Part shown: in pieces, positions 1 through 64,000 of the stretch
Position numbering within the stretch: position 1 is the first letter of the stretch
Layout of the letters: every line of letters begins with the position of its first letter
Assembly (NCBI GenBank): GCA_016794925.1
Contig: JAEUIW010000008.1
Coordinates: 62,001 to 126,000, forward strand
Direction of reading: 5' to 3'
DNA: 64,000 nucleotides
Source: Phycisphaerae bacterium
GTDB taxonomy: Bacteria > Planctomycetota > Phycisphaerae > Phycisphaerales > UBA1924
Notes under the pieces: generated by a model
What the model saw: only the letters and a program-made list of their open reading frames with translations
Told to the model about the DNA's origin: nothing
Databases searched by the model: none
Position numbers and translations under genes: made by a program

Positions 1-1925
1 ATTGTTGACGCGGGTTCCGCCACTTCCGTGCCCGCGGCGGGCAAGGGCGGGAGGCCCCCGTTGTTCTCCGTCATCGGAAGGGCCTCGGGTGGGAGCGAAA
101 CCTGAATCTGATCCCGAGTGGGGCCTGCACGCGGTTGAACGGTTGGTCGCGAGCTCGGTTGCTCGATTGTCGCCGGGCGCGGCGGCGCGGCCGGCCCCTC
201 ACTCGGTTGTGCCGCGCGGGATGAGGCATCCGGCCCGCGGTCGGGCAACAGACGAGGCGGTGAATGGACGGTCATGCCCGCTTCATCGCTCGGGGGGGCG
301 GATGCGGTCTCCGCGGGAAGACCCGCCGGCTCCTCGGTCGAGTCGCGATCGAGCGAGGTCGCGAGCATCACGGGCGAACGCGTCTCGATTGCGGCCAACG
401 GCGCGGACACGCTTCGTTGCTGGAGGACTTCGGGTTGATGCGTCGATGCCGGAGCCGGGAGGTCCAGTGCCGGAACCTCCCAGCGCACGGGTTCGGGACT
501 CGCGCGCAGCGCCGCAAGCCGAGCCGTCTGCGTCTCGGCAAGCTCCGTCGAGCCGGCGCGGATCAACTCCGTCAGAGGATCGCTCGCTCCGGCGGACGAC
601 AGCATGACCCGCGTCCCGCCGCCCGTTCCGGCGCGCAGGTACTCGCCCACCGCTGACCCGACTTTCCAGGCCGCCAGCAGCGTGGCCAGCACCGCATGGA
701 TGAGCAGGGACACAAGCAGGCATCGCGCCAGCAGGCTGAGCTGACGCATCCGTCGGTTCCACAGCTCGTTGCCGCGGAGCCGCCACGAAAGCAATCCCAG
801 AACCAACAGGAGCGCGAGCAGCGCCAGCCAAGGCCAGGTCGCGCGCCAGAGGTCCGCGAGCGCGGGGCCCGCTCGCTCGCGCTCCGTGTACACCTCCCGT
901 GACGAACTGGACCAGAGCTCGTACCGGGCGGGTTCGATCGCTTGATCCGTGCGATGGTTCGTTCGATCGGTGCTGAAGTACAACCGGAAGCCATCCGCGC
1001 CGAGCGCGGGATCGAGATCGTTTGCCGTCGAGTTCACCGAGGCGTCGAGGTGCTCAACACCCGAAACACCGCTTTCGTCAACGCGGCCTGGCGGTGGCAG
1101 CCGCACCCGGTAGAGGTCGAACCCTCCCAGTCCCCCGGGACGATCCGAACCAAAGTACAGGAAATCGCCGATCGGACTCAGCGCGGGAGAACCTTCATCA
1201 AACGCCGTGTTCAGAAGATCGAGCGGCTCGGAGTGAACGGGCATTCCATCTGTCAGCGTGGCGACGTAGAGGTCGAAGTCGTGGCGCGTCCGTGACTCGC
1301 GCAAGGTGGCGGACCACGCGGGTGATCCGGACGGCGTTTCGCCCGAGCGGAGCCGATTTGAGGAAAAATACAGCGACTTGCCGTCGGGCGCAAGAGCCGG
1401 CCCGTACTCGTTGGCCGGCGAGTTCGCGCCCGGACCGAGGTTCACGGCCCCGCCCCAACCGTCGCCGCGCCGCGAGGCGACCCAGAGGTCGTAGCCGCCC
1501 AGCCCGCCCGACCGGTCGGAATAGAAATAGATCGACCCACCGTCTGGCGCGAACTCCGGACCGAGTTCATCCGCATCCGAGTTCACGCCGTCAAGCGCCT
1601 CGGGCTCGGTCCATCCGGATGGCGACCAGCGCGAAGCGAAGAGGTCGGCGTTCGAGCCCGGCCGCCGTCGCACGAAGACCATCGTCACCCCATCGGGGCT
1701 GAGCCGTGGCTCGTAGCTGTCAGAGCCTTGCGCGCCAAGCTCGCGAACCGGCGCGGCCGGTGTCCACAGGATTCGCCTCGGATCTCGCTCCGGCTGGGGA
1801 ATGCGAATTGTTCGCCCGTCCGACCACAACGCCAGCGGCCGGTCCGCGCCCAGCCCGAGCAGAACGAGCAGCGCCACCCCGAGTGCCGCACCCGCGACCA
1901 TGAGTGCCTTCGTGCGCCAGGACAT
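1..1925 (-). CDS. PD40 beta-propeller membrane protein, 3' end outside window
   Basis: The frame is open from an ATG at 1925 to the window edge (at least 641 residues), so the C-terminus is missing. A membrane anchor at residues 9-26 is followed by at least four TolB-type PD40 blades (residues 70-345) with the repeated SPDG/APDG and YFxSDR or FGSDRPGGLGG signatures. Two further membrane helices lie at about 363-382 and 397-420, then a long Pro/Ala/Ser-rich tail. The start lies 19 bases after the ExbD-like gene stop, so it is very likely the last gene of the ExbB/ExbD unit. I infer a TolB-like envelope role energised by that motor; the propeller is clear, the function is not. An upstream in-frame start cannot be excluded. 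Confidence 0.8.
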   Translation of the reverse strand, partial: MSWRTKALMVAGAALGVALLVLLGLGADRPLALWSDGRTIRIPQPERDPRRILWTPAAPVRELGAQGSDSYEPRLSPDGVTMVFVRRRPGSNADLFASRWSPSGWTEPEALDGVNSDADELGPEFAPDGGSIYFYSDRSGGLGGYDLWVASRRGDGWGGAVNLGPGANSPANEYGPALAPDGKSLYFSSNRLRSGETPSGSPAWSATLRESRTRHDFDLYVATLTDGMPVHSEPLDLLNTAFDEGSPALSPIGDFLYFGSDRPGGLGGFDLYRVRLPPPGRVDESGVSGVEHLDASVNSTANDLDPALGADGFRLYFSTDRTNHRTDQAIEPARYELWSSSSREVYTERERAGPALADLWRATWPWLALLALLLVLGLLSWRLRGNELWNRRMRQLSLLARCLLVSLLIHAVLATLLAAWKVGSAVGEYLRAGTGGGTRVMLSSAGASDPLTELIRAGSTELAETQTARLAALRASPEPVRWEVPALDLPAPASTHQPEVLQQRSVSAPLAAIETRSPVMLATSLDRDSTEEPAGLPAETASAPPSDEAGMTVHSPPRLLPDRGPDASSRAAQPSEGPAAPPRPATIEQPSSRPTVQPRAGPTRDQIQVSLPPEALPMTENNGGLPPLPAAGTEVAEPAST

Positions 1926-1944
1926 GCGTCAGCTCCGTATCCGC

Positions 1945-2358
1945 TCAGCGGAGGGGTACCGTTTCGAGATAAGGTTCCACGACGCCCGCTCCCTTGCACG
2001 CATCGAGCACACCCGCGATCGCGGCGTAGGGTGCGGCGCGGTCACCGCGTACGCTCACCTTCTGCCCCGGGTTGGCCGACACCGCGTCCCTGATCAGGCG
2101 TGCCAGTTCGCCAAGGTCCAGTTCGCGCGCGTTGACATAACTGCGGCCCTGGGCGTCGACGTTGATAACGATCTCGCGCAGAGCCGCCGAGATCGGGCCG
2201 TTGTGCTGGGCATTGGGCAGCGCGATGCGCATTTCACGCTCGTTCTGCGCCATGCTGGTGGCGAGCAGAAAGAAAATGAGAAGATTGAAGAGCACGTCGA
2301 CCATCGGCACAAAGTCGATGTGCAGGTCGGACCCGGGTTCACCGTTTCGGATCATCAT
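1945..2358 (-). CDS. ExbD/TolR-family biopolymer transport protein
   Basis: A 137-residue protein of normal family length. One membrane helix lies near the N-terminus (residues 17-34, VPMVDVLFNLLIFFLLATS), including the Asp of the MVDVLFNL motif that carries protons in ExbD/TolR. A small periplasmic domain follows, ending in a segment typical of the family (VSVRGDRAAPYAAIAGVLDACK). It would assemble with the ExbB-like channel encoded 18 bases upstream and transmit proton-motive force to an envelope partner. A GGGAG ribosome binding site precedes the ATG. Two adjacent in-frame ATGs exist (2358 and 2355) and either may be used. Confidence 0.93.
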   Translation of the reverse strand: MMIRNGEPGSDLHIDFVPMVDVLFNLLIFFLLATSMAQNEREMRIALPNAQHNGPISAALREIVINVDAQGRSYVNARELDLGELARLIRDAVSANPGQKVSVRGDRAAPYAAIAGVLDACKGAGVVEPYLETVPLR

Positions 2359-2376
2359 GATCGATACTCCCGTGCC

Positions 2377-3162
2377 TCACGCGCCGGCGGCGGCGATGAG
2401 GTCGCCGTTCGCCACCGTCTCCCCGCTCGTCGGCGCCGCGGCCGCCCGGGGTTGCGATTCCGCGACCGTTCGCGCCGGTGCGGGCGCGGCCTGTTCATCG
2501 CCGGCGCCGAGCCAGAGGTTGGCCGCATGGTCGATCGCCGCCGCCGCGGCGTCGATCCGACCCATGATGATGTGATACGCGAGCAGCGTTGGAATCGCGA
2601 CGATGAGACCGCCCGCCGTCGCCGTCCACGCTTCGTGGATGCCCTGGGCAAGCCGCTCCGTCTTGCCGAGCGCGTCCGCCGATGCCGAGACCACGGTAAA
2701 CGTGCGGATCATGCCCACCACCGTCCCGAGCAGGCCCAGCATGGTCGCAACTTGCGGCAGGGATGAGAGCAGCCGCATCCGTTGCCGAACCTTGCGGACT
2801 TCGCGTTCGCCCGCCTCACCGACGGCACGCTCCTGCTGCTCTCGCGGCAGATGCCGCGACCTGATCGCGGCCACGATCACCGCCGCGAGCGGGCTGGTGT
2901 CGGTCGCGCACCGCTCGAGCGCCCGACGCGGGTCCTGCTTCATGGACATCAGCGATTCCAGCAGCGCCGGGGGAACGATCCTCGCTCGCCTGGTGAGGAT
3001 CAGGCGTTCAACCACGATCGTCATCGCCGCGAGCGAGCAGACCGCAAGGGGGATCATGATCAACCCCCCACGGACGGTCATGTCCCACACCGTCGCCACC
3101 AGGGAAGCGTCCACGGGCAAGGACGGACTCGCCGCCGGAACCTGCGCAAGTACGAGCATCAT
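2377..3162 (-). CDS. MotA/TolQ/ExbB proton channel family protein
   Basis: A 261-residue protein with three predicted membrane segments: residues about 26-50, and a pair in the C-terminal half around the conserved region LPQVATMLGLLGTVVGMI and the later AGGLIVAIPTLLAYHII. These are hallmark ExbB/TolQ elements. It is the motor stator partner of the ExbD-like protein encoded just downstream. I chose ATG 3162 because GAGG lies five bases upstream; the longer frame to 3189 has no such site. An Ala/Pro-rich C-terminal tail extends past the last helix. Its place between a giant TPR protein and a propeller protein suggests a Tol-Pal-like trans-envelope machine rather than TonB iron uptake, but this is inference. 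Confidence 0.93.
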   Translation of the reverse strand: MMLVLAQVPAASPSLPVDASLVATVWDMTVRGGLIMIPLAVCSLAAMTIVVERLILTRRARIVPPALLESLMSMKQDPRRALERCATDTSPLAAVIVAAIRSRHLPREQQERAVGEAGEREVRKVRQRMRLLSSLPQVATMLGLLGTVVGMIRTFTVVSASADALGKTERLAQGIHEAWTATAGGLIVAIPTLLAYHIIMGRIDAAAAAIDHAANLWLGAGDEQAAPAPARTVAESQPRAAAAPTSGETVANGDLIAAAGA

Positions 3163-3228
3163 CGTGACCTCACTCCTGATTGGAAACACTCGAGAACCGA
3201 TCCCTCGACACGTCCCGGCCGCGAGGAG

Positions 3229-6200
3229 CTATTTCTTGGCCGCGGCACCGGACGCACCCTTGGCTCGTTCGCGAGCCCCGGGGAGCGGCTCGGGTCGCCC
3301 GCGCTCCAGCGCCGCCCGAGCTTGGCCGGCCCATTCGCTCTCGGGAAACTGATCGATCACCCGCTGGAACTGCCTCGCCGCGTCCTCGCGTCGCTGCAGT
3401 GCCGCGAAGCAACGGCCTGCCTCGTACGCCGCCGCGGCACTCCACTCCGGAACGGCGAACAGCACCTCGACCTTGAGCAACTCGCGAGCGGCATCCTCGT
3501 GCCTGCCCAACGCGAACAGGCACTCGCCGATCTGAAACTGCGCCCGCGCGCCGGTCGGGCCGGTGTGGCGCGCCGCGACCTCTCGGTACGCTTCGATCGC
3601 CGCGTCGTGCCGGCTCTGGTTCTCCCGCGCCCAGCCCTGCCCGAAGCGAGCCCGGAACCACTGCTCCGCGTCGGCGTAGGCGTCGATGTACTTCGTGAAT
3701 GCCTCGTCCGAGGCCGCCCACTGCTGCAACCGCGCATGGGCATCCCCCAGCCTGAGCAGCGCCCGACCACGCAACTCGTCCGACCCGCCGCGCGCCAGCG
3801 CCCGCAGCTCCTCGACCGCCTCGCCGACTCGTTCGGCGCCCAGCAGAGCTTCGGCCCGCAGCATCCGGACGCCGGGGGCCGCCGGATCGTCGGGGAACCT
3901 GCGAAGGAACGCGCCGAGTGAATCGACCGCGGAACGCTTGGCGGACCGCGCCTCCGCAACCGCTCGCATGTAGAGCACGCGGCGAACCGACTCGGCGGAG
4001 CCGCCCGGAGCGTCCACGTCAACACCGCCCAGTCGCTCGATCACGCGGTCGTACCGTTCGCGGTCAAGATCGATGCGCGCCAGCTCCAGCATCGCGTGCG
4101 CGGTGATCCCCTCGCCCGCGTGGAGCCCCACCAGTTCTTCGTACACACGGAACGCCTCGTCCAACCGCCCCAGTTCGTTCAGCACGAACGCCCGCTCGGA
4201 AACGAGCGAGGCACGCAACGTCGGATCCAGATCCGCTCGCTCCGCTGCCTCCAACGCCGCCAGAGCGGCCGTGTCCGGGCGCTGCCGAGCCAGGGCCACG
4301 GCCAAGCGCGCCCGCGCTTCGGGAAGCCGCGAGTCCCCGGGGTTCGAATCGACAAAGCCCCGCAGCGTCGCCTCCGCCTCCGCCTCGCGGCCTGAGGCGA
4401 GGAGGACCGTTGCGAGCGCCAGGGCGGACTCACCCTTTGAAGTCGGGTCCGGATCGATCGCATGCGCCCGCGTCAGTAGCGCCGCGGCCTGATTCGCGTC
4501 CCCTGACGCGGACGCGATCCCGGCCAGTTGCCGCAGCGCGTGCGACAGGAGACCCGCCGCGCCGGCCGCCTGTTCGGCGCCCACGACGGCTTCGAAGTCC
4601 GCCCTGGCCTTGTCGCTCAATCCCATCGCCAACCTCGCCCGACCCAGCTCGAACCGAGCGCGGATCACCGACTCCTGCCTCGCGCCACTGCCCATCTCCG
4701 ACACTCGTTCAAACCACGGCAGCGACGCCTCGGCCTCACCCCCTCGGACGAGCGCGAGACCCGCTCGCAGCGCCAGATCGGCTTGCAGCTCACGATCGGG
4801 CTCGCTCGCGACGGCACGCTCGTACGCCCGAGCCGCACGCGCCCAGTCACACGCGTCGAACGCAACCGCGCCAATCGCCGCCCAGCCCGCCCGTGTCGCG
4901 GCGGCGTCGCCGCCTTCCCCCGTCAGGATCGTCTCGAGTTCCGCAGCGCCCTCCGCACCTCTGTTCAGCCGGATGAGGCACATTCCTTTTCGGAACCGCG
5001 CCCGCCACGATGCCGCTCCGGGCCCGCGCACGCCCCGGCACGCCTCCTCGGATTCGGCGTACCTCTCAAGAAAGTACAAGTTGTCCGCGACCAGCACCCG
5101 CGCCTCGTCCGCCCGCGCCGAATCCGAAAGCCGGTCCGCCAGGCCTCGGCACGCATCGAGGCTCTCGTCGAAACGGTGATCGGCATGCAACGACGCGGCT
5201 CGGGCGAGAGCGGCCTCCCCTGAGAGGGCATGATCGGGATAGTCCTTCGCCACGCGTGACCAGACGGACCGCGCTTCCTCACGACGTCCCGCCCGGTCCA
5301 ACGCCGCGGCCAGTTCGAGCCCCATCTCCACGGCCAGCTCACCGTTCCACCCCTGATCAAGCCTTCCCGCGAGCTTCCTGATCGCATCGTCGATCCGGTC
5401 GAGCTCCATCAGACAGCGGGAGCTCCAGTAGGTTGCTTCGTCGAACAGCGCGGCGTCCGCATCCCTGCCGATCGTGTCGATGCTCGCCAACGCCTCCCGC
5501 GCACGTCCACAGTCCAGCAAGGCCCGCCCTTTCTCGAGCCGCGCCCGCGCGGCGAGTGACGCCGAGGGATGCTGCGCGAGAAGCTCGTCCGCCCGAGCAA
5601 CGGCGCCGCTTGCCTCACCTCCCGCTCGTTCCAGCTGGAGCAGACCCAGCATGGCCGCGTGCCGGATCGACGCGTCCCCGACTCGTTCCAGGCTCCGGTA
5701 AATTCCCGCGGCCGCTGACTGCCCGAGGGCGTGGCGAGCCTGCGCTTCAACGAGCGCGGCGCGTTCGTTCAACGGCCCGGCGGGATCGCGCGCGTCGGCC
5801 GCGAGCCGAGCCGCGGACTCGTGGTCGCCCCGAGCCGCGAATGCCAGCGCGCCGAACAACGCCACCCGCGCGCGTGCCTCATCCGAAGCTCGCTCCCGCA
5901 GGAATGCCTCCGCCGCGGCGGCCGCGTCCGAGAAGGAACCCGCGCGATGCAGCGCCTCGACGCGAAGCGCCATCACACGCGCGAGCTGCGCAAACTCCGG
6001 GTGCTTCTTCTGGATCACCCCGAGGCGATCCGCGGCCTCGCCGAAGCGGCCCTGCTCGAACGCCCCACGAGCACGCAGCAGGAGCGCGTCCGCGCCGAAC
6101 TCAAATCCCGCCCGCTCACTCACCGCGGCGAGCTCCGCCTCCGCGGCTTCGAATTGACGCAGCCGGAACAAGCAGACGCCCAGCGCATACCTGGCTTGAT

Positions 6201-6438
6201 CCGCGCCCGCTTGATCCGGGTTTGTTTCGAGGTACGCCCGCAGCTCGACCGCCGCCAGGTCCGGCACACCCTGACGCAGCAAGCCCAGGCCGGCGCGCAG
6301 CCGTGCATCGCCGCCGGATCGTTCCGCGGGCGGAGCGGGTCGTTCCGTCCCGCCTTGCCGCGCGAGCAGAGTCCTGCCGCACACGAGCGAAACGACGATC
6401 AACGCAACGGACCAAGCGAAGCGGGGCAGGGTCTTCAT
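3229..6438 (-). CDS. Large exported TPR-repeat protein
   Basis: A 1069-residue protein that begins with a signal peptide or membrane anchor (MKTLPRFAWSVALIVVSLVCG). Nearly all the rest consists of degenerate tetratricopeptide repeats of about 34-38 residues, recognisable by recurrent ALG-x-CLF-RL and FxxGMCLIRLNRGAEGA-like helices. The repeat style resembles the YbgF/CpoB and BamD type TPR. I placed the start at ATG 6438, which has GGGAG five bases upstream, instead of the longer frame to 6465. It is the first gene of the envelope module, 66 bases before the ExbB gene. I infer a periplasmic scaffold for the ExbBD motor; no catalytic motif is visible. Confidence 0.85.
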   Translation of the reverse strand: MKTLPRFAWSVALIVVSLVCGRTLLARQGGTERPAPPAERSGGDARLRAGLGLLRQGVPDLAAVELRAYLETNPDQAGADQARYALGVCLFRLRQFEAAEAELAAVSERAGFEFGADALLLRARGAFEQGRFGEAADRLGVIQKKHPEFAQLARVMALRVEALHRAGSFSDAAAAAEAFLRERASDEARARVALFGALAFAARGDHESAARLAADARDPAGPLNERAALVEAQARHALGQSAAAGIYRSLERVGDASIRHAAMLGLLQLERAGGEASGAVARADELLAQHPSASLAARARLEKGRALLDCGRAREALASIDTIGRDADAALFDEATYWSSRCLMELDRIDDAIRKLAGRLDQGWNGELAVEMGLELAAALDRAGRREEARSVWSRVAKDYPDHALSGEAALARAASLHADHRFDESLDACRGLADRLSDSARADEARVLVADNLYFLERYAESEEACRGVRGPGAASWRARFRKGMCLIRLNRGAEGAAELETILTGEGGDAAATRAGWAAIGAVAFDACDWARAARAYERAVASEPDRELQADLALRAGLALVRGGEAEASLPWFERVSEMGSGARQESVIRARFELGRARLAMGLSDKARADFEAVVGAEQAAGAAGLLSHALRQLAGIASASGDANQAAALLTRAHAIDPDPTSKGESALALATVLLASGREAEAEATLRGFVDSNPGDSRLPEARARLAVALARQRPDTAALAALEAAERADLDPTLRASLVSERAFVLNELGRLDEAFRVYEELVGLHAGEGITAHAMLELARIDLDRERYDRVIERLGGVDVDAPGGSAESVRRVLYMRAVAEARSAKRSAVDSLGAFLRRFPDDPAAPGVRMLRAEALLGAERVGEAVEELRALARGGSDELRGRALLRLGDAHARLQQWAASDEAFTKYIDAYADAEQWFRARFGQGWARENQSRHDAAIEAYREVAARHTGPTGARAQFQIGECLFALGRHEDAARELLKVEVLFAVPEWSAAAAYEAGRCFAALQRREDAARQFQRVIDQFPESEWAGQARAALERGRPEPLPGARERAKGASGAAAKK

Positions 6439-6546
6439 CGCGACTCCCAGTGAACTGGCGCACACGCGCGGGCGGCCGCGGGCGCGCAGAGCCCGCGCGG
6501 CCGTGACCGGCTCGTCTTCAACCGTGCCAATGAACGTGACGCGAAT

Positions 6547-6576
6547 CCGCGTCGGGGCGCTTCCGCCCCGACGCGG
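6547..6576 (-). terminator. 13-bp hairpin after the BlaR1-like gene
   Basis: A perfect 13-base-pair inverted repeat (6547-6559 with 6564-6576) closes on a four-base loop. It sits 15 bases after the stop of the BlaR1-like gene and before the TPR gene. There is no U tract, so it may be a rho-assisted stop or an mRNA stabiliser rather than a classic intrinsic terminator. Confidence 0.6.
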
Positions 6577-6591
6577 CGGGTGGTGATCCGA

Positions 6592-9270
6592 TCAGTCGAC
6601 ACGACGCGCCGGCGCCACCGCCGGGGCGATCGCGGAAGTCGCGTTCGATTGCGACGCCGAGACCTCGTCATCGTCGTCGCTCTCTTCGCCGTCGCAGTCG
6701 GCCGCTTCCTCCTCCACGGCCTCGTGGACTTCCGGCTCCTCGACGAAGACCTCGACCTCATCAACGTCATCCGCCACGGCGCTCTCGTCGGCATCGCCGG
6801 TGAGCGATTCGAGGCGCGACTCCAGCTCCTCAACCTGCCGCTCCAGGTCCTCGATCCGACGCTCGAAGTCGCCGGCCTGGCGCTCCATCGCGCGGGCCTG
6901 CTCCAGCAGCGAGGATGCGCGTTCGCGCATCTGGTCGGCCGTGGCATGGAGGGTGTCGCGGGCAACGTCGTCGCGGGACTCGGCTGCCTGCGACCGCAAC
7001 TCCTGGGATATCTCGCGCAACCGCTCGCCCCGCTCGCTCAAGCCCTCGGCCTGCTCGCGCACGCGCTCGGCCTGCCCCTCGATCTTCGCGCGCTCGGCCT
7101 CCAGCAACGCCCGCCTCCGATCCAGCTCGATCTTGGCGCGTTCCATCTCCGCCAGTTCCTTCGCACCCTCCGAGAACCGCGGCCGCTGCACCGAAATCCG
7201 CCAGTGCGACGCGCCGTCCGTGTCGCCCTCAGGGTTGATGAGCTTGACGAACGCCGCGAAGATCTCGTGCTGCCCGGGCGTCGCGTGGACGACCAGCCCC
7301 GAGTTCCGGCGCTCGATGAGCACCGGCACGTCCGCGCGTGACATCAGGCTCGTGAGCGCCTCGAGCTTGCCCTTGGGGAGCTGATACTCCCGCACCTCCT
7401 GCGCTGCCTGCTCGGAAGTCCCGCCCAGCGCCGCGAGCGGTCCTTGTTCGCCGCGCAGCACGGCGATACCTCGCGGCGTCGTATGCATCGGCGCGAACAA
7501 CGCCGCGCCGTCCGCAACCGCCACGCCATCGATCCGCTGCGCAATCGGCTGTCCCGGCACCTTCCCGAAGAGCGGCGCGGACGCCGGGGGCATTCCCTGC
7601 ATCCCGTGCGGCGGCATCACCGGCCTGGGCGCCCGGGGGGCACGGGGCGCCGCCGGAAACGCGATCGACGGTGGCGGGGTCGGAGCGATGGCATCGTTCC
7701 CCAAGGCCCCCCGGCGCTTCAGCGCCTCCAGTGCGGGGGCCTCGCCGAAGAACTCCACGCCCCCTTCGCTCGGGCCGGCGCCGGCCGCTGACCCGGCTTT
7801 CTGCTTCTGCGCGCGATACACCTTGACCTTCACTTCAGAGGTCTTCTGGCCCTCGGGTGGGCACGCCAGGCCGGGCGTGACAAACGCGCCGGCCGCGGCG
7901 ATCAGGCAGGCGAGCGTGACGCCCACCATGGAAACACGTGGGGCGGGGCGCTGCGTCATAACCATTGTGATTCTCCTTGCGAGTTTCTTGGTGCGACCAT
8001 GAACCACGCCCAGGCAGGGGCCGGCTCCCGGCCCGGGCAATCCGACAAACGCTTTGGTAACCAGCAACGCCTCGGCGTATCGACGGCGGCTGGACGGGAA
8101 CAACGACGTCACCCACGCGTCGCAACTGGCATCGGCCTCGTCCCGGATGCGCCGGCGCGCCCACCACGCGACGGGGTGCCACCAGAAGAGCGTGCCGATG
8201 ATCGATTCCAGCCAGCAGACGCGGTGGTCCAGACGCGCCAGATGCGCCAACTCATGGACCAGCACCGACCGGCGCGAATCGCGGTCCAACGTCGGCCAGA
8301 GCTCGGCGGGGAGCAGCAGCCGGGTGCGAAACCCGCACCAGATCATGGGGGAGACCCGGGCCGGGACCATCAGCGTCTCCGGCGACGTGCGCAGCCCCAT
8401 GAAGCGAGCGATTGTCTGCGCCTCCTCGGTCACCCAGCGGTTCGCCGGTCGAGCCGAAGCCACAAGCCGCGAGGCGCGGAGCACGCGCACCCCCTGCACG
8501 ACGATCAGCACCCCCACGCCGCCCAGCCAGATCGCGGCCGGCAGCGGCGGCACACCGGCCAGATCGTCACGCAGACGCAGCACGGAAGCCAACCATTCCG
8601 ACCAGGCCGGTGCCGCGCCGCGCGGGAGCACCCCGTGTGACTCCGCAGGTTCATCGAACGCCGACGACCCAACCGGATTCTTGTCAATCGTGCCCGGTTC
8701 GCTGATCTGTTCCAGCGGCGCCGAAGGCATATCGCCGCTCCCGCCCGGCAACCCGTAATCCCGATCCGCGTCGCGCATGGCGGGCCCCACATGCCCAATC
8801 GCCGACACGCTCGGACCGCCGCGCGACGCTCCGACCCGTGGGGACGATCCCCCGCGCCCGAAGGGAGAGGCCGATGGCGGGGAAACGTCGCGAGATCCCA
8901 CGGCAAGAGCCGTCCGCGGGGGAGCCTCGTTGGATATCGCATCCGCGGGAGAGGTCTCCGATTTCACGACGGCCGGAGCGGCGGCTGTGGACCGCTCCCG
9001 GATCGCGGGCGCGGCATCGTCAACCCGCTCGAGTCCGCCGGTCGCCCCCAGCGAGGCCAGCAACCGCTCCGATGCGAACCACTCGGGACGCCACAGGAGC
9101 GAGCCCAGCAACGGTGAAATGAATGAAACCAGCGCCGTCAGCCACAGCGCGTGCCGCGTCGCCGGACGCACGCCGCGCAGCCGGCAGAGCAGCGCCACCA
9201 GCAGGACAATGGGCGGCGCCGCCAGGCTGCCGGTCCACAGAAGTTCGAGGGTGCGCGTGCCGAGATCCAT
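6592..9270 (-). CDS. BlaR1-like M56 metallopeptidase, membrane sensor
   Basis: An 892-residue protein. The N-terminal part has membrane helices at about 13-30 and 40-60, an unusual Ser/Pro/Gly-rich loop (about 80-220), and another helix at about 246-262. The gluzincin zinc site is HELAH at 339-343, with the third ligand expected in the EADASCD motif at about 378. A further helix near 430-450 crosses back to the outside. The C-terminal half has no penicillin-binding sensor domain; it contains a region ending near residue 690, a long coiled coil rich in Arg/Glu (about 690-820) and an acidic tail. In BlaR1/MecR1 such a protease leads to inactivation of the BlaI repressor. BlaI is encoded 18 bases upstream, so the pair is a signal-transduction unit with an unknown stimulus. 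Confidence 0.88.
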   Translation of the reverse strand: MDLGTRTLELLWTGSLAAPPIVLLVALLCRLRGVRPATRHALWLTALVSFISPLLGSLLWRPEWFASERLLASLGATGGLERVDDAAPAIRERSTAAAPAVVKSETSPADAISNEAPPRTALAVGSRDVSPPSASPFGRGGSSPRVGASRGGPSVSAIGHVGPAMRDADRDYGLPGGSGDMPSAPLEQISEPGTIDKNPVGSSAFDEPAESHGVLPRGAAPAWSEWLASVLRLRDDLAGVPPLPAAIWLGGVGVLIVVQGVRVLRASRLVASARPANRWVTEEAQTIARFMGLRTSPETLMVPARVSPMIWCGFRTRLLLPAELWPTLDRDSRRSVLVHELAHLARLDHRVCWLESIIGTLFWWHPVAWWARRRIRDEADASCDAWVTSLFPSSRRRYAEALLVTKAFVGLPGPGAGPCLGVVHGRTKKLARRITMVMTQRPAPRVSMVGVTLACLIAAAGAFVTPGLACPPEGQKTSEVKVKVYRAQKQKAGSAAGAGPSEGGVEFFGEAPALEALKRRGALGNDAIAPTPPPSIAFPAAPRAPRAPRPVMPPHGMQGMPPASAPLFGKVPGQPIAQRIDGVAVADGAALFAPMHTTPRGIAVLRGEQGPLAALGGTSEQAAQEVREYQLPKGKLEALTSLMSRADVPVLIERRNSGLVVHATPGQHEIFAAFVKLINPEGDTDGASHWRISVQRPRFSEGAKELAEMERAKIELDRRRALLEAERAKIEGQAERVREQAEGLSERGERLREISQELRSQAAESRDDVARDTLHATADQMRERASSLLEQARAMERQAGDFERRIEDLERQVEELESRLESLTGDADESAVADDVDEVEVFVEEPEVHEAVEEEAADCDGEESDDDDEVSASQSNATSAIAPAVAPARRVD

Positions 9271-9288
9271 GGGCTCAGTCCCCTCTGG

Positions 9289-9672
9289 TCAATGGGCGTC
9301 AAGGTCGTCGATGAGCTTCCGCAGCCGGTCGATTTCGTCCGGACGGAGGCGTTGCTTCTCAATCAGGTGCAGCACCGCCGGTCCGGCCGCGCCGTCGAAG
9401 AGCTCATCCAGCACCGCCCGCATCCGGGACTCGGTCACGCGCTCCCGCGAGACCTTGGCCCGGTAGACGTACGCCTGCTCTTGCTTGTCGGAAACGACCA
9501 CGCCCTTCTGTTCCAGGCGCGAGAGGAACGTCAGCACGGTCGTGTACGCGACCTTGCGGCCCCGATCGTGCAACCGGCCCATCACGTCCCGAACGGTCTG
9601 GGGCCCGCTCTCCCAAAGCACGCGGAGCACCGCAAGTTCCGCTTCACCGAGCTCATAGTCGCGCTTGGCCAT
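9289..9672 (-). CDS. BlaI/MecI-family transcriptional repressor
   Basis: A 127-residue protein, normal for the family. It starts MAKRDYELGEAELAVLRVLWE, matching the usual BlaI beginning, which fixes the start at 9672 despite a longer open frame. The winged-helix DNA-binding region includes VAYTTVLTFLSRLEQKGVV, where the recognition helix lies. The C-terminal dimerisation part ends with LRKLIDDLDAH. It should bind as a dimer to its own promoter and be inactivated when the BlaR1-like protease is triggered. A palindrome just upstream of the start is a plausible operator. The gene is first in a two-gene unit with the BlaR1-like gene. Confidence 0.92.
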   Translation of the reverse strand: MAKRDYELGEAELAVLRVLWESGPQTVRDVMGRLHDRGRKVAYTTVLTFLSRLEQKGVVVSDKQEQAYVYRAKVSRERVTESRMRAVLDELFDGAAGPAVLHLIEKQRLRPDEIDRLRKLIDDLDAH

Positions 9673-9692
9673 GGGTTCCCTGACGCGTGCAC

Positions 9693-9724
9693 CTACTACC
9701 TGTGTCGTAGACACACTACTACAC
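9693..9724. promoter_or_regulatory. Candidate BlaI operator
   Basis: A perfect inverted repeat TGTGTC-GTA-GACACA occupies 9701-9715. It is flanked by direct copies of CTACTAC at 9693-9699 and 9716-9722. It lies about 20 bases upstream of the BlaI start, between divergent genes. The location and dyad fit autoregulation by a BlaI dimer. The assignment is inferred from position and symmetry; no other copy was compared. Confidence 0.55.
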
Positions 9725-9945
9725 TCGTCGTTGACCGTCAACCCCTTCTTGTGTTTTTTTTCGAATTCTTTCGCGCCCGCCGCCGGCCGCACGGGCACGG
9801 TCGTCACATGTCCGCACGCGACCGCGCACTTCCGTTAGGATGCGACTGGACGGGAAATCCGTCGCCCGGGCACCGATCCCGGGGGGCGGTGCGGCGGACT
9901 ATCGAGGACTCTGAACCATTGTGGATGGAATGTGGAGAATCGAAC

Positions 9946-11391
9946 ATGCTGACGAACCTGGCGGCCTCGGCGCTGCTGACCCTCACCACCCTCCCCTCCG
10001 CCCGGAACGCGCCCAGCGCCCCCGAACCGATCCGAACCCTGCTTATCACGGGCCACAACAACCACAACTGGCCCTACACGAGCCGCCTCCACCGGGACAC
10101 CCTTGAGGCCACCGGCCGGTTTGCCGTCACCATCACCGACGATCCGGCGCGCACGCTCGCCGATCCCAAGGCAATCGAGGGCGTGCGCGTGTTCGTGCTC
10201 GATTACAACGATTTCGGCGCGCCCAAGCGCTGGGGCGACGCGGCAGAGAAGAACTTCGTGCGCGCGGTGCAGAGCGGCGCGGGCGTCGTCGCCGTTCACT
10301 CCGCCAACAACGCCTTCCCGGGCTGGTTCGAATACGAGAAGATGCTCGGCCTGATGTGGCGCGAGGGAACCGGCCACGGCAAGTTCCATGCCTTCGACGT
10401 CGAGTGGACCGATGCCGACCACCCCATCACCAGAGGGCTCTCGACGTTCACCGCCCACCCGGACGAGCTCTACCACTCGTTGGTCAACTCACACAAGGTG
10501 CCGTTCCACCTCCTCGGACGGGCCCTCAGCAGCAAGGACTCGGGCGGAACGGGCAGGCACGAGCCCATGGCGCTCACGCTTGAGTTCGGCAAGGGCCGCA
10601 TCTTCGCCACGCCGCTGGGCCACGTCTGGCTGAATTCCGAAGAGAGCAAGGCCTCTGTCGCCGACCCGCGATTCAAAGCTCTCCTCTGCCGCGGCACCGA
10701 ATGGGCCGCGACAGGCGCCGTCACCCAGGGGACAACGTGGTCCGATACCCGGCCCCACAACACCCTCACCGACGCCGAGAAGAAGGATGGGTGGATGCTG
10801 CTCTTCGACGGCGTCTCGACGCCGGCACTGCGCGGCTGGAAAAAAGACGCGCTCCCGGCTCGCTGGGTCGTCAAGGACGGTGAATTCCGGCTCAACAAGG
10901 GCGAGTCGGAAGGCGGCGACGTCTGCACACGCGAGGAGTACGCCGACTTCGAATTCGCCTGCGATTGGAAAGTCGCCAAGGGGGGAAACTCGGGCATCAT
11001 GTACCGCTGCACCGAGGACCACACCTACCCCTGGGAGACCGGCCCGGAGATGCAAATCCTCGATAACGCGAACCACGGCGACGGCAAGAAACCCCGCACC
11101 AGTGCCGGTTCCCTATACGATCTCGTCGAGTGCGCCTTCGACGTCGCCCGGCCCGCGGGAGAATGGAATCACGCCCGCCTCGTCGTCAGGGGCAGCCGCA
11201 TCGAGCACTGGCTCAACGGGTTCAAGGTCGTTGACATCGACGCCGCCTCCGACGACTTCAAGAAGCGGCACGCCGAGAGCAAGTGGCCGGGCATGAAGGA
11301 CTTCAACACCAAGCCCAAGGGGCGTATCGCGCTGCAGGATCACGGCGACGAGGTCGCGTTCCGGAACCTCAAGGTCCGGGTGTTGAAGTGA
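9946..11391 (+). CDS. Exported ThuA-like and DUF1080 (LamG-like) two-domain protein
   Basis: A 481-residue protein. A short hydrophobic leader (residues 1-20) suggests export. Residues about 28-260 form a ThuA-like glutamine-amidotransferase-fold domain (LLITGHNNHNWPYTS, VVAVHSANNAFPGW, GHVWLN). Residues about 280-480 form a DUF1080/3-keto-disaccharide hydrolase-like jelly roll (WMLLFDGVS, NSGIMYRCTEDHTYPWETGPEMQILD, GRIALQDHGDEVAFRNLKVR). Both domains are abundant in planctomycetes and linked to sugar turnover. I chose ATG 9946 because GGAG lies about nine bases upstream; ATG 9925 is an alternative. It leads a plus-strand series with a nucleoside-type transporter and an amino-sugar enzyme, suggesting uptake and breakdown of glycosides. 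Confidence 0.88.
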   Translation: MLTNLAASALLTLTTLPSARNAPSAPEPIRTLLITGHNNHNWPYTSRLHRDTLEATGRFAVTITDDPARTLADPKAIEGVRVFVLDYNDFGAPKRWGDAAEKNFVRAVQSGAGVVAVHSANNAFPGWFEYEKMLGLMWREGTGHGKFHAFDVEWTDADHPITRGLSTFTAHPDELYHSLVNSHKVPFHLLGRALSSKDSGGTGRHEPMALTLEFGKGRIFATPLGHVWLNSEESKASVADPRFKALLCRGTEWAATGAVTQGTTWSDTRPHNTLTDAEKKDGWMLLFDGVSTPALRGWKKDALPARWVVKDGEFRLNKGESEGGDVCTREEYADFEFACDWKVAKGGNSGIMYRCTEDHTYPWETGPEMQILDNANHGDGKKPRTSAGSLYDLVECAFDVARPAGEWNHARLVVRGSRIEHWLNGFKVVDIDAASDDFKKRHAESKWPGMKDFNTKPKGRIALQDHGDEVAFRNLKVRVLK

Positions 11392-11421
11392 TCCCGTCCA
11401 GGGGGAGTGGAGAACGGCAAC

Positions 11422-11444
11422 CGCTGCCGGGCGCGCCGGCAGCG
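11422..11444 (+). terminator. Hairpin between ThuA/DUF1080 and MFS genes
   Basis: A nine-base-pair perfect inverted repeat with a five-base loop lies 30 bases after the ThuA/DUF1080 stop. No T tract follows, so it may attenuate or stabilise rather than end transcription. Expression of the downstream genes may thus be partly uncoupled. Confidence 0.35.
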
Positions 11445-11509
11445 CCCCCGGCCGGGCGGCGGCGAACGGAACGGACGTTGCGCAACGGGGGGGTCGGAGG
11501 AACCGGACG

Positions 11510-12892
11510 ATGAGCTCGACTGATTCGACGGGCGTCACGAACACGGGCCGCGGAGCGATCGGTGTGCGCCTGAGCGTGATGATGTTCTTCCAGTTGTTCG
11601 TCTGGGGCGCCTGGTACGTCACCGTCAGCAACTACATGACCAAGATCGGTCTGGCGGATTCGATCGGGCACGCGTACACCGTCGGCCCCATCGCGGCGAT
11701 CATCTCGCCCTTCTTCCTCGGCATGATCGCCGACCGCTTCTTCTCGACCGAGCGCGTCCTCGGGGTCATGCACCTCATCGGCGGCGCGGCGCTTCTCGCG
11801 GCGCCCGCGGTGGCCGATTCCTGCGTCAAGGCCGGGTCGGCCCCCATGGGAGAATCGGCGCCGTTCATCAACCCCGCGCACGTGCCGTTCCTGGCCGTCC
11901 TCCTGCTCCACATGCTCTGCTACATGCCCACGCTCGGGCTGACCAACACGATCTCCTTCCATAACATGTCCGAGCCCGCCAAACAATTCCCGCTCGTACG
12001 GGTCTTCGGCACCATCGGCTGGATCGCACCGGGCCTGATCTTCGGCTTCCTCGCCAAGCGGTGGGTACCCGCCGGCACCGACATGGGCGACAAGGCGGCC
12101 GTGAACGCCGCGATCGCGGGCCTGCCGCATTTCTTCTACCTCGCCGGGGGCGCCGGCGTGATGCTCGGCCTGTACAGCTTCTCGCTCCCGCACACCCCAC
12201 CCCCCGCGGCGGGCAGGAAGGCGACGATCCGCGACGTCCTCGGTCTCGATGCGCTCGCGCTCATGAAGGAGCCCTCGTTCCTGATTTTCATCCTCTCCTC
12301 GTTTCTCATCTGCGTCCCGCTCGCGGCGTACTACTCCTTCGCCCCCGTGTTCGCCGGAGCCATGGGCATCTCCCCCGACAACGTCCCCATACGCATGTCC
12401 TACGGCCAGGTCTCAGAAGTCCTGTTCATGGTCGTCATGCCTTTCTTTTTCGCTCGTCTGGGCGTGAAGTGGATGCTCGCCGTCGCCATGCTCGCCTGGG
12501 CCGTCCGCTACGGCCTCTTCGCCGCCGCCCCCGGCGCGCCGACGGAAACCGCGGTGGCGCTGGTCGTCGCGGGCATCATCCTGCATGGCATCTGCTACGA
12601 TTTCTTCTTCGTCACCGGCTTCATCTACGTCGATCGCAAGGCCCCCAAGGAAATCCGCGGCCAGGCGCAGGGCTTGCTCGTGCTCGTGACCCAGGGCCTG
12701 GGCCTCGGCGTGGGGGCCCAGATCATCAGCCGGCTTGTCGCCCACCACACCGCCACCGATTCCGCCGGAGCGGTCGTAAGAAACTGGCCGCAGATCTGGC
12801 TGATCCCCTGCATCGCCGCGGGCGTCATCCTGGTCCTGTTTCTCGCCCTGTTCCGTGAGTCCGCCGCACGCGGCGGCTCCGACGCTCCTTGA
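11510..12892 (+). CDS. MFS transporter, nucleoside:H+ symporter (NupG-like) type
   Basis: A 460-residue integral membrane protein with about twelve hydrophobic helices. The first contains FQLFVWGAWYVTVSNYM and the loop after helix two contains the MIADRFFSTERVLGVMHL MFS signature, both typical of the nucleoside H+ symporter family that includes NupG and XapB. Internal helices around DFFFVTGFIYVDRKAP also match that family. A strong GGAGG lies upstream of ATG 11510. Substrate specificity cannot be read from sequence; planctomycete relatives often sit beside sugar catabolism genes, as here. The next gene begins 27 bases downstream, so the two are probably co-transcribed. Confidence 0.88.
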   Translation: MSSTDSTGVTNTGRGAIGVRLSVMMFFQLFVWGAWYVTVSNYMTKIGLADSIGHAYTVGPIAAIISPFFLGMIADRFFSTERVLGVMHLIGGAALLAAPAVADSCVKAGSAPMGESAPFINPAHVPFLAVLLLHMLCYMPTLGLTNTISFHNMSEPAKQFPLVRVFGTIGWIAPGLIFGFLAKRWVPAGTDMGDKAAVNAAIAGLPHFFYLAGGAGVMLGLYSFSLPHTPPPAAGRKATIRDVLGLDALALMKEPSFLIFILSSFLICVPLAAYYSFAPVFAGAMGISPDNVPIRMSYGQVSEVLFMVVMPFFFARLGVKWMLAVAMLAWAVRYGLFAAAPGAPTETAVALVVAGIILHGICYDFFFVTGFIYVDRKAPKEIRGQAQGLLVLVTQGLGLGVGAQIISRLVAHHTATDSAGAVVRNWPQIWLIPCIAAGVILVLFLALFRESAARGGSDAP

Positions 12893-12919
12893 GCCGCACC
12901 CCGAACGAGAGTCCACCCG

Positions 12920-14860
12920 ATGGAACACCCGCCGCCCAAGGACCCGCCGCGCCAAGGCCTCGAGCGCATCCCCGTGCTGGTCAAGCGCACCAGCCGCGAG
13001 GCCTCGGCCTGGGTCGCGGGCCAGATCGCCGATCTCATCCGCACCCGAGCGAAGGAGAATCGTCCCGCGGTGCTGGGCCTGGCCACCGGTTCAACGCCCG
13101 TGGCCGTCTACGACGAGCTCGTCCGCCTGCACCGCGAAGAGGGCCTCTCGTTCCGCAACGTCACGACCTTCAACCTGGACGAGTATTGGCCGATGCCGCC
13201 CGACTCGCTCCAGTCCTATCGCCGCTTCATGCGCGAGCACCTCTTTGACCTCGTGGACCTCGATCCCGCTCGCACGTTCCTCCCCGATGGCGCGGCGCCG
13301 CCCGACCGCGTCGCCGCGCACGCCGCCGAATACGAGCAGCGCATCCGCGAAGCCGGCGGCATCGACCTGCAGATCCTGGGCATCGGCCGCACCGGGCACA
13401 TCGGGTTCAACGAGCCGGGCTCCTCGCGCGATTCCCGCACCCGCCTGATCACCCTCGACGGCGTCACCCGCAAGGACGCCGCCGGCGACTTCTTCGGCGA
13501 GTGGAACGTCCCCCGCCGGGCGCTCACCATGGGCGTGGGCAGCATCCTCGACGCCGGCCGCATCCTCATTCTCGCGTTCGGCGAGCACAAGGCCGCGATC
13601 GTCCGACGCGCCGTGGAGGGCGACGTCACCTCCTCCGTCGCCGCGTCCTACCTGCAGGGCCGCTCGGGCGTGACCTTCGTCCTCGATCCCGCCTCGGCCT
13701 CCGAGCTCACGCGCTTCAAGACACCTTGGATTCACGCCGCGCACGACCCCACCTCCCCTCCCGTCGACTGGGACGACCGCACCACCAAGCGGGCCGTGAT
13801 CTGGCTCGCCCGAGCGATCGAGAAGCCCATTCTCAAGCTCACCAACGAGGACTACAACGAGCACGGCCTCCAGGATCTCCTGGCACTGCACGAACGCGGC
13901 GCGTACGACCTCAACCTCCGCGTCTTCCGCGCGCTGCACGCCACCATCACGGGGTGGCCGGGCGGCAAGCCCGGCCTCGCCGGGGCCGAGTACCCCAAGC
14001 GCGTCGTCGTGTTCTCTCCTCACCCCGACGACGACGTCATCAGCATGGGCGGCACCCTGATCCGCCTCTGCGACCAGCATCACCAGGTCCACGTCGCCTA
14101 CCAGACCAGCGGCGACATCGCCGTCTGGGATGATGCCGCCTTCCGCCACCTCGATTTCGTCGATGCGTTCGCGCGCGCGTTCCCCGATCTCGCCCCCGGC
14201 CTCGCCGAACGCCTCGCCGCCGCCCGCTCGCGCTTCGCGCCCCGACGCGAACCCGGGCAGCCCGACGCGCCCGAGCTCCAGCGCCTCAAGGGCCTGATCC
14301 GTCGCACCGAGGCCCGCGCCGCGGCACGCTTCTCGGGCGTCGATCCCGTTCGGATTCACTTCCTCGACCTCCCCTTCTACCAGACCGGACGGGTCCGAAA
14401 GAAACCGCTCGGCGAAGACGACATCCGCCTCACGGCCGACCTGCTCGACACCGTCAAACCTCACCAGGTCTACGCCGCCGGCGACCTCTCGGATCCCCAC
14501 GGCACGCACCGCGTCTGCCTCGACGCGGTGCTCGGCGCGCTCGAGCTCCTGCGCGACCGAGACTGGATCGGTTCGTGCGTGCTCTGGCTCTATCGCGGCG
14601 CGTGGCAGGAATGGGGGCCCGAGGACATCGAGATGGCCGTTCCCCTCGCCCCGGACGAAGTCCGCCGCAAGCGCTACGCCATCTTCAAGCACGAGAGCCA
14701 GAAGGATTCCGCCCTCTTCCCCGGCCCCAGCGACGCACGCGAGTTCTGGCAGCGCGCCGAGGATCGCAACCGCGCCACGGCCCGTGTGTACGACCAGCTC
14801 GGGCTCGCCGAATATGAGGCCATCGAGGGTTTCGTACGCTATCGCCCGGGCATGGTCTGA
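12920..14860 (+). CDS. NagB-like glucosamine-6-phosphate deaminase fused to LmbE/PIG-L deacetylase domain
   Basis: A 646-residue fusion. Residues about 10-300 match glucosamine-6-phosphate deaminase/6-phosphogluconolactonase folds: LGLATGSTPVAVYDEL binds sugar phosphate, FNLDEYWP contains the catalytic Asp/Glu region and LGIGRTGHIGFNEPGS is the family signature. From about residue 365 a LmbE-like zinc deacetylase starts with SPHPDDDVISMGGTL and later has GDLSDPHGTHRVCLDA with the partner histidines. This architecture is known in Bacteroidetes and planctomycetes. I infer release of acetate from an N-acetyl sugar followed by deamination to fructose-6-phosphate, coupled in one polypeptide. It lies downstream of the transporter gene. 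Confidence 0.92.
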   Translation: MEHPPPKDPPRQGLERIPVLVKRTSREASAWVAGQIADLIRTRAKENRPAVLGLATGSTPVAVYDELVRLHREEGLSFRNVTTFNLDEYWPMPPDSLQSYRRFMREHLFDLVDLDPARTFLPDGAAPPDRVAAHAAEYEQRIREAGGIDLQILGIGRTGHIGFNEPGSSRDSRTRLITLDGVTRKDAAGDFFGEWNVPRRALTMGVGSILDAGRILILAFGEHKAAIVRRAVEGDVTSSVAASYLQGRSGVTFVLDPASASELTRFKTPWIHAAHDPTSPPVDWDDRTTKRAVIWLARAIEKPILKLTNEDYNEHGLQDLLALHERGAYDLNLRVFRALHATITGWPGGKPGLAGAEYPKRVVVFSPHPDDDVISMGGTLIRLCDQHHQVHVAYQTSGDIAVWDDAAFRHLDFVDAFARAFPDLAPGLAERLAAARSRFAPRREPGQPDAPELQRLKGLIRRTEARAAARFSGVDPVRIHFLDLPFYQTGRVRKKPLGEDDIRLTADLLDTVKPHQVYAAGDLSDPHGTHRVCLDAVLGALELLRDRDWIGSCVLWLYRGAWQEWGPEDIEMAVPLAPDEVRRKRYAIFKHESQKDSALFPGPSDAREFWQRAEDRNRATARVYDQLGLAEYEAIEGFVRYRPGMV

Positions 14861-14886
14861 CCGCCGCGCCGCTCCGGAGAATCGAA

Positions 14887-15261
14887 GTGCTCGACAAACT
14901 CAGGCTCATCGGATCGGCCGTCAGCCTCATGCGCAACACCGAGTCCGCCCGGGCCGCGTCCCGGCGCATCAAGGAGGGAATGGACCGAGGCATCCACGTC
15001 GGCCAGGACGCGCGCGCCGGCGTGCAGGTCACCCTCACGGGGTACGCCAGGGTCCTGTCCATCCGCATCGACCCCTCCATAGTCCCGGGCATCACGCAGG
15101 ACCCCGTCGGGCGACAGGCGGCCGAGGCACTCATCGCCGAGGCCGTCAACGACGCCATCCGCAAGGCCAAGGCCGCGCTGCGCGACTCGCTCAACACCGA
15201 GGTCGCCGCGCTCGGGCTCCCGCCCCTCCCGAGGGAGATCGGCGACGCCCTCTCAACATGA
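14887..15261 (+). CDS. YbaB/EbfC-family nucleoid-associated protein
   Basis: A 124-residue protein starting at GTG 14887 with a GGAGA ribosome binding site. The pattern of an N-terminal helix (DKLRLIGSAVSLM), a central beta part (AGVQVTLTGYARVLSIRIDPSI) and a C-terminal helix (EALIAEAVNDAIRKAKAAL) is that of YbaB/EbfC, a dimeric DNA-binding protein. Family members usually sit between dnaX and recR; here neither is present, and the gene lies between the amino-sugar fusion gene and a protein kinase. The helical part is longer and more Arg-rich than usual. The role is probably DNA or nucleoid binding. Confidence 0.75.
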   Translation: MLDKLRLIGSAVSLMRNTESARAASRRIKEGMDRGIHVGQDARAGVQVTLTGYARVLSIRIDPSIVPGITQDPVGRQAAEALIAEAVNDAIRKAKAALRDSLNTEVAALGLPPLPREIGDALST

Positions 15262-15271
15262 CCCTCGCGAC

Positions 15272-17911
15272 ATGACCGAGGACGCCACCAATCCGGCCGG
15301 TTCCGGCGGGGACTTCGAAGCCCCCACCACCCCCTCGTTCGGTCCTCCCGACGGCCGTGCCAATCCCGCTTCGCGCGCCCTCCCCGCTCCCGATCCCCAC
15401 GCGCTCCAACCCGGCGCCACCATCGCGCAGCGATACCGAATCGTCTCCCGCATCGGCGGGGGCGGCATGGGCGACGTGTACCGCGCGGACGACCTGACCC
15501 TGGGCGTCGCCGTCGCCCTCAAGTTCCTCGCGCCCCATTGCATCGACCGTCCCGGCTGGCTCGATCGCTTCCGCGCCGAGGTGCGGCTCGCTCGACAGGT
15601 CTCCCACCCCAACGTCTGCCGCGTCCACGATATCCTCGAGAGCGACGACCGCGTCATGCTCACCATGGAGTACGTCGACGGGGAGGACCTCGGCTCGCTC
15701 CTCCGCCGCATCGGACGGCTGCCCCAGGACAAGGCCGTCCAGATCGCACGCCAGATCTGCCTCGGGCTCGCCGCCGCGCACGAACGCGGTGTCCTCCACC
15801 GCGACCTCAAGCCCGCCAACATCATGATCGACGGGCGCGGCAACGCACGCCTCATGGACTTTGGCGTCGCCGGGCTCGCCGACGAGCTCGCGGGCGGACG
15901 CGACGCCGGCGTCGGCACACCCGCGTACATGTCCCCCGAGCAGCTCGCGCGACGCACCCTCACCGCCCGCTCGGACCTCTACGCCCTGGGGCTCGTGCTC
16001 CACGAGCTCTTTACCGGCGCCCGCGCCTTCAGCCAGGAAACCCTCGCCGAGCTGCGCGCCGCCCGCGCGTCCGGCACGCGCGCGTCGTCTCCCAGCGCCA
16101 TCGTCCGAGACCTCGATCCCGCCGTCGAACGCGTCATCCTCCGCTGCCTCGAGCCCGATCCCCTGCTGCGACCGCCCTCCGCGCTCGCCGTCGCCGCGTC
16201 ACTCCCCGGCGGGGACCCGCTCGCCGCCGCGCTCGCCGCCGGCGAGACCCCCAGCCCCGAACTCGTCGCCCTGTCGGGCAGCACCGAGCGGATGTCGCCC
16301 CTTCACGCCGGCGCGCTCGCGGCTTCCACCCTCGCGCTGCTCGCGCTCTGCGTCCTGCTCACGGCGAGCCATTCGCTCCTGGGCGTCGCCCGGCCCGAGC
16401 GGTCCGCCGAGGTGCTGGAGGACCGCGCCCGCGAGACGCTTCGCGCACTCGGGCATGATCCCCTCGGCACGCACGGCGTCGGGCGACTCTCGGCCCGCTC
16501 CGGGTTCATCCCGTTCGTCACCAGTTCATCCGCGGACACCGACCGTCGGACCGCCGCCCTCGCCCGGCGACCCGGTCCGTTCGTCTACTGGTACCGACAC
16601 TCGCCCCTCCCGCTCATCAGCCCCAACGCCAGCCGCGAGCTGCGTCCCCTGGATCCGTTCCCGGTTGTCCCCGGCGAGGTCACGCTGATCACCGACACCC
16701 GCGGCCGGCTCGAACGCCTGGTGGCCGCCCATCCCAGAGGAAAGAACCCTGCATCAACACCGGCCGCCGAGCCCCCCGATTGGCCCGCCCTGTTCAGGCT
16801 CGCCGACCTCGACTTCACGCGCTTCTCGCCCGCGTCGCCCAACCGCCGCCCCCCGCTCGCCCTGGATTCCCTCTTCGCCTTCGATGGCTCGCTGCCCGAA
16901 TTCCCCGACCAGACCCTGCGCGTCCACGCCGGGTTCATCGACCGCCGGCTCCACTACTTCGCCGTCGATTACCCCTGGGACGAAGTCCCCGACACGACCG
17001 TGCCCCCGCCCGTACCCCCGAGCACCGCCGCGGACTGGGTCTTCGGGCTCACCGCGGCGCTGATCCTGCTCTCCGCCGCCGGGCTGGCGTGGAGGAACGT
17101 GCGCAGCCGTCGCGGAGACCGCCAGGGCGCCCTGCGCGTCGCGCTGCTCGTCGCCGTGGTCGCGGGCATCGGCTTCGGGCTGCGCATCGACGCGCCGCCC
17201 CGTCCCCAGGACGTGTTCTTCCGAGGCGACGTCTTCGCCTTCGGCGTGTGGGTCGCAGTCCTGTTCTGGCTCTTCTACGTCGCCCTGGAGCCCTACGCAC
17301 GCCGCGTCCTCCCCTCGGCGCTCATCTCCTGGGCCCGGCTCCTCCGCGGCGGCGTGCTCGATCCCCTGGTGGGCAGGCACCTGCTCATCGGCTCGACGCT
17401 CGGGTCCTTCACCGCCGCCATCGCATACGGCCTGACCGCGGCCGCGCCCGCGCCGCCCTCCCTGCTCGGACGCACCGCCCAGCACCTCTCGGGCGCCGCG
17501 CACGTCTGGTCGGCCCTCGCCGACGAGTGCATCGACGCCGTTATGGTCTCCGCCGGCTCGATGCTCATCCTGGTTCTCGGCATGCTCATGTTCCGGCGGC
17601 TCATGGCCGCGTGCGCGCTGGTCATCGTCGTCTTCGTGCTCATCAACATCACCACCGTGCAGCGCAGCCCCATCGACGTGATCCTGTCCGTGCTGGTCTC
17701 GTGCCTCCCCATCGTGCTCCTGACGCGCACCGGCCTTCTCTCCTCCGTCGCCGCCTGCGCCACGCTCGGCCTGGCCGGCATGCTGCCCATCGGACCGCAC
17801 TGGTCGGGCCCCGGCGGCGCCACGGCCTGGATCCCCGCGCTCGGGATTGCCGCCCTGCTCGCCTGGGCATCCTGGGCCGCGACCCGCGGCCGATCCGCCG
17901 CCGCGGAATGA
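15272..17911 (+). CDS. Membrane-bound serine/threonine protein kinase
   Basis: An 879-residue protein. The N-terminal 50 residues are Pro-rich. The kinase domain spans about 54-320: glycine loop IGGGGMGDVY (about 61-70), catalytic lysine in VALKFL, HRDLKPANIM (about 174-183), DFG near 195 and the APE-equivalent SPEQLA. All active-site residues are present, so it should be an active PknB-type kinase. A first membrane helix follows at about 347-367, then an extracytoplasmic segment of about 220 residues. Roughly seven more helices fill the C-terminal third. This arrangement, kinase in the cytoplasm with a polytopic membrane tail, is common in planctomycetes. The start is 10 bases after ybaB, so the two are co-transcribed. 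Confidence 0.92.
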   Translation: MTEDATNPAGSGGDFEAPTTPSFGPPDGRANPASRALPAPDPHALQPGATIAQRYRIVSRIGGGGMGDVYRADDLTLGVAVALKFLAPHCIDRPGWLDRFRAEVRLARQVSHPNVCRVHDILESDDRVMLTMEYVDGEDLGSLLRRIGRLPQDKAVQIARQICLGLAAAHERGVLHRDLKPANIMIDGRGNARLMDFGVAGLADELAGGRDAGVGTPAYMSPEQLARRTLTARSDLYALGLVLHELFTGARAFSQETLAELRAARASGTRASSPSAIVRDLDPAVERVILRCLEPDPLLRPPSALAVAASLPGGDPLAAALAAGETPSPELVALSGSTERMSPLHAGALAASTLALLALCVLLTASHSLLGVARPERSAEVLEDRARETLRALGHDPLGTHGVGRLSARSGFIPFVTSSSADTDRRTAALARRPGPFVYWYRHSPLPLISPNASRELRPLDPFPVVPGEVTLITDTRGRLERLVAAHPRGKNPASTPAAEPPDWPALFRLADLDFTRFSPASPNRRPPLALDSLFAFDGSLPEFPDQTLRVHAGFIDRRLHYFAVDYPWDEVPDTTVPPPVPPSTAADWVFGLTAALILLSAAGLAWRNVRSRRGDRQGALRVALLVAVVAGIGFGLRIDAPPRPQDVFFRGDVFAFGVWVAVLFWLFYVALEPYARRVLPSALISWARLLRGGVLDPLVGRHLLIGSTLGSFTAAIAYGLTAAAPAPPSLLGRTAQHLSGAAHVWSALADECIDAVMVSAGSMLILVLGMLMFRRLMAACALVIVVFVLINITTVQRSPIDVILSVLVSCLPIVLLTRTGLLSSVAACATLGLAGMLPIGPHWSGPGGATAWIPALGIAALLAWASWAATRGRSAAAE

Positions 17912-18212
17912 GCCCCGCGCCCCGCACCGCACGCACCCGGCAACGTCCGCGAACCCGCCCCGCACTCCCGCATGCGCCCCAGCTCGCGCGATAACCACCC
18001 GCCGCGTGCCTGATACGACGGCCGCGCCGGCGCCGCCGTCAGGACCCCACTCCCGGACCGTTCGCACACGCCTCTCGGTGGACGCTGCCCGCGCGGAATC
18101 ACAATCTGTCACTGACGGTTCGATGACGCACGCTCGGACGGGTCCGGTGGACCCGGAGCGGGGCGGCGCGGACCGCGGGCCACGGGCGCGCACCGCCCGG
18201 CCGGAGGATCCC
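17912..18212. other. Intergenic region without a gene
   Basis: About 300 bases between the kinase and the fibro-slime gene. No credible coding frame was found. A GGAGG ribosome binding site for the next gene ends the region at 18203-18207. The sequence is slightly less GC-rich around 18095-18125, where a promoter could lie, but no clear -10/-35 pair is visible. Confidence 0.5.
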
Positions 18213-19148
18213 ATGCTTCGCACCCGCACGCTCCGCTCGTCCCGAACCGCTCTCGCCCTCGCCCTCGCAGCGGGCGCCGTGGCGTTCGTCCCGCGTGCCT
18301 CGTGGGCCCAGAGCACCGGCGGCGATCAGTACTCCGGCCTGCCCCCGACCATCCGCCTCACCGGCATCGTCCGCGACTTCAAGGAGAAGTCCGTCACCGG
18401 CGGCCACGCCGACTTCGAACGCGATCCCACCGCGGGCTTCGGCCACTACGTGGGACAGGCACAGGATTACCTCGACGCCGACGGCAAGCCCGTCTTCAAG
18501 TCCACCGGGTTCCTGGTCTCCAAGAACTGGACCGACGCGCAGGGCCGCAACATCATCCAGCCCAAGTCCTACCTCTCCGCCCTCGCCGGCGACAAGGCCG
18601 GCGGCGCCAGCATGGGTGAGGGCGGCTCGCTCACCACCGCCGCCGCGTTCAGCAGGTGGTACCGCGACGTCGCCGGCGTCAACATGTCGCAACCGCTGTC
18701 CATCACGCTCGCACGCCAGCCCAACTCCAACACCTACGTCTTCGACGACAAGACCGACGCGCTCTACAAGACCCGCGGCGGGTTCTTCCCCATCAACGGC
18801 GAGCTCTTCGGCAACTCGAAGAACGAATCCAAGAACTTCCACTTCACATTCGAGCTCGGCACCGAGTTCGTCTACAAGCGGAACTCCGGACAGGTCTTCA
18901 CCTTCACCGGCGACGACGATGTCTGGGTGTACGTCGACGGCAGGCTCGTGATCGACATCGGCGGCGTCCACGCCGCGGTCAGCCAGACCATCAACCTCGA
19001 CCGCCTCGCGTGGCTCGAGGACGGCAAGCAGTACGCCCTCAAGTTCTTCTTCGCCGAGCGCCACCGCACCCAGTCCAATTTCCGCATCTCCACCACCATC
19101 AACCTCGTCAACGCGCCCCTGCCCCAGTCCACCGCGTTGTGCGACTGA
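18213..19148 (+). CDS. Secreted fibro-slime domain protein
   Basis: A 311-residue protein starting at ATG 18213 behind a strong GGAGG. A signal peptide covers about residues 1-30 with likely cleavage after SWA. The mature protein shows the fibro-slime/PA14-like signatures: RLTGIVRDFKEKS near the N-terminus, GHADFERD, and the family hallmark FTGDDDVWVYVDGRLVIDIGG near residue 235 followed by FFFAERHRTQSNFRI. The domain is found in cellulosome-related and slime-mould proteins and in planctomycetes, usually as a carbohydrate-binding or surface module. It appears to be a single-gene transcript closed by the strong hairpin at 19206-19241. Binding partner unknown. Confidence 0.9.
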   Translation: MLRTRTLRSSRTALALALAAGAVAFVPRASWAQSTGGDQYSGLPPTIRLTGIVRDFKEKSVTGGHADFERDPTAGFGHYVGQAQDYLDADGKPVFKSTGFLVSKNWTDAQGRNIIQPKSYLSALAGDKAGGASMGEGGSLTTAAAFSRWYRDVAGVNMSQPLSITLARQPNSNTYVFDDKTDALYKTRGGFFPINGELFGNSKNESKNFHFTFELGTEFVYKRNSGQVFTFTGDDDVWVYVDGRLVIDIGGVHAAVSQTINLDRLAWLEDGKQYALKFFFAERHRTQSNFRISTTINLVNAPLPQSTALCD

Positions 19149-19205
19149 TCCCGGGCCTGCTTCCCTCGGGCGCCGCCGCGCCCGCACCACCGCTGTTCCA
19201 GGCAC

Positions 19206-19241
19206 GCGAACCCGGACCATGGAGGGATGGTCCGGGTTCGC
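19206..19241. terminator. Bidirectional terminator hairpin
   Basis: A perfect 15-base-pair inverted repeat (19206-19220 with 19227-19241) with a six-base loop lies between convergent genes. On the plus side it is followed by a pyrimidine-rich TTCTTC stretch. It most likely ends transcription of the fibro-slime gene and of the lipoprotein gene coming from the other side. Confidence 0.85.
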
Positions 19242-19256
19242 TTCTTCATCCGACGA

Positions 19257-19652
19257 TCACCAACCACCCCACCGCCCGTATTCCCGCCACCCGTGCCCGC
19301 GTCGGGACCACTCGTCCCGAGGCACGAAGTACAGCTGCGAGCCCGAGTCAAACCGCGAATCAAGGTAGATCCGCCGTTGACTCAGCAGGCTGGGCGGCGC
19401 CGCCTCGGGCCACTCCGATGTCGCCAGCCGCGCGCCATCCCGGGCGCCGACGTTGAGGTCCGCGTCGCGACGCGACGCCAGGTCCGAGGCTCCCGCGCCC
19501 GATCCCACCAGCGCCCACCCGCGCCCAGGCTCGTCCGCGCCCCGCACGCTCTCACGCGGCCGCATCGGCACCGGCGCGGAGCATCCACCCACGCAGGAAC
19601 AAAGCCCAAGCCCGAGAACCACAAGCTTCGCCAACGCACCACCAACCGGCAT
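19257..19652 (-). CDS. Small putative lipoprotein of unknown function
   Basis: A 131-residue protein. ATG 19652 is preceded by GGGAGAGG, a good ribosome binding site, and gives a signal peptide with lipobox candidates GLGLC and VGGC (residues 18 and 24). The longer frame to 19874 is rejected because it would bury this signal. The mature part is rich in Arg, Ser and Trp and ends with RRGHGWREYGRWGGW. No known domain is recognised. It faces the fibro-slime gene across a shared terminator. Confidence 0.62.
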   Translation of the reverse strand: MPVGGALAKLVVLGLGLCSCVGGCSAPVPMRPRESVRGADEPGRGWALVGSGAGASDLASRRDADLNVGARDGARLATSEWPEAAPPSLLSQRRIYLDSRFDSGSQLYFVPRDEWSRRGHGWREYGRWGGW

Positions 19653-19918
19653 GGAATCACCTCTCCCGCCCAACGGACCCGGCGCGGCGGGCGCTCCGTG
19701 CGCCGCCAGCTCCCGACCGCGACCGGCGCAATCGCCGTGCCGCGCCACGCCGCTCCCTGGCACGCCTCCGCTTCCGTGCGGGTTGTGAGACCCCGTCGAT
19801 CCCAGGCCACACCTGCGTGGCCGCTCTGGCACACCACCCGCCTCATCCCACTTTGTACCAGCCGTGTTCCTCATCCCCGAGCCGGGTGGACGATCGAGCC
19901 AAACTCTCGTCCCCCAAC

Positions 19919-19992
19919 GCGCCCGAGAGGACTCGAACCTCTGACCTGCGGTTTAGGAAACCGCCGCTCTATCCAGGCTGAGCTACGAGCGC
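19919..19992 (-). tRNA. tRNA-Arg (anticodon CCT)
   Basis: The 74-base minus-strand sequence folds as a complete cloverleaf. The acceptor stem pairs seven bases (GCGCTCG with CGGGCGC, one G-U). The D arm is GCTC/GAGC, the anticodon stem GCGGT/ACCGC with loop TTCCTAA giving anticodon CCT, and the T arm AGAGG/CCTCT with loop TTCGAGT. The CCA end is not encoded. It would read AGG arginine codons. Confidence 0.96.
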
Positions 19993-20504
19993 ATGTCAAA
20001 CGCCCAATCGTAGCCCGAGCCGCCCTCGCCCCCGATCGAGCAGGCACGCGACGTGATCGTCCGCTTTCCCCCGTTCGGGTCGTGCTGCACGATTTTCTTT
20101 GTGCGGAATGGCGCGCGCGATCATCGTTTTCCACAATCGGCCGGCACGGGTCGATCTCCCTATGGAGGGACCACGCTCCGATCTTCCGGCCGTCGTGGGG
20201 ACACACAAAATTGTGTGCCGGGATCGACGCCGACGCGCGCGCCGCGTCTGCGTTCCACACGAGTCGCGAGTCCGCTGTCACAAAAAACACATTTGTGTGT
20301 GCGTCGGGCTCACGCCGCCGAATCCGATGCGTGCGACCATGCGCGCGCACACTCGCGCCGCACCCCGCGGAATTCACACGCACGATGCGCACGCGACCGT
20401 TCTTGACCGAGGGCGCGGCCAGCGGTGAACTCCCCACATGCTCCGACGGACCCTGAGCGAGTCGCACCGACCCATCCGTCGCGGGGCACGCAAGGAGCCG
20501 ATCC
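19993..20504. promoter_or_regulatory. Leader region of the RHS gene with TTGTGTG dyads
   Basis: About 510 bases without a credible gene between the tRNA and the RHS gene. Two dyads stand out: CACACAA-AA-TTGTGTG at 20202-20217 and CACAAA-7 bases-TTTGTG at 20279-20297. A TTTTCCACAA element lies nearby at about 20129-20138. The region is less GC-rich than its surroundings. Its role is most likely transcriptional control of the RHS gene; the binding factor is unknown. Confidence 0.45.
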
Positions 20505-23500
20505 ATGCTCGCACGCCGTTCTCTCGGTCCGCGTTCCCGCTCCACACACGCCCGCCTCAGCCACGCCGTCGCCGGCTCGCTCGCCACGCTCGCCGCGTTG
20601 CTCGGCTGCAGTTCCGCTCGCGGCCAGAGCAACCCCTGCGAGCATGAGCTGACCTCATCGGGGCCCAACGGCTGCGAGAGCATGAACTTCCGCTCCGCGG
20701 GCTGGTTCCACGCCCGCGGCTGGTACACCCACATCGACCCCGAGGGGAACAACAACTGGCCCAGGAACTTCGGCAACGACGATCATCGGGGCTTCCGCCT
20801 CAAGCTGGAACTGGCGCGCATCCCGAGCGTGGACTTCCCGCCAATGAGCACCGATGCGTTGCGGGCCCCGCTCCCGCTCGTGCCCTCCGACGCCGCCACG
20901 CTGCGCCGCATGAACACGTTGCCCGAGCGCCCCACGCTCAACGGCACGCTGGACCTCATCACCGGCGTGCCGCTCGCCGCCGAGGTCGATCTCGAACTGC
21001 CCTTCGGGGGTGCCGTGTTCCGGCACGTCCGTACGTACTCCGATGTTCCGCCGGCCAACGAGGCGCCCAACGGCTCCGGCACGCTCCGTGATCCGAGCGT
21101 GGACCGCCCCATCGGCGAGACCGACCTCTGGGACTGGAACGGGCGGGGATGGTCGATGGGCGAGAGCCCGATCCTGATCCTCGACGCGGCGATGTGGTCG
21201 CAGCAGCTCCCCATCACCCCCAGCGGCTCCGGAGCATCGACCCGCTATCAGAACCCCATCCGCTGCTACTTCCAGCCCGACGGCCACCACACCGTCCCCT
21301 TCACCCTCGACGAGGCCAGCGGCCTGTACCGCGCGCCGGAGTGGTTCGACGCCGAACTGACCCACACGGGCGGCGTGTGGGACACCGCCTCGCGCACATG
21401 GTCCACGCGCCCGACGGCGTACACGGTGCGGCTGCACCGCGGCGCGATCATCTACTCCTTCACGCCCTCGTACACCGACGTACCCATCGCCCGGAAGCTC
21501 GACCCGAGCGACCTCACCCCGCCCTACGACGTGATCGGCGTCGATGCGCACACGCCCCCCCGCTACTACGACGGGGCGGCGAGCGGCTGGATGGACGACT
21601 GGAGCGAGGCCGGCAACGACGGCGGCTACGGCGTGCCGCACTATGCGCTCGCCACGCGCATCGAGGACCGCAACGGCAACGCGATCCTCATCGACTATAC
21701 CCCGAGCGATCGCCAGTTCCTCGGCGCCACGATCAACGGCGAAGACCCTTGCACCATCTGCGCCCAGAATGTCAACGAACGCGGCCAGATCGCGCGCGTC
21801 CGCCTCGTCACCGGCCGCGGCGCCGCCAACCCCGAGGGCACGCACACCGCCTGGACGCTCCTGTACGCATACCGGGCCTTCGCGTGGCACGCGCCGAACG
21901 ACCCGCTCCACTCTCCGCTGGACACGTGGCGGCTCCCGCACATGCTGCACTCGATCCACGTGTACCCGGGTGAGCAGCCCAACCCCTTCACGGGGAGCAA
22001 CACCATCCCGGCGGCGCAGTTCTGGAGCGCGACCACGCTCGATGACGTCGACGCGATCGACGCCGCGACCATCTTCAACCTCCCTTCCGGGTGGACGCAC
22101 GACCTGCGATACATGTACGCGGAGACCTGGGACCCGGGTTCCTTCTGCGAGCGCCAGGCGCCGCCCACGTACGCGGCGCTGCGGAACAGCATCCTCAACT
22201 CCTACGACAACTGCCCCTGGCCGATCCAGCCGCTGCTGATGAAAGCAACGGTGCGCACCCGCGCACAGCCCACGGACCCGACGCTCCCGCAGTGGTCGGC
22301 CCGCCACACGCTGTACCGCTACGCCACCCACGCCTACGGCGGGTACTCGCCCACGATCGGGCTGCGCGCGGTCTTCGGCCCGGGCAAGATCGACGAGATC
22401 CTGGCCCGGCTCAGCCAGGGCGGCGGCACGCCGACCACGGTCAACGAACTGATGGGGCTCGATGACATCGACCCCGTTCCGGCCATCGGGACGTCACCGG
22501 CCACGACCGTGCTCGCGCTCGCGGACGTCTCCCTGTCGCACCTCGTCCCGCCCGGCGCGGGCGGCCCGGTCGGCGAAACACGCCTCTGCCGCGCCGCCGA
22601 TGCGATCCAGGCCGACCGCAAGCGCCTGCACCTCATGAGCCAGACCCGATACGCCGATCAGCGCGCCGCGGCGAGCGGGACCGGGTACCACGAAGTCTTC
22701 TCCTTCATGCACCGGCCGGCGGACCTCGCCGCCCCGACCGAGCCGCAGCGTTGCATCGACACCTGGACCAACCGCACCGACCTCGCCGCGATCAAGTCCT
22801 CGGTCTACCGCTTCCCGTTCTACGCGATCGCGAATCACTCCGTCGGGGGCGGCGCGGAGCACTTCGACCCCAGGCAGGCCGTCCCGCCGAACCTGTCCGA
22901 GCCGACCTGGATCACGGTCATCGATTCGTACGACACCCTGGCCGAGCTCCCCGGCACCTCGCCCCTGGAGTCGTCGACGGAGGACCTCGCCCGCACGCGT
23001 CGGGTCGTCAAGGTGAACGCCCTCGGGGTGGTCCTGCAGGACATCACGTACGACGTCACCGGCTCCGTCCTTTCTTCCACGGGCTACGCCGAGCACTACA
23101 TCTACGACACCGCGTACCCGTGGAGAGTCAAGGAGAAACGCACCAAGGGATGGTCCTCGACCCTGGGGGGCAACGGCGATCCCGACAACGACGGCCTCAT
23201 CTACACCTACGCGTACTGGAATCGCCCCCCGGGCAGCCTCGCCGAGGCCCGCGACGGCCTCGCCGAGATCACGGGCATCTCCATCAAGCGCGGCACTGCG
23301 GGCGCCGAGCGACCGCTCTCCCGCACCACCCGCCACCCGCACCGCCCGGAGCTCGTTCTCAGCGAGGAGCGGTTCCCCAACGAGGGCGACACCCAGACCG
23401 TCCAGGTTGTCAGCAGCGCCGAGTACGTGCTCGCCGAAGCCCCGGAAACACCGCCCAATCAGTGGAAGATGCTCGAACGCGCCCTGTACGGGGCCGAGGC

Positions 23501-26500
23501 CAGGCGTGACGCCACCAACGACCTCTATCGCTCGTTCGACCGCGAGTTCTACGACGACCACGGGCAGGTCAAGTGGCGCGGGTACGGCGGCGAAAGAAAG
23601 GCCGGCTCAGGCGCCTGGGAAACCGAGAGCCGCCGGATCGACTTCAACGCCTACCGCCCGGGCGGTGGACCGATCTGGTTCGCGGCGACCGACACCGCGC
23701 CCGGCGCGTCTTTCTCCCGCGCCAGCACAACGTACACGGTGGAATACCCCGCCCCGCCCGGCCTGACGCGCCTGGCGCCCGAGAGTCCAACCACGCGCAC
23801 CACGTTCTACTACTACGACGACCGCGGACCCAACTTCATCGTGTACCCCGACTGTCACCGCTGGGAGTTGCGGCGCGATGTCATCCCGGCCTCCCTCGAG
23901 CACCCCAACGGGCTTGAGATCGAATGGGAGTTGCCGTGCGCCGTGGGCGGTATCGGCGCGTACGCGCTCGACCACATCGGCAAGGTGACCAGGAGGACCA
24001 TCGACCCCGGAAAGGTCGAGTGGGTCTCGATCGCCATGTACCTCCCTCCCGGCCCGGGCCGATCGTGGCCCTCGGGCTCGATGGTCACGCCCAAGGGCAA
24101 GCCGGTCATCGCCATCACCGAATCGCCGCGCCGCGTGCTCAAGATCGAACGCGGCACGCTCCCCGTCAGCGGCAACAACTACCACTTCAACGACTTTACG
24201 GCCGAGGACACCGTCGAAGCCGGGTACACGCCGGACCATCGCCTCACAAACCTCAAGATCAAGGGCGACGAGGGGAGCGAACTCGAGGCACGCCTCGAAT
24301 ACGAGGGCGCCGGCGTGGTCCGGCGCGCCGTCGCCGCCGACGGGGCCGTCACCCGTCAGCAGGCGGACCCGCGGGGCCGGATCGTGCGCGTGTTCCAGGG
24401 GACGCTGGACACGCACTCGTTCTGGGCCCCGGGCGGCAACGACCTCACGGACAACATGATCCTCACCGAAAAACGCTACTACGGCGCGGGCGTCACCGAC
24501 GCCGATCAGTTGACCGCCGTGCGCCGCTACCGCGACAAGCCGACGCACCAGTATCAGCTGCCCACCGACCCGCCCGAGCCGGACCAGAGCAACGAGGACC
24601 TGATCGGCGACCTCGAACGCACCTTCTACGACTGGCGCATGCGCCCGGTGATCTCCGTCCGCTACGCCGCGGACGGCGCCACCCCCCTCCGCCACACCGT
24701 CACCTGGCTCGACAACCAGGACCGGCCCGTCCTCACCGCCGTGTACGGGGCGGTCGCCGCCATCCCCGCGGCCGTCAACCCCGCTCTCCGCGCGTCCGGC
24801 CAATCCCTGCCCACGCCCGCGGAAATCCTGGGGGCCACGCCCCGCCCCGCTTCGCTCGCCGAGTCCATCTACAACGCGCGCGGCGAAGCGGAAGAGCAGC
24901 GCGCGTACGACGTGGGCTGGAACGGCACGGGCGCCCCGTCCTGCCTGGCCACGATCACGCGCACCGATGAATGGGGCCGCGAGTCGTACACGCGCGCCCC
25001 CGGCGACGGCGAACGCCTCACGTCGTACGACGCCGCCGGCCGGGCCGTGCTCGTCCGGACCCTGGCCGGGGGCGTGGAGCTCGAGCGGGAGATCCGCTCG
25101 TTCAACGACTCCGATCTGGACGACAGCCAGGGGCTGGAGTACCCGCGCACCGAGACCCGCACCCGCACCCGCCTGCACGATGCCCCCGCCACGCCCGCGG
25201 ACCTCAACGACGGCCGCGGCAACTTCATCGAGACCTTCAGCGTCGCGTGGCGGAACACCGCCGGGCACGAGGTCGGCACACTGGACCTGGGCACCAACCT
25301 CGTGGCGCAGTCCGGCGGCTCCGCGCTCGACACCTTCACGCGCGGGCCGCAGCGGTCGCTTCTCCAAGAGCTGCGCACGCCGTTCTACTCCGTCAACCAC
25401 CTGGGAGAGATCAGCACCTCCCGGCCCGCCACGCTCCCCGACGGCCGCATCACCGGCGCCACCCACGACAACGACGGCCGGCCCCTCTTCACGCTCGACG
25501 ACCAGAACACCCTCACCGCCCACGCGTACGACGACCTCGGACGCCTCGCCCTCACCACCGAGAACGCCCGTGACGGCCAGACGCCCAAGCGCCTGACCGC
25601 CTACGCCTACGACAAGGGGCACCTCGTCGCCGTCGGGGCCATCCGCGGCGACGCGAAACCCGCCGACTGGCTCTCGCCCGCATCGGGCGAGCCCGTGAAC
25701 CGCTTCCTTTACGCCACCGGCGAGGGCGCCGCGATGGTCGCCGCGACCATCGTCGATCGCAACTTCAACCCCATCTCCATCAGCCCCTCGCTCGTCCGCG
25801 AGGTCCGCCTCGCCGGGCAGCGCGGCAGCGGCCCGACCTACGCCTACCAGTACTACGCCGACGGCTCCATCGCGTCGCGCACCGACGCCCGCGGCGTGCG
25901 CTTCCGTTACTCCTACGACGAGCTCGGACGCCTCGCCCGCATCGCCGTTGATTACCCCGCCACCGAGCCGCCGCCCGACGGCCCGCCCGACGACCGCATC
26001 CGCGCCATCCACTACACCTACGACGACCTCTCCGGCCGGCTGACGCTGGTGTCGGCCCGGTCCGTGGGCCCCGGCGGGCCCGTGGTGGCGGAGAACGCGC
26101 TCGAATACGACGCCCGCGGGAACCTCCTGAAGGAGGCCCAGGCCCACGGCGGGCCCGTCCTCGCGAACTCACCCGCCGTCGAGTACGAGTGGGGCTACGC
26201 CCCCTGGGCCGGCCCCGGCGCGGCGGGAAACTCCGACCGCCTGGAGCGCATGCGCTACCCCGCCCGCAACGGCGCCGCCGCGCGCCGGGTGCTGACCTAC
26301 GGCTACGGCGCCGCCGGATCGACCGACGACGACCTGGCACGCATCCGCGCCATCACCGACGACGCCATCGGCGCCGTCGCGGCCTACGTCTTCGCCGGAG
26401 AATCGCTCCGGGTCGGCTCGACCTTCGGGCCCGATCTCATCCGGCAGCGCTTCTGGGAGCCGTCCTCGGGCGGGGGAAGCGCCGGCGGCTACACCCACCT

Positions 26501-28556
26501 GGACCGCTTCGGCCGCGTGCGGAACCTGGCGTTCACCACCGGCCCGAACGACGCCGCGACGCTCCTGCGGCAGCAGGCGTGGTACGGGCTGAACGACCGC
26601 CGCGTCGCCACGGAACTGTCCCAGTCCAGCGCGAGCGCGAACCGATCGAGCGTGCTGGGGTACGACGGGCTGGAGCGTCTCGCGGCCGCGGACTACGGCG
26701 TGCTCGCGCTGGCGGGCGGGTACCCGAGCATCCCCAACGCCGCCCGCACCCTGGACTGGTCGCTGGACCGGCTGGGGAACTGGACCGGCGACCCCCTCGC
26801 CCAGCCCGTGGTTGCGGGGCGGGTGGAGGTGTCGGGCAACTCCACCGTCCGCATCACGCACGAGGTGGACGCGGGCAACGCCCTCACCAGCGTGGCCGTC
26901 AAGACCGGCGGTTCCGCGCCCGTGGTCACGCCCATCGTGTACGACCTGGCCGGGAACCTGGTCGCCGACGGGTCGCACCATTTCATCTATGACGCGTGGG
27001 GGCGGGTGGTGCGGGTCCAGGGCCGGGGCGGGCTCACCTTCGACGCCCACGGGCGTGTGAGCGGGGGCGTCGCGGGCGACTGGATCGCCTCGTACGGCTA
27101 CGACGCGCTGGGGCGACTGGCGCGGCGGCGGGGTCCCGTCGAGCCCGGCGGCGCCTTCGACCAGAGCCAGCGGGTCGAGGATTACTACTACGACGGGGCG
27201 CGGCGGATCCAGGAGGTGGCCCGCACCTTCCTGGTCGTGGTGGGCGATCCCGAGCCGGAGATGGGAGGTCCCGAGGGCGGCGGCGAGCCCGGCGGCGAAG
27301 GGGGCATGGTCCAGGCCGGCCAGCCCGAGGAAGGCGAACCGGGTGAGGGGGGAGGAACCGCCGCGGGCGGTGGGGGCGGTCCGCCCACGTTGCTGGGCAA
27401 CGTGCGCGAGTACCTGTACGGCCCCGGCGATGCGTTGTGGGGCAGCGGCGGGGTCGATGAGTTCATCGCGCAGGTGGATGAGGGCGGCACGGTTCTCTGG
27501 ACGCTGCAGGACCTGAGCGGCGATGTCGCCGCGATCTGCCGCCAGACGTCCGGGGGCACCCCTCCCACCCCCCCGACCGCCTCGGTGATGCAGCAGTGGA
27601 CGTACGAGCCGTACGGCCGCGTGCTCACCCGCGATGTGCTCAGCGGCGGGGGTGGAGGAGGGGGTGGGGGTGGCGGTGGCGGTGGGGGTGGGGGTGGGGG
27701 TGGTGGAGGGGCCTGGAACGGCGCGGCGTACTCCAGCCGCGTGGGCCACAAGGGCCTGTTCTTCGAACGCCTGGACGCTCCCGTCACCGGCGCCAACGCC
27801 CTGCCGCCGCTGACGCCCGAGTCCGTCGGGTTCAGTTTCGTCCGCAACCGCATCCTGCTGCACCAACACGGACGCTGGGCCCAGGGCGATCCCAACGCAA
27901 CCGGGGCGCCGCTGCTCGCGGCGAACTTCTTTCACGGCGCCAGCGTGGAGGCGAACACGCCCCGCCTGCACATCGAGGCGATGTTCACCGACGGGTCGAA
28001 TCGGCACGCGTACTGCCGCGGCGAGCCGGTGACGTTGGCAGACCCGCTGGGACTGACCACCTATGCCGATATCGGCGCGGCGGGTGGCCTCCAGGGCATG
28101 CTGAACGCGATGCTGCAGGGGGCGCTCAGCACCGGAAACGCAATCGGCGGGATGGTCACGAACTGGGGAGCGTGGACCGTCAGCGTGGCCGCGAACGGAT
28201 CGCTTGTGGTCGGCATGAACTTCGACGCCGCTATGATGTTCGCGTCGCACGCCGACGCGGAATACAACCGCTGGGTTGACGAATTCAGCGACTGGTCGAA
28301 CGCGAGCGCCGGCGGTGGTGGCGGCGACGACGGCAAGCCGCCTCGCCCGCTGCAGACGGGAGGACACAGGATCACCGATCGAACCCTGAGAGAATTGAAT
28401 CTGACGCGCGATCAGGTCCGGGAAGCGATTGACGCGTTGAAAAAATCGGAGGGCCGCGGACATGCAAATCATAATCAAACGATTTGGAGCAATGGTGCCG
28501 TCACAGATTCGAACACCGGCAGATATCTTGGCAATCTGCGCGACTACATTCATTGA
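20505..28556 (+). CDS. Giant RHS/YD-repeat polymorphic toxin protein
   Basis: A 2683-residue protein. The N-terminus has a signal sequence with a lipobox-like ALLGC at residue 35, so it may be exported by Sec and possibly lipidated; no PAAR or VgrG domain is seen. Residues about 130-2400 carry many YD/RHS repeats (for example FRYSYDELGRLARIAVDYP and LTYGYGAAG) which form a cocoon. The RHS core runs from the conserved LYGPGDALWG to YCRGEPVTLADPLGL near residue 2520, interrupted by a pure glycine run. After the core comes a variable tip of about 165 residues, the last 65 in lower-GC DNA (HRITDRTLRELNLT to LGNLRDYIH), which is the presumed toxin. The toxin family is not recognised. The DUF4279 gene downstream is the likely immunity partner. 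Confidence 0.9.
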   Translation: MLARRSLGPRSRSTHARLSHAVAGSLATLAALLGCSSARGQSNPCEHELTSSGPNGCESMNFRSAGWFHARGWYTHIDPEGNNNWPRNFGNDDHRGFRLKLELARIPSVDFPPMSTDALRAPLPLVPSDAATLRRMNTLPERPTLNGTLDLITGVPLAAEVDLELPFGGAVFRHVRTYSDVPPANEAPNGSGTLRDPSVDRPIGETDLWDWNGRGWSMGESPILILDAAMWSQQLPITPSGSGASTRYQNPIRCYFQPDGHHTVPFTLDEASGLYRAPEWFDAELTHTGGVWDTASRTWSTRPTAYTVRLHRGAIIYSFTPSYTDVPIARKLDPSDLTPPYDVIGVDAHTPPRYYDGAASGWMDDWSEAGNDGGYGVPHYALATRIEDRNGNAILIDYTPSDRQFLGATINGEDPCTICAQNVNERGQIARVRLVTGRGAANPEGTHTAWTLLYAYRAFAWHAPNDPLHSPLDTWRLPHMLHSIHVYPGEQPNPFTGSNTIPAAQFWSATTLDDVDAIDAATIFNLPSGWTHDLRYMYAETWDPGSFCERQAPPTYAALRNSILNSYDNCPWPIQPLLMKATVRTRAQPTDPTLPQWSARHTLYRYATHAYGGYSPTIGLRAVFGPGKIDEILARLSQGGGTPTTVNELMGLDDIDPVPAIGTSPATTVLALADVSLSHLVPPGAGGPVGETRLCRAADAIQADRKRLHLMSQTRYADQRAAASGTGYHEVFSFMHRPADLAAPTEPQRCIDTWTNRTDLAAIKSSVYRFPFYAIANHSVGGGAEHFDPRQAVPPNLSEPTWITVIDSYDTLAELPGTSPLESSTEDLARTRRVVKVNALGVVLQDITYDVTGSVLSSTGYAEHYIYDTAYPWRVKEKRTKGWSSTLGGNGDPDNDGLIYTYAYWNRPPGSLAEARDGLAEITGISIKRGTAGAERPLSRTTRHPHRPELVLSEERFPNEGDTQTVQVVSSAEYVLAEAPETPPNQWKMLERALYGAEARRDATNDLYRSFDREFYDDHGQVKWRGYGGERKAGSGAWETESRRIDFNAYRPGGGPIWFAATDTAPGASFSRASTTYTVEYPAPPGLTRLAPESPTTRTTFYYYDDRGPNFIVYPDCHRWELRRDVIPASLEHPNGLEIEWELPCAVGGIGAYALDHIGKVTRRTIDPGKVEWVSIAMYLPPGPGRSWPSGSMVTPKGKPVIAITESPRRVLKIERGTLPVSGNNYHFNDFTAEDTVEAGYTPDHRLTNLKIKGDEGSELEARLEYEGAGVVRRAVAADGAVTRQQADPRGRIVRVFQGTLDTHSFWAPGGNDLTDNMILTEKRYYGAGVTDADQLTAVRRYRDKPTHQYQLPTDPPEPDQSNEDLIGDLERTFYDWRMRPVISVRYAADGATPLRHTVTWLDNQDRPVLTAVYGAVAAIPAAVNPALRASGQSLPTPAEILGATPRPASLAESIYNARGEAEEQRAYDVGWNGTGAPSCLATITRTDEWGRESYTRAPGDGERLTSYDAAGRAVLVRTLAGGVELEREIRSFNDSDLDDSQGLEYPRTETRTRTRLHDAPATPADLNDGRGNFIETFSVAWRNTAGHEVGTLDLGTNLVAQSGGSALDTFTRGPQRSLLQELRTPFYSVNHLGEISTSRPATLPDGRITGATHDNDGRPLFTLDDQNTLTAHAYDDLGRLALTTENARDGQTPKRLTAYAYDKGHLVAVGAIRGDAKPADWLSPASGEPVNRFLYATGEGAAMVAATIVDRNFNPISISPSLVREVRLAGQRGSGPTYAYQYYADGSIASRTDARGVRFRYSYDELGRLARIAVDYPATEPPPDGPPDDRIRAIHYTYDDLSGRLTLVSARSVGPGGPVVAENALEYDARGNLLKEAQAHGGPVLANSPAVEYEWGYAPWAGPGAAGNSDRLERMRYPARNGAAARRVLTYGYGAAGSTDDDLARIRAITDDAIGAVAAYVFAGESLRVGSTFGPDLIRQRFWEPSSGGGSAGGYTHLDRFGRVRNLAFTTGPNDAATLLRQQAWYGLNDRRVATELSQSSASANRSSVLGYDGLERLAAADYGVLALAGGYPSIPNAARTLDWSLDRLGNWTGDPLAQPVVAGRVEVSGNSTVRITHEVDAGNALTSVAVKTGGSAPVVTPIVYDLAGNLVADGSHHFIYDAWGRVVRVQGRGGLTFDAHGRVSGGVAGDWIASYGYDALGRLARRRGPVEPGGAFDQSQRVEDYYYDGARRIQEVARTFLVVVGDPEPEMGGPEGGGEPGGEGGMVQAGQPEEGEPGEGGGTAAGGGGGPPTLLGNVREYLYGPGDALWGSGGVDEFIAQVDEGGTVLWTLQDLSGDVAAICRQTSGGTPPTPPTASVMQQWTYEPYGRVLTRDVLSGGGGGGGGGGGGGGGGGGGGGGAWNGAAYSSRVGHKGLFFERLDAPVTGANALPPLTPESVGFSFVRNRILLHQHGRWAQGDPNATGAPLLAANFFHGASVEANTPRLHIEAMFTDGSNRHAYCRGEPVTLADPLGLTTYADIGAAGGLQGMLNAMLQGALSTGNAIGGMVTNWGAWTVSVAANGSLVVGMNFDAAMMFASHADAEYNRWVDEFSDWSNASAGGGGGDDGKPPRPLQTGGHRITDRTLRELNLTRDQVREAIDALKKSEGRGHANHNQTIWSNGAVTDSNTGRYLGNLRDYIH
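27246..27396 (+). repeat. Gly/Glu/Pro-rich linker inside the RHS core region
   Basis: A low-complexity stretch of about 50 residues, made of GGPEGGGEPGGEGG-like and EEGEPGEGGG-like runs, interrupts the RHS protein just before the conserved LLGNVREYLYGPGDALW segment. It reads as a flexible linker. The coding bases are purine-rich and imperfectly repeated. Confidence 0.7.
27643..27714 (+). repeat. Polyglycine-coding GGN tract in the RHS gene
   Basis: GGN codons, mostly GGG and GGT, encode an uninterrupted run of more than twenty glycines (between DVLS and AWNGAAYSS). The bases are long G runs separated by single T, C or A. Loss or gain of whole codons would change linker length without shifting the frame. 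The tract immediately precedes the 29-base segment that is copied at 30271-30299. Confidence 0.85.
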
Positions 28557-28579
28557 TCTCACTACGCAGGAAGCTTCGC

Positions 28580-29059
28580 GTGACACATCACGATAAACCG
28601 CCATCTCAGTGCATACCATCTATGAATGTAACTCATGCGGATATCTACGTTGCTGGGGTTGAATTAGATCCCGCGCAGGTAACATCATCGCTCGGGATCG
28701 CTGGGCATTGGAGCCATGCTAACGGGGACACATATATCGGCAGAGCATGGACCGGTGCCGCGACCATCGAAACATATACTCAAGGCGTCTGGCATCTGTA
28801 CTCACATCGGTACATCACCTCACGGGATCCCGCGGACCACCTGCGTACACTGCTCGCGTTGATCTACCCGCTCAAGACTGAATGGCTACGGTTTGTTGAT
28901 TCTGGCTTTCATACTGGAATATATGTGATCCATGCGCGGCAGCGCGATGAATCTGGATATACGATCGATGTTGACTCGCTCCGGCAACTCGCCGAGCTGC
29001 GCATGTGCGTTTCCATTACATGCACTATTATCGAGTCTCACGAAGAAGATGCGTCGTAA
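28580..29059 (+). CDS. DUF4279-like immunity protein
   Basis: A protein of 159 residues from GTG 28580, which has AGGAAG six bases upstream, or 145 residues from ATG 28622, which aligns better with the usual family start. The body matches the DUF4279 pattern: a strand plus VELDPAQVTSSLGI near the N-terminus, then GVWHLYSHRYI and a C-terminal half with a FVDSGFHTGIYVIH-like strand. DUF4279 proteins are common immunity proteins next to polymorphic toxins. The gene begins 23 bases after the RHS stop and should neutralise the RHS tip toxin. Its DNA is clearly less GC-rich than the RHS body, consistent with exchange as a cassette. Confidence 0.75.
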   Translation: MTHHDKPPSQCIPSMNVTHADIYVAGVELDPAQVTSSLGIAGHWSHANGDTYIGRAWTGAATIETYTQGVWHLYSHRYITSRDPADHLRTLLALIYPLKTEWLRFVDSGFHTGIYVIHARQRDESGYTIDVDSLRQLAELRMCVSITCTIIESHEEDAS

Positions 29060-29381
29060 CTTGTTGTATCCCGTAGACGTATCACGGCATCTCGGACGCG
29101 ACTTCCTGTACGGGCCCGGCGATGCGTTGTGGGACGGCGAATCTGTCCCGGGATCGAAGGGGAAGGTCCGGCCGGATATCATCGTGTTCAACCCCAAGAA
29201 CGGTCTTTACACGGTGATCGAGGTGATCGATACGCACGGCGGCACAGACTGGAAAAACCGCGTGCGCAGGATCCAAGGCGCCTTCGGTCCCAACGCGAGC
29301 GTTTCCACGATGAAACTCGATCGCGGCAACAAGGACGCTGTGTTCAATCGCCTGGGGATCGGCAAGCGGAAGGGCCGCTGA
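29049..29381 (+). CDS. Orphan RHS tip fragment with a second toxin-like domain
   Basis: A 110-residue frame that overlaps the end of the DUF4279 gene. Residues 19-28 repeat the RHS core motif LYGPGDALW from a 29-base copy of the main gene. The remainder (GSKGKVRPDIIVFNP, TVIEVIDTHGG, NRVRRIQGAFG) looks like a nuclease-type tip: the RPD...IEV arrangement recalls PD-(D/E)XK toxins but the expected lysine after the glutamate is absent. It has no secretion signal or cocoon, so it is probably a displaced, silent tip that could be recombined onto the RHS gene. The start codon is uncertain because no clear ribosome binding site is seen. Confidence 0.6.
   Translation: MRRNLLYPVDVSRHLGRDFLYGPGDALWDGESVPGSKGKVRPDIIVFNPKNGLYTVIEVIDTHGGTDWKNRVRRIQGAFGPNASVSTMKLDRGNKDAVFNRLGIGKRKGR
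29105..29133 (+). repeat. Copy of RHS core segment 27413-27441
   Basis: Twenty-eight of 29 bases are identical to 27413-27441, the segment coding LYGPGDALW in the RHS core. The same reading frame is kept in the downstream fragment. It marks the left border of the second toxin cassette. Confidence 0.88.
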
Positions 29382-30247
29382 TGCCCGCGCGGACGTACAA
29401 CAGCGAGGGGCCGATCGTCTGTTTGGTCGCCTTTTCGGAGGCTCCGCTCATTTCGCGATCAGGTTTCTGCAGCGCGATGATCCAATCGCTAATTAATTGT
29501 TTTGGTGATCATCGAGTCACTGTTGCTGCGTTTGAAGCACAATCTCCAAACCGACCCAAGTGGCCGTACCGTTATCTATCAGACATATTAATGTCACATC
29601 CGTGGTCAACTTTACATATGGCTGAAGAGTTGTATTTTTTTACGCGGCACTTTAATTTAGATATTGACGACATACCGCCCAATCAAGACCGCTCGGACCG
29701 TTGCTGCACGTGCATCACGGCCCTGCCCTTGTGGCGGGCCAAGGGGACCGGGCCGGCGCTGACGCCGCGCGCCTTCGCCACCGCGTTCTTCCGGGCCGTC
29801 GATTCCGCGGGCGGCTGCTACTACGGGCTCGCCGACGCGGATGAACGCGATGCGTTGAACGGCTTTGGGTATTACATGGCCAGTCGGGCTGGGGGCCGCC
29901 CGTTCACCTGGCGGCAGGACATCGAACGCATGGACTGGCTGCTCTCGGGCGAGCAACGCCGCACCCGCATCCGGCACGACGCCTGGGTCCAGTACCTCCC
30001 CGCGCCGCTGCTGGCCAGGCTCGACCACGCCGGGGACTTCGTGGAACGCTTCGTCGATCGACGCACGCCCGATGAGGACGGCACCCAGTTCGGCGAACGC
30101 TTCCCCACCGGCGGGGCCGTCCTGGGCGTGTGCGAGGACCCCCTCACGGAGATGTTCGGCATCGGCGCCTACGCCCAAGCCGACCGACCCGACCTCCGCA
30201 GCGCCGTCTGGCTGCGGCACGAGTTCCGCAAGGCCGGCATGCTGTAG
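29381..30247 (+). CDS. Putative immunity protein of the second cassette
   Basis: A 288-residue protein whose ATG overlaps the stop of the orphan toxin fragment (TGATG), so the two are translationally coupled, as toxin-immunity pairs often are. No signal peptide, membrane helix or recognised domain is seen. The first 105 codons (to about 29695) are AT-rich, with stretches such as AATTAATTGTTTTGG, whereas the rest is as GC-rich as the chromosome. This abrupt change inside one frame suggests a chimeric gene formed by recombination. The C-terminal part contains TWRQDIERMDWLL and FVDRRTPDEDG. Immunity function is inferred only from position. Confidence 0.6.
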   Translation: MPARTYNSEGPIVCLVAFSEAPLISRSGFCSAMIQSLINCFGDHRVTVAAFEAQSPNRPKWPYRYLSDILMSHPWSTLHMAEELYFFTRHFNLDIDDIPPNQDRSDRCCTCITALPLWRAKGTGPALTPRAFATAFFRAVDSAGGCYYGLADADERDALNGFGYYMASRAGGRPFTWRQDIERMDWLLSGEQRRTRIRHDAWVQYLPAPLLARLDHAGDFVERFVDRRTPDEDGTQFGERFPTGGAVLGVCEDPLTEMFGIGAYAQADRPDLRSAVWLRHEFRKAGML

Positions 30248-30270
30248 CGTTCCGCGCCCAACGCCCGCGC

Positions 30271-30299
30271 CGGCGCGGCGTACTCCAGCCGCGTGGGCC
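30271..30299 (+). repeat. Copy of RHS core segment 27719-27747
   Basis: Twenty-nine of 29 bases match 27719-27747, coding AAYSSRVG in the RHS gene just after the polyglycine run. Here it is non-coding, 24 bases after the stop of the putative immunity gene. With the copy at 29105-29133 it brackets the second cassette and is best read as a recombination scar. Confidence 0.88.
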
Positions 30300-30306
30300 C
30301 GGCAGG

Positions 30307-31377
30307 TCAGGCGTTCCGCTTGGCCGCGACGCGGTCGGGGTCGGGCACGCGGACGGACCAGGCAAGGCCGACCGCCGCGAGGGCCCGGATGAAGAGGTAC
30401 GAGAGGTCGAGCTGCCACCATGCCAGGCCGTGGCGGGCGGAGTTTGGGAATGCGTGGTGGTTGTTGTGCCAGCCCTCACCGAGGGTGAGCACGCCGATGA
30501 CGGGGTTGTTGCGGCTGTGGTCACCGGTGCGGAAGGGGCGCGCGCCCCACAGGTGGCAGACCGAGTTGACGCTCCAGGTGACGTGGTGCACGAAGAGCAC
30601 GCGTACGAGCCCCCCCCAGAGGAACCCGAGGAACGCGCCCCACCACGACTGCTCGATGAGCCCGCCGATCAGGGCCGGGGCGAGCAGGCCGGCGAAGACC
30701 CAATAGCGAAAATGGCGGTTGACCGCCGCGGTGACCGGGTCGGCCGTGAGGTCCTTGACGTAGCGGCCCATGCCCTTGTTGCGGCCGGTGAAGAGCCAGC
30801 CGAAGTGCGCGTGCAGGAACCCGCGCACGATGGCCATGAACCCCTCGCCCCACGAACCGCCGGCGTGGACGTGCGGCGAGTGCGGGTCGTCGCGCTCGTC
30901 GGAGTGCTGGTGGTGTCGGCGGTGCGCCGCGGCCCACTCGATAACGGTGCCCTGCACCGACATGGAGCCGAGCGCGCCCAGGGCGTACTTGATTGGGGCC
31001 ACGGTCTGGAAGGCGCGGTGAGTGAAGAGGCGGTGGAAACCAACGGTGACGCCCAGCGCGGTGGACTCGGTCATCACGATGAAGATGATCGCCTGGGTCC
31101 AGTTGAAGGCACGACCCCAGGCGAGGTACATCGCCAACCCCAGGGCCAGCGTGGGGATCACGACGGCGCCCAAGTTCAACAGGAGCACGCGCCGCTCGGC
31201 CGGGGAAGAGCGATGATCCGCCGCGTGCGCCGCGGGTGCGCCGGGGATCGACAACCCGTCTGGGGCCGAGGAGGAAGAAACGGCATCGGGCACGCGGGGC
31301 GGGCCTGGGAATGGCGGGTCGATGACGAGGGGGACCATTGCCTGAGCCGCGGCGGCGTGTACGGTCGGTTGGGGCAT
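30307..31377 (-). CDS. Acyl-CoA/acyl-lipid delta-9 fatty acid desaturase
   Basis: About 356 residues from ATG 31377; other starts at 31446 and 31338 are possible and none has a strong ribosome binding site. The three histidine boxes of membrane desaturases are present: HRLFTH at 115-120, HRRHH at 152-156 followed by QHSD, and HNNHH near residue 310. Hydrophobic segments around 68-110 and 205-260 give the usual four-helix layout. It should introduce a double bond into saturated acyl chains using a di-iron centre, tuning membrane fluidity. The N-terminal 55 residues are a Pro/Ala-rich extension. It stands alone on the minus strand, directly against the RHS cassette scar. Confidence 0.9.
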   Translation of the reverse strand: MPQPTVHAAAAQAMVPLVIDPPFPGPPRVPDAVSSSSAPDGLSIPGAPAAHAADHRSSPAERRVLLLNLGAVVIPTLALGLAMYLAWGRAFNWTQAIIFIVMTESTALGVTVGFHRLFTHRAFQTVAPIKYALGALGSMSVQGTVIEWAAAHRRHHQHSDERDDPHSPHVHAGGSWGEGFMAIVRGFLHAHFGWLFTGRNKGMGRYVKDLTADPVTAAVNRHFRYWVFAGLLAPALIGGLIEQSWWGAFLGFLWGGLVRVLFVHHVTWSVNSVCHLWGARPFRTGDHSRNNPVIGVLTLGEGWHNNHHAFPNSARHGLAWWQLDLSYLFIRALAAVGLAWSVRVPDPDRVAAKRNA

Positions 31378-31492
31378 GAATGCGGGCGTCCCGGCCCGCG
31401 AGCGGACGGTTGATCCGAGCGTGCGGCCGCGATGGCCGCATTTCATTGTAAGCGGGCAGCGCGTCGCGTGGCGTGCCCGATTCAGGGGCGGT

Positions 31493-31849
31493 CTACAGAC
31501 GCTCGGGCGCGGGCACGGCGCGATCGTTGCGGACGTTCCCGGTGTTGAGCGTCGAGACGGGCTCAAAGATGACCACCTCGACCTCGTGCTCGGCGACGGG
31601 CCGGTGCCCGATGCCGCGCGGGACGACGAGGAACTCGCCCGGCGCGAGCGTGACGCGGCGATCCCGGAATTCCATGACCATGCTGTGCCGATGCACGAGG
31701 AAGAGCTCGTCCTCGCGCGCGTGATGGCGCCAATCGAACACGCCGCGGAATTTGACGAGCTTGACCCGCTGCCCGTTGAGATCGGCCACGATGCGTGGGG
31801 ATCCGTGCGCAGAACCTTGCGCGAACTTCTCGGTCAGCTTGACCTTCAT
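31493..31849 (-). CDS. Single-domain cupin protein
   Basis: A 118-residue protein with the two cupin motifs: VFDWRHHAREDELFLVHR (metal ligands His, His and Glu) at about 37-54 and PGEFLVVPRGIGHRPVA (the last His) at about 70-86. The length is normal for a one-domain cupin. Such proteins bind a metal and act as isomerases, dioxygenases or small-molecule sensors; the substrate cannot be told. It lies between the desaturase and the NTF2-like gene with gaps of 64-116 bases, so an operon is possible but unproven. Confidence 0.85.
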   Translation of the reverse strand: MKVKLTEKFAQGSAHGSPRIVADLNGQRVKLVKFRGVFDWRHHAREDELFLVHRHSMVMEFRDRRVTLAPGEFLVVPRGIGHRPVAEHEVEVVIFEPVSTLNTGNVRNDRAVPAPERL

Positions 31850-31913
31850 GCAGAGATGGCACGGGACGGACGACGCGCGGACGCTGCGGCCACACGGTCG
31901 GCACGATACGAAC

Positions 31914-32285
31914 CTACCCGTAGTGAGAGATCGAGCGGACGATCCGCCCGCCCGGATTGAGAACGAACACCTCGCCGGCGAGCTCCCCCGTCCAGCGTCG
32001 GTAGAGCAGCAGCACGCTCTCGGTGCCGAGCGTCAGGTGCATCGGCGAGAATCGCACCACGCCCGGCGGCGTGGGGTTGCTCACCAGCGCCCTCGCGAAG
32101 TAGGCCCGAACGGCATCGATGCCGCGCAGCGTCGCGCCCGAGCCGCCATTGAATCGCGCGATGAAGGGGGAGCTGTGCTCGATGAGCGGGTCGTAGCACG
32201 CCATGATCGCATCGAGATCGCCGCCCGACGCGTTCCACGCCGCGTACCACCGGTCGGCGAACGCCCTGGCTTCGTCGAACGTCAT
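31914..32285 (-). CDS. SnoaL-like/NTF2-fold protein
   Basis: A 123-residue protein with the cone-shaped NTF2-like pattern: an N-terminal helix (EARAFADRWYAAWNASGGDLDAIMACY), the FSPMHLTLGTESVLLLYRR strand region and an IVRSISHYG ending typical of SnoaL-like/DUF4440 proteins. These act as small enzymes or ligand-binding modules. No specific active site can be assigned. It is followed by the cupin gene 64 bases downstream on the same strand. Confidence 0.82.
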   Translation of the reverse strand: MTFDEARAFADRWYAAWNASGGDLDAIMACYDPLIEHSSPFIARFNGGSGATLRGIDAVRAYFARALVSNPTPPGVVRFSPMHLTLGTESVLLLYRRWTGELAGEVFVLNPGGRIVRSISHYG

Positions 32286-32485
32286 GGGTGCATGTTAGCG
32301 GCCGGGCGGCTCGCGCCGGTGAGCGGGGCCGAGCCCGCGCCACGTCGCCAGCGGCCCGGCGGCCGCGGGCACGCGCGGCGCTGACCCGATGAACCACGGG
32401 CGATTCTGATGGAGGAACACCGCGCATCGCGTTGGTTGGCCGCTGCCGGACGCGTACAACCGGGCGAACATGCGCGCGAAGCCCG

Positions 32486-33271
32486 TCACGGGATTGCCGG
32501 TCGTGATCGGGTGGATTCGTCTTGACGCCGAACCGCAAGCCAGATCTCGCGGTGCGCCGACTCGCCGTGCACCCCGCTCTCGCCGCGGCTCCAGGAGCGC
32601 AACCGGGCGTTGAGGTGCTGATACGAGGGATGAACGCACGAGGCGAAAGCAAGCTCCAGGTCTTCGTGCGCGAAGTTCGGAACGAACTGCAAGCCTTTCC
32701 GATCAATCGCTGACCACCGCGGGCTCTCGGCGTCCCACGTCGTTGCGACAAGGCCAAACCGCCGGGCCAGCAGCACCGTGGCTTCAACGCCCAGCGCCAC
32801 AACGACCGTCGGCTGCAACAGACGGATCTGCTTGCTCAGGCAATCAAGGCTATGTTGCTCAAATCGGTCGTGCCCCCACGCCGGGTGACGTTTCGTGTTG
32901 CTCTTGGCGACCCGCACCCCCAGCAGCGCATTGGTGAAGAACGCTCGCTCAAGATCCAACAGGCTTTCGTCGGCCAGGCGCTGTATGCCGCGCCAGGTCG
33001 GCGATCGCTCCTCGCCGCGCTGCAACGCCGCGACGTCCATGCGGAGCCAGTCGTCGGTTGTTCGCACGCCGTCGGGCGCGGCGTCGAAGTCTTGTCCCAC
33101 GAGCATGATCGGGCGGTCGGGGTACGGCTGCCCGTTGCCGAACGCGAGCCCGCAACCGCCCGGAAAGAAAGACCGGCCCCGGATCACCGGGCGGATCGGC
33201 AACACGACTCCGCACGGGTACGCCTCCTCCGGAGGCAGCAAGGTTGCGAGGTCCGTGAGGGTCATGCTCAC
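32486..33271 (-). CDS. Uracil-DNA glycosylase-superfamily protein
   Basis: A 261-residue protein starting at GTG 33271, overlapping the thiC stop in a GTGA (a second in-frame ATG is at 33265). The UDG-like pattern is seen: motif 1 as [11 protein letters not shown] at about 56-66, a core strand [14 protein letters not shown] near residue 145, and motif 2 as VHPSYQHLN near 213. The usual GQDPY or GEAPG first motif is altered to GQDFD, so substrate range is uncertain and uracil removal is not assured. The C-terminus is an Arg/Ser-rich tail. As last gene of a TPP-riboswitch operon it is an unexpected partner for thiC. Confidence 0.72.
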
Positions 33272-35271
33272 ACGATCCGCCCCTCATCCTTCGCGATCCC
33301 CAGCGCCGGCCTCACGTCCACCTGCACCAGCACCGCGCCCGTCTTCTCGTGCTGCAGCCGCTTGGCCGTCTCGGGATCCACGTAGTCGCTGTGGCACGAC
33401 AACTTGTCCGCATCGGCATTCGGCGTCTCCCCCGAATGCCCAACGCCCAATGCCGAATGCCCTTTCATCACTTTCTTCGTCTTGCTCGCCAACTTATGAA
33501 TCTCATCCGGCGACAGCACGCCCCGCTTCTCCAGAATCTCCTGCTGCTCCGCCGTCAACGCCGCACTCTTGACAGGCTTCCCGCGTTCAAAGCCCTCCGC
33601 CTTCCCGCTCATGAACTCCTGGATCTCCTTGCTGATCCGCACGCTGCACCAGTCGTGCCCGCACATGGCGCAGAAGTCCGTATCCACGTCCAGGTCCTCG
33701 TCGTGGTACGCCCGGGCCGTGTCCGGGTCGAAACTCAACTCGAAGTGCTTCTCCCAGTTCAGCGCCGCCCTCGCCTTGGTCAACTCATCATCCCGGTCGC
33801 GCGTCCCGGGAATCCCAAGGGCCACGTCCGCCGCGTGGGCCGCGATCTTGTACGCGATGCACCCCTGTTTGACATCGTCCTTCTTCGGCAAGCCGAGGTG
33901 CTCCTTGGGCGTCACATAACACAGCATCGCCGCCCCGTGATACGCCATCGCCGTCGCCCCGATGCAACTCGTGATGTGGTCGTACCCCGGGAACATGTCC
34001 GTCACCAGCGGCCCCAGCACATAGAACGGCGCCCCGTGGCACAGCGTCCGCTGCACCTTCGCGTTCCACTCGATCTGATCGAACGGCACATGCCCAGGCC
34101 CCTCGATCATCACCTGCACCCCACGCCGCCACGCCCGCTCGGTCAATTCCCCGAGCGTCTCCAGTTCCGCGATCTGGGCCGCGTCCGTCGCGTCCGCCAG
34201 CCCGCCGGGGCGGAGCCCGTCGCCGATACTGAACGTCACGTCGTACTGCCGCAGGATCTCGCAGATGTCGTCCCACCGCGTGAACATGATGTTCTCTTCG
34301 CCGTGGACGAGCATCCACTTGGCCAGGAGACTCCCGCCGCGGCTCACAATCCCGATCAGCCGGTTCTTCACGTGCTTGAGGTGCGCCCGCCGCACGCCCG
34401 CGTGGATCGTGAAGTAATCGACACCCTGCCGAGCCTGATGGTGCAAACTCGCCTCGATCGTCGGCCAGTCCAGGTCTTCGATTCTTTTCCCGATGATCAT
34501 CGAGTAGATCGGGACGGTGCCGATGGGGACGGTGGAGTTGCGGATGATGGCCTCGCGGCACGCGTCCAGATCGCCGCCGGTGGACAGGTCCATGACCGTG
34601 TCCGCCCCCCACTTCTCCGCCCATCTGAGTTTTTCGACCTCCTCGTCGGTCCCGCTGCTCACCGGCGACGCGCCCATATTGGCGTTGACTTTCGTTCTGC
34701 TCGCGCGCCCGATGCACATCGGGTCGAGGTTGTGTTTGAGATGGTTGATGTTCGCGGGAATCACCATCCGTCCGGCGGCCACCTCATCGCGCACCGCCTC
34801 GGCCGCGCGACCCGGGAAGAGCACCTCGAAGTGCGGCTCGCGTTCGGCCACTCGCCGCATCTGCGGCGTGATGATGCCGAGCCGGGCGGATTCGAGTTGT
34901 GTGATCGGAGCGAAATCCGCGGGGTGGACCACACGGCGGACATCGCCCTTGGCGGTGACGTACTCGCGGACGGACGTGCCACCCGGGCGACCCGAACCGG
35001 ATCTTGTCGAGTGCCTCACGCCCGCGGCCACATGGCCATGATCAACCACGCTCCACCCTTCGGGGAGGAAGTCCCAGGCGCTCCTGCTGCTCGGCGCGGG
35101 CATGCCGGGCGTGTCCGGGCTGGCGAACATGAGCGGCCCGCCGACGTCCGGCGCGAGCGCGAACGACCCGGGCGTGGTGACGCTGGATGCGGTGCCGGGG
35201 TTGCGAGCGCCGTGAATCGGCGGGGCGAAGCGGGTGCCGAGCGTGCTCGAAGGCATGGTCTCATGGGGCAT
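33268..35271 (-). CDS. thiC: Phosphomethylpyrimidine synthase ThiC
   Basis: A 667-residue radical-SAM enzyme that converts 5-aminoimidazole ribotide to hydroxymethylpyrimidine phosphate, the pyrimidine half of thiamine. The C-terminal CxxCxxxxC (CAMCGHDWC) binds the 4Fe-4S cluster, and the central sequences [23 protein letters not shown] and [15 protein letters not shown] are highly conserved in the family. ATG 35271, preceded by GAGG, is chosen over the open frame to 35682 because the protein there matches the family start. It has a Pro/Ser-rich N-terminal extension of about 60 residues. The gene is third in the operon headed by a TPP riboswitch, consistent with repression by thiamine pyrophosphate. 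Confidence 0.97.
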
Positions 35272-35305
35272 GGTGAGATCCTCGGTTGTTCGGGAGATCA
35301 GTCGT

Positions 35306-35707
35306 TCAGCTCGGGGAGGCCCACGGCGGCTCGCCACTTGAGCCGCAGCGCCTGCATGCGCTGCGGACGGTCGCCCGAGGCGTCGATCGATCGGATGGGA
35401 ACAGGTACGCGTACTCTCCGGGATGATTCTGCCCGGCCCACGCATGAAGCTCAGCGGCCCGGCTCGGACTTTCACCGACCCCGGCCACGAGCATGCCGGA
35501 AATCCGGCGGTCGTCGGTGACGAACCGCGTGAGCATCGCGCGTGACCACCGGCGTTCCGTGAGCCAGTCGTAGCCTTTGGACTCCTCCACGATCGCAAAC
35601 ACCGTGTCGCCGTCGCGCTGGTATTCTCCGAGCACGCGCTTCGACGGGCCGAAAAGCCGATCCCTGCCCGACCGCTGGCCATGCCCCGGCGTCCAGGGCG
35701 CGCTCAT
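35306..35707 (-). CDS. Small protein of unknown function, likely frameshifted near its 3' end
   Basis: A 133-residue frame starting at ATG 35707, which overlaps the stop of the AlkD-like gene (ATGA). The first 100 residues ([40 protein letters not shown]) look like a real protein. After about 35390 the translated tail turns into a Cys/Arg/Ser-rich string, while the neighbouring frame reads [20 protein letters not shown] and ends at 35298. The switch occurs at a CGATCGATCG repeat (35382-35393). A missing GATC unit, or a sequencing error, would explain it. No known domain is recognised. It lies between a DNA repair gene and thiC in the same operon. Confidence 0.55.
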
Positions 35708-36330
35708 GCGCCCCTCACGGTCTTGCCGGGGTTCTTCAGGCCCGTCGTGAGCTTGTTCCGCGTCTCCCGCAGCACGCGCGCCGCCAACCGATGTTCGTGC
35801 TTCTTGACAAACCCCGCCACGGCCCGCGGGTCCTTCATCGCCAGCACCCGCAACGCCCAGGAGAGGGCCTTGACGACCATGTCCTCGCGATCATCGACGA
35901 GCCGCTCGCACACCGCGAGCGTCCGCGCCGCCTCACCGTTCGGGGCCGTCGCTCCCCGCGCCGTCAGGTTGAGGGGGACCGTGCTCGCCAGGGCCGCCCG
36001 TCGCGTCCAGAGGTTCTTCGACACGCACCACCGCGCCACCGCCGCGTCGCTCAACGAGCCCTCCCGCCACGCCACCCCCGACACAAAGCACGCGAAGCAG
36101 TCCGTGGAGTTCCAGTCGTGCAACGTCCCCAGCAACGCCTCGATCTGCCGCGCACCGAGCGACGCCACCGCCTGGCGCGACGCCCGGAACAACTCAAACC
36201 CCAGCTGCTCCTCCCCGTCCCCCGCCAGGCGCACCGCCATCTCGGCGAGCGCCCGCGGCCGGTCCCGGTGCGCCCGGGCGATCTCCCGAGCGCGAGCCCG
36301 CACTGTCGAAATCGTCGCCACGAGTCGCAT
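35704..36330 (-). CDS. AlkD-like DNA alkylation repair (HEAT-like) protein
   Basis: A 208-residue protein. The alpha-helical HEAT-like pattern of the DNA alkylation repair family is visible: LLGTLHDWNSTDCFACFVSG, VSKNLWTRRAALAS, and LVDDREDMVVKALSWALRVLAMKDPRAV. The Asp/Trp and WxRR residues are those that contact DNA in AlkD. It is first in the operon. The start was set to ATG 36330, which follows the end of the TPP riboswitch directly; the longer frame to 36372 would translate the riboswitch itself. GTG 36321 is better spaced from the GGAGG and is an alternative. Flipping out alkylated bases is inferred from the family. Confidence 0.8.
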   Translation of the reverse strand: MRLVATISTVRARAREIARAHRDRPRALAEMAVRLAGDGEEQLGFELFRASRQAVASLGARQIEALLGTLHDWNSTDCFACFVSGVAWREGSLSDAAVARWCVSKNLWTRRAALASTVPLNLTARGATAPNGEAARTLAVCERLVDDREDMVVKALSWALRVLAMKDPRAVAGFVKKHEHRLAARVLRETRNKLTTGLKNPGKTVRGA

Positions 36331-36412
36331 TCCCTCCGCCGGTCCGAACCGGATCAGGTTCCACGGGTGCATCTCAGCGGGGGCCCGTTCGGCCGCCGCG
36401 CCCCGAGCGTGT
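36325..36412 (-). promoter_or_regulatory. TPP (THI-box) riboswitch
   Basis: Read on the minus strand the region carries the conserved TPP aptamer parts in order: a GGGGCGC block (consensus GGGGTGC) at about 36404-36398, CTGAGAT at 36377-36371, ACCCGTGGAACCTGAT at about 36368-36353, then CCGG-TTCGGA-CCGG and GCGGAGGGAA ending at 36329. The last block contains GGAGG right beside the AlkD-like start codon, so ligand binding would hide the ribosome binding site. It should repress the downstream operon that includes thiC when thiamine pyrophosphate is plentiful. Confidence 0.92.
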
Positions 36413-36768
36413 CCGCGATGGTAGACGCCTCGAACGCCGGCCCCGCGCCCGGATCACCCCGCCGGGCCTCGGCCGGCCCGCGAGAGGCGCGGCCACGGGC
36501 GATAACCCTGTGCGGCGGCACCGCCGTCGGCGATGATCGCGTGGACGTGACCAACTGCCGACGATTCAGATGCACGAGGGCCGCCTGCACCGCGCTGCGG
36601 GAAAGCCCCGTCGCGTTCGCGCGCGACTGGTGGCTCACGCGGCCGAAGGAGAACGACCGATCGAGCAGGAACCCCGCGACTCGCGGGGACACGCCCGAGC
36701 CCGCGCGGCGACTTCCGGCTCCGCGACAGCGTGCGGGAAGACGCGTCGCGCCACGGTACACTCGTGGC

Positions 36769-37581
36769 GTGCCCCCGCTCCCGGATGCCCTCGAGGTCGC
36801 CCGCTGCAGCGATCGCCTGTACCGCACCGGCGCCTCCCACCGCGCCGGCGTGACCATCACCGAGGTTCCGCGCGGCTGGGCCCGCCTGCGTCCCGGCGGA
36901 GAACATGATGCGTTCGCCTCGACCGCGTTCAATCGCGTCCACTGGCTGACCCTTGACGCACCGATCACCCGCAATGATCTCATCGCGGCCGACACGACGC
37001 TCCGGGCCCTGGACGTTCGTCGGGCGTTTCTTTGGCTCTCCGCTGCCGGCGTCGCCGGCGATGGCGATGCCGAACTCCGACGCCTCGGGGCCGAGCGTGT
37101 CCCCTTCGTTCGCTACCTCACGTTGGCCCGGCCCGCCACGCCCGCGACGCCGCCCAAGCCCGCCCCGCTCGGCGCCCGCCTCATCCCTCTTGACGAGCTT
37201 CCCGGCACGCTCGACGCCGTCTCGGACTGGTACGGGAAGGACGGCATCCCGGCCGCGCTCTCGATGGCACGGGCCGGCGTCTCCGAGTTTCACGGTGCCT
37301 TCGAAGGCGCGACGCCCGTCGCCCTCGGCGCGCTGCTGATGGACCGCGGCGCGCGCGGCAACGGCTGGGGCTATCTCGGATGGGCCGGCACCGATCCCAG
37401 GCACCGCGGACGCGGCGCCCAGTCCGCGCTGATCGCGTCCCGGGTCTCCCGCGCGGCCGAGCTCGGCGCGGCGTGGTGCATCAGCGAGACCAACACCGCC
37501 GTCGAAACCTCGCTCCGGAACCTCATGCGAATCGGATTCCTGCCCGCCGCGGAGTGGTGCGTGTACGACTGGCGGGCGTAG
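36769..37581 (+). CDS. GNAT-family N-acetyltransferase
   Basis: About 270 residues from GTG 36769; the exact start is uncertain. The acetyl-CoA binding motif A appears as GTDPRHRGRGAQSALI near residue 206, followed by AAWCISETNTAVETSLRNLMRIGF and the WCVYDW end. The N-terminal half is a second, degenerate GNAT-like lobe (AFASTAFNRVHWLTLDAP). Substrate unknown. It is divergent from the riboswitch operon across a 350-base region that must hold both promoters. The gene appears to be monocistronic or co-transcribed with the following DinB-like gene 68 bases downstream. Confidence 0.8.
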   Translation: MPPLPDALEVARCSDRLYRTGASHRAGVTITEVPRGWARLRPGGEHDAFASTAFNRVHWLTLDAPITRNDLIAADTTLRALDVRRAFLWLSAAGVAGDGDAELRRLGAERVPFVRYLTLARPATPATPPKPAPLGARLIPLDELPGTLDAVSDWYGKDGIPAALSMARAGVSEFHGAFEGATPVALGALLMDRGARGNGWGYLGWAGTDPRHRGRGAQSALIASRVSRAAELGAAWCISETNTAVETSLRNLMRIGFLPAAEWCVYDWRA

Positions 37582-37649
37582 CCGCCCGCACCACCCCCAC
37601 GCGCCGTGCCGTGTCAGTACCCCCTCCACCCCGATCCAGGACTCGCGCC

Positions 37650-38180
37650 ATGCTCCCCGACTCATTCGCCGCCATCACGCGCTCCCAGATGGACGCCTCG
37701 CTCACCATGCTGCGCCACGCCATCCAGTCCTGCACGAACGCTCGCTGGAAACGGCCCGTGGGTGTCTGGCCCTTCTGGCTCGTCGTCTACCACACCCTCT
37801 GCTACGTCGATTGCTACTCCGCGCCCTCCAATCGCGCCTGGAAACCACACCCCGTCTTTCACCCCAAGGGCCGCAAGGAACTGCAGGACGAATACCCCAG
37901 CCGAGGCTTCACCCGGGAGGAGATGCTCGACTATCTCGACCTCTGCCGGGGCCGGTTCTTCGCCGCCGTCGAGCGCGAGACGCCCACGAGCCTGCGGCGC
38001 GCATCGGGCTTCTCATGGCTCAGGTTCACCCGCGCCGAGCTGCACCTGTACAACGTGCGCCACGCCGCGCACCACACCGGGCAACTGACCGCCGCGCTCC
38101 GCAAGAGCGGCGCGAAAGTCGGTTGGGTCAAGGCGGAGAAGCCTCCCTCCGCGCCGATTCAAGCCCGATCCCCGCCCTGA
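37650..38180 (+). CDS. DinB-like four-helix metalloprotein (first copy)
   Basis: A 176-residue protein starting ATG 37650. The DinB/YfiT-like pattern is seen: a first helix with the PFWLVVYHTLCYVDCY segment (one metal-binding His) and a C-terminal helix LYNVRHAAHHTGQLTAALR carrying the paired histidines. Such proteins bind a divalent metal and many act as thiol-dependent transferases with bacillithiol or mycothiol; no specific reaction can be assigned. It follows the GNAT gene. Confidence 0.82.
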   Translation: MLPDSFAAITRSQMDASLTMLRHAIQSCTNARWKRPVGVWPFWLVVYHTLCYVDCYSAPSNRAWKPHPVFHPKGRKELQDEYPSRGFTREEMLDYLDLCRGRFFAAVERETPTSLRRASGFSWLRFTRAELHLYNVRHAAHHTGQLTAALRKSGAKVGWVKAEKPPSAPIQARSPP

Positions 38181-38245
38181 TCGCCGCCGATTCGCCGCGC
38201 GGAGTCGTCCGCGCCTTCCGCGCCGGTTCACGCCCGCGACCCCCA

Positions 38246-38881
38246 TCACGCCCGCCCCCGCACCACCGCCGGCGACTCCGTCTCCGCCTGCCAATCGACC
38301 GCGCTCGGCTCGCACGTGCCCGCGGTGACGCCCGGCACCGTGGCCCCGAGTTGACGGAGCATGTTCAGGCACTGGGCCCGATGGTGGTAGCCGTGCGTCG
38401 TCAGGTGCACGATCACGGCGCCGCGTGTGAACGTGTAGGTCTTCATCACTCCCGGCTCCGACCCCGGCCAATCCACCGACAGTGTCGAGCCCAGGCCCAA
38501 TCGTCCCGCAACGCCCGCGCCTTCACCCACGCCGCTCGCCGCACGCACCTCCCCCACCACGGCCCTCAGATCGCGCTCCGCCTCGTCCAGCAGTTCGAGC
38601 AGCTCCACCGGCGTGCGGTCCCTCGCCTCACCGGAGATCTCCGGAAACCCCGGCACCACGTACAAGTTCGGCCGCGGCGTGCGGGCAGCGATCCGGTCGG
38701 TCCAGCGCCGCATGACGCTGATGATGTGCGTCAGCGTGTCGTGCAGCGACCCCGGCCCGATGGCGAACCGCTGGTGAAACTGCGCGCGCGTGAGCCCCGC
38801 GCACACCCGCAGGATCATCCGCGTCCCCCAGGCGTCCGAGGCCACCAGGATGTCGATCGGATCGGACGAGAGTCTGTTCAC
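38246..38881 (-). CDS. DinB-like four-helix metalloprotein (second copy)
   Basis: A 211-residue protein convergent with the first DinB-like gene, 65 bases apart. Signatures are GSLHDTLTHIISVMRRWTDRI near residue 45 and TTHGYHHRAQCLNMLRQLG near residue 165, which supply the three histidines of the metal site. A Gly/Val-rich insertion lies in the middle. It is only distantly similar to the first copy, so they are separate family members rather than a recent duplication. Confidence 0.88.
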   Translation of the reverse strand: MNRLSSDPIDILVASDAWGTRMILRVCAGLTRAQFHQRFAIGPGSLHDTLTHIISVMRRWTDRIAARTPRPNLYVVPGFPEISGEARDRTPVELLELLDEAERDLRAVVGEVRAASGVGEGAGVAGRLGLGSTLSVDWPGSEPGVMKTYTFTRGAVIVHLTTHGYHHRAQCLNMLRQLGATVPGVTAGTCEPSAVDWQAETESPAVVRGRA

Positions 38882-39007
38882 GCGTCGCTCCTCGCGCCCC
38901 CGCTCCCTCCCCGCGGCTCCCCACGCCCAGCCCCATGTCCGCGCGCCATTCTTGCGTCGTCGCGCGCCGCGCTCCGCTCCCGCGCGCCCAACGGCCCGGG
39001 CCGGACA

Positions 39008-39835
39008 TCATCGCACGTCGCGGCCGCGCACGCCGTCCGTGGTGTGAAGCAGCGCGGGAGAGTCGGCGTAATGCACGGCGCCCGAATCCTTGAAGATGAA
39101 GCCGTCGCCGCGCTCGTACCCGCCCTGCAGCGATTCCCACGGCAGCGGACGCGCGCCGCCATCGCACGTCGCCACGAGCCTCGCACGCGCGAGGTCGCGC
39201 CTCCCCCCGCGCGAGCTCCTCGGCGCACCCTCGCCCCGTACCCCTTCCACGACCAGCGCCTTGGACCCCGGGAACGCCACCTGATCCGCGCGCGTGCCGC
39301 CCCACTGCCCGGGTCCGGTGCGGCGGTAGGGGTTCCAGAAGTCCGGGTGCGCGATGAACGCGCACGGGTAGTGGTAGCTCGTGAACCACGGCCGCATCTC
39401 CACGCCCGTGCCCTCGCCCGCGTAGCGCGGCGGGAAGAGCGCCTCCGACGATGCGTTCCCGGAGAAGTACCCGTCCGCGAGCGCGATGTGCCACGTCTGG
39501 AACGCGTCGAAGAACGAGGCGACCTCCACGCGCAGTCCCCCGCCCGCGATGACGTTGTCGCCGAACCCGACGTGCGTGAAATACGGCCATGAACCCGCGA
39601 AGTCCTGGGTGTACGCGTGAAACCCCCGCGCGATGCTCGCGAGGCTCTGGAGCGAACGCGTTCGCTTCGCGCCCTCGCGCACGGCCGCGAGCGGCCCTGA
39701 TAGAAGCGCGAGCAGCACCCCGACCACCGCGAGACACACCAGGACCTCGATCAGGGTCACCGCCCGACGGCGCTCGGACGCGCCCGCCGCCAAGACCGGA
39801 TCGATGCGAGAAGACCCGCGAATCCCGCCGACCAC
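39008..39835 (-). CDS. Type IV pilin-like/DUF1559-type pseudopilin
   Basis: About 275 residues from GTG 39835, an uncertain start chosen because a basic leader must precede the pilin signal. The prepilin site is RRRA-VTLIEVLVCLAVVG, with the conserved glutamate at +5 and a hydrophobic helix. The mature part has LASIARGFHAYTQDFAGSWPYF and an ending DSGAVHYADSPALLHTTDGV resembling the H-x-G end of DUF1559 planctomycete pseudopilins. The gene overlaps the MauE-like gene by 79 bases and is last in the operon, which suggests co-translation. A role as an envelope or secretion pseudopilin is inferred. Confidence 0.72.
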   Translation of the reverse strand: MVGGIRGSSRIDPVLAAGASERRRAVTLIEVLVCLAVVGVLLALLSGPLAAVREGAKRTRSLQSLASIARGFHAYTQDFAGSWPYFTHVGFGDNVIAGGGLRVEVASFFDAFQTWHIALADGYFSGNASSEALFPPRYAGEGTGVEMRPWFTSYHYPCAFIAHPDFWNPYRRTGPGQWGGTRADQVAFPGSKALVVEGVRGEGAPRSSRGGRRDLARARLVATCDGGARPLPWESLQGGYERGDGFIFKDSGAVHYADSPALLHTTDGVRGRDVR

Positions 39836-40248
39836 AGCACGCCGTTGCGCACCAGCCCGGCCCGTATCGAACCCTCGACATCCAAGTACCGCGCCCACAG
39901 GCCGAGGCACGCGCACGTCGGCTTGACATTGTTGGCCCAGTGCCACAGGAGTACTCCCGTGAAGAGGCTCACAAGCCCAAGTGAGCAGACAACAGCCTGA
40001 AGTCTGCGACCGGAAACAAACACGACGAACGGCGCCGCCTCAACGGCCGGAAGCACCACCGACAACAAGTCCATACACCACGATGGCAACAGAACGAAAC
40101 CGTCAACCGAGGACCGCCAATGATCCCAATCCGCGAGCTTTCCAATCGCGGTCAGGAACAATATCGCGGGAAGCAAACTCTGAACTCCGGTTCGCACGCC
40201 TTTCACTGCGATCCCCTGAGCACGAACGTCCGGATCAGGGCTCAGCAT
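39757..40248 (-). CDS. MauE/DoxX-family membrane protein
   Basis: A 163-residue protein. ATG 40248 overlaps the stop of the upstream gene (ATGCTGA) and gives a protein with four membrane helices, as in MauE. The motif KPTCACLGLW is the conserved CxCLG thiol pair near the third helix. MauE-type proteins help oxidise or handle disulfides for secreted proteins such as methylamine dehydrogenase small subunit. Here the neighbour upstream encodes a secreted protein with eight cysteines, a plausible client. Longer starts at 40278 and 40335 are disfavoured. Confidence 0.78.
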   Translation of the reverse strand: MLSPDPDVRAQGIAVKGVRTGVQSLLPAILFLTAIGKLADWDHWRSSVDGFVLLPSWCMDLLSVVLPAVEAAPFVVFVSGRRLQAVVCSLGLVSLFTGVLLWHWANNVKPTCACLGLWARYLDVEGSIRAGLVRNGVLWSAGFAGLLASIRSWRRARPSAVGR

Positions 40249-40676
40249 CCCGATCCCGTTGCCTGACGCCCGGTACATGTCTTCGTCAGCGTACCGAGCC
40301 AATTGCAGTTTCCGGTGTTGTTCGGCCCGCTGCACTCATATGAATCGATTATTACGCTGATCGGAGCGGTATTGTGGATTGGCCCGAGGCTCCCCGCTTC
40401 ATCTCCAGACTTGGCACGAACATCATTAACCTGCGCATCCTGAATGATGACATCGCCGCAGGGCGTGATGTTGGCTCCGTTGGTGCATTTGCGACCCTGG
40501 TTGGCGTGCAATGCACCGCATGATTTGGTGAAGTTGAAGTAACACGCCGGCGCGCCCCCAGGTCCTCCACCAGAATCCGCGAACAGGCTCGCCGCGCCGA
40601 AAACGACCGCCGCAAACGCTGTACAGGCAGCCGCACGACCTGCAGCAAATCTGGACGTGCTCGTGTGTGTATGCAT
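40242..40676 (-). CDS. Secreted cysteine-rich protein of unknown function
   Basis: A 144-residue protein. A signal peptide of about 34 residues (to SLFADS) is followed by a mature part of about 110 residues with eight cysteines (at CYF, SCG, KCT, PCG, ECS, NCN, TCT and the final C), enough for four disulfides. No family is recognised. Its place directly before a MauE-like thiol membrane protein, with overlapping codons, suggests the pair is functionally linked. The upstream gene ends 15 bases before it. Confidence 0.8.
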   Translation of the reverse strand: MHTHTSTSRFAAGRAAACTAFAAVVFGAASLFADSGGGPGGAPACYFNFTKSCGALHANQGRKCTNGANITPCGDVIIQDAQVNDVRAKSGDEAGSLGPIHNTAPISVIIDSYECSGPNNTGNCNWLGTLTKTCTGRQATGSGC

Positions 40677-40691
40677 GTATGTTCCTTCTTC

Positions 40692-41873
40692 TCACGTGTT
40701 GCCGCGCATCGTCCGGTGAACGATCACCGGGATGATGACGATGACCAATCCGACCAGCACAACCGAGATGAACCAGCCCCACGAGCGCCCCGGGGACCCC
40801 TCGGCCGCGGGAGCGGGCGATGAAGATGCGCGGGCCGGTGGGGGTATCCCCATGGGATCCGTGATCGCGAAGCGATCCACGCCGTCATGCGTCACCCACG
40901 TCACACTCAGGCTATCCCGGTAGTTTTCCCAGTGCGGCACGGATCGGTCCGACCAATCACGCACGAGCCAGTCGGAAGCCGCCACGGGGCGGACGCATGC
41001 CCGCTCGACCTCGTCCCGGCCCACGCGTTTCGACGCGCGCCGCGTGGCACGCACCCGGACGCCGTCGCCGCGATCTTCGACAAACCCGGATATTGGCGCC
41101 GACGCGTCACCCGTGGTCGCGGGCACGAACACCATGCTCGGCGGAACCCCCGAAGCCGATTCGCCTCCGTCCAGCCATCGCAGGCCCAGGGCCCTCGGTT
41201 CGTTCCTGGGCGCCGGCCAATCGCCGCTGAGCATCACGCCCCCGGAGCCCGGGCCACGCAGGGCCAGCCTCCATGTTTCACCCTCGAACACGACCGAGCC
41301 CGGATCCGGAACAAGCCCGATCACCGGCAGGCGGTAATGAAAGAAACGCCGCAGCTTCTCGACGGCCATGTCGTGGTAGCGGCTCACGTTGAACCCGCCC
41401 GGGAAGGGAATACCCGAGTGAATGACCGTGAGCTGGGCCTGCTCCCCGTCCCGCCTGTACAGCATCCACCGCTCGCCCCCCAGGCCGCCGCGCCGCAGCT
41501 CGCGCCCGTCGGCGTCGCGTTCCTCGAGCAGCCACGCGTCGGACCCCGCGTACAGGAGGCGGAACCGCGACGCGACCCGCTGCTCGAGGCACCGGCGAAG
41601 CAGCAGCAGGCGGTTTCGATCCGGATGGTCCGGCTTGTCCTCGACCGCCCGCCAGCGCGCCCCGACCTCCTCCGCGGAGAGCAGCGAGGACCATTCCTCG
41701 TCCCACTCAAGTTCGATGCCGGGAACATCCGCCGGTCGAACCTGCGTCGGGTTGGAGTGGTGCGCGACCCAACGCAGAAGGACTTCGGCGCGATCTCGAT
41801 TCTCCGGCGGGACGGCCGCGCCGCAGAGCAACAAGCCGAGCGAAGTGCCAGCAGCGCTGAGCATCGCCAACAT
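40692..41873 (-). CDS. Exported, C-terminally anchored protein of unknown function
   Basis: A 393-residue protein from ATG 41873. An N-terminal signal peptide (MLAMLSAAGTSLGLLLCGAA) and a C-terminal membrane helix (GWFISVVLVGLVIVIIPVIV) bracket an extracytoplasmic domain of about 330 residues rich in charged residues (for example GIELEWDEEWSSLL, HYRLPVIGLVPDPG). No known domain is recognised. The ATG lies directly downstream of a run of twelve G bases in the ribosome binding site position. It is first in the four-gene operon with the cysteine-rich protein, MauE-like protein and pseudopilin. Confidence 0.75.
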   Translation of the reverse strand: MLAMLSAAGTSLGLLLCGAAVPPENRDRAEVLLRWVAHHSNPTQVRPADVPGIELEWDEEWSSLLSAEEVGARWRAVEDKPDHPDRNRLLLLRRCLEQRVASRFRLLYAGSDAWLLEERDADGRELRRGGLGGERWMLYRRDGEQAQLTVIHSGIPFPGGFNVSRYHDMAVEKLRRFFHYRLPVIGLVPDPGSVVFEGETWRLALRGPGSGGVMLSGDWPAPRNEPRALGLRWLDGGESASGVPPSMVFVPATTGDASAPISGFVEDRGDGVRVRATRRASKRVGRDEVERACVRPVAASDWLVRDWSDRSVPHWENYRDSLSVTWVTHDGVDRFAITDPMGIPPPARASSSPAPAAEGSPGRSWGWFISVVLVGLVIVIIPVIVHRTMRGNT

Positions 41874-41881
41874 AATATGTG

Positions 41882-41893
41882 CCCCCCCCCCCC
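41882..41893 (-). promoter_or_regulatory. G12 homopolymer tract at the ribosome binding site
   Basis: Twelve consecutive G bases on the coding strand end eight bases before ATG 41873. Such tracts vary in length by slipped-strand mispairing. A change here would alter spacing and strength of the ribosome binding site and could switch expression of the exported protein and its operon. The tract also lies in an open frame from TTG 41900. Confidence 0.7.
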
Positions 41894-41922
41894 AAATCAA
41901 ACGTATCGAGATCCGCGGACCC

Positions 41923-42483
41923 TCAATACTGCAGCCCCACCGGCTGCGGCCGCACCGCGTGCGTCGGGGCCACCGCCAGCCCCAGGCCCACGCGCTTGCC
42001 CCCGTCCATCGGCGGCATCCCCTCCTGGTCGATGTACCGCTGGATCATCATCACGCCCTCGATCAACTGTTCCGGGCGCGGCGGGCAACCCGGCACGTAC
42101 ACGTCCACCGGGATGAACTGGTCGCACCCCTGCACCACCGCGTACGTGTCGAACACCCCGCCCGTGCTGGCGCACGCGCCCATCGAGATCACCCACTTGG
42201 GCTCGGTCATCTGCTGATAGATCCGCTGCAGCACCGGCATGGTCTTGATCGCGATCCGGCCCGCGACAATCAGCAGGTCGCTCTGCCGCGGGCTGAACCT
42301 CATGACCTCGGCCCCGAACCGCGCCAGGTCGTACCGGCTCGACGCCGTGGCCATCAGCTCGATGCCGCAGCACGCCGTCGCGAAGGGCATGGGCCACAGC
42401 GAGTTCCGCCGTGACCAGTTGATCACCCGGCGCAGCTGCGTCGTCAGGAACCCCTCGGCGGGAAGCGCGGCTTCAAGACCCAT
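41923..42483 (-). CDS. nuoB: NADH-quinone oxidoreductase subunit B (NuoB)
   Basis: A 186-residue protein holding the N2 4Fe-4S cluster of respiratory complex I, near the quinone site. The ligands are visible as [10 protein letters not shown] (the tandem Cys), [10 protein letters not shown] and [14 protein letters not shown]. Length fits the family. It is the only complex I subunit in the window, so the nuo genes seem scattered or the rest lies elsewhere. Confidence 0.97.
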
Positions 42484-42579
42484 GAGCGAATCCTCCCGAA
42501 CAGGCGAACGCGATCGTACGCCGACCCATCCTGAACCCCGACCCGACGTGCCCCCGTCTCAGCCCGGCACCCCCACCGG

Positions 42580-42792
42580 TTACGGCCGCTTTGTTTCCTT
42601 GCCGAAGATCCAGTCGTCCAGCGTGCTCGACTCCTGGTAACGCTCCTCGACCTTGTACTGATCCGACCCGAATCCCTTGGCGCTCGTGACCCGCTCGTAG
42701 CACCCGCCCAACAGCGCCAGCACCGCCGCCGAGCCCAGTTGCAGCAGCAGCCCGATCGTCAGGACCCGCTTCGGCGGCAGACGCTTGCTCAT
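42580..42792 (-). CDS. Small lipoprotein of unknown function
   Basis: A 70-residue protein from ATG 42792. A basic N-terminus, hydrophobic stretch and lipobox LLGGC (Cys near 31) are followed by a short mature part (YERVTSAKGFGSDQYKVEER) of about 40 residues. No relatives are recognised. It sits alone on the minus strand 96 bases before nuoB, possibly co-transcribed with it. Confidence 0.6.
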   Translation of the reverse strand: MSKRLPPKRVLTIGLLLQLGSAAVLALLGGCYERVTSAKGFGSDQYKVEERYQESSTLDDWIFGKETKRP

Positions 42793-42867
42793 CGGCGAAC
42801 ACTCCCGAGCCAACCCCCGTCAATCAACACTCCCCCTCACCCCACCCTCAAGTTCGCGCGGCTCCGG

Positions 42868-44421
42868 TCACGGGGCCGTGCCGGGCATGGTAAGCCGCGC
42901 CGAACCAGACTCGGAGGCCGGCGACTCGACGATGGGCGTCCGGTTCACCGCCTCCTTGGCGGTCCACTCGGCCGAAGGTGGCGGGGGGAGCATCGCGGCC
43001 AGGGTCTCCCCTTCCACGCTCGCCCGGGACGCGGCGGCCACGCGGCTGAGGATCGACGCGGCCACCGGCGACACGGCCCGTTCCGCCGCCCGCGCCTGCA
43101 TGGCCGACATGGCCTCGGCCAACCCGATGGTGTCCGCCGGGCGCGCCAGCGTGTACGCCTCGTCCGCGCCGGACACCGCCGCGCTGGACGTCTGCCCCTC
43201 CGTCACGACCACACGCACGAACCCCTGATCCGTGAATCGCGCCAGCAGCGACCGCACCAGAGGCTCGCGCAACCCGGTCTGCTTGGCCAGTTCGCCGGCG
43301 CCGATCGCCTGGCCGTTCTGGAACGTGCGCCCCACCGCCGCGAGCACCAGCAGCCCCAGCGATGGATCGACCATGCCGTCCAGGTCCGATTCGCGCAGCC
43401 GCAGCCTGTGCCCGGCGGCCTGGCTCTGGATCGAGAAGCTCATCTGCAGGCCCAGCAGCACGATCATCCAGGTCACGTACACCCAGAGCAGGAACAGGGG
43501 CAACAGGGCCAGCGAGCCGTAGAGCGTCACGTAGCCGGTGGTCTTGTGCAGATAGAGCGTGAAGGCCGCCTTGCCCGACTCCAGCAGCACCGCGCCCACC
43601 AGCGCGCCGGCCATCGCCGGCCCCATCCGCACCTTGGTGTTCGGCAGCACCATGTACACCGTGAAGAGCAGGAGCCAGGAGATGCTCACGGTTACCGCGT
43701 ACCCCAGCACCAGCAGGAACGTCTGGTTGGTCGAACCCGGAATATCGCTCGTCACGGTCAGCACCCAGGCGCGGAACGTCTCGCCCACGTAGAAGCTCGC
43801 CCACAGGCACAACGGACCCAGCGACACCAGCAGCCAGTACTGCTGCACCCGCCGCAACCAGCTCCGCCCGCGCGGCGCGGCGTAGATCTGGTTGAACGAC
43901 CGCTCCACCTCCACCAGCATCGAGATGCACGCGTAGACCAGCATCGCCAGGCCGACCACGCCGATGGCGCCGAAGTTGATCTCGCTGACCTTATTTACGA
44001 GGCCCTGGATCCAGTCCGCGATGCTCTGCCCCCCGGGAATCGGCGGGGGCGAACCGTCCGGGCCCGGCGGACCGACACCCTGCGTCACCGCGATCTGACC
44101 CAGCCCCACCAGGTCCAGGACCTTTCGAAGCAGGTCCGCCACCACCTGATCCGTCCCCTTGAACATCCGGAACGTGACCAGGGCCACCACCAGCAGGGGA
44201 AGCAAGCTGAAGATCGTGCGGTACGTGAGCGCGGCGGACATCAGCGGCAGGTCGCCGAACGTGACCGAGTTGTATGTCTCGGTGATGACGTCCCAGGCGA
44301 TGCGCCAGCGGCTGCGCTGGGAGGGAATGGACCCGGATCGCCACCCGACGCCGACGGGCGCGCGCACGCCCGCCACCCCGCCACCGGATCGGCTCACTCC
44401 GCCGGCGTTGTCGCTGTTCAT
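42868..44421 (-). CDS. YihY/BrkB-family inner membrane protein
   Basis: A 517-residue protein. Six predicted helices lie in the YihY/virulence factor BrkB core: residues about 45-75 (ALTYRTIFSLLPLLVVALVTFRMF), then at about 140, 190, 235, 265 and 295 (LYGSLALLPLFLLWVYVTWMIVLLG). The C-terminal 200 residues form a cytoplasmic winged-helix-like region (LAKQTGLREPLVRSLLARFTDQGFVRVVV) and a disordered tail. The family is of unknown molecular function and was historically misnamed a ribonuclease. The start overlaps the stop of the pseudouridine synthase gene (ATGA). Confidence 0.9.
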   Translation of the reverse strand: MNSDNAGGVSRSGGGVAGVRAPVGVGWRSGSIPSQRSRWRIAWDVITETYNSVTFGDLPLMSAALTYRTIFSLLPLLVVALVTFRMFKGTDQVVADLLRKVLDLVGLGQIAVTQGVGPPGPDGSPPPIPGGQSIADWIQGLVNKVSEINFGAIGVVGLAMLVYACISMLVEVERSFNQIYAAPRGRSWLRRVQQYWLLVSLGPLCLWASFYVGETFRAWVLTVTSDIPGSTNQTFLLVLGYAVTVSISWLLLFTVYMVLPNTKVRMGPAMAGALVGAVLLESGKAAFTLYLHKTTGYVTLYGSLALLPLFLLWVYVTWMIVLLGLQMSFSIQSQAAGHRLRLRESDLDGMVDPSLGLLVLAAVGRTFQNGQAIGAGELAKQTGLREPLVRSLLARFTDQGFVRVVVTEGQTSSAAVSGADEAYTLARPADTIGLAEAMSAMQARAAERAVSPVAASILSRVAAASRASVEGETLAAMLPPPPSAEWTAKEAVNRTPIVESPASESGSARLTMPGTAP

Positions 44422-45692
44422 GGCGCGGGTCTCCTGGCGCGACGGATCAACGGACCTTGAATCGGAATGATCGTTGAGGGGGGCACGATTGGGGCCGTCC
44501 TTTGCGCGGTCAGTCTCTCCTCTTTTTTCGACCTTGGACCGTTCTGTACTCCGGATCCTTGGGGCATGGAACGAGGCGTTTTTCTCGCGCTTTCGTGTCC
44601 CCCTTCCATTATACGAATAGGACGCGGATTAGTTTTCAAAATTTTCGTTTTTTGTTTGGCTAACGGAACAACGCTGCCGGACTGTGAACTCGCTGGGAAT
44701 TCAAGCGTTGGAGTATTAGTTATAGGACGCATGCGCGATTGCTTGATCAGTGCTCGCACAGAACGAAGCTCATCACGTGTCAATTCGCGCCATTCCCCTG
44801 GGCCAAGGCTCGTGAGCGCGAGCGGTCCCAGTCCGGTACGAACGACTCTCCGAACGCGCTGCCCGCCGATCGCAAGTAATTGCGATAGCGGGACTTCCTG
44901 CGCACCAAGCGTGCGAACTTCGAGCACCGTGCGAAGGCCGGGGCCAGCGGATTCTGACGCGCGAGATTGCAACTGATTCTCGGGGCCTGCCGCGCGACGG
45001 GGCTTGAAGCGACTCGAACGTTCGCGGGGTTCTGGGTTCGTGACGCCCACCGCCCGGATGACGATTTCGGTCTGGGCTCCGCGGCGTCGGAAACCAAACT
45101 CTGGGCCCGAACGTCGGGTCGCCTCACGGACTGATTGCTGCAATTCGGCAACCTGAGCGGGTTGCAACACCCCTAAAATAGTGGCTTCGTGGACTCGTTC
45201 CACGCCGAAGCTCGGGTGCGTCAGGCGGTGCGCAAGGTCGCCGTCGTTGGTCAAGAGGACCAGGCCGGAGGTATGAAAATCGAGGCGCCCGACGGGAAAG
45301 AGGCGCGCCCCGGAGGGGTGTTTCACGAGGTCCATGACGGTGGTGCGCCCGCCGTCGTCGCTGGCGGTGCACATGACACGCTCGGGCTTGTTGAACAGCA
45401 CATAGAGGCGGCGCGACTCGAACGCGATGGGCACCTGACGGCCGTCCACGGCCACGCGATCCACGCCGGGCCTGACGAATGCGGGGAGGCGGCGAACCAC
45501 GGATCCGTTGACGGTGACGCGCCCTTTTTCGATCATCGCCTCGCACGCGCGGCGTGCTGCGACGCCGGCGGCCGCGAGCGCGCGCTGGAGGCGGATCGGC
45601 TCTGGACCGCCCTGGCTCTCCGCCCCGCCCGCCCGCGATGGGGATGCGTCCGAGCGCGGGTTGGCACCGGAGGCCCGGCGGAGCCGCTTCAT
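44418..45692 (-). CDS. RsuA/RluB-family pseudouridine synthase with S4 domain
   Basis: A 424-residue protein from ATG 45692. The S4 RNA-binding domain spans about 33-80 (IRLQRALAAAGVAARRACEAMIEKGRVTVNG) and the catalytic domain about 85-285. Its active-site motif is VGRLDFHTSGLVLLTNDGDLAHRL with the essential Asp. It should turn uridine to pseudouridine in rRNA. The last 100 residues are a basic, disordered tail (KKEERLTAQRTAP, IRRARRPAP) encoded by unusually AT-rich DNA (about 44500-44760). RluB-type paralogues also carry basic tails. The exact rRNA target is not known. Confidence 0.92.
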   Translation of the reverse strand: MKRLRRASGANPRSDASPSRAGGAESQGGPEPIRLQRALAAAGVAARRACEAMIEKGRVTVNGSVVRRLPAFVRPGVDRVAVDGRQVPIAFESRRLYVLFNKPERVMCTASDDGGRTTVMDLVKHPSGARLFPVGRLDFHTSGLVLLTNDGDLAHRLTHPSFGVERVHEATILGVLQPAQVAELQQSVREATRRSGPEFGFRRRGAQTEIVIRAVGVTNPEPRERSSRFKPRRAAGPENQLQSRASESAGPGLRTVLEVRTLGAQEVPLSQLLAIGGQRVRRVVRTGLGPLALTSLGPGEWRELTRDELRSVRALIKQSRMRPITNTPTLEFPASSQSGSVVPLAKQKTKILKTNPRPIRIMEGGHESARKTPRSMPQGSGVQNGPRSKKEERLTAQRTAPIVPPSTIIPIQGPLIRRARRPAP

Positions 45693-45865
45693 GCTCTCAT
45701 CGTAGGGGGCGGTGGCAACCTGCCTTCGCTCCGGGTGCGTGGCGCGGTCCGGCGCAAACATTGCACGAACGAGCGCTCACGGGTCGATCAGATGCGTGCG
45801 GTCGGGAGCGGTGCGACGGGCTCGCGCGGCATCGTGACCGCATCACTCTCCCGGATTCACACGCG

Positions 45866-47317
45866 ATGCCCCAGCCACAGATCACGGTCGCCGCGTCCGA
45901 AAAGACCATCGACGGGATCTTCCTGTCCCCGCGGGTGGTGGACCGGGAGGCGTATCACGAGTACGCGGCGGCGTTGCGGGCGCTGATCGAGCACGCGACG
46001 GAACGGGCGGCGGAGTTGCGGCGCGCGGTCGCGGAGGCCGATGCGGCGCTGCGCGGGGCGGCGGACCTGGCGCCCAAGCATCAGTCCCGGGTGGAGCTCG
46101 GCGCGCGCCTTCTGGCCACGCTGGACCAGCGGATGAAGGACGCCGAGGCTTCGTTCGCGCGGGTGCGAGAGGCCGGTGAGATGGTCGCGCGATTCGAGAC
46201 GAGGTCGGAGAGCCTGCTGGCGTCGCGTCTGGCGGAGGTCGAATCGCGGCTGGCGGCGTCGGCGGATCGGGCCGCGCATGAGGCGAGCGAGCGTCTGACG
46301 GCGGCCGGGGCCGCGATCGTTGACGATGCACGGAGCGCGGCGGGGGCGGGGGCCTCGGAGCTGCTCGTGCAGGCGGCGCGGCACCGGGAATGCCTCGACG
46401 CGCGCGCGACGGAGCTGGAGCGGGACCTGATGGAGATGGGCGGTCAGCTCGAGGCGGTGGCGCGCACCCTGGCGGCGCGGATGGCCGACGCCGCGACGGG
46501 GCACCTGACGCAGCTGTCGGACGGCGCGGCGGCGTTGGCGGAGCGGGCCGGGCAACGGTCCGAGGCGCTGCTGGCCGAGATCGAGTCGCGGCGCGCGGAC
46601 GCGGCGGCAACACTGGACCGGCTGGCGCGCGACGCGGCGTCGTTGCGTGCCACGCTGGGAGGGGAGTTCGGGCCGCGGATCGATGCGCTGGGCGGGCTGT
46701 GCGCGCGTGCGGAGCGCCTGATCGGGGACGCGTCGCGTCCGGGCGAGAGCCCGCTGGGCGAACTGGTGTTCCGCGCGGAATCGGCGCTGGAGCGCGCGCA
46801 GGGGACGCTCTCGATGCTGGAATCGGCGCGGGAGCGGGCCGCGGGCGTGCGACAGGAGATCGCCGCGGAGTTCACTCGGGCGCTGGACCTGGCGGACCGC
46901 CTGTCGGCGCGCCAGGCCGAGCTGGACGGGTCGGTGCGTGCGACGCTCGATCTGTGCCGCGACGCCGACGCGGTGCTGCGTGCGCGCGCGGGGGATCTGG
47001 ACGAGCGGGCGCGCGTGACCACGGCCGGCGCGGCGGCGGCCCTGGACCGCCTGGGCGCGCTGCGGGACGAGACCGGCCGCCTGCTGGAGGAGCACGAACG
47101 GCTGGGCGAGCGGATGACGTCGCTGGCGGCGCAGCTGGCGCCGTGGCGGGCGGTGCTGAGCGGTCGGGCCGGCCCCGATGACCTGCCGGCGCCGCTGGGG
47201 GAGATCGTGGTCACGGTGCGGAAGGAGCTTCGGGAGGACCTTTCGCGGATCGCGGGCGCGCTGCGGGATGTCGCCGACCGCACCGACGGGCTGCTGGGCC
47301 CGGGCGCGGGATCCTGA
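45866..47317 (+). CDS. Long coiled-coil protein of unknown function
   Basis: A 483-residue protein from ATG 45866, without signal peptide or membrane helix. Almost all of it is predicted alpha helix with heptad patterns (for example ERAAELRRAVAEADAALRGA, HERLGERMTSLAAQLAP), rich in Ala, Arg, Glu and Leu. A short N-terminal globular start (TIDGIFLSPRVVDREAYHEY) precedes the coil. No family is recognised. It is divergent from the pseudouridine synthase gene and convergent with serA, with only nine bases to it. Confidence 0.75.
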   Translation: MPQPQITVAASEKTIDGIFLSPRVVDREAYHEYAAALRALIEHATERAAELRRAVAEADAALRGAADLAPKHQSRVELGARLLATLDQRMKDAEASFARVREAGEMVARFETRSESLLASRLAEVESRLAASADRAAHEASERLTAAGAAIVDDARSAAGAGASELLVQAARHRECLDARATELERDLMEMGGQLEAVARTLAARMADAATGHLTQLSDGAAALAERAGQRSEALLAEIESRRADAAATLDRLARDAASLRATLGGEFGPRIDALGGLCARAERLIGDASRPGESPLGELVFRAESALERAQGTLSMLESARERAAGVRQEIAAEFTRALDLADRLSARQAELDGSVRATLDLCRDADAVLRARAGDLDERARVTTAGAAAALDRLGALRDETGRLLEEHERLGERMTSLAAQLAPWRAVLSGRAGPDDLPAPLGEIVVTVRKELREDLSRIAGALRDVADRTDGLLGPGAGS

Positions 47318-47326
47318 TCCCTCGGC

Positions 47327-48583
47327 TTACCACAGCTCGCGGACACGGATCGTCTCGGGAAGGTCCGAGAGCGAGCGCACGATTCGATCGGTCTTGCCGG
47401 GGGACACGTCAAGGACGACGTAGCCGACGTCGCCGCGCGTCTGCAGGTATTCGCCGGCGATGTTGACGCCCAGCTGGGCGATGACGGCGTGCATCTTGCT
47501 GAGCACGCCGGGCACGTTGCGATGAAAGTGGAGGATGCGGTGCCTGCGGGGCGCGCCGGGCGCGGCGTGGTCGGCTTCGGCGTCCTGCGCGGGAAGATCG
47601 ACTTCGGGCACGTTCACGGCGCCGGACGTGACACCGGCGTTGATGAAGCGGATGAGCTTCTCGGCGGCGTCGGCGGCGATGGCCTCCTGCGCCTCCTCGG
47701 TGCTGCCGCCGATGTGGGGGGTGAGGATGACGCCGGGGAGGGCGCGGAGTTCGCTCTCGAAGCGCTCGCCCTTGCCCGCGGGCTCGACGGGAAAGACATC
47801 GATGGCGGCGCCGGCGAGACGCTTCTCGCGGATGGACTCGGCGAGGGCGGGCACGTCAACGACCGTGCCGCGGGCGTTGTTGATGAGGTACGCGCCCTTC
47901 TTCATCTTCCGCAACTGGGCCCGGCCGATCATGCGCTCGGTGCGCTCGGTTGCGGGCACGTGGAGGGTGACGGCATCGGACTGGCCGAGGAGCTCGTCGA
48001 GCGTGCGCACGGGACGGGCGTTGCCGAGCGCCAGGCGGCGGGCGATGTCGAAGAACAGCACGCGCATGCCCATCGCCTCGGCCAGCACGCTGACCTGGGA
48101 GCCGATGCGGCCGTAGCCGACGATCCCGAGCGTGCGTCCGCGGACCTCGTGGGCGCCGCCCGCCGACTTGTCCCATTCGCCGCGGTGCAAGCGTTCGTTC
48201 TTGCCCGCGAGATCGCGGAAGAGCGCGATCACCTCGGCGATGGTCAGCTCCGCGACGGAGCGGGTGTTGCTGAACGGGGAGTTGAACACGGGGATGCCGC
48301 GGGACGCGGCCGCGTGCGCGTCCACCTGGTTGGTGCCGATGCAGAAGCAGCCCAGGGCCAGCAGGCGGGCCGCGCGGCCGAGGGCGGGCGCGTCCACCTC
48401 CGTCTTGGAACGGATGCCCAGCACGTGCGCGCCGGCCAGGGCCCGCTCCAGCGCGGGCCCTGAGAGGGACTTGTCGTGCGCGTCGACCGCGAAGCCTTCC
48501 TCACGGAACATCGCCTCGGCGCGGGGATGGATCCCCTCGACGAGGAACACGCGGATCTTGTTCTTGGGGAACGACGTCTTCAT
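47327..48583 (-). CDS. serA: D-3-phosphoglycerate dehydrogenase
   Basis: A 418-residue enzyme of the E. coli-type SerA length. It makes phosphohydroxypyruvate, the first step of serine synthesis. The substrate-domain motif GCFCIGTNQVD, NAD-binding GIVGYGRIGSQ, and catalytic Arg (NNARGTVVD), Glu (VFPVEP) and His (TPHIGGST) are all present. A C-terminal ACT domain (LHFHRNVPGVLSKMHAVIAQLGVNIAG) likely allows feedback inhibition by serine. Confidence 0.96.
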   Translation of the reverse strand: MKTSFPKNKIRVFLVEGIHPRAEAMFREEGFAVDAHDKSLSGPALERALAGAHVLGIRSKTEVDAPALGRAARLLALGCFCIGTNQVDAHAAASRGIPVFNSPFSNTRSVAELTIAEVIALFRDLAGKNERLHRGEWDKSAGGAHEVRGRTLGIVGYGRIGSQVSVLAEAMGMRVLFFDIARRLALGNARPVRTLDELLGQSDAVTLHVPATERTERMIGRAQLRKMKKGAYLINNARGTVVDVPALAESIREKRLAGAAIDVFPVEPAGKGERFESELRALPGVILTPHIGGSTEEAQEAIAADAAEKLIRFINAGVTSGAVNVPEVDLPAQDAEADHAAPGAPRRHRILHFHRNVPGVLSKMHAVIAQLGVNIAGEYLQTRGDVGYVVLDVSPGKTDRIVRSLSDLPETIRVRELW

Positions 48584-48650
48584 TCGGTTGCCGCGGGCGA
48601 ACGCCCGATTCTCCTGCTCCCCCTCGACCTGGCCCGCGCGGGGCCCGCGC

Positions 48651-49625
48651 TCACCGATCGGCTCCCGGCGGGTGATCCGGGTTGGCGGCCGATTTCTCGA
48701 TCGGGCCGCGGGGCGTGGATGTCTCGCTGTCGGGCACGATCGTCACCATGCCGCGCGCGACGAGCAGCAGCAGCACGACCCCGGCCGCGACCCGGTACCA
48801 GCCGAAGGGGCTGAGGCCGCGGCGGTTCAAGAAACCGACCAGCCAACGCACCGCCAGGGCGGCGCTGATCGCGGCCACGAGCACGCCGACCATGGTCGCG
48901 GTGATTCCCAGCTCCTGAAAGAGGTTGGGTTCGCCGGTCAAGCGGGAGTGCTTGAGGTTCTTGTACAGGTCCAGCCCCGCCGCGGCGGTGAGCGTGGGGA
49001 CGCCGAGGAGGAACGAGAACTCGGCCGCCGCCGCGGGTCGGAGGCCCACGAAGAACCCGCCGGTGATGGTCATCATGGAGCGGCTGACGCCCGGCCACAT
49101 GGCGACGCACTGGATGAGTCCGATCTTGACGGCGTCCGGGATCGACAGGTCATCGATGCCCTTCTCGGCGCTGGGCGCCGGAGGCGGGCCGAAGCGGCCC
49201 CGGCGCCATTGGTCCACCGCCATCATGTACAGGCCGCCCACGATGAAGGCGATCGCCACGGGCGCGGCGAAGAAGAGGTGCGCCTTGATGGTCTTGTGCA
49301 GCACCAGGCCGACGGCGGCGGCGGGGAGGAACGCCGCGGCCAGATTGAACACCAGCCGGAGGCCGGCGGGATCGCGCCCGAGCGCGCCCCGCAGCATCTG
49401 CGCGAAGCGGGGCCAGTACAGCCCCACCACCGCAAGAATCGCCCCGCCCTGGATCACCACGTTGAACGAGTCGACCGCGTCCTTGACATTGGGATGGGCC
49501 GGGTCCTCGAGCCCCATGAGCGAGGAGGCCACGATCAGGTGGCCGGTGGAACTTATCGGCAGGTACTCGGTGACGCCCTCGACCAGGCCGAGCACCGCCG
49601 CTTGCATCACGCTCAGGACACCCAA
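48651..49625 (-). CDS. uppP: Undecaprenyl-diphosphatase (UppP/BacA)
   Basis: A 324-residue membrane enzyme that recycles undecaprenyl pyrophosphate for cell-wall and polysaccharide synthesis. Catalytic motifs are GVTEYLPISSTGHL near the start and PGVSRSMMTITGGFFVGL in the middle. About eight helices are seen. I prefer TTG 49625 with GGAGG six bases upstream; ATG 49607 is the alternative, and the longer frame to 49658 is not supported. The C-terminal region has an extended hydrophilic tail. Confidence 0.93.
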   Translation of the reverse strand: MGVLSVMQAAVLGLVEGVTEYLPISSTGHLIVASSLMGLEDPAHPNVKDAVDSFNVVIQGGAILAVVGLYWPRFAQMLRGALGRDPAGLRLVFNLAAAFLPAAAVGLVLHKTIKAHLFFAAPVAIAFIVGGLYMMAVDQWRRGRFGPPPAPSAEKGIDDLSIPDAVKIGLIQCVAMWPGVSRSMMTITGGFFVGLRPAAAAEFSFLLGVPTLTAAAGLDLYKNLKHSRLTGEPNLFQELGITATMVGVLVAAISAALAVRWLVGFLNRRGLSPFGWYRVAAGVVLLLLVARGMVTIVPDSETSTPRGPIEKSAANPDHPPGADR

Positions 49626-49705
49626 GGGGAGCCTCCTTGCCCGCCCGCGCCTCGTCACGAGATTCGTGCCGCGGAGGTTCTATCGATCCGTCGGCACCGC
49701 TGGGA

Positions 49706-50416
49706 CTACTTCTCCCGCACGCCGCCGACCATGCGTTCCCAGTCGCCGTCGAGGGCCTTCACGGCGTCGGCGGGGCCGGTGAGCTTGATGAACACGGTGC
49801 CGGCGCGGCCCTCGGCGATGCAGCCGCGGAAGCCGTGGTCCGGGCGCGGGGTCTGTGGCTGGCCGGGCATGCCGTCGAGGTACGTGCCCTCCATGCTCAC
49901 GGTCGTGATCTTGACGCCGTTGACGGTTCGGGCCACGGGCCGCGGCCGGGACGGCTGGCCCGCGTCGTCCTTCACCTGGGCGGCCCAGCGGCTGATGTTC
50001 GACTGCACATCGCCGCCCTGTCCGGCGCCGAAGAAGTAGAAGACGACGTTGACATCGCCGGGGGCTTTCAGTTCCGCGGCTCGCATCTGGCTGCCGCCGG
50101 CCGATCGCTCCCAGCCCGCCGGAGCCGACCATTCCATCCCGGCGACGGCGATGGCGCCGCCCGCGCCGCCTCCGGAGATCGACTCGGCCATGCCCGCGGC
50201 TTCCTCATCGCGCTGCTGAGCCTTCCCCTTCAGGTCCTTGGCCATCTTGGCGGACTTGCCGAGGATGCTCTGCGGTTGGTCCGCCACCGAGAGTCCGCCC
50301 CCACCCCCACCGCCACCGCCACCGCCACCCGAGCCACCTTTTTCCTCGCACGCGGCGAGCCCAAAGACGATCGCCCCGGTTGCCGCCAGCATGACGATGT
50401 GTCGTGTCGTGGTCAT
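49706..50416 (-). CDS. Lipoprotein with polyglycine linker
   Basis: A 236-residue protein. Signal peptide with lipobox VFGLAAC (Cys at 23) is followed by EEKGGS and a run of twelve glycines, then a linker and a globular domain from about residue 90 (MEWSAPAGWERSAGG, VNVVFYFFGAGQGGDV, GTVFIKLTGPADAVKALDGDWERMV). The globular part looks like a lipoprotein family found in planctomycetes, function unknown. The tract is coded by repeated GGN codons like that of the RHS gene. Confidence 0.75.
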   Translation of the reverse strand: MTTTRHIVMLAATGAIVFGLAACEEKGGSGGGGGGGGGGGGLSVADQPQSILGKSAKMAKDLKGKAQQRDEEAAGMAESISGGGAGGAIAVAGMEWSAPAGWERSAGGSQMRAAELKAPGDVNVVFYFFGAGQGGDVQSNISRWAAQVKDDAGQPSRPRPVARTVNGVKITTVSMEGTYLDGMPGQPQTPRPDHGFRGCIAEGRAGTVFIKLTGPADAVKALDGDWERMVGGVREK

Positions 50417-50477
50417 GCGCCAAGTGTAGAAGCACCGGAGGGGCCGGCGGGTTCGGCGCGCCAGCCCCGCGAACCGG

Positions 50478-51146
50478 TCAGCGTCGCCGCGCGACCAGCA
50501 CGCCGTGACCGTCGGTCAGCAGCACGGCCTCGAAGGCCGGGTCGCGCGCGATCGCGCGGTTGAATCGGTCCATGGCGTCGCGATCGTCGCTGGAGCCGGG
50601 GGGATCGGTGATGGACCAGGTGCTCGAACTGAGGGCGTTGTCGGCGATGAGCAGTCCACCGGGGCGGAGGCAGGGAGCGATGATCTCGAAGTAGCGGTGG
50701 TACTCGGGCTTGACGGCGTCGATGAAGACGAGGTCGGTCGAGGCGATCCCGAGCCGGGAGGCGAGCCCGGGCAGCACGTCGAGCGCGGCGCCGCGGACGA
50801 TCTCGACGCGTCCGCCCACGCCGGCGGCATCGAACTCACTCCGGGCGAAGCGGGCGTGCGACTCGTTGATCTCGACGGTGTAGAGTCGGCCCGCGGGGTT
50901 CATGCCGCGCAACAGGCAGAGGCCCGAGTACCCGCCCAGGGTGCCGATCTCGACCGTGGCGCGGGCATCAACGAGCCGCGCGAGCAGGGTCAGGATGCGA
51001 CCGACCGCGTGCGACACGCTGATGGCGGGGAGTCCGGCGTCCGCCGCGCGTCGGCCGAGCGACTCGAGCGGGGGGCCGTTGTCGCCGTGAACGGAGTTGA
51101 CGTAGTGGTTGATGATCTCTGGGAGTGGAGCGTGGGCGTGGTTCAT
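50478..51146 (-). CDS. SAM-dependent O-methyltransferase (family 3)
   Basis: A 222-residue protein. Motif I is TVEIGTLGGYSGLCL (about 65-79), followed by LYTVEINESHARFAR, the metal-binding region VFIDAVKPEYHRYFEI with the conserved Asp and LIADNALSSSTW. The arrangement matches cation-dependent catechol-type O-methyltransferases. Acceptor unknown. It is divergent from the small 85-residue gene. Confidence 0.92.
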   Translation of the reverse strand: MNHAHAPLPEIINHYVNSVHGDNGPPLESLGRRAADAGLPAISVSHAVGRILTLLARLVDARATVEIGTLGGYSGLCLLRGMNPAGRLYTVEINESHARFARSEFDAAGVGGRVEIVRGAALDVLPGLASRLGIASTDLVFIDAVKPEYHRYFEIIAPCLRPGGLLIADNALSSSTWSITDPPGSSDDRDAMDRFNRAIARDPAFEAVLLTDGHGVLVARRR

Positions 51147-51192
51147 GCGGGAAGCGTACCCGTGGGGGAGAGGGTTCCCCTACGCTCCGGGC

Positions 51193-51450
51193 ATGGACAA
51201 GTCCATCCCCGTGCCCCCGCAGGTGATGCACGCCGTGCGCCGCTGGATCACGACCAGCGTGGGCATGGTGATGGTGTACAACTCCGATCGGCTCGACCCC
51301 GAGGACCGGAAGCGTCATGTGGACAGCATCGTCGGCGGTTGGCGTGGCAACCGGGGCGATGAGTGGCAGCCGACGGTGCGGGACATCGACAACCTGGTCG
51401 CGGCGACGATGCGCTGGGTGGCCTCGAACTCGACGATGCTGGAGGATTGA
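51193..51450 (+). CDS. Small conserved-looking hypothetical protein
   Basis: An 85-residue protein starting at ATG 51193, just downstream of the divergent methyltransferase start. It lacks a signal peptide. It contains the balanced sequence RRWITTSVGMVMVYNSDRLD and DIDNLVAATMRWVASN, without low complexity. No family is recognised. Codon choice looks normal for the genome, which supports it as real. It is convergent with the next methyltransferase gene, 16 bases apart. Confidence 0.55.
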   Translation: MDKSIPVPPQVMHAVRRWITTSVGMVMVYNSDRLDPEDRKRHVDSIVGGWRGNRGDEWQPTVRDIDNLVAATMRWVASNSTMLED

Positions 51451-51466
51451 GCGCGAGCGGGTGCGC

Positions 51467-52672
51467 TCACGCCGATCGATCCATCGCCTGGTACGCAACG
51501 AAGCTGATGCCGACGCCGGAGCGAGCCCGGACCTGGATTTCCGAAGCGGGCCGCTCGAAGACGACCGTCTCGTGACGGGTGACGCGGTCGGCGCCGTCGG
51601 CGATCCGCACGGCGGCGAGCTCGCCGTGGTCGGCGCGGAGCGCGAGATCGTTGGCGCCCGCGAGCGGCTCGATCCCCAGGAGCAGCCGGCGCGCGGGAAC
51701 GGGAAGCCGGATGGAGAGGAGCGAATCGTCGCGCTGGAAGACCAGCGTGTCCCACTCGGTGTAGCCGACGGAGTTGCTGTAGTTGGTGTGCATTGACCAG
51801 GGCCGCCACTCGGGCTTGCGTTCGCGGACGCGGCGGCCGCCCGGGGCCCCGATGATGCAGTCGATGTAGCACCGGCTGAAGCACGCGGGCATGGGGGTGG
51901 GCAACTCGGCGGCGTGCCGGGAGAGGTGCCGCGCCAGCATCAGTTCCTCGCGCTCGACGTGCCTGCAGGGAAGCAGCTCGGGATCCCAGTTCGAGCCGAT
52001 GATCCGGTCGAACACCCCCGCCAGCTCGAACTCGTGATAGGAGATCCCCCGGCCCCAGCGGACGAACGCCTCGTGCTCGGCCTCGGGTCCGAGGGCTCGG
52101 GAGGCCTCGATCGCTTCGATGTACGCACGGCGCTTGAGCCTTGACGTGTAGCGCAGCGACACGTCCTCGGGCAGCTGCAGGTTGAAGGGCGTCTGCGAGG
52201 TGTGGTAATCGCCCCAGAGGAGGCGGTTGGGGGACTCGCAGATCACGATGACGCCGTCGGGAGCGAGGACCGAATCCGCGAACCCGAGGATGCGCAACCG
52301 CTCGTCGAGCGTCATGTGCTCCAGCACGGCGTAGAGCATGAAGACGTCGACGCCGCACCCGGCCCGGCCCGACTCGCCCCTGTCGGTTCGCGAGGCCTCG
52401 CGCACGGCGGCGAGGCAGCCCTCGAAGGTGTGGGCCGAGAACGCCGCGTTGCGCACCGATCGCTCGGCCCGCTTGTGCTCGGCGACCCCCACCGAACCGG
52501 CATCGATGTCCACCCCCAACACGCGCCGGGCATGGGACGCGAGCGCCAGCCCGACCGAGCCCGTGCCGCATCCGAACTCGACGACAAACGCGTCCCGCAA
52601 CGGATGAGCGGACTCGATCCACGGCACGAAGCACTTCCGCGTGATGTCGAAGCGGTCCTGCCACTCGAACAT
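51467..52672 (-). CDS. Class I SAM-dependent methyltransferase with C-terminal extension
   Basis: A 401-residue protein. The N-terminal half holds motif I VVEFGCGTGSVGLAL (about 29-43), GVDIDAGSVGVAEHKRAER and LRILGFADSVLAPDGVIVICESPN, a Ubie/small-molecule methyltransferase fold. The C-terminal 180 residues form an added domain (IDCIIGAPGGRRVRERKPEWRP, SIRLPVPARRLLLGIEPL), with no obvious family. Substrate unknown. It follows atpG by 72 bases on the same strand. Confidence 0.85.
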   Translation of the reverse strand: MFEWQDRFDITRKCFVPWIESAHPLRDAFVVEFGCGTGSVGLALASHARRVLGVDIDAGSVGVAEHKRAERSVRNAAFSAHTFEGCLAAVREASRTDRGESGRAGCGVDVFMLYAVLEHMTLDERLRILGFADSVLAPDGVIVICESPNRLLWGDYHTSQTPFNLQLPEDVSLRYTSRLKRRAYIEAIEASRALGPEAEHEAFVRWGRGISYHEFELAGVFDRIIGSNWDPELLPCRHVEREELMLARHLSRHAAELPTPMPACFSRCYIDCIIGAPGGRRVRERKPEWRPWSMHTNYSNSVGYTEWDTLVFQRDDSLLSIRLPVPARRLLLGIEPLAGANDLALRADHGELAAVRIADGADRVTRHETVVFERPASEIQVRARSGVGISFVAYQAMDRSA

Positions 52673-52744
52673 ACGCGAACGGTATGCGCAACCGCCGCCA
52701 GCCCGTTGACTTCGTCCGGCCGATGCCCTCGGAACCCGATGCGG

Positions 52745-53647
52745 TTATTTCAGTGCCGCGGCGCCCGCGATGATCTCGCTGAGCTCGGTCGTGATCTGGG
52801 CCTGGCGGGCGCGGTTGAACTGGCGCGTCAGGGTCTTGCCCATCTTGCCCGCGGCGTCGGTGGCGGACTTCATCGCCACCATGCGGGCGATGTTCTCGCT
52901 CACCACGGCATCGTTGAACGCCTGGAAGAGCATGGCCTTGACCGCGGCGGGAAGGAGATCACCGAGGAGCTCCTCGGCCGGCGGCGAGAACTCGTAGAGC
53001 ACCGCCGCCCCGCCCTCGGCAGGCGCGCCGCCAGGCCGGGAGGCGACCGCGGCCGTCGGCTTGAGCGGGAGCAGCTGCATGACTTCCGGAGCCTGCTTGC
53101 CGGCGGAGAGGAACTTCATGTAAATGACGCGCACACCTGACAGCTCACCCCGCGTGAAGGCGTCCATGTACTTCTGCGCCAACTCGGAAACGGCATCGAA
53201 GGACGGCTTGTCGCCGAAGGTGTGGTTCGCGGCAACCTCGACGCGGTTGTAGCGGAGGAAGCCCGCGCCCTTCTTGCCGACAAGCTCGATCCGCCCCTTG
53301 CGGGCCGCGTCCGAGGAGCGAATGTGGCTCATGGCCACGCGCAGCACGGAGCCGTTGTACGGTCCGCACAATCCTCGATCGGAGGTGATGATGAGCGTGA
53401 CGTCGGGGGCCCCGGCCGCCGCGCCGCCCGCGGGGCCGGTGATGAGCGGGTGCGTCAGGTCGGAACCGGCGGTGGCGGCCAACTCGCGGACGAGATCGAA
53501 CAGGCCCTCGGTGTAAGGCTTGGTCGCCGTGGCTCGCTGCAACGAGGCGGCGAACTTGGCGGTGGCGATCATCTGCATCGTTTTGGTGATGCGTTTGATG
53601 TTGCCGACCGCTTTGATGCGCTTCTTGATCTCGCGAGTCTTGGCCAT
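52745..53647 (-). CDS. atpG: F-type ATP synthase gamma subunit (AtpG)
   Basis: A 300-residue protein, the rotor shaft linking F1 catalysis to the c-ring. The N-terminal helix MAKTREIKKRIKAVGNIKRITKTMQMIATAKF and C-terminal helix KTLTRQFNRARQAQITTELSEIIAGAAAL are the family coiled-coil hallmarks, and TLIITSDRGLCGPYNG is the conserved core. A short low-complexity insertion (ASRPGGAPAEGGA) lies near residue 205. No atpA, atpD or atpC is beside it, so the F1 genes are not in one operon here. Confidence 0.97.
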   Translation of the reverse strand: MAKTREIKKRIKAVGNIKRITKTMQMIATAKFAASLQRATATKPYTEGLFDLVRELAATAGSDLTHPLITGPAGGAAAGAPDVTLIITSDRGLCGPYNGSVLRVAMSHIRSSDAARKGRIELVGKKGAGFLRYNRVEVAANHTFGDKPSFDAVSELAQKYMDAFTRGELSGVRVIYMKFLSAGKQAPEVMQLLPLKPTAAVASRPGGAPAEGGAAVLYEFSPPAEELLGDLLPAAVKAMLFQAFNDAVVSENIARMVAMKSATDAAGKMGKTLTRQFNRARQAQITTELSEIIAGAAALK

Positions 53648-53809
53648 AGGGTCGAGATCGTAGCGCCGGGCGCGTCGGCGGTCAGGCCGGGCACGAACAC
53701 GCCCGCCGAATGGCGGATCCCGACATAACCCGTACGAAACGCGCGCCGGGCGGCTCGGCCCGGCACCGCTGCGCCCGGGATCGGGAGACCCGGATCGACC
53801 CTCGCCCGC

Positions 53810-54442
53810 CTACTCGTCGTCGCGCGGCGAATCGGCCTTGCGGGTCAGGGGCATCCGCGTCAGGACCTTGTCGACCAGTCCGTAGTCGAGCATCTCGGAC
53901 TCGTCGAGCCACTTGTTGCGGTCGCAGTCTCGGGCGATGCGGTCGAGGTTCTGCCCGGTCGCGTCGGAGTAGATCTGGTAGATGCGGTCACGGATGCGGA
54001 GCATCTCGCGGGCCTCGATCTCCAGGTCGGTGGCCTGCCCCTCCATCACGCCGCCGATGAGCGGCTGGTGCATCAGGTTGCGGGAGTTGGGAAGGGTGAA
54101 CCGCTTCCCCTTGGTGCCGCTGGTGGCGATGATCGAACCCATGCTCGCGGCCTGCCCGATGATGTAGGTGCAGACGTCGCACTCGACGAACCGCATGGTG
54201 TCGATGATGCCGAGCCCGGCCGAGACGGAACCGCCGGGCGAGTTCACGTACAGGTGCACGTCGGACTTGCGGTCGTCGTTGGCCAGGAAGAGCAGCTGCG
54301 CGATCACGAGGTTCGCGATATCGTCGTTCACCGGGCCGCCCAGGAAGATGATCCGGTCCTTGAGCAGGCGCGAGTAGATGTCGTACGAGCGCTCGCCGCG
54401 CCCGGTCTTCTCGATGACGATGGGGACGAGATACGAGGACAT
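53810..54442 (-). CDS. clpP: ATP-dependent Clp protease proteolytic subunit (first copy)
   Basis: A 210-residue peptidase subunit. The catalytic triad is Ser in QAASMGSII, His in NLMHQPL and the downstream Asp. AAGGAA seven bases before ATG 54442 supports this start over the open frame to 54517. The N-terminal segment ([32 protein letters not shown]) is that of canonical ClpP. It is 71 bases downstream of the second clpP-like gene, so the pair is an operon. Confidence 0.95.
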
Positions 54443-54513
54443 GGTGTCGTGTTCCTTGCTGGTCGTTCCCGGCGGATCACCCTGACGCGACAGGCCCGGC
54501 GCCCGGGCGCGGC

Positions 54514-55137
54514 TCACGCCCTCGGGGGCTCCTTGATGACCTCGTCAACGAGGCCGTAGGCCTTGGCCTCTTCCGCGGTGAAGTACTTGTCGCGCTCCGA
54601 ATCGCGGCGCACCTGATCCTCGCTGCGGCCGGTGTGGCGAGAGAGGATCGAGATCAGCTCGTTCTTGCTCTTGATGATCTGCTCGGCCTGGATGCGGATG
54701 TCCTCGGCCTGGCCGCCGACGCCGCCGTAGGGCTGGTGCATCATCACCTTGGCGTGCGGGAGGATGAACCGCTTCCCCTTGGTCCCCGCCGTCAGCAGCA
54801 CCGCCCCGCCCGAGTACGCGCGACCCAGGCAGTACGTCGCCACCGGGCACGACAGGAACCGCATGGTGTCGTACAGCGCCAGCGTGTCGTCCACCGCCCC
54901 CCCCGGCGAATTGATATAGAAATTGATCTCCTGGCCCTTCTTCTGGTGCTCCAGGTACAGCATCTGCATCATCACGCGCGCCGCGGAGGCGTGGTTGATC
55001 TCCCCGATCAGGAACACGATGCGGTTCTCGAGCAGCAGCTCGTCGATCGTCATCTCGCGGGTGCGCTGGTACGTGATGCCGGCCATTGACATGGGTCCCG
55101 TCCGTTGTTCGAGTGGCGTGGCGGACTCTTCGGGCAT
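54514..55137 (-). CDS. ClpP-like protease subunit (second copy, divergent)
   Basis: A 207-residue ClpP homologue, first of the two-gene unit. Ser context is [10 protein letters not shown] instead of AASMGA, while the His (VMMHQPYGG) is kept, so it is probably still active. Its N-terminal segment ([22 protein letters not shown]) differs from that of canonical ClpP. In bacteria with two ClpP types they may form mixed tetradecamers. Both are carried on the minus strand. Confidence 0.9.
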
Positions 55138-55371
55138 GGTAGCCCCGGCCCTCTCCGACCCGGCGCGGCCCGCGCACGCGCCGTGCTCTCCCCCTCCATC
55201 GGATGGACCGGGCGGCGCCTTGCCCGATTCCGCGACCTCCGCACCGAAATCGCCGACGCGCTCGCCCCAAGATTCGGTAGCCGACCGAGAGTAAACTCCC
55301 CCTCATTCCTCCCGGTCCGGCAGCGCCGGGCGGGGCCCCGGCACCGAACACGTCCCCGCCGAGACCGCACG

Positions 55372-56151
55372 ATGGTCCCCACCGCCGTTATCAGCGACGT
55401 CCACGCCAACGCCGAAGCTCTGCGCGCGGTGCTCGCGGACATCGACCGGCGCGGCCTGACCCGCATCATCTCACTCGGGGACATCATCGGGTACGGCCCG
55501 GACCCGCGCGCGTGCGTCGATCTGGTCCGCGCCCGCTGCGAGTGGTCCCTCATGGGCAACCATGACTTCGGCGTCCTCTACGAACCCACGAACTTCAACC
55601 CCGGGGCCGAGTCCGCCGCCTACTGGACCCGCGAGGCCCTCGACTCCGAGCCCGACGCCGCGCTCCGCAAGGAACGCTACGAGTTCCTCGGCCGTCTCCG
55701 CGTCCGGGTGGTCGAGCCCGGAAGCACGCAGTCCGGACCGATCCTGGCCGTGCACGGATCGCCCCGACGGCCCATCAACGAGTACATCTTCCCCGACGAC
55801 GTGGTCAACGCCCCGGACAAACTGACGACCCTCTTCGACCGCGTGCCGCGCCTGTGCCTGGTCGGCCACACGCACGTCCCCGGCGTGTTCACCAGCGAGC
55901 CGGATTTCTACCCGCCCGGCGAGCTGACCGACGGCGCGTACCGCTTCGCGCCCGACGAGAAAGCGATCATCAATGTCGGGTCCGTCGGGCAACCGCGCGA
56001 CCTCGACCCGCGGGCCGCGTACGCGATCCTCACTGACGACCGCATCGAGTTCGTCCGGATTCCCTACGACGTGGACGCGACCGCGAAGAAGATCAAAGCC
56101 ATCCCGCAACTCAACGACTGGCTCGGCGACCGGCTGTACGAGGGGCGGTGA
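55372..56151 (+). CDS. Calcineurin-like phosphodiesterase (YfcE/MJ0936-type)
   Basis: A 259-residue metallophosphoesterase. Metal-binding motifs are AVISDVHANAEAL (5-17), SLGDIIGYGPDP, LMGNHDFG and VGHTHVPG, plus NVGSVGQPRD near the end. This set fits the phosphodiesterase family with a two-metal centre. The ATG at 55372 gives a protein without the Arg-rich upstream extension of the open frame. Substrate unknown. Confidence 0.9.
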   Translation: MVPTAVISDVHANAEALRAVLADIDRRGLTRIISLGDIIGYGPDPRACVDLVRARCEWSLMGNHDFGVLYEPTNFNPGAESAAYWTREALDSEPDAALRKERYEFLGRLRVRVVEPGSTQSGPILAVHGSPRRPINEYIFPDDVVNAPDKLTTLFDRVPRLCLVGHTHVPGVFTSEPDFYPPGELTDGAYRFAPDEKAIINVGSVGQPRDLDPRAAYAILTDDRIEFVRIPYDVDATAKKIKAIPQLNDWLGDRLYEGR

Positions 56152-56237
56152 CCCCGCCGCCGATCGTGGGTCGCGTCCCCATTCACGCCGCGCCCGAAGG
56201 CTCCCTCCCCCCGTCCGCCTGCAAGGATCGCTGACAC

Positions 56238-58580
56238 ATGCCCGCCGAGGTGAAACACCCCGTCCTCCGTATTGTCGTCCCCCTGCTGCTCGTCGCGGCG
56301 GGAATCGGCATCTTCTGGGCGGTCGCCACCAACACCACCCGAGCACGCTCGATCGGCGGAAGCCCGGGCCAGCCCGCGCCGTCCACGACCGCGACGACCA
56401 AGACACTCGACCCGTCCGTCGCGACTCCGAACGCGGCGCTCCAGCCTCCCGGCCCCAACCCGACGCCCGACTCCTCCGCGACTCCCGGTGCGCCCGAAAC
56501 GCCGACGACGGCTCCCGCGCACGCGGGATCGGAGCCCGCGCCCCGCAACCCGAGCGAGTCACCCGCGGCGACGGCGATTCCCGGGCCACGCTTCCGCGCC
56601 AAGGTGTGGCCCGCGCCGGACCGGCCGTTCGATCCGCTGGGCAGCCTCAATCCCAAGTCGGGGTACGAGCTGCTCGTTACGTTCACCGACCTCGGCGCGG
56701 GCGTCGACGCCGTCGACCTCACCAACCACTTCCGCACGCTGGCACGAACGGAGCACGAGCGCGTGCAGGCGTCCGCGTCGCACCAGATCCCCGGGGGGCC
56801 GCTGACCCGCGTCGCCCCTCTGGCGGCGCTCGCGCTCACGATCGACAAGGAACCGGTGAACCTCGCGGTCGATCCCGCGGGACCGCTGTGGCGTCAGACC
56901 GGCCCGGGAGAGTTCGAGGCGATCGTGGAGCGCATCGCCGACGCCGCGCCCGTCGCCCGCGTCGTCCGACGGTACACGCTGCAGCCGGGATCGTTCGACC
57001 TTGAACTCCACCAGCACGTCGTCAACCTGACCGCGTCGCCGCTCGCCGCGGCGTGGCACCAGTTCGGTCCGATCGACCTCCCCTCCGGCACGCTCCGCTA
57101 CGGCGGGGACATCCGGCGCGTTCGGTTCGGGTACCTGCTCAACGCGCAGTCCGATCCCTCGCGACAATTCGTGGAGGCGTCGCGCTTCATGCTGCCGCGC
57201 ACCAACATCCTCGGGGTGTCGGCCGGCAAGCAGGGCGTGCAGTGGCCCGACCTTCCGCCGCTGTGGCCGACCAAGGAAACGACCGCCGACGGTCTCTCGC
57301 CCGTGTTCACGGCGCTGACGAGCCGCTACTTCACGGTCGCGGCGCACCCCCTGCTGGACGCCCCCGCGGCCAATTCCGACAAGGTGCTCCGCGCCCTGGG
57401 CAGCGTGGATCGCGTGGTGATGGGACACGGCCTCAAGCCCGACGGGAACGAGGCGGATCCCACCGTCGTGCTCCGGATGCACGCCCCGGAAACGTCGCTC
57501 CCGGCGGGGGCCACGCTCGACCTGAGCATGGGCGTGTACGCCGGGCCCCTGACCAAGCCGGTGCTGGAGAAGGAACCGATCGGCAAGGCGCTGGGGCTGG
57601 GCGACCTGGTCATCTACACGTTCGGCGGCCCCTGCGCGTTCTGCACCTTCCAGCCGGTGGCCCGGGCGCTCCGCTGGTACCTCGGCTTCCTTCACGACCA
57701 CGTGGTGTTCGACTGGGCCCTGGCCATCATGGTGCTCGTGGTCACCGTGCGCACGATCCTGCATCCCGTCACCCGCTGGTCACAGGTGAACATGGCCCGG
57801 TTCAGCAAGCAGATCCAGGCCGTCGCCCCCAAGCAGAAGAAGATCCAGGAGCGATTCAAGGACGACCCCGCGAAGATGCGCGAGGAGATCGCCCGCCTGA
57901 TGCGCGAGGAGAAGATCAACTACTCCGGTGCGCTCGGCTGCCTCCCACTCTTCCTCCAGACGCCCATCTGGATCGCGTTGTACGCGATGATCTACTTCAC
58001 CTTCGAGCTGCGGCACGAGGCCGCGTTCTTCGGAGTCTTCCAGGCCGTCTCGGGCGGCAAGTGGACCTTCCTGGCCGACCTCTCCGAGCCCGATCACTTC
58101 ATCCCGTTCGCCTCCTCGATGAACATCCCCGTGCTCTCGTGGGTCATGGGGCCGATCGACGGTTTCAATATCGTCCCGATCATCCTCGGCTTCGTCTTCT
58201 ACCTCCAGCAGAAATATCTCACGCCGCCGACCGCGCCGGGCACGCTCTCCCCCGAGCAGGAATCGCAGCAGCGGATGATCAAGATCATGACGGTGGTGAT
58301 GTTCCCGCTGTTCATGTACAACGCCCCCGCCGCGCTCGCGATCTACTTCATGACCAACTCCACGCTGGGCATCCTCGAGGCCTCCTACATCCGCCGCCAC
58401 ATCAAGGCCGAGGAGCTGCTGCTGGAGCAGCGCCGCGCCGTCGCCGCCGCGACGCCCGGGCCGGCCGGCCCCTCCCCGCGCGCGGCCTCCAAGCCCGGCT
58501 TCTTCGAGCGCATCCGGCTGCAGGTCGAGGAACGGCAGCGGGAGCTGGAGCGTCAACGCAAGCGCAAGCCCAGGCCCTGA
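56238..58580 (+). CDS. yidC: Membrane protein insertase YidC
   Basis: A 780-residue protein, longer than the usual 550-600. A signal-anchor helix (residues 10-29) is followed by a Pro/Thr/Ala-rich linker (35-115), the large periplasmic P1 domain (about 120-450) and the conserved five-helix insertase core from about 470 (HDHVVFDWALAIMVLVVTVRTIL, GALGCLPLFLQTPIWIALYAMIYF, then PIILGFVFYLQQ and FPLFMYNAPAALAIYFMTNS). The core has the positively charged C1 loop (KKIQERFKDDPAKMREEI). A basic tail ends it. It inserts inner-membrane proteins with or without SecYEG. mnmE begins 31 bases downstream, as in many genomes. Confidence 0.97.
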   Translation: MPAEVKHPVLRIVVPLLLVAAGIGIFWAVATNTTRARSIGGSPGQPAPSTTATTKTLDPSVATPNAALQPPGPNPTPDSSATPGAPETPTTAPAHAGSEPAPRNPSESPAATAIPGPRFRAKVWPAPDRPFDPLGSLNPKSGYELLVTFTDLGAGVDAVDLTNHFRTLARTEHERVQASASHQIPGGPLTRVAPLAALALTIDKEPVNLAVDPAGPLWRQTGPGEFEAIVERIADAAPVARVVRRYTLQPGSFDLELHQHVVNLTASPLAAAWHQFGPIDLPSGTLRYGGDIRRVRFGYLLNAQSDPSRQFVEASRFMLPRTNILGVSAGKQGVQWPDLPPLWPTKETTADGLSPVFTALTSRYFTVAAHPLLDAPAANSDKVLRALGSVDRVVMGHGLKPDGNEADPTVVLRMHAPETSLPAGATLDLSMGVYAGPLTKPVLEKEPIGKALGLGDLVIYTFGGPCAFCTFQPVARALRWYLGFLHDHVVFDWALAIMVLVVTVRTILHPVTRWSQVNMARFSKQIQAVAPKQKKIQERFKDDPAKMREEIARLMREEKINYSGALGCLPLFLQTPIWIALYAMIYFTFELRHEAAFFGVFQAVSGGKWTFLADLSEPDHFIPFASSMNIPVLSWVMGPIDGFNIVPIILGFVFYLQQKYLTPPTAPGTLSPEQESQQRMIKIMTVVMFPLFMYNAPAALAIYFMTNSTLGILEASYIRRHIKAEELLLEQRRAVAAATPGPAGPSPRAASKPGFFERIRLQVEERQRELERQRKRKPRP

Positions 58581-58611
58581 CACGCCCAACCCCAACCGGA
58601 CCCGCGCGACC

Positions 58612-59997
58612 ATGAGCCGCGCCGACACCATCCTCGCTCCCGCGACCCCCGCCGACGCCCACGCGCCCCGCGCCCTCGTCCGCGCGAGCGGGCCGCGCGC
58701 CCGGGACCTGGTCCGCCGCTGTTTCCGATCCGAGTCCGACCTCCCCGGCGCGCGGCCCGCGATCTTCATCCCCGACTCGGGACCCGAGTTCCCGGTTCTG
58801 CTGGCCGTCTTCCACGCCCCCGCCTCGTACACCGGCGAGGACGCGTTCGAGGTCCTCACCGTCGGCAACCCCACCCTCGTCGGGCGCGTGATCGGGTCCC
58901 TGCTCGGGCCGCGCGCGCCGGACGGCCCCGGCGTCGTGCGGCTCGCGCTCCCGGGCGAGTTCACGGCCCGCGCCTACGAGAACGGCAGGCTCACGCTCGA
59001 TCAGGCCGAGGGCGTCGCGGCCCTCATCGCCGCCCGAACCGCGCGCCAAGCGGGGCTCGCCCGCCGCCTGCTCTCGGGCGAGTCCGGGCACGCCTTCCGC
59101 GGCTGGGCCGATCGGACCGCCGCGGCGCTCGCCCTGGTCGAAGCGTCGCTCGATTTCTCGGATCAGGACGGGATCGCCCCGGACGTGCTCGCCGCCGCGA
59201 CCGACCGGATCACCGCGGTCGTCACCGAGATCGAAGCACGGCTGCGCGCATCCGCGCCGCGCGAGTCCCGGCCGGGCCGCACCCGCATCGCGCTCGTGGG
59301 CGCGCCCAACGCGGGCAAGTCCACGCTCTTCAACGCGCTCCTTGGCCGCGCCCGCGCCGTCGCGTCGGCCGTGCCCGGCGCCACCCGTGATGCGCTCGCC
59401 GAACCCCTCACGCTCGGCCCCGCACGCGCCGCCGTCGATGTCGAGCTCATCGATCTTCCCGGACTGGTCGCGCCCGACCCCCACGCGGGCCCTTCCATCG
59501 CCGCGGCGCAGCGACAGGCCCACGCGGCACTCGCCGACTGCGACATCGCGCTCTGGTGCGATCCGACCGGCCTCTTTCACCCGGCGCCGCCGACGGCGCC
59601 CGAGACCCGCGTGATCAGGGTGCGCACCATGTGCGACCGGCCGAGCCGGCCCGCCACCCGAACCACCACGACCGATGCCCGCGCCGTGTGCGCGCTCGAC
59701 GGACGCGGGCTCGATGCCCTACGCCTCGCCCTGGTCGATGCCGCCGCGGCGTGCGACCCCGATCCCGGCGACCTCGTGCCACGCCACCGCGATTCCCTCG
59801 AGCGGGCCGCCACTGCCCTTCGTGAGGCCGCGGCACACGCCCACCACCCCCACCACCCCCACCACCCCGGGCCGAGCCCGGAACTCCTGGCCGAGTCACT
59901 CCGGTGTGCGCTCGGCGCGCTCGATGAACTCACGGGACGCACCACGCCCGACGACATCCTCGGTCGCATCTTCTCCTCATTCTGCATCGGCAAGTAG
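58612..59997 (+). CDS. mnmE: tRNA modification GTPase MnmE
   Basis: A 461-residue protein that with MnmG modifies the wobble uridine of several tRNAs. The tetrahydrofolate-binding N-terminal domain (1-115) is followed by a helical domain and the inserted G domain: G1 GAPNAGKS at 230-237, PGATRD at 255-260 and G3 DLPG at 281-284. The C-terminal FCIGK is intact. The G4 motif NKxD is not seen; TMCD occurs in its place near 339-342. A His/Pro run (HHPHHPHHPG) lies in the C-terminal helical part. mnmG is not in the window. Confidence 0.95.
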   Translation: MSRADTILAPATPADAHAPRALVRASGPRARDLVRRCFRSESDLPGARPAIFIPDSGPEFPVLLAVFHAPASYTGEDAFEVLTVGNPTLVGRVIGSLLGPRAPDGPGVVRLALPGEFTARAYENGRLTLDQAEGVAALIAARTARQAGLARRLLSGESGHAFRGWADRTAAALALVEASLDFSDQDGIAPDVLAAATDRITAVVTEIEARLRASAPRESRPGRTRIALVGAPNAGKSTLFNALLGRARAVASAVPGATRDALAEPLTLGPARAAVDVELIDLPGLVAPDPHAGPSIAAAQRQAHAALADCDIALWCDPTGLFHPAPPTAPETRVIRVRTMCDRPSRPATRTTTTDARAVCALDGRGLDALRLALVDAAAACDPDPGDLVPRHRDSLERAATALREAAAHAHHPHHPHHPGPSPELLAESLRCALGALDELTGRTTPDDILGRIFSSFCIGK

Positions 59998-60012
59998 ACC
60001 TCGCGGGCCGCC

Positions 60013-60453
60013 TCAGCGCGTCGCCGCTGCGCGCAGGAACCCGCTCAGGTACCGCTCGATGAACATCGCAGTCGCCGTCGAAGTGCCCCGCGTGTCCACG
60101 CCCCACACGCAGGCCAACGCGTCCGTCCACTCGGGGTCGAACTGCACGGCGTAGCGATCATGCACGGTCAGCACGTGCGGCAGCGTCCCGATCAGCGATG
60201 CGCTCAATGCGTTGACCCCCGGGCCGCCCAGGGAAAGCGTCGCCCGCCGCCGGAGGTCCGCGTCGTTGAGGTACCACAGGTCGGTACAGACGCCCGCGCG
60301 CCCGCCGCGCGCGCCGATCGCCTTGATCAGGGCGTATGCCAACGGTCGGTCGTGCTCCTCCGCTCGGGGGTGCGCCCCGACGACGACCACGACCCGCCCC
60401 TTTTCCCCACTCTCGCGCGCCGCGTCGTCACCCGGGCCGCTCCCGTGCGCCAT
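60013..60453 (-). CDS. Hypothetical protein, no recognised family
   Basis: About 146 residues from ATG 60453, where GGAG lies upstream; the open frame to 60579 is less likely. It contains VVVVVGAHPRAEEHDRPLAYAL, VCTDLWYLND and LSLGGPGVNALSASLIG, a mixed alpha/beta pattern suggesting a small Rossmann-like fold. No catalytic motif is certain. It is convergent with mnmE, 15 bases apart, and transcribed toward it. Confidence 0.6.
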   Translation of the reverse strand: MAHGSGPGDDAARESGEKGRVVVVVGAHPRAEEHDRPLAYALIKAIGARGGRAGVCTDLWYLNDADLRRRATLSLGGPGVNALSASLIGTLPHVLTVHDRYAVQFDPEWTDALACVWGVDTRGTSTATAMFIERYLSGFLRAAATR

Positions 60454-61037
60454 TTCATCCCACTCCGCCAACCCCGTCACCCGGGCGGATGGTAACGAGT
60501 TGCGCACGTCCGGAATTGCGCTGCCGCATTCCTCCCCGGAACCACATCGGCATCGTGCACCAAGTCCAAAAATCGACACGGGGCGCGGAGCGCCCCGAGT
60601 CGTTGGAGGAGAGAGAGATATCGTCAGCGGCCCATACGGCTCGGCCGTTCGCTATCAACGCAGTATCGGACCCAACCCACGATCCACCCTATTTGTCAAC
60701 ACCTAACTCTGCCTGTCTATACGCAAAAAACAAGTCCGCGGTTTCATCCATCTGTTTTCATCCCCATTTTCCGGATCCGATAAGCAAGTGCTTATTCCAC
60801 AAGCAGTTGTGGTCGTTTCCACTTTGTGGGCGCGATCACCACATCCCATTGTGGATTTGATGCTCCGATTGCAAATTCTGAGTTTCCGGCTTGGATCCGC
60901 GCACTCGTTCCAACCGCTACCTAGGGGACTTTGCATGCACATGACGTTGGCCCGGGCCACGCCTGTTTCGGATGCTCCAATCGCATTCGCCCTTCCCGAG
61001 ACCCCCTCGGTTCGGCGAGTTGTCTGGAGATCCCCTC
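60454..61037. other. Intergenic region with a cluster of CCACA/TGTGG dyads
   Basis: About 580 bases with no credible gene, noticeably less GC-rich than its surroundings. Between 60780 and 60854 lie four dyads: ATAAGCA-AG-TGCTTAT (60780-60795), CCACAA-GCAG-TTGTGG (60797-60812), CCAC-TTT-GTGG (60819-60829) and CCACA-6 bases-TGTGG (60839-60854). The elements TTATTCCACA and TGTGGATTT resemble weak DnaA boxes. It lies beside yidC and mnmE, genes often close to chromosomal origins, but equally could be a complex promoter for the gene at 61038. Confidence 0.5.
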
Positions 61038-61514
61038 ATGGCCCTTCGACTCGGACATCTCTTGGTCAATCGCGGCGTCATCACCGAAGATCAACGCGCG
61101 AACATCCTGGACGAGCAGCGGATCACCGGCCGGCCCTTCGGAGAGCTGGCGGAGAACATGTTCGGCGTCAGCCCGAAGGACGTAGAGGCCGCGTGGGCCG
61201 AGCAGTATGCATCGCTCGCGGAGTGGCTTGACCCGCGCGAGGAGCCGACCGACCCCGCGGCGCTCAACCTGATCACGAGACGTCAGGCGTGGCAGTTCGG
61301 CCTGCTGCCGTTGCGCTTCGAGGGCGAGGAACTGAGAATCGCGACCACTCAGGAGCATCTGGTGCGTGCGCTGGGCTTCTCGAGCTGGGGGCTGGGCGTT
61401 CCCTGCTACTTCGTGCTGGCCAAGCGCGACGAGATGGCCGCGGCACTGATGAAACATTACCCGATGCAGGGGGCCGATCAGCATCTGCTCGCCTCCAGCG
61501 GGCGCGCGGCGTGA
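61038..61514 (+). CDS. Stand-alone MshEN/GspE N-terminal domain protein
   Basis: A 158-residue protein from ATG 61038 with GGAGA eight bases upstream. It resembles the N-terminal MshEN/GspE-N domain of type II secretion ATPases: LGHLLVNRGVITEDQRANILDEQRITGRPFG at the start, then NLITRRQAWQFGLLPLRFEGEELRIATT. The ATPase domain is missing. Such isolated domains can bind cyclic-di-GMP, but the binding motif was not verified here. A strong terminator follows at 61671. Confidence 0.78.
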   Translation: MALRLGHLLVNRGVITEDQRANILDEQRITGRPFGELAENMFGVSPKDVEAAWAEQYASLAEWLDPREEPTDPAALNLITRRQAWQFGLLPLRFEGEELRIATTQEHLVRALGFSSWGLGVPCYFVLAKRDEMAAALMKHYPMQGADQHLLASSGRAA

Positions 61515-61670
61515 TGACGTGCGGCTCGGGTGGCGCCGGGCCGTGATGGAAGGGGGTCGGCCGACACGCGCAGCGTGATCGCCGGGCGGCCGCGCCGTGC
61601 CGGCATCCGGTGAGTGTCGAGCCTGACGAACCGGGCCGGGCGCGAGGTGCGCCGGCTCGGAGGACACACG

Positions 61671-61708
61671 CGGGCCCGTCCGGAGGGGGACGGGCTCGCG
61701 GCTTTTTT
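61671..61708 (+). terminator. Intrinsic terminator
   Basis: An 11-base-pair stem (61671-61681 with 61688-61698, one G-U pair) with loop GGAGGG is followed after four bases by six T. It ends the transcript of the MshEN-domain gene and separates it from rimO. Confidence 0.85.
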
Positions 61709-61789
61709 GGCGGCCTCAACCCGCCTCGGGCACAGGATCGATTCGTTCCCGACCGGTTCTCCGGCGTCCGGAGCCTACCGTTGGGTGCG

Positions 61790-63466
61790 ATGCCCCGACG
61801 TCGAGGAACTCACCGCTCCGTGCCGCCCGCCGAGGACCCTCGACCGCCTCAGACGGTCGCGTTCGTGAGCCTCGGATGCCCCAAGAACCTGGTGGATTCC
61901 GAGAAGATGCTCGGCTCGCTCGCCGAAGCGGGGATCGTCCCGGTCTCGATCAACCCGGAGGGGGGTGATTTCGGCGGCGCGGACGCCGTGGTTGTCAACA
62001 CGTGCGGATTTCTCGAAGCCTCCAAGGACGAGTCCCTGGGCGTCATCAAGGACGCCATCGCGGCCAAGGGACGCGGCGAGCTGAAGCGCGTCGTGGTGGC
62101 CGGGTGCCTGGTGCAGCGTCACCGTGCCAAGATGCTCGAATGGGCGCCCGGCATCGACGCGATGGTCGGGGTGTTCGACCGCGACAAGATAGTCGAGGCC
62201 GTGCGGGGCGCGCGAACCGCCCCGGACACCGCGGGTTCGGCGCGCGGCGCGGCCGTGGAACCGTCGCCCCCGTACTGGGTCGCCGCCAACGCGCTGGTCG
62301 CGGCCCGCGAGCGGGGCCTGCGCACGGCCGGCCTGACCGTCAACGGCAAGGACGGGATGGGCATCGGGTATTTCGAGGACGACTCGGCGCGGCTGCGTCT
62401 CACGCCACGCCACTACGCGTACCTGCGGGTTTCCGAGGGCTGCAACCAGAACTGCGCGTTCTGCACCATCCCGAGCATCCGCGGCAAGATGCGCAGCAAG
62501 CCGCTCGAGCACATCGCGGCGGAGTGCCGCGAGCTGGTCAACGACGGGGCGTTCGAGCTCCTGCTGATCGGCCAGGATACCACCAGCTACGGCGACGACG
62601 TGGGAGCGGGGCTGCAACCGGACGGCTCGGGCGGCCTGCCGCGCCTGCTGCGGACGCTCTCGGGCACGCTGGATGAGCTGGGCAGCCAGGGCTGGCTGCG
62701 GCTGATGTACGCCTACCCGTCCAACTTCTCGGATCCGATCATCGACGCGTTCGCGGCCCTGTCCGATCGACCGGGTTCGCACCTGCTTCCGTATCTGGAC
62801 ATTCCGCTCCAGCACGCCTCGGACCGGGTGTTGTCGTTGATGCGCCGGAACGTAACGCGGGCCCAGCAGCGTCACGTCATCGAGCGGCTGCGGGCTCGGA
62901 TCCCGGGCTTCGCGGTGCGGACCACGTTCATTTCGGGATTCCCGGGCGAGACCGAGGACGACCACCGGCAACTGCTGGAGTTCATCGAGGAGATGCGGTT
63001 CGAGGCCGTGGGGGTGTTCGAGTACAGCCACGAGGAGGGGACGGTCGCGGGCACCATGGAGCACGACCCGGCGCTGGCCGTGCATCCCGAGGTGAAGGCC
63101 CGTCGCCGAGGCGAGGTGATGGCGGTGCAACAGCGGCTGGCGTTCGAACGCAACCGCGCCCTGGCGGCGGAATTCGATGAGCGCCGCCCCGAGCGGGGCG
63201 GCCGGCGGGCCGACGTGCTGATCGATCATGCGCTGCGGTCGGTGGGGAAGGGCACCAGCGGGGTGGGCAAGGGGGGGAGGCTGTACGCGGGGCGGACGCG
63301 CTGGCAGGCTCCGCAGATCGACGGTACGACGTACGTCCAGTCGGCGCACGCACTCGCGCCGGGCGAACTGGTCCGCTGCGTCATCACGGGCAGCGACGGG
63401 TACGACCTGGTGGCGCGTCCGATCGAGGAGATCGAGAAGCGGGTGTCGCTGAGCGTGATCCGGTGA
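61790..63466 (+). CDS. rimO: Ribosomal protein S12 methylthiotransferase RimO
   Basis: A 558-residue radical-SAM enzyme that adds a methylthio group to an aspartate of ribosomal protein S12. N-terminal cluster cysteines are C30 (SLGCPKN), C72 (NTCGFLE) and C106 (VAGCLVQ); the radical-SAM motif is CNQNCAFC at 218-225. A C-terminal TRAM-like region follows (LYAGRTRWQAPQIDGTTYV). It is about 110 residues longer than typical because of an insertion at about 140-205 (ARTAPDTAGSARGAA onward) and an N-terminal extension. ATG 61790 is preferred to the open frame to 61610, which would run through the terminator. Confidence 0.95.
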   Translation: MPRRRGTHRSVPPAEDPRPPQTVAFVSLGCPKNLVDSEKMLGSLAEAGIVPVSINPEGGDFGGADAVVVNTCGFLEASKDESLGVIKDAIAAKGRGELKRVVVAGCLVQRHRAKMLEWAPGIDAMVGVFDRDKIVEAVRGARTAPDTAGSARGAAVEPSPPYWVAANALVAARERGLRTAGLTVNGKDGMGIGYFEDDSARLRLTPRHYAYLRVSEGCNQNCAFCTIPSIRGKMRSKPLEHIAAECRELVNDGAFELLLIGQDTTSYGDDVGAGLQPDGSGGLPRLLRTLSGTLDELGSQGWLRLMYAYPSNFSDPIIDAFAALSDRPGSHLLPYLDIPLQHASDRVLSLMRRNVTRAQQRHVIERLRARIPGFAVRTTFISGFPGETEDDHRQLLEFIEEMRFEAVGVFEYSHEEGTVAGTMEHDPALAVHPEVKARRRGEVMAVQQRLAFERNRALAAEFDERRPERGGRRADVLIDHALRSVGKGTSGVGKGGRLYAGRTRWQAPQIDGTTYVQSAHALAPGELVRCVITGSDGYDLVARPIEEIEKRVSLSVIR

Positions 63467-63756
63467 CGGTCCGAGGGCGCGCGGGCCCGCTCGGATGTGA
63501 GGGGTTGCCACACTTTGGCTTCCGGAATTGAAACTCCAGAGGAAACGTGGCGACGCTCGTGATGCGCGGCACGAGTTGACCGCGTCGATGCCGCGCGCAG
63601 TGACGCCGCGATGGGGATTCAATCCCCGGTGCGCCGTCCTCGACCGCGGGTGATCGTCCTGACCCGGCTTGCCGGAGTCGGTCATGCCTCGGACCGCCCA
63701 CGATCGCGCCACCCCGGCGCACGCGGCGGCCCGCGAGCCAATAGACTCCGGTCGCC

Positions 63757-64000
63757 ATGAAACTCGCGCTGCACTGGAAAATACTGATCGGCCTGGCGCT
63801 CGGCGTGGGGGTGGGCCTGGCGCTGAACCGGTGGAGCGGTGACCTGCGCGCGGCGTGGGGGGCGGACGGGGCGGGCGCGATGCTCATCGACTTCGCGGTC
63901 AATCTCAACCGCGTGCTCGGAGAGATGTTCAAGCGGTCGCTGCAGTTCATCGCTGCGCCGATCATTCTCTTCGCGCTCATCCTGGCCATCGGGTCGCTGG
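63757..64000 (+). CDS. Dicarboxylate/amino acid:cation symporter (DAACS), 3' end outside window
   Basis: The first 81 residues only. It begins MKLALHWKILIGLALGVGVGL, the typical first helix of GltP/DctA-type sodium or proton symporters, then LGEMFKRSLQFIAAPIILFALILAIGSL, the conserved second helix region. The remainder is outside the window. The 290 bases before it hold no gene. Confidence 0.85.
   Translation, partial: MKLALHWKILIGLALGVGVGLALNRWSGDLRAAWGADGAGAMLIDFAVNLNRVLGEMFKRSLQFIAAPIILFALILAIGSL

What the first reader, a model, noticed from the sequence alone, without database searches (positions are those of the whole stretch)
28360..28556. Unrecognised 65-residue toxin at the RHS tip
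The tip beginning HRITDRTLRELNLT and ending LGNLRDYIH is encoded in lower-GC DNA and is paired with a DUF4279 gene. Conserved-looking residues are the paired His/Asn (HANHN), a Trp (IWSNGAV) and Asp-x-x-x-Gly. I cannot assign it to a known family; it may be a new small RNase or other toxin.
Basis: partly seen in the sequence, partly recalled or inferred. Interest (0 to 1): 0.55.

Follow-up and report, generated by a model that had tools for sequence, protein, structure and literature searches.

The report
New small toxin with DUF4279 partner
The last 70 residues of this giant RHS protein belong to a small, unnamed family of probable bacterial warfare toxins that also arms a type VI secretion effector of E. 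coli, each intact member lying next to a gene of the same kind (DUF4279) that probably protects the producer; how the toxin harms its target is not yet known.

Summary
A 2683-residue RHS protein (20505-28556) ends in a low-GC tip (51% against 71% for the RHS body) followed by a DUF4279 gene. The domain starts slightly earlier than stated, at about 28344 (70 residues, opening RPLQTGG).

It matches nothing in Pfam, NCBIfam, PHROGs, PADLOC or the PDB. In all five intact cases, the window included, the next gene is DUF4279. A profile of the four relatives without the window picks out this tip alone in its genome (E 1.8e-5).

AlphaFold2 gives a compact strand-helix-helix-three-strand-helix domain (pLDDT 82 for the window, 91 for Frischella) without a match to a solved fold.

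Most likely it is a contact-delivered antibacterial toxin neutralised by DUF4279 in the cytoplasm. RNase activity is an inference: the only named DUF4279-paired toxin met here, Ntox33, is a predicted RNase, and sequence tests do not show the tip to be Ntox33. A new toxin family within a known kind of system; activity untested.

The parts
20505..28556 (+). RHS-repeat polymorphic toxin protein, 2683 aa; N-terminus looks like a secretion signal (read by eye)
   Evidence: ORF; RHS_repeat PF05593 E 4.4e-7; Rhs_assc_core TIGR03696 E 1.9e-4, 21.9 bits, below its cut-off of 32.5
28041..28055 (+). DPLGL, end of the RHS core; start of the variable C-terminal region (role as core end recalled)
   Evidence: position computed; the core match ends there
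28344..28556 (+). toxin domain, 70 aa (RPLQTGG...LRDYIH), plus stop
   Evidence: family alignment; profile without the window finds only this tip in the genome; AlphaFold2 pLDDT 82.2, pTM 0.65; GC 0.51
28622..29059 (+). DUF4279 gene, 145 aa, presumed immunity protein, acidic (pI 5.5)
   Evidence: PF14106 30.7 bits, cut-off 25; same partner in 5 of 5 intact family members; pI
29097..29381 (+). displaced RHS core remnant (29097-29139, 88% identical to 27405-27447) joined to another tip-like stretch: orphan tip next to the cassette
   Evidence: weak BsuBI_PstI_RE match E 0.028, below cut-off

Best explanation
The tip is the toxin domain of a polymorphic RHS toxin and the DUF4279 gene is its immunity gene; together they are one exchangeable cassette, acquired by replacing the end of the RHS gene. 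Proposed working: the RHS shell carries and shields the domain, a cut after the RHS core frees it, it enters a neighbouring bacterium, and it acts in the cytoplasm; DUF4279 binds it in the producer and in kin. In E. coli the same domain rides a type VI PAAR spike instead. My best guess for the activity is a small RNase using the loop His and the helix Lys. Shown here: family, partner, mobility of the cassette, two delivery contexts, a confidently predicted small alpha+beta domain. Inferred: toxicity, neutralisation by DUF4279, cytoplasmic target, RNase activity (about 0.4 on its own; toxin with DUF4279 immunity about 0.85).
For: Same domain at the C-terminus of a Tox-PAAR-like protein in E. 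coli, in the operon PAAR - VgrG - DUF2169 - effector - DUF4279, present in 119 of 5426 complete E. coli genomes. Further relatives in Frischella, a Cyclobacteriaceae RHS protein and G918; next gene DUF4279 in 5 of 5 intact members, E 4.3e-7 to 5e-20, and beside decayed copies in Rosenbergiella (2 of 4 copies opened) and G834. Low GC of tip and partner and a displaced RHS core copy next door fit cassette exchange. Compact predicted fold. DUF4279 also follows Ntox33, a predicted RNase, in 4 of 4 loci opened (+39+61, 47, 48, 50) and in a Salmonella Rhs protein (PMC13304343, passages). The DUF4279 protein shows no obvious export signal by eye, which fits a cytoplasmic target.
Against: No toxicity or enzyme data. 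No fold match. No significant profile similarity to Ntox33 (22 of 300 shuffles reach the observed score). The window copy has lost much of the block HGRILDNGDY that the four relatives share, so it may differ in activity or be inactive. DUF4279 is not always beside a toxin: of 28 loci read by eye among 30 fetched from the phylum, only 3 had an RHS or HINT tip directly upstream, one of them the window.
Confidence: 0.6

Rival explanations
1. The tip is a very divergent branch of Ntox33 (PF15533): same small fold and activity, same DUF4279 partner, sequence signal lost.
For: Similar size (65 profile positions against 70 residues) and the same partner in 4 of 4 Ntox33 loci opened. A third DUF4279-paired tip (L031) compares weakly with both: 0 of 300 column shuffles reach the score in either comparison.
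Against: No Ntox33 match in Pfam at E up to 1 for any family member scanned; the HxxK motif of Ntox33 is absent; direct profile comparison at shuffle level; the L031 bridge is marginal, the best shuffles score almost as high (19.22 against 19.59, and 21.37 against 21.61).
Confidence: 0.25
2. A cytoplasmic toxin, but not an RNase: it cuts DNA, or binds and blocks a protein or a cofactor.
For: No catalytic motif of a known nuclease was recognised and no fold match; the E. coli and Cyclobacteriaceae tips are not basic (pI about 7).
Against: At 70 residues it is small for most enzymes other than RNases (recalled); Ntox33, with the same partner family, is listed as a predicted RNase (PMC3482391).
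Confidence: 0.3
3. The window copy is a decayed toxin: the cassette is kept for immunity and the tip no longer works.
For: Six-residue deletion and loss of much of the HGRILDNGDY block that four relatives share; decayed copies with intact DUF4279 exist in Rosenbergiella and G834.
Against: Frame open to the natural C-terminus, and LQTGG, helix Lys, Asn-Gly turn and LGNLRDY are kept; fairly confident fold.
Confidence: 0.15
4. Ordinary RHS C-terminal sequence without toxin function, with DUF4279 beside it by chance.
For: DUF4279 often occurs without a toxin tip.
Against: Same family at the C-terminus of a type VI effector and of another RHS protein, with the same partner in 5 of 5 intact members.
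Confidence: 0.03

Closest known systems
Ntox33 / polymorphic toxin type 33 (PF15533) with DUF4279
   Same: C-terminal tip of about 65-70 residues, at the end of RHS proteins in G291 and Salmonella, next gene DUF4279
   Different: No profile match, no HxxK motif, direct profile comparison at shuffle level
E. coli Tox-PAAR-like (PF13665) type VI effector WP_000829599.1 with DUF4279 WP_000594486.1
   Same: Homologous C-terminal domain and DUF4279 partner
   Different: Carried by a PAAR spike rather than by RHS; keeps the HHGRILDNGDY block and six more residues between the helices
DUF4279-paired tip after HINT in L031 (unnamed)
   Same: Helical half, then a Gly-turn hairpin and a Leu-Gly-Ser-Leu end; DUF4279 next
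   Different: Homology not established (weak profile comparison); not in Pfam or NCBIfam

Membership tests
RHS polymorphic toxin with exchangeable tip and immunity gene | RHS repeats and core ahead of the tip | tested here: met
   PF05593 E 4.4e-7; TIGR03696 E 1.9e-4 but below its cut-off
RHS polymorphic toxin with exchangeable tip and immunity gene | Tip differs in base composition and also occurs on other carriers | tested here: met
   GC 0.51 against 0.71; same tip on a type VI PAAR protein and on another RHS protein
RHS polymorphic toxin with exchangeable tip and immunity gene | Conserved neighbour gene that neutralises the tip | tested here: inconclusive
   DUF4279 next in 5 of 5 intact members; neutralisation not testable here
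RHS polymorphic toxin with exchangeable tip and immunity gene | Toxicity of the tip | not testable with these tools
   needs expression
Ntox33 (PF15533) | Profile match | tested here: not met
   none at E up to 1 for the window tip, the E. coli tip or the members of A6, nor in G000
Ntox33 (PF15533) | [DN]xHxxK and DxxxD motifs (PMC3482391, passage) | tested here: not met
   window tip has neither (read)
Ntox33 (PF15533) | DUF4279 as neighbour (habit rather than definition) | tested here: met
BECR-fold RNases (barnase, EndoU, colicin E5/D, RelE) | BECR fold | tested here: inconclusive
   no Foldseek hit at E 0.001 or better for either model; second look limited to Foldseek's own matches
DUF4279 (PF14106), for the partner gene | Profile match over the gathering score | tested here: met
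   30.7 bits, cut-off 25

The most novel reading that the evidence does not exclude
The tip founds a new small toxin family with a fold of its own, used by RHS and by type VI PAAR carriers in several phyla, and forms with Ntox33 and the L031-type tips one larger group of very small RNases that DUF4279 proteins neutralise.
Probability: 0.3. Interest if true: 0.6.

Novelty: new variant of a known kind. Interest (0 to 1): 0.42.

Why it matters
It gives a probable identity and immunity partner to an unannotated effector tip carried by 119 of 5426 complete E. coli genomes. It adds to the case that DUF4279, a domain of unknown function, includes an immunity group for very small toxins. A 70-residue domain with a confident model and a known partner is easy to test at the bench.

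Tried and rejected
Sequence libraries: Pfam, NCBIfam, PHROGs, PADLOC and PDB gave only chance-level matches for the tip and its relatives. Weak superoxide dismutase and TIGR01681 matches were rejected as chance.

Relatives by single-sequence search: the 80 of 200 genomes 'matched' at E up to 1 are noise apart from the window (next best E 0.0125, scattered in unrelated frames; not opened one by one). With the two-row alignment only G000 matched at E 0.01 among 392 genomes of the phylum. The first genome-contig scan (339 stretches, 0 relatives) and the viral scans gave no relative; the 11 and 15 pattern hits read are unrelated. Phage records: no relative. In one search, 4 of 394 genomes matched; G812 (E 0.007) showed no such tip when read and was dropped.

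The three plasmid matches other than E. coli (Leisingera, Halobaculum, Paraburkholderia) and the Rhizobium ones have E of 0.7 or more and were not followed. A search with the window's DUF4279 in plasmids gave nothing.

Folds: Foldseek on both models found nothing at E 0.001 or better in the PDB, nor in BFVD for the Frischella model; the best second-look Z was 3.4 for the window model (7npe, ParA2) and 2.7 for Frischella (6z4w, FtsE), noise level.

The paper on E. coli UMN026 (PMC11114119, abstract and passages) describes another effector (DUF4123 chaperone, no PAAR). PMC9424270, cited for DUF4279 as immunity, is not held. Library searches for DUF4279 (3 papers), Ntox33 (3), the two E. coli accessions (none), LF82 with PAAR (2, listing only) and the type 33 name (1) showed no description of this family; most subscription journals are not in that library.

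Full report
What is there. The ORF 20505-28556 (2683 aa) is an RHS protein (RHS_repeat E 4.4e-7; RHS core model TIGR03696 E 1.9e-4, below its own cut-off). Its core ends at DPLGL (28041-28055). The last 70 residues, from 28344, are the tip in question; 65 bases after its stop lies a 145-residue DUF4279 gene, 28622-29059. The base composition falls from 0.71 in the RHS body to 0.51 in the tip and 0.52 in DUF4279 and recovers only near 29700. Behind DUF4279, bases 29097-29139 repeat RHS bases 27405-27447 at 88% identity, joined to another tip-like stretch: probably the remnant of an earlier or alternative tip, as expected where RHS ends are exchanged.

Is the tip a family? By itself it has no library match: Pfam, NCBIfam, PDB, and, with relatives, PHROGs, PADLOC, Pfam, NCBIfam and PDB again. 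A translated search of 72,556 plasmid records gave one meaningful lead, at only E 0.04: the C-terminus of an E. coli PAAR-like protein whose next gene is DUF4279. That shared neighbour is what made the weak match credible. The E. coli gene pair is in 119 of 5426 complete genomes, in the one chromosome opened in the order PAAR, VgrG, DUF2169, Tox-PAAR-like effector, DUF4279. A pattern scan of one genome per species for 84,980 species then gave three more loci: Frischella japonica, a Cyclobacteriaceae metagenome genome and Rosenbergiella collisarenosi (46 stretches matched, 4 were relatives, 3 loci). A profile search of 394 genomes of Frischella's order added G918 and a frameshifted copy in G834; a further match, G812 at E 0.007, did not hold up on reading. 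The downstream genes of L086, L087, L088 (two), L095 and L096 are all DUF4279, E 1.6e-16 to 1.5e-21. Counting intact tips only, DUF4279 follows in 5 of 5: window, E. coli, Frischella, Cyclobacteriaceae, G918.

Independent test of membership. A profile made from the four relatives without the window was run on the window's genome: one match at E up to 10, this tip, at 27 bits and E 1.8e-5. In a script the tip scored 25.8 bits; the best of 20,000 shuffles of the same residues scored 13.3. The relationship is therefore well supported, though the window copy is the most divergent member: 43% identity to E. coli and 29-34% to the Frischella and Cyclobacteriaceae tips, with a six-residue deletion between the helices.

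What is conserved. Shared by window, E. coli, Frischella and Cyclobacteriaceae tips: L-Q-x-G-G at the start, a Thr and Leu of helix 1, Ala, Leu and Lys of helix 2, a loop His, Ile, Asn-Gly, Gly, Asn and Tyr near the end. G918 has NFHG where the others have DHHG, so the His before Gly, not the first of the pair, is the constant one; the window's His fits that place only if one inserted residue is allowed, as. Four relatives share HGRILDNGDY, of which the window keeps only part.

Structure. AlphaFold2 on the window tip (three-row alignment) gave pLDDT 82.2 and pTM 0.65; on the Frischella tip 91.4 and 0.78. Both show strand, helix, helix, three strands, short helix. No solved structure matches at E 0.001 or better, no viral model matches the Frischella one, and the second look at Foldseek's matches stayed at noise level. 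This does not show that the fold is new.

What it does. The genomic logic is that of a toxin and its immunity gene: variable C-terminal tip on two unrelated carriers, RHS and type VI PAAR, with the same neighbour every time, decayed tips beside intact neighbours (Rosenbergiella, G834), and foreign base composition. DUF4279 also follows Ntox33 in all four loci opened here: G291, Pseudomonas amygdali, Deinococcus and Cronobacter, and a Salmonella Rhs-Ntox33 protein is reported with a DUF4279 immunity gene (PMC13304343, passages). Ntox33 is listed as a predicted RNase of uncertain metal dependence with motifs [DN]xHxxK and DxxxD (PMC3482391, table passages; PMC13129497, passage). By analogy the tip may be a small RNase; nothing here shows it directly.

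Is it Ntox33? Not by sequence. No profile match, motif absent, and direct profile comparison is reached by 22 of 300 column shuffles. A third DUF4279-paired tip, in L031 after a HINT domain, compares weakly with both our family and Ntox33; in each case 0 of 300 shuffles reach the observed score, but the best shuffles come within 0.4, so this bridge is a hint only.

Limits. DUF4279 alone is not proof of a toxin: of 28 loci read among 30 fetched, only 3 had an RHS or HINT tip directly upstream, one being the window (judged by eye). The two DUF4279 proteins of window and E. coli are themselves far apart (one short BLASTP segment, E 0.003). The family was sampled through motif patterns and a few hundred genomes, so its true spread is unknown. 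I found no toxicity, binding or enzyme data in what I could search.

Noticed in passing
window 29097-29381: RHS core remnant (88% identical to 27405-27447) fused to another tip-like stretch with RPDIIVFNPKNGLYTVIEVIDT; weak BsuBI_PstI_RE match (E 0.028), perhaps an orphan nuclease tip.
   Followed up: partly
window 29381-30244: 288-aa ORF without Pfam match whose first 300 bases are low in GC and the rest high, as if its start were recently replaced.
   Followed up: partly
window 27643-27702: Gly-rich tandem repeat inside the RHS protein (a run of more than 20 glycines).
   Followed up: no
L031 3-1421, next gene DUF4279: HINT-linked tip ending ASERLHAIKRSAGMRGADNVLFDRTGNVYSPTTREWLGSLTQGG, paired with DUF4279, not in Pfam or NCBIfam; a relative in L083 has a different-looking downstream gene.
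   Followed up: partly
L088 4310-5611: Rosenbergiella: two decayed copies of the tip, each beside an intact DUF4279 gene; four tip remnants matched in this genome.
   Followed up: partly
L002 and L115: E. coli XYEH3783 carries the same PAAR/DUF2169/effector/DUF4279 module on its chromosome and on a 33.7-kb plasmid record with the same protein accessions; duplication or assembly question.
   Followed up: no
L025/L064, L079, L080, L081: Ntox33 is followed by DUF4279 in all four loci opened, although the 2012 survey table lists no immunity partner for it.
   Followed up: yes

Follow-up and report, generated by a model that had tools for sequence, protein, structure and literature searches.

Why should a single operon hold an anchored exported protein, a small secreted protein rich in cysteine, a member of the MauE family and a pilin-like protein? 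Four such genes, here called A to D, lie on the minus strand in the window, by which we mean the whole 64,000-nucleotide stretch of Phycisphaerae contig JAEUIW010000008.1 that was analysed, and their coordinates were confirmed (Table 1). The first-pass annotation had read them as encoding a disulfide-dependent secreted or surface structure assembled with a pilin-like component. That reading fits what we found, and the assembly step itself is something that we infer rather than demonstrate.

Table 1. The four genes of the operon, with positions in the window
Gene	Position	Strand	Length	Product
A	40692-41873	(-)	393 aa	exported, predicted LolA/LolB/RseB-like domain and C-terminal TM anchor
B	40242-40676	(-)	144 aa	secreted, cysteine-rich; about 110 aa and 8 Cys once mature
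C	39757-40248	(-)	163 aa	MauE-family membrane protein, CxCLG motif (CACLG)
D	39008-39835	(-)	275 aa	prepilin-like (A|VTLIE), large C-terminal domain ending LHTTDGVRGRDVR

The operon and its relatives

The compact layout described earlier was reproduced in full: 15 bases separate A from B, the overlap of B with C spans 7 bases (ATGCTGA) and that of C with D 79, with D read from a GTG start in an open frame that extends to 39946. With dozens of divergent loci sharing this gene order, the four-gene arrangement is, as judged from sequence, well beyond chance. A convergent pair resembling DinB-type proteins (37650-38180, plus strand, and 38246-38881, minus strand) sits beside the operon, outside the conserved set. 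Flanking genes vary from locus to locus, and the idea that the cassette occupies a conserved genomic location was therefore rejected. An anti-phage defence system was likewise rejected, as PADLOC models match none of the four proteins.

When 61 related genomes of the family were searched with B, C and A, the A-B-C-D neighbourhood was recovered in other genera. The A alignment finds matches in 25 of the 61, with one to eight copies each, and six in the window's own genome. Every cassette seen here belongs to a Phycisphaerales-type genome, one carrier (G038) being from another family of the same order. When the D alignment was run against named genomes, nearly all of the 17 loci that it recovered were titled Phycisphaerales, Phycisphaerae or Phycisphaeraceae; the remaining titles were one Planctomycetota and two cyanobacterial, Leptolyngbya sp. 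PLA1 (L078) and Cyanobacteria bacterium CYA (L085). The latter looks like a mislabelled bin, because its gene content is the same as that of a family member (G032:C1). A draw of 294 genomes across the phylum, which held few family members and scored six candidates per genome and so gives a sketch of the range, yielded A matches limited to the own genome and one family member. The four-gene set, for which a search in other planctomycetes had been suggested, thus recurs in Phycisphaerales-type genomes and is not general among planctomycetes, with very little to be seen outside the family.

To describe the anatomy of the cassette, the DNA around A matches was scored with profiles of all four families, and a diverged B was added by hand where an ORF with a matching cysteine pattern sits between A and C. 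Of the 63 A-loci, 62 have D, 53 have B and 52 have C. The full set of B, C and D accompanies A in 51 loci, D alone in eight, B and D in two, and C and D in one, while a single A stands alone; the order A-B-C-D is never altered. Two full cassettes lie in tandem in one genome (L149, G035:C1:2036100-2044300), and G003 (L133) likewise has two in a row. The own genome carries an A gene with no B, C or D behind it (L146, G000:C278:87700-93000, 632-1660), an orphan or a decayed cassette. Genes for HMA-domain and outer-membrane-like proteins occur near cassettes in different genomes (L056, 4789-5999; L061, 10041-11275) and were rejected as members, being present at these two cassettes only.

A MauE-family protein often fused to a prepilin

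By its sequence, C is a true MauE-family protein: it matches PF07291 with 58.6 bits (E 1.1e-15, cut-off 27), its CxC motif lies at residue 112, and CxC[LFM] is kept in 43 of 52 homologues. Hydropathy of the focal protein gives three clear hydrophobic segments. A resemblance to myxosortase-like proteins (NF040593) was dismissed as a chance match, at 15.7 of 180 bits. In the MauE/MauD system of Paracoccus methylamine dehydrogenase, MauE accompanies a disulfide-rich small subunit, and C similarly adjoins a disulfide-rich exported protein. The cassette differs in that its MauE is usually fused before a prepilin and its candidate client, B, comes from an unrelated family; by eye, no mauA, mauB or mauD was recognised among the predicted neighbours of C. 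A use of MauE unrelated to methylamine has been described for candidate RiPP clusters of Streptomyces, in which it accompanies a small predicted precursor (PMC7794033); that paper calls the role of MauE in disulfide formation speculated. Those clusters have no pilin or LolA-fold protein described in them, and B is a Sec-exported folded domain rather than a short precursor peptide.

D carries the cleavage and methylation motif of the (pseudo)pilins of type II secretion systems and type IV pili such as GspG and PilA, with a small residue at -1, Glu at +5 and a hydrophobic helix following. Its 25.8 bits for PF07963 (N_methyl) exceed the cut-off of 21.2, TIGR02532 is likewise matched over its cut-off, and the first 60 positions of the D profile match geopilin (5e-12), PilA (5e-10) and GspG (3e-8) chains. 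D departs from these proteins in its unmatched C-terminal part and in the absence of assembly genes from the cassette. Among NCBIfam models, D and its relatives match those of pilin N-termini only. The remainder, roughly 190 residues closing on an HTxxGxRGRD motif in which HT..G..GRD is invariant in 15 aligned sequences, has no family match. Against the GspG model TIGR01710 the focal protein reaches 17.9 of 88.85 bits, below the equivalog cut-off and through the N-terminal helix only, and against the Verru_Chthon model TIGR02596 it reaches 13.7 of 70 bits, again through pilin helix residues only. The Verru_Chthon families (TIGR02596-TIGR02600) form repeated pilin-like cassettes in Verrucomicrobia, a related bacterial group, and the likeness is best taken as a lead only; to our knowledge, that cassette holds neither MauE nor a cysteine-rich protein.

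In 35 of the 52 loci having both, C and D form a single ORF, and in 33 of these 35 a prepilin motif is kept at the junction, as [GA] followed by a start of the [FMT]-[TSA]-x-x-E type and a hydrophobic helix. In those frames that also contain CxC[LFM], the cut site falls 49-64 residues past this pattern, and in one fusion (L057, 6601-7833) hydropathy places the MauE segments first and the pilin helix after. Because nearly all fused loci keep a prepilin cleavage motif between C and D, MauE there occupies the position that a pilin leader peptide would take. If the MauE part has four TM segments, a cytoplasmic position would follow for the linker and the prepilin site, on the side of the membrane where prepilin peptidase works. 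A cytoplasmic location of the prepilin site accords with established knowledge of pilins. The link between MauE and pilin proposed at the outset is therefore stronger than was supposed, given that the two are usually fused. In the literature consulted, we found no paper joining MauE with prepilins, and although the protein types are known, the combination of a MauE fused before a prepilin with a dedicated exported partner rich in cysteine and a tethered protein of predicted LolA fold seems to be undescribed.

The cysteine-rich protein as a candidate client

What, then, might this MauE act upon? B, which has a signal-like stretch at residues 15-33, matches no Pfam or NCBIfam family, and the relatives of A, B and the rest of D are likewise without any Pfam family match. 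The view of B as a disulfide protein gains backing from two features of its cysteines. Their number is even in 44 of 52 mature B proteins (binomial p 2e-7, a count that ignores kinship), and the cysteine columns of the family either are invariant or co-vary. Columns 41 and 125 have both cysteines in 29 proteins, neither in 19 and a mixed state in 4 (p 1e-10), and columns 13 and 116 have both in 45, neither in 4 and a mixed state in 3 (p 3e-4), with kinship ignored in both tests; the members of each pair are mutual best partners. The focal protein has the 41-125 pair, lacks both cysteines of 13-116 and holds eight in total. Cysteines are kept in this way even though mean column identity across the family is only about 27%. 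The best AlphaFold2 model of B is confident and beta-rich (mean pLDDT 89.9), with two of the five models falling below 70, and comparison with solved structures gave no convincing known fold. Structure prediction, which had been suggested as a check for a four-disulfide fold, has thus delivered a beta-rich model and no recognised relative, and B as a four-disulfide domain is a well supported prediction.

Two other identities for B were considered and rejected. A lipoprotein is opposed by the position of the first cysteine of the focal protein, which is well inside the mature part and belongs to the even, co-varying set, so that the lipobox reading fails. For a cystine-knot growth factor, PDGF and VEGF stand in the top rows of the structural comparison, but with Z of 3.6 or less, rmsd near 10 and a Foldseek probability of 0.14, and the focal protein has no CxGxC or CxC ring motif.

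The first-pass annotation had made its proposal depend on the cysteine-rich and MauE-like genes recurring together in relatives, and they do: the two are found together in 51 of the 54 loci that have either, and are jointly missing in nine (presence table over the 63 A-loci 51/2/1/9, Fisher p 2e-8). The exceptions are two loci with B and no C (L142, L086) and one with C and no B (L151). The best A+D tree, which has long branches and weak support for many of them, requires seven or more changes of the B-C state, spread over several branches. In one genome, sister loci joined with support of 100 differ in exactly this respect, L134 lacking B and C and L135 having both. Considering well supported branches alone, four independent pairs differ in B and C follows in three of them, which is too few for significance. 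The number of cysteines in A is the same with and without B and C at the locus (p 0.58), and D has a median of 0 cysteines in loci without B and C as compared with 2 in loci with them (p 0.03). This difference suggests that D may be a client too. Taken together, these observations favour B as the client and leave room for D.

We accordingly weighed the alternative that C mainly serves D, its frequent fusion partner, and that B is a separate passenger in the operon. The 35 fusions and the lower cysteine content of D in loci without B and C speak for it, and so do two loci of the own genome, L179 (G000:C222:342500-351500, 3923-5967) and L180 (G000:C122:1-9500, 3587-5676), which encode MauE-pilin fusions with no cysteine-rich gene. 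These fusions follow an exported protein of another kind, about 280 aa long, and their C-termini, GLFGRDF and GIHGRDY, are diverged forms of the GRD motif; we regard them as a second subtype of MauE-pilin cassette. They show that MauE is not tied to B alone and that MauE-pilin coupling is wider than the A-B-C-D cassette, and they weigh most heavily against a role of MauE restricted to B. On the other hand, D cysteine counts have no preference for even numbers, seven of 50 D proteins with a MauE have no cysteine at all, and eight loci keep D yet miss C along with B. Service chiefly to D strikes us as unlikely. That B is a client, as first suggested, is supported by co-occurrence and by cysteine parity and pairing; that it is the exclusive client is not supported, given the B-less fusions in the own genome and the eight A+D loci without B and C. 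The client step, oxidation of B by MauE, can be called well supported, if by indirect evidence.

The divergence of B raises a further possibility, namely that the operon encodes a variable surface or contact module, such as an adhesin or a recognition device, in which B is the diversifying outward tip, D the filament subunit and the paralogues several specificities. The one to eight copies per genome, the patchy distribution, the very long terminal branches and the low identity of B around retained cysteines would all suit such a function. However, A and D are highly divergent too, so that fast change is not special to B; moreover, A-D loci without B exist, and no known adhesin fold was recognised for B. 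We consider this reading doubtful, and it is compatible with MauE oxidising B.

Gene A, the host and a proposed mechanism

By hydropathy, A has a hydrophobic stretch near its N-terminus and, at 367-385, a C-terminal TM segment. Neither Pfam nor NCBIfam has a family matching A, and A with 15 relatives gave no Pfam or PDB-profile match to the LolA/LolB/RseB superfamily. An AlphaFold2 model built from 16 sequences (mean pLDDT 81.7) nevertheless predicts a LolA/LolB/RseB fold over about residues 29-310. In the PDB the model matches LolB with Z 10.6 and LolA with a Foldseek E of 7e-6; the best structural matches are 9tpm (Z 10.6 over 216 residues, rmsd 5.7) and 4mxt (10.5 over 181, rmsd 4.4), followed by many LolA/LolB/RseB entries. 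A would thus resemble this superfamily in fold and differ from it in lacking a sequence-family match and in having a C-terminal TM anchor. LolA-fold proteins bind lipids, lipoproteins or hydrophobic peptides, and A may accordingly be a tethered chaperone or receptor. The predicted fold and the anchor would also suit an envelope-sensing or quality-control module, with an RseB-like A sensing a ligand and C and D as accessories. We think this highly improbable: only a few residues follow the TM segment of A, so that a cytoplasmic signalling domain is lacking, and the conserved set showed no gene for a sigma or anti-sigma factor.

With at least seven strong GspE/PilB-type ATPase matches and six secretin matches in the own genome, a filament machine is available to the cassette. 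The one match to prepilin peptidase falls below the Pfam cut-off (23.5 of 26.5 bits). The same genome has no match to VKOR and 11 to the MauE family, so that MauE proteins may carry much of its disulfide chemistry. Several MauE-family genes of this genome sit in other settings. At L181 (3805-4551) and L182 (3604-4308), where the family is put to a further use, MauE with an N-terminal HMA-like region lies by cysteine-rich genes related to metals. At L183 (G000:C278:156500-165000, 2131-4412), a MauE gene comes after a DUF1573-like protein and overlaps the end of a rhodanese-like gene. At L184 (G000:C278:91000-99500, 1686-4414), MauE follows an exported protein that has a TM segment at its C-terminus and, judged by eye, may be LolA-like, with a pilin ending GLRGRDLP nearby on the opposite strand; this is perhaps a rearranged relative of the cassette.

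Our preferred reading, which we consider about evenly poised between right and wrong, is a lineage-specific accessory cassette in which MauE oxidises B in the periplasm and D couples B to a type II/IV machine. B would be exported by Sec and become a small, predicted beta-rich domain held by four disulfides, and C, as a membrane thiol oxidoreductase, would form these disulfides by means of a CxC that faces the periplasm. Anchored by its C-terminus in the inner membrane, A may bind or hold a hydrophobic surface or ligand en route. D would be cut by the housekeeping prepilin peptidase and recruited by a type II secretion or type IV pilus machine of the cell, coupling this machine to B as carrier, tip or exporter, and in the fused proteins the peptidase cut would free the pilin from a MauE that had served as its leader. 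Conservation of the cassette, the identity of MauE, the prepilin motif, the fusions, the co-occurrence of B with C and the pattern of cysteine pairs in B are evident from sequence, and the folds of A and B are predictions; we infer oxidation of B by C, the action of A, and export or display through D. A more specific version, held only tentatively, is a disulfide export system for one client, in which a polytopic thiol oxidoreductase is itself the cleavable pilin leader, oxidation of B and loading of the filament are coupled at one membrane site, and several paralogous cassettes in each cell carry different payloads.

As a rule, factors for disulfide bond formation assist proteins in general. 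In this cassette, gene order, fusion and shared absence tie a MauE-type factor to one cysteine-rich exported family and one pilin family. If the proposed mechanism is true, the oxidation of proteins would be directly linked to a machine for secretion or pilus formation, and three unnamed families (A, B and the main part of D) would gain a testable function, in bacteria whose many pilin-like proteins are unexplained.
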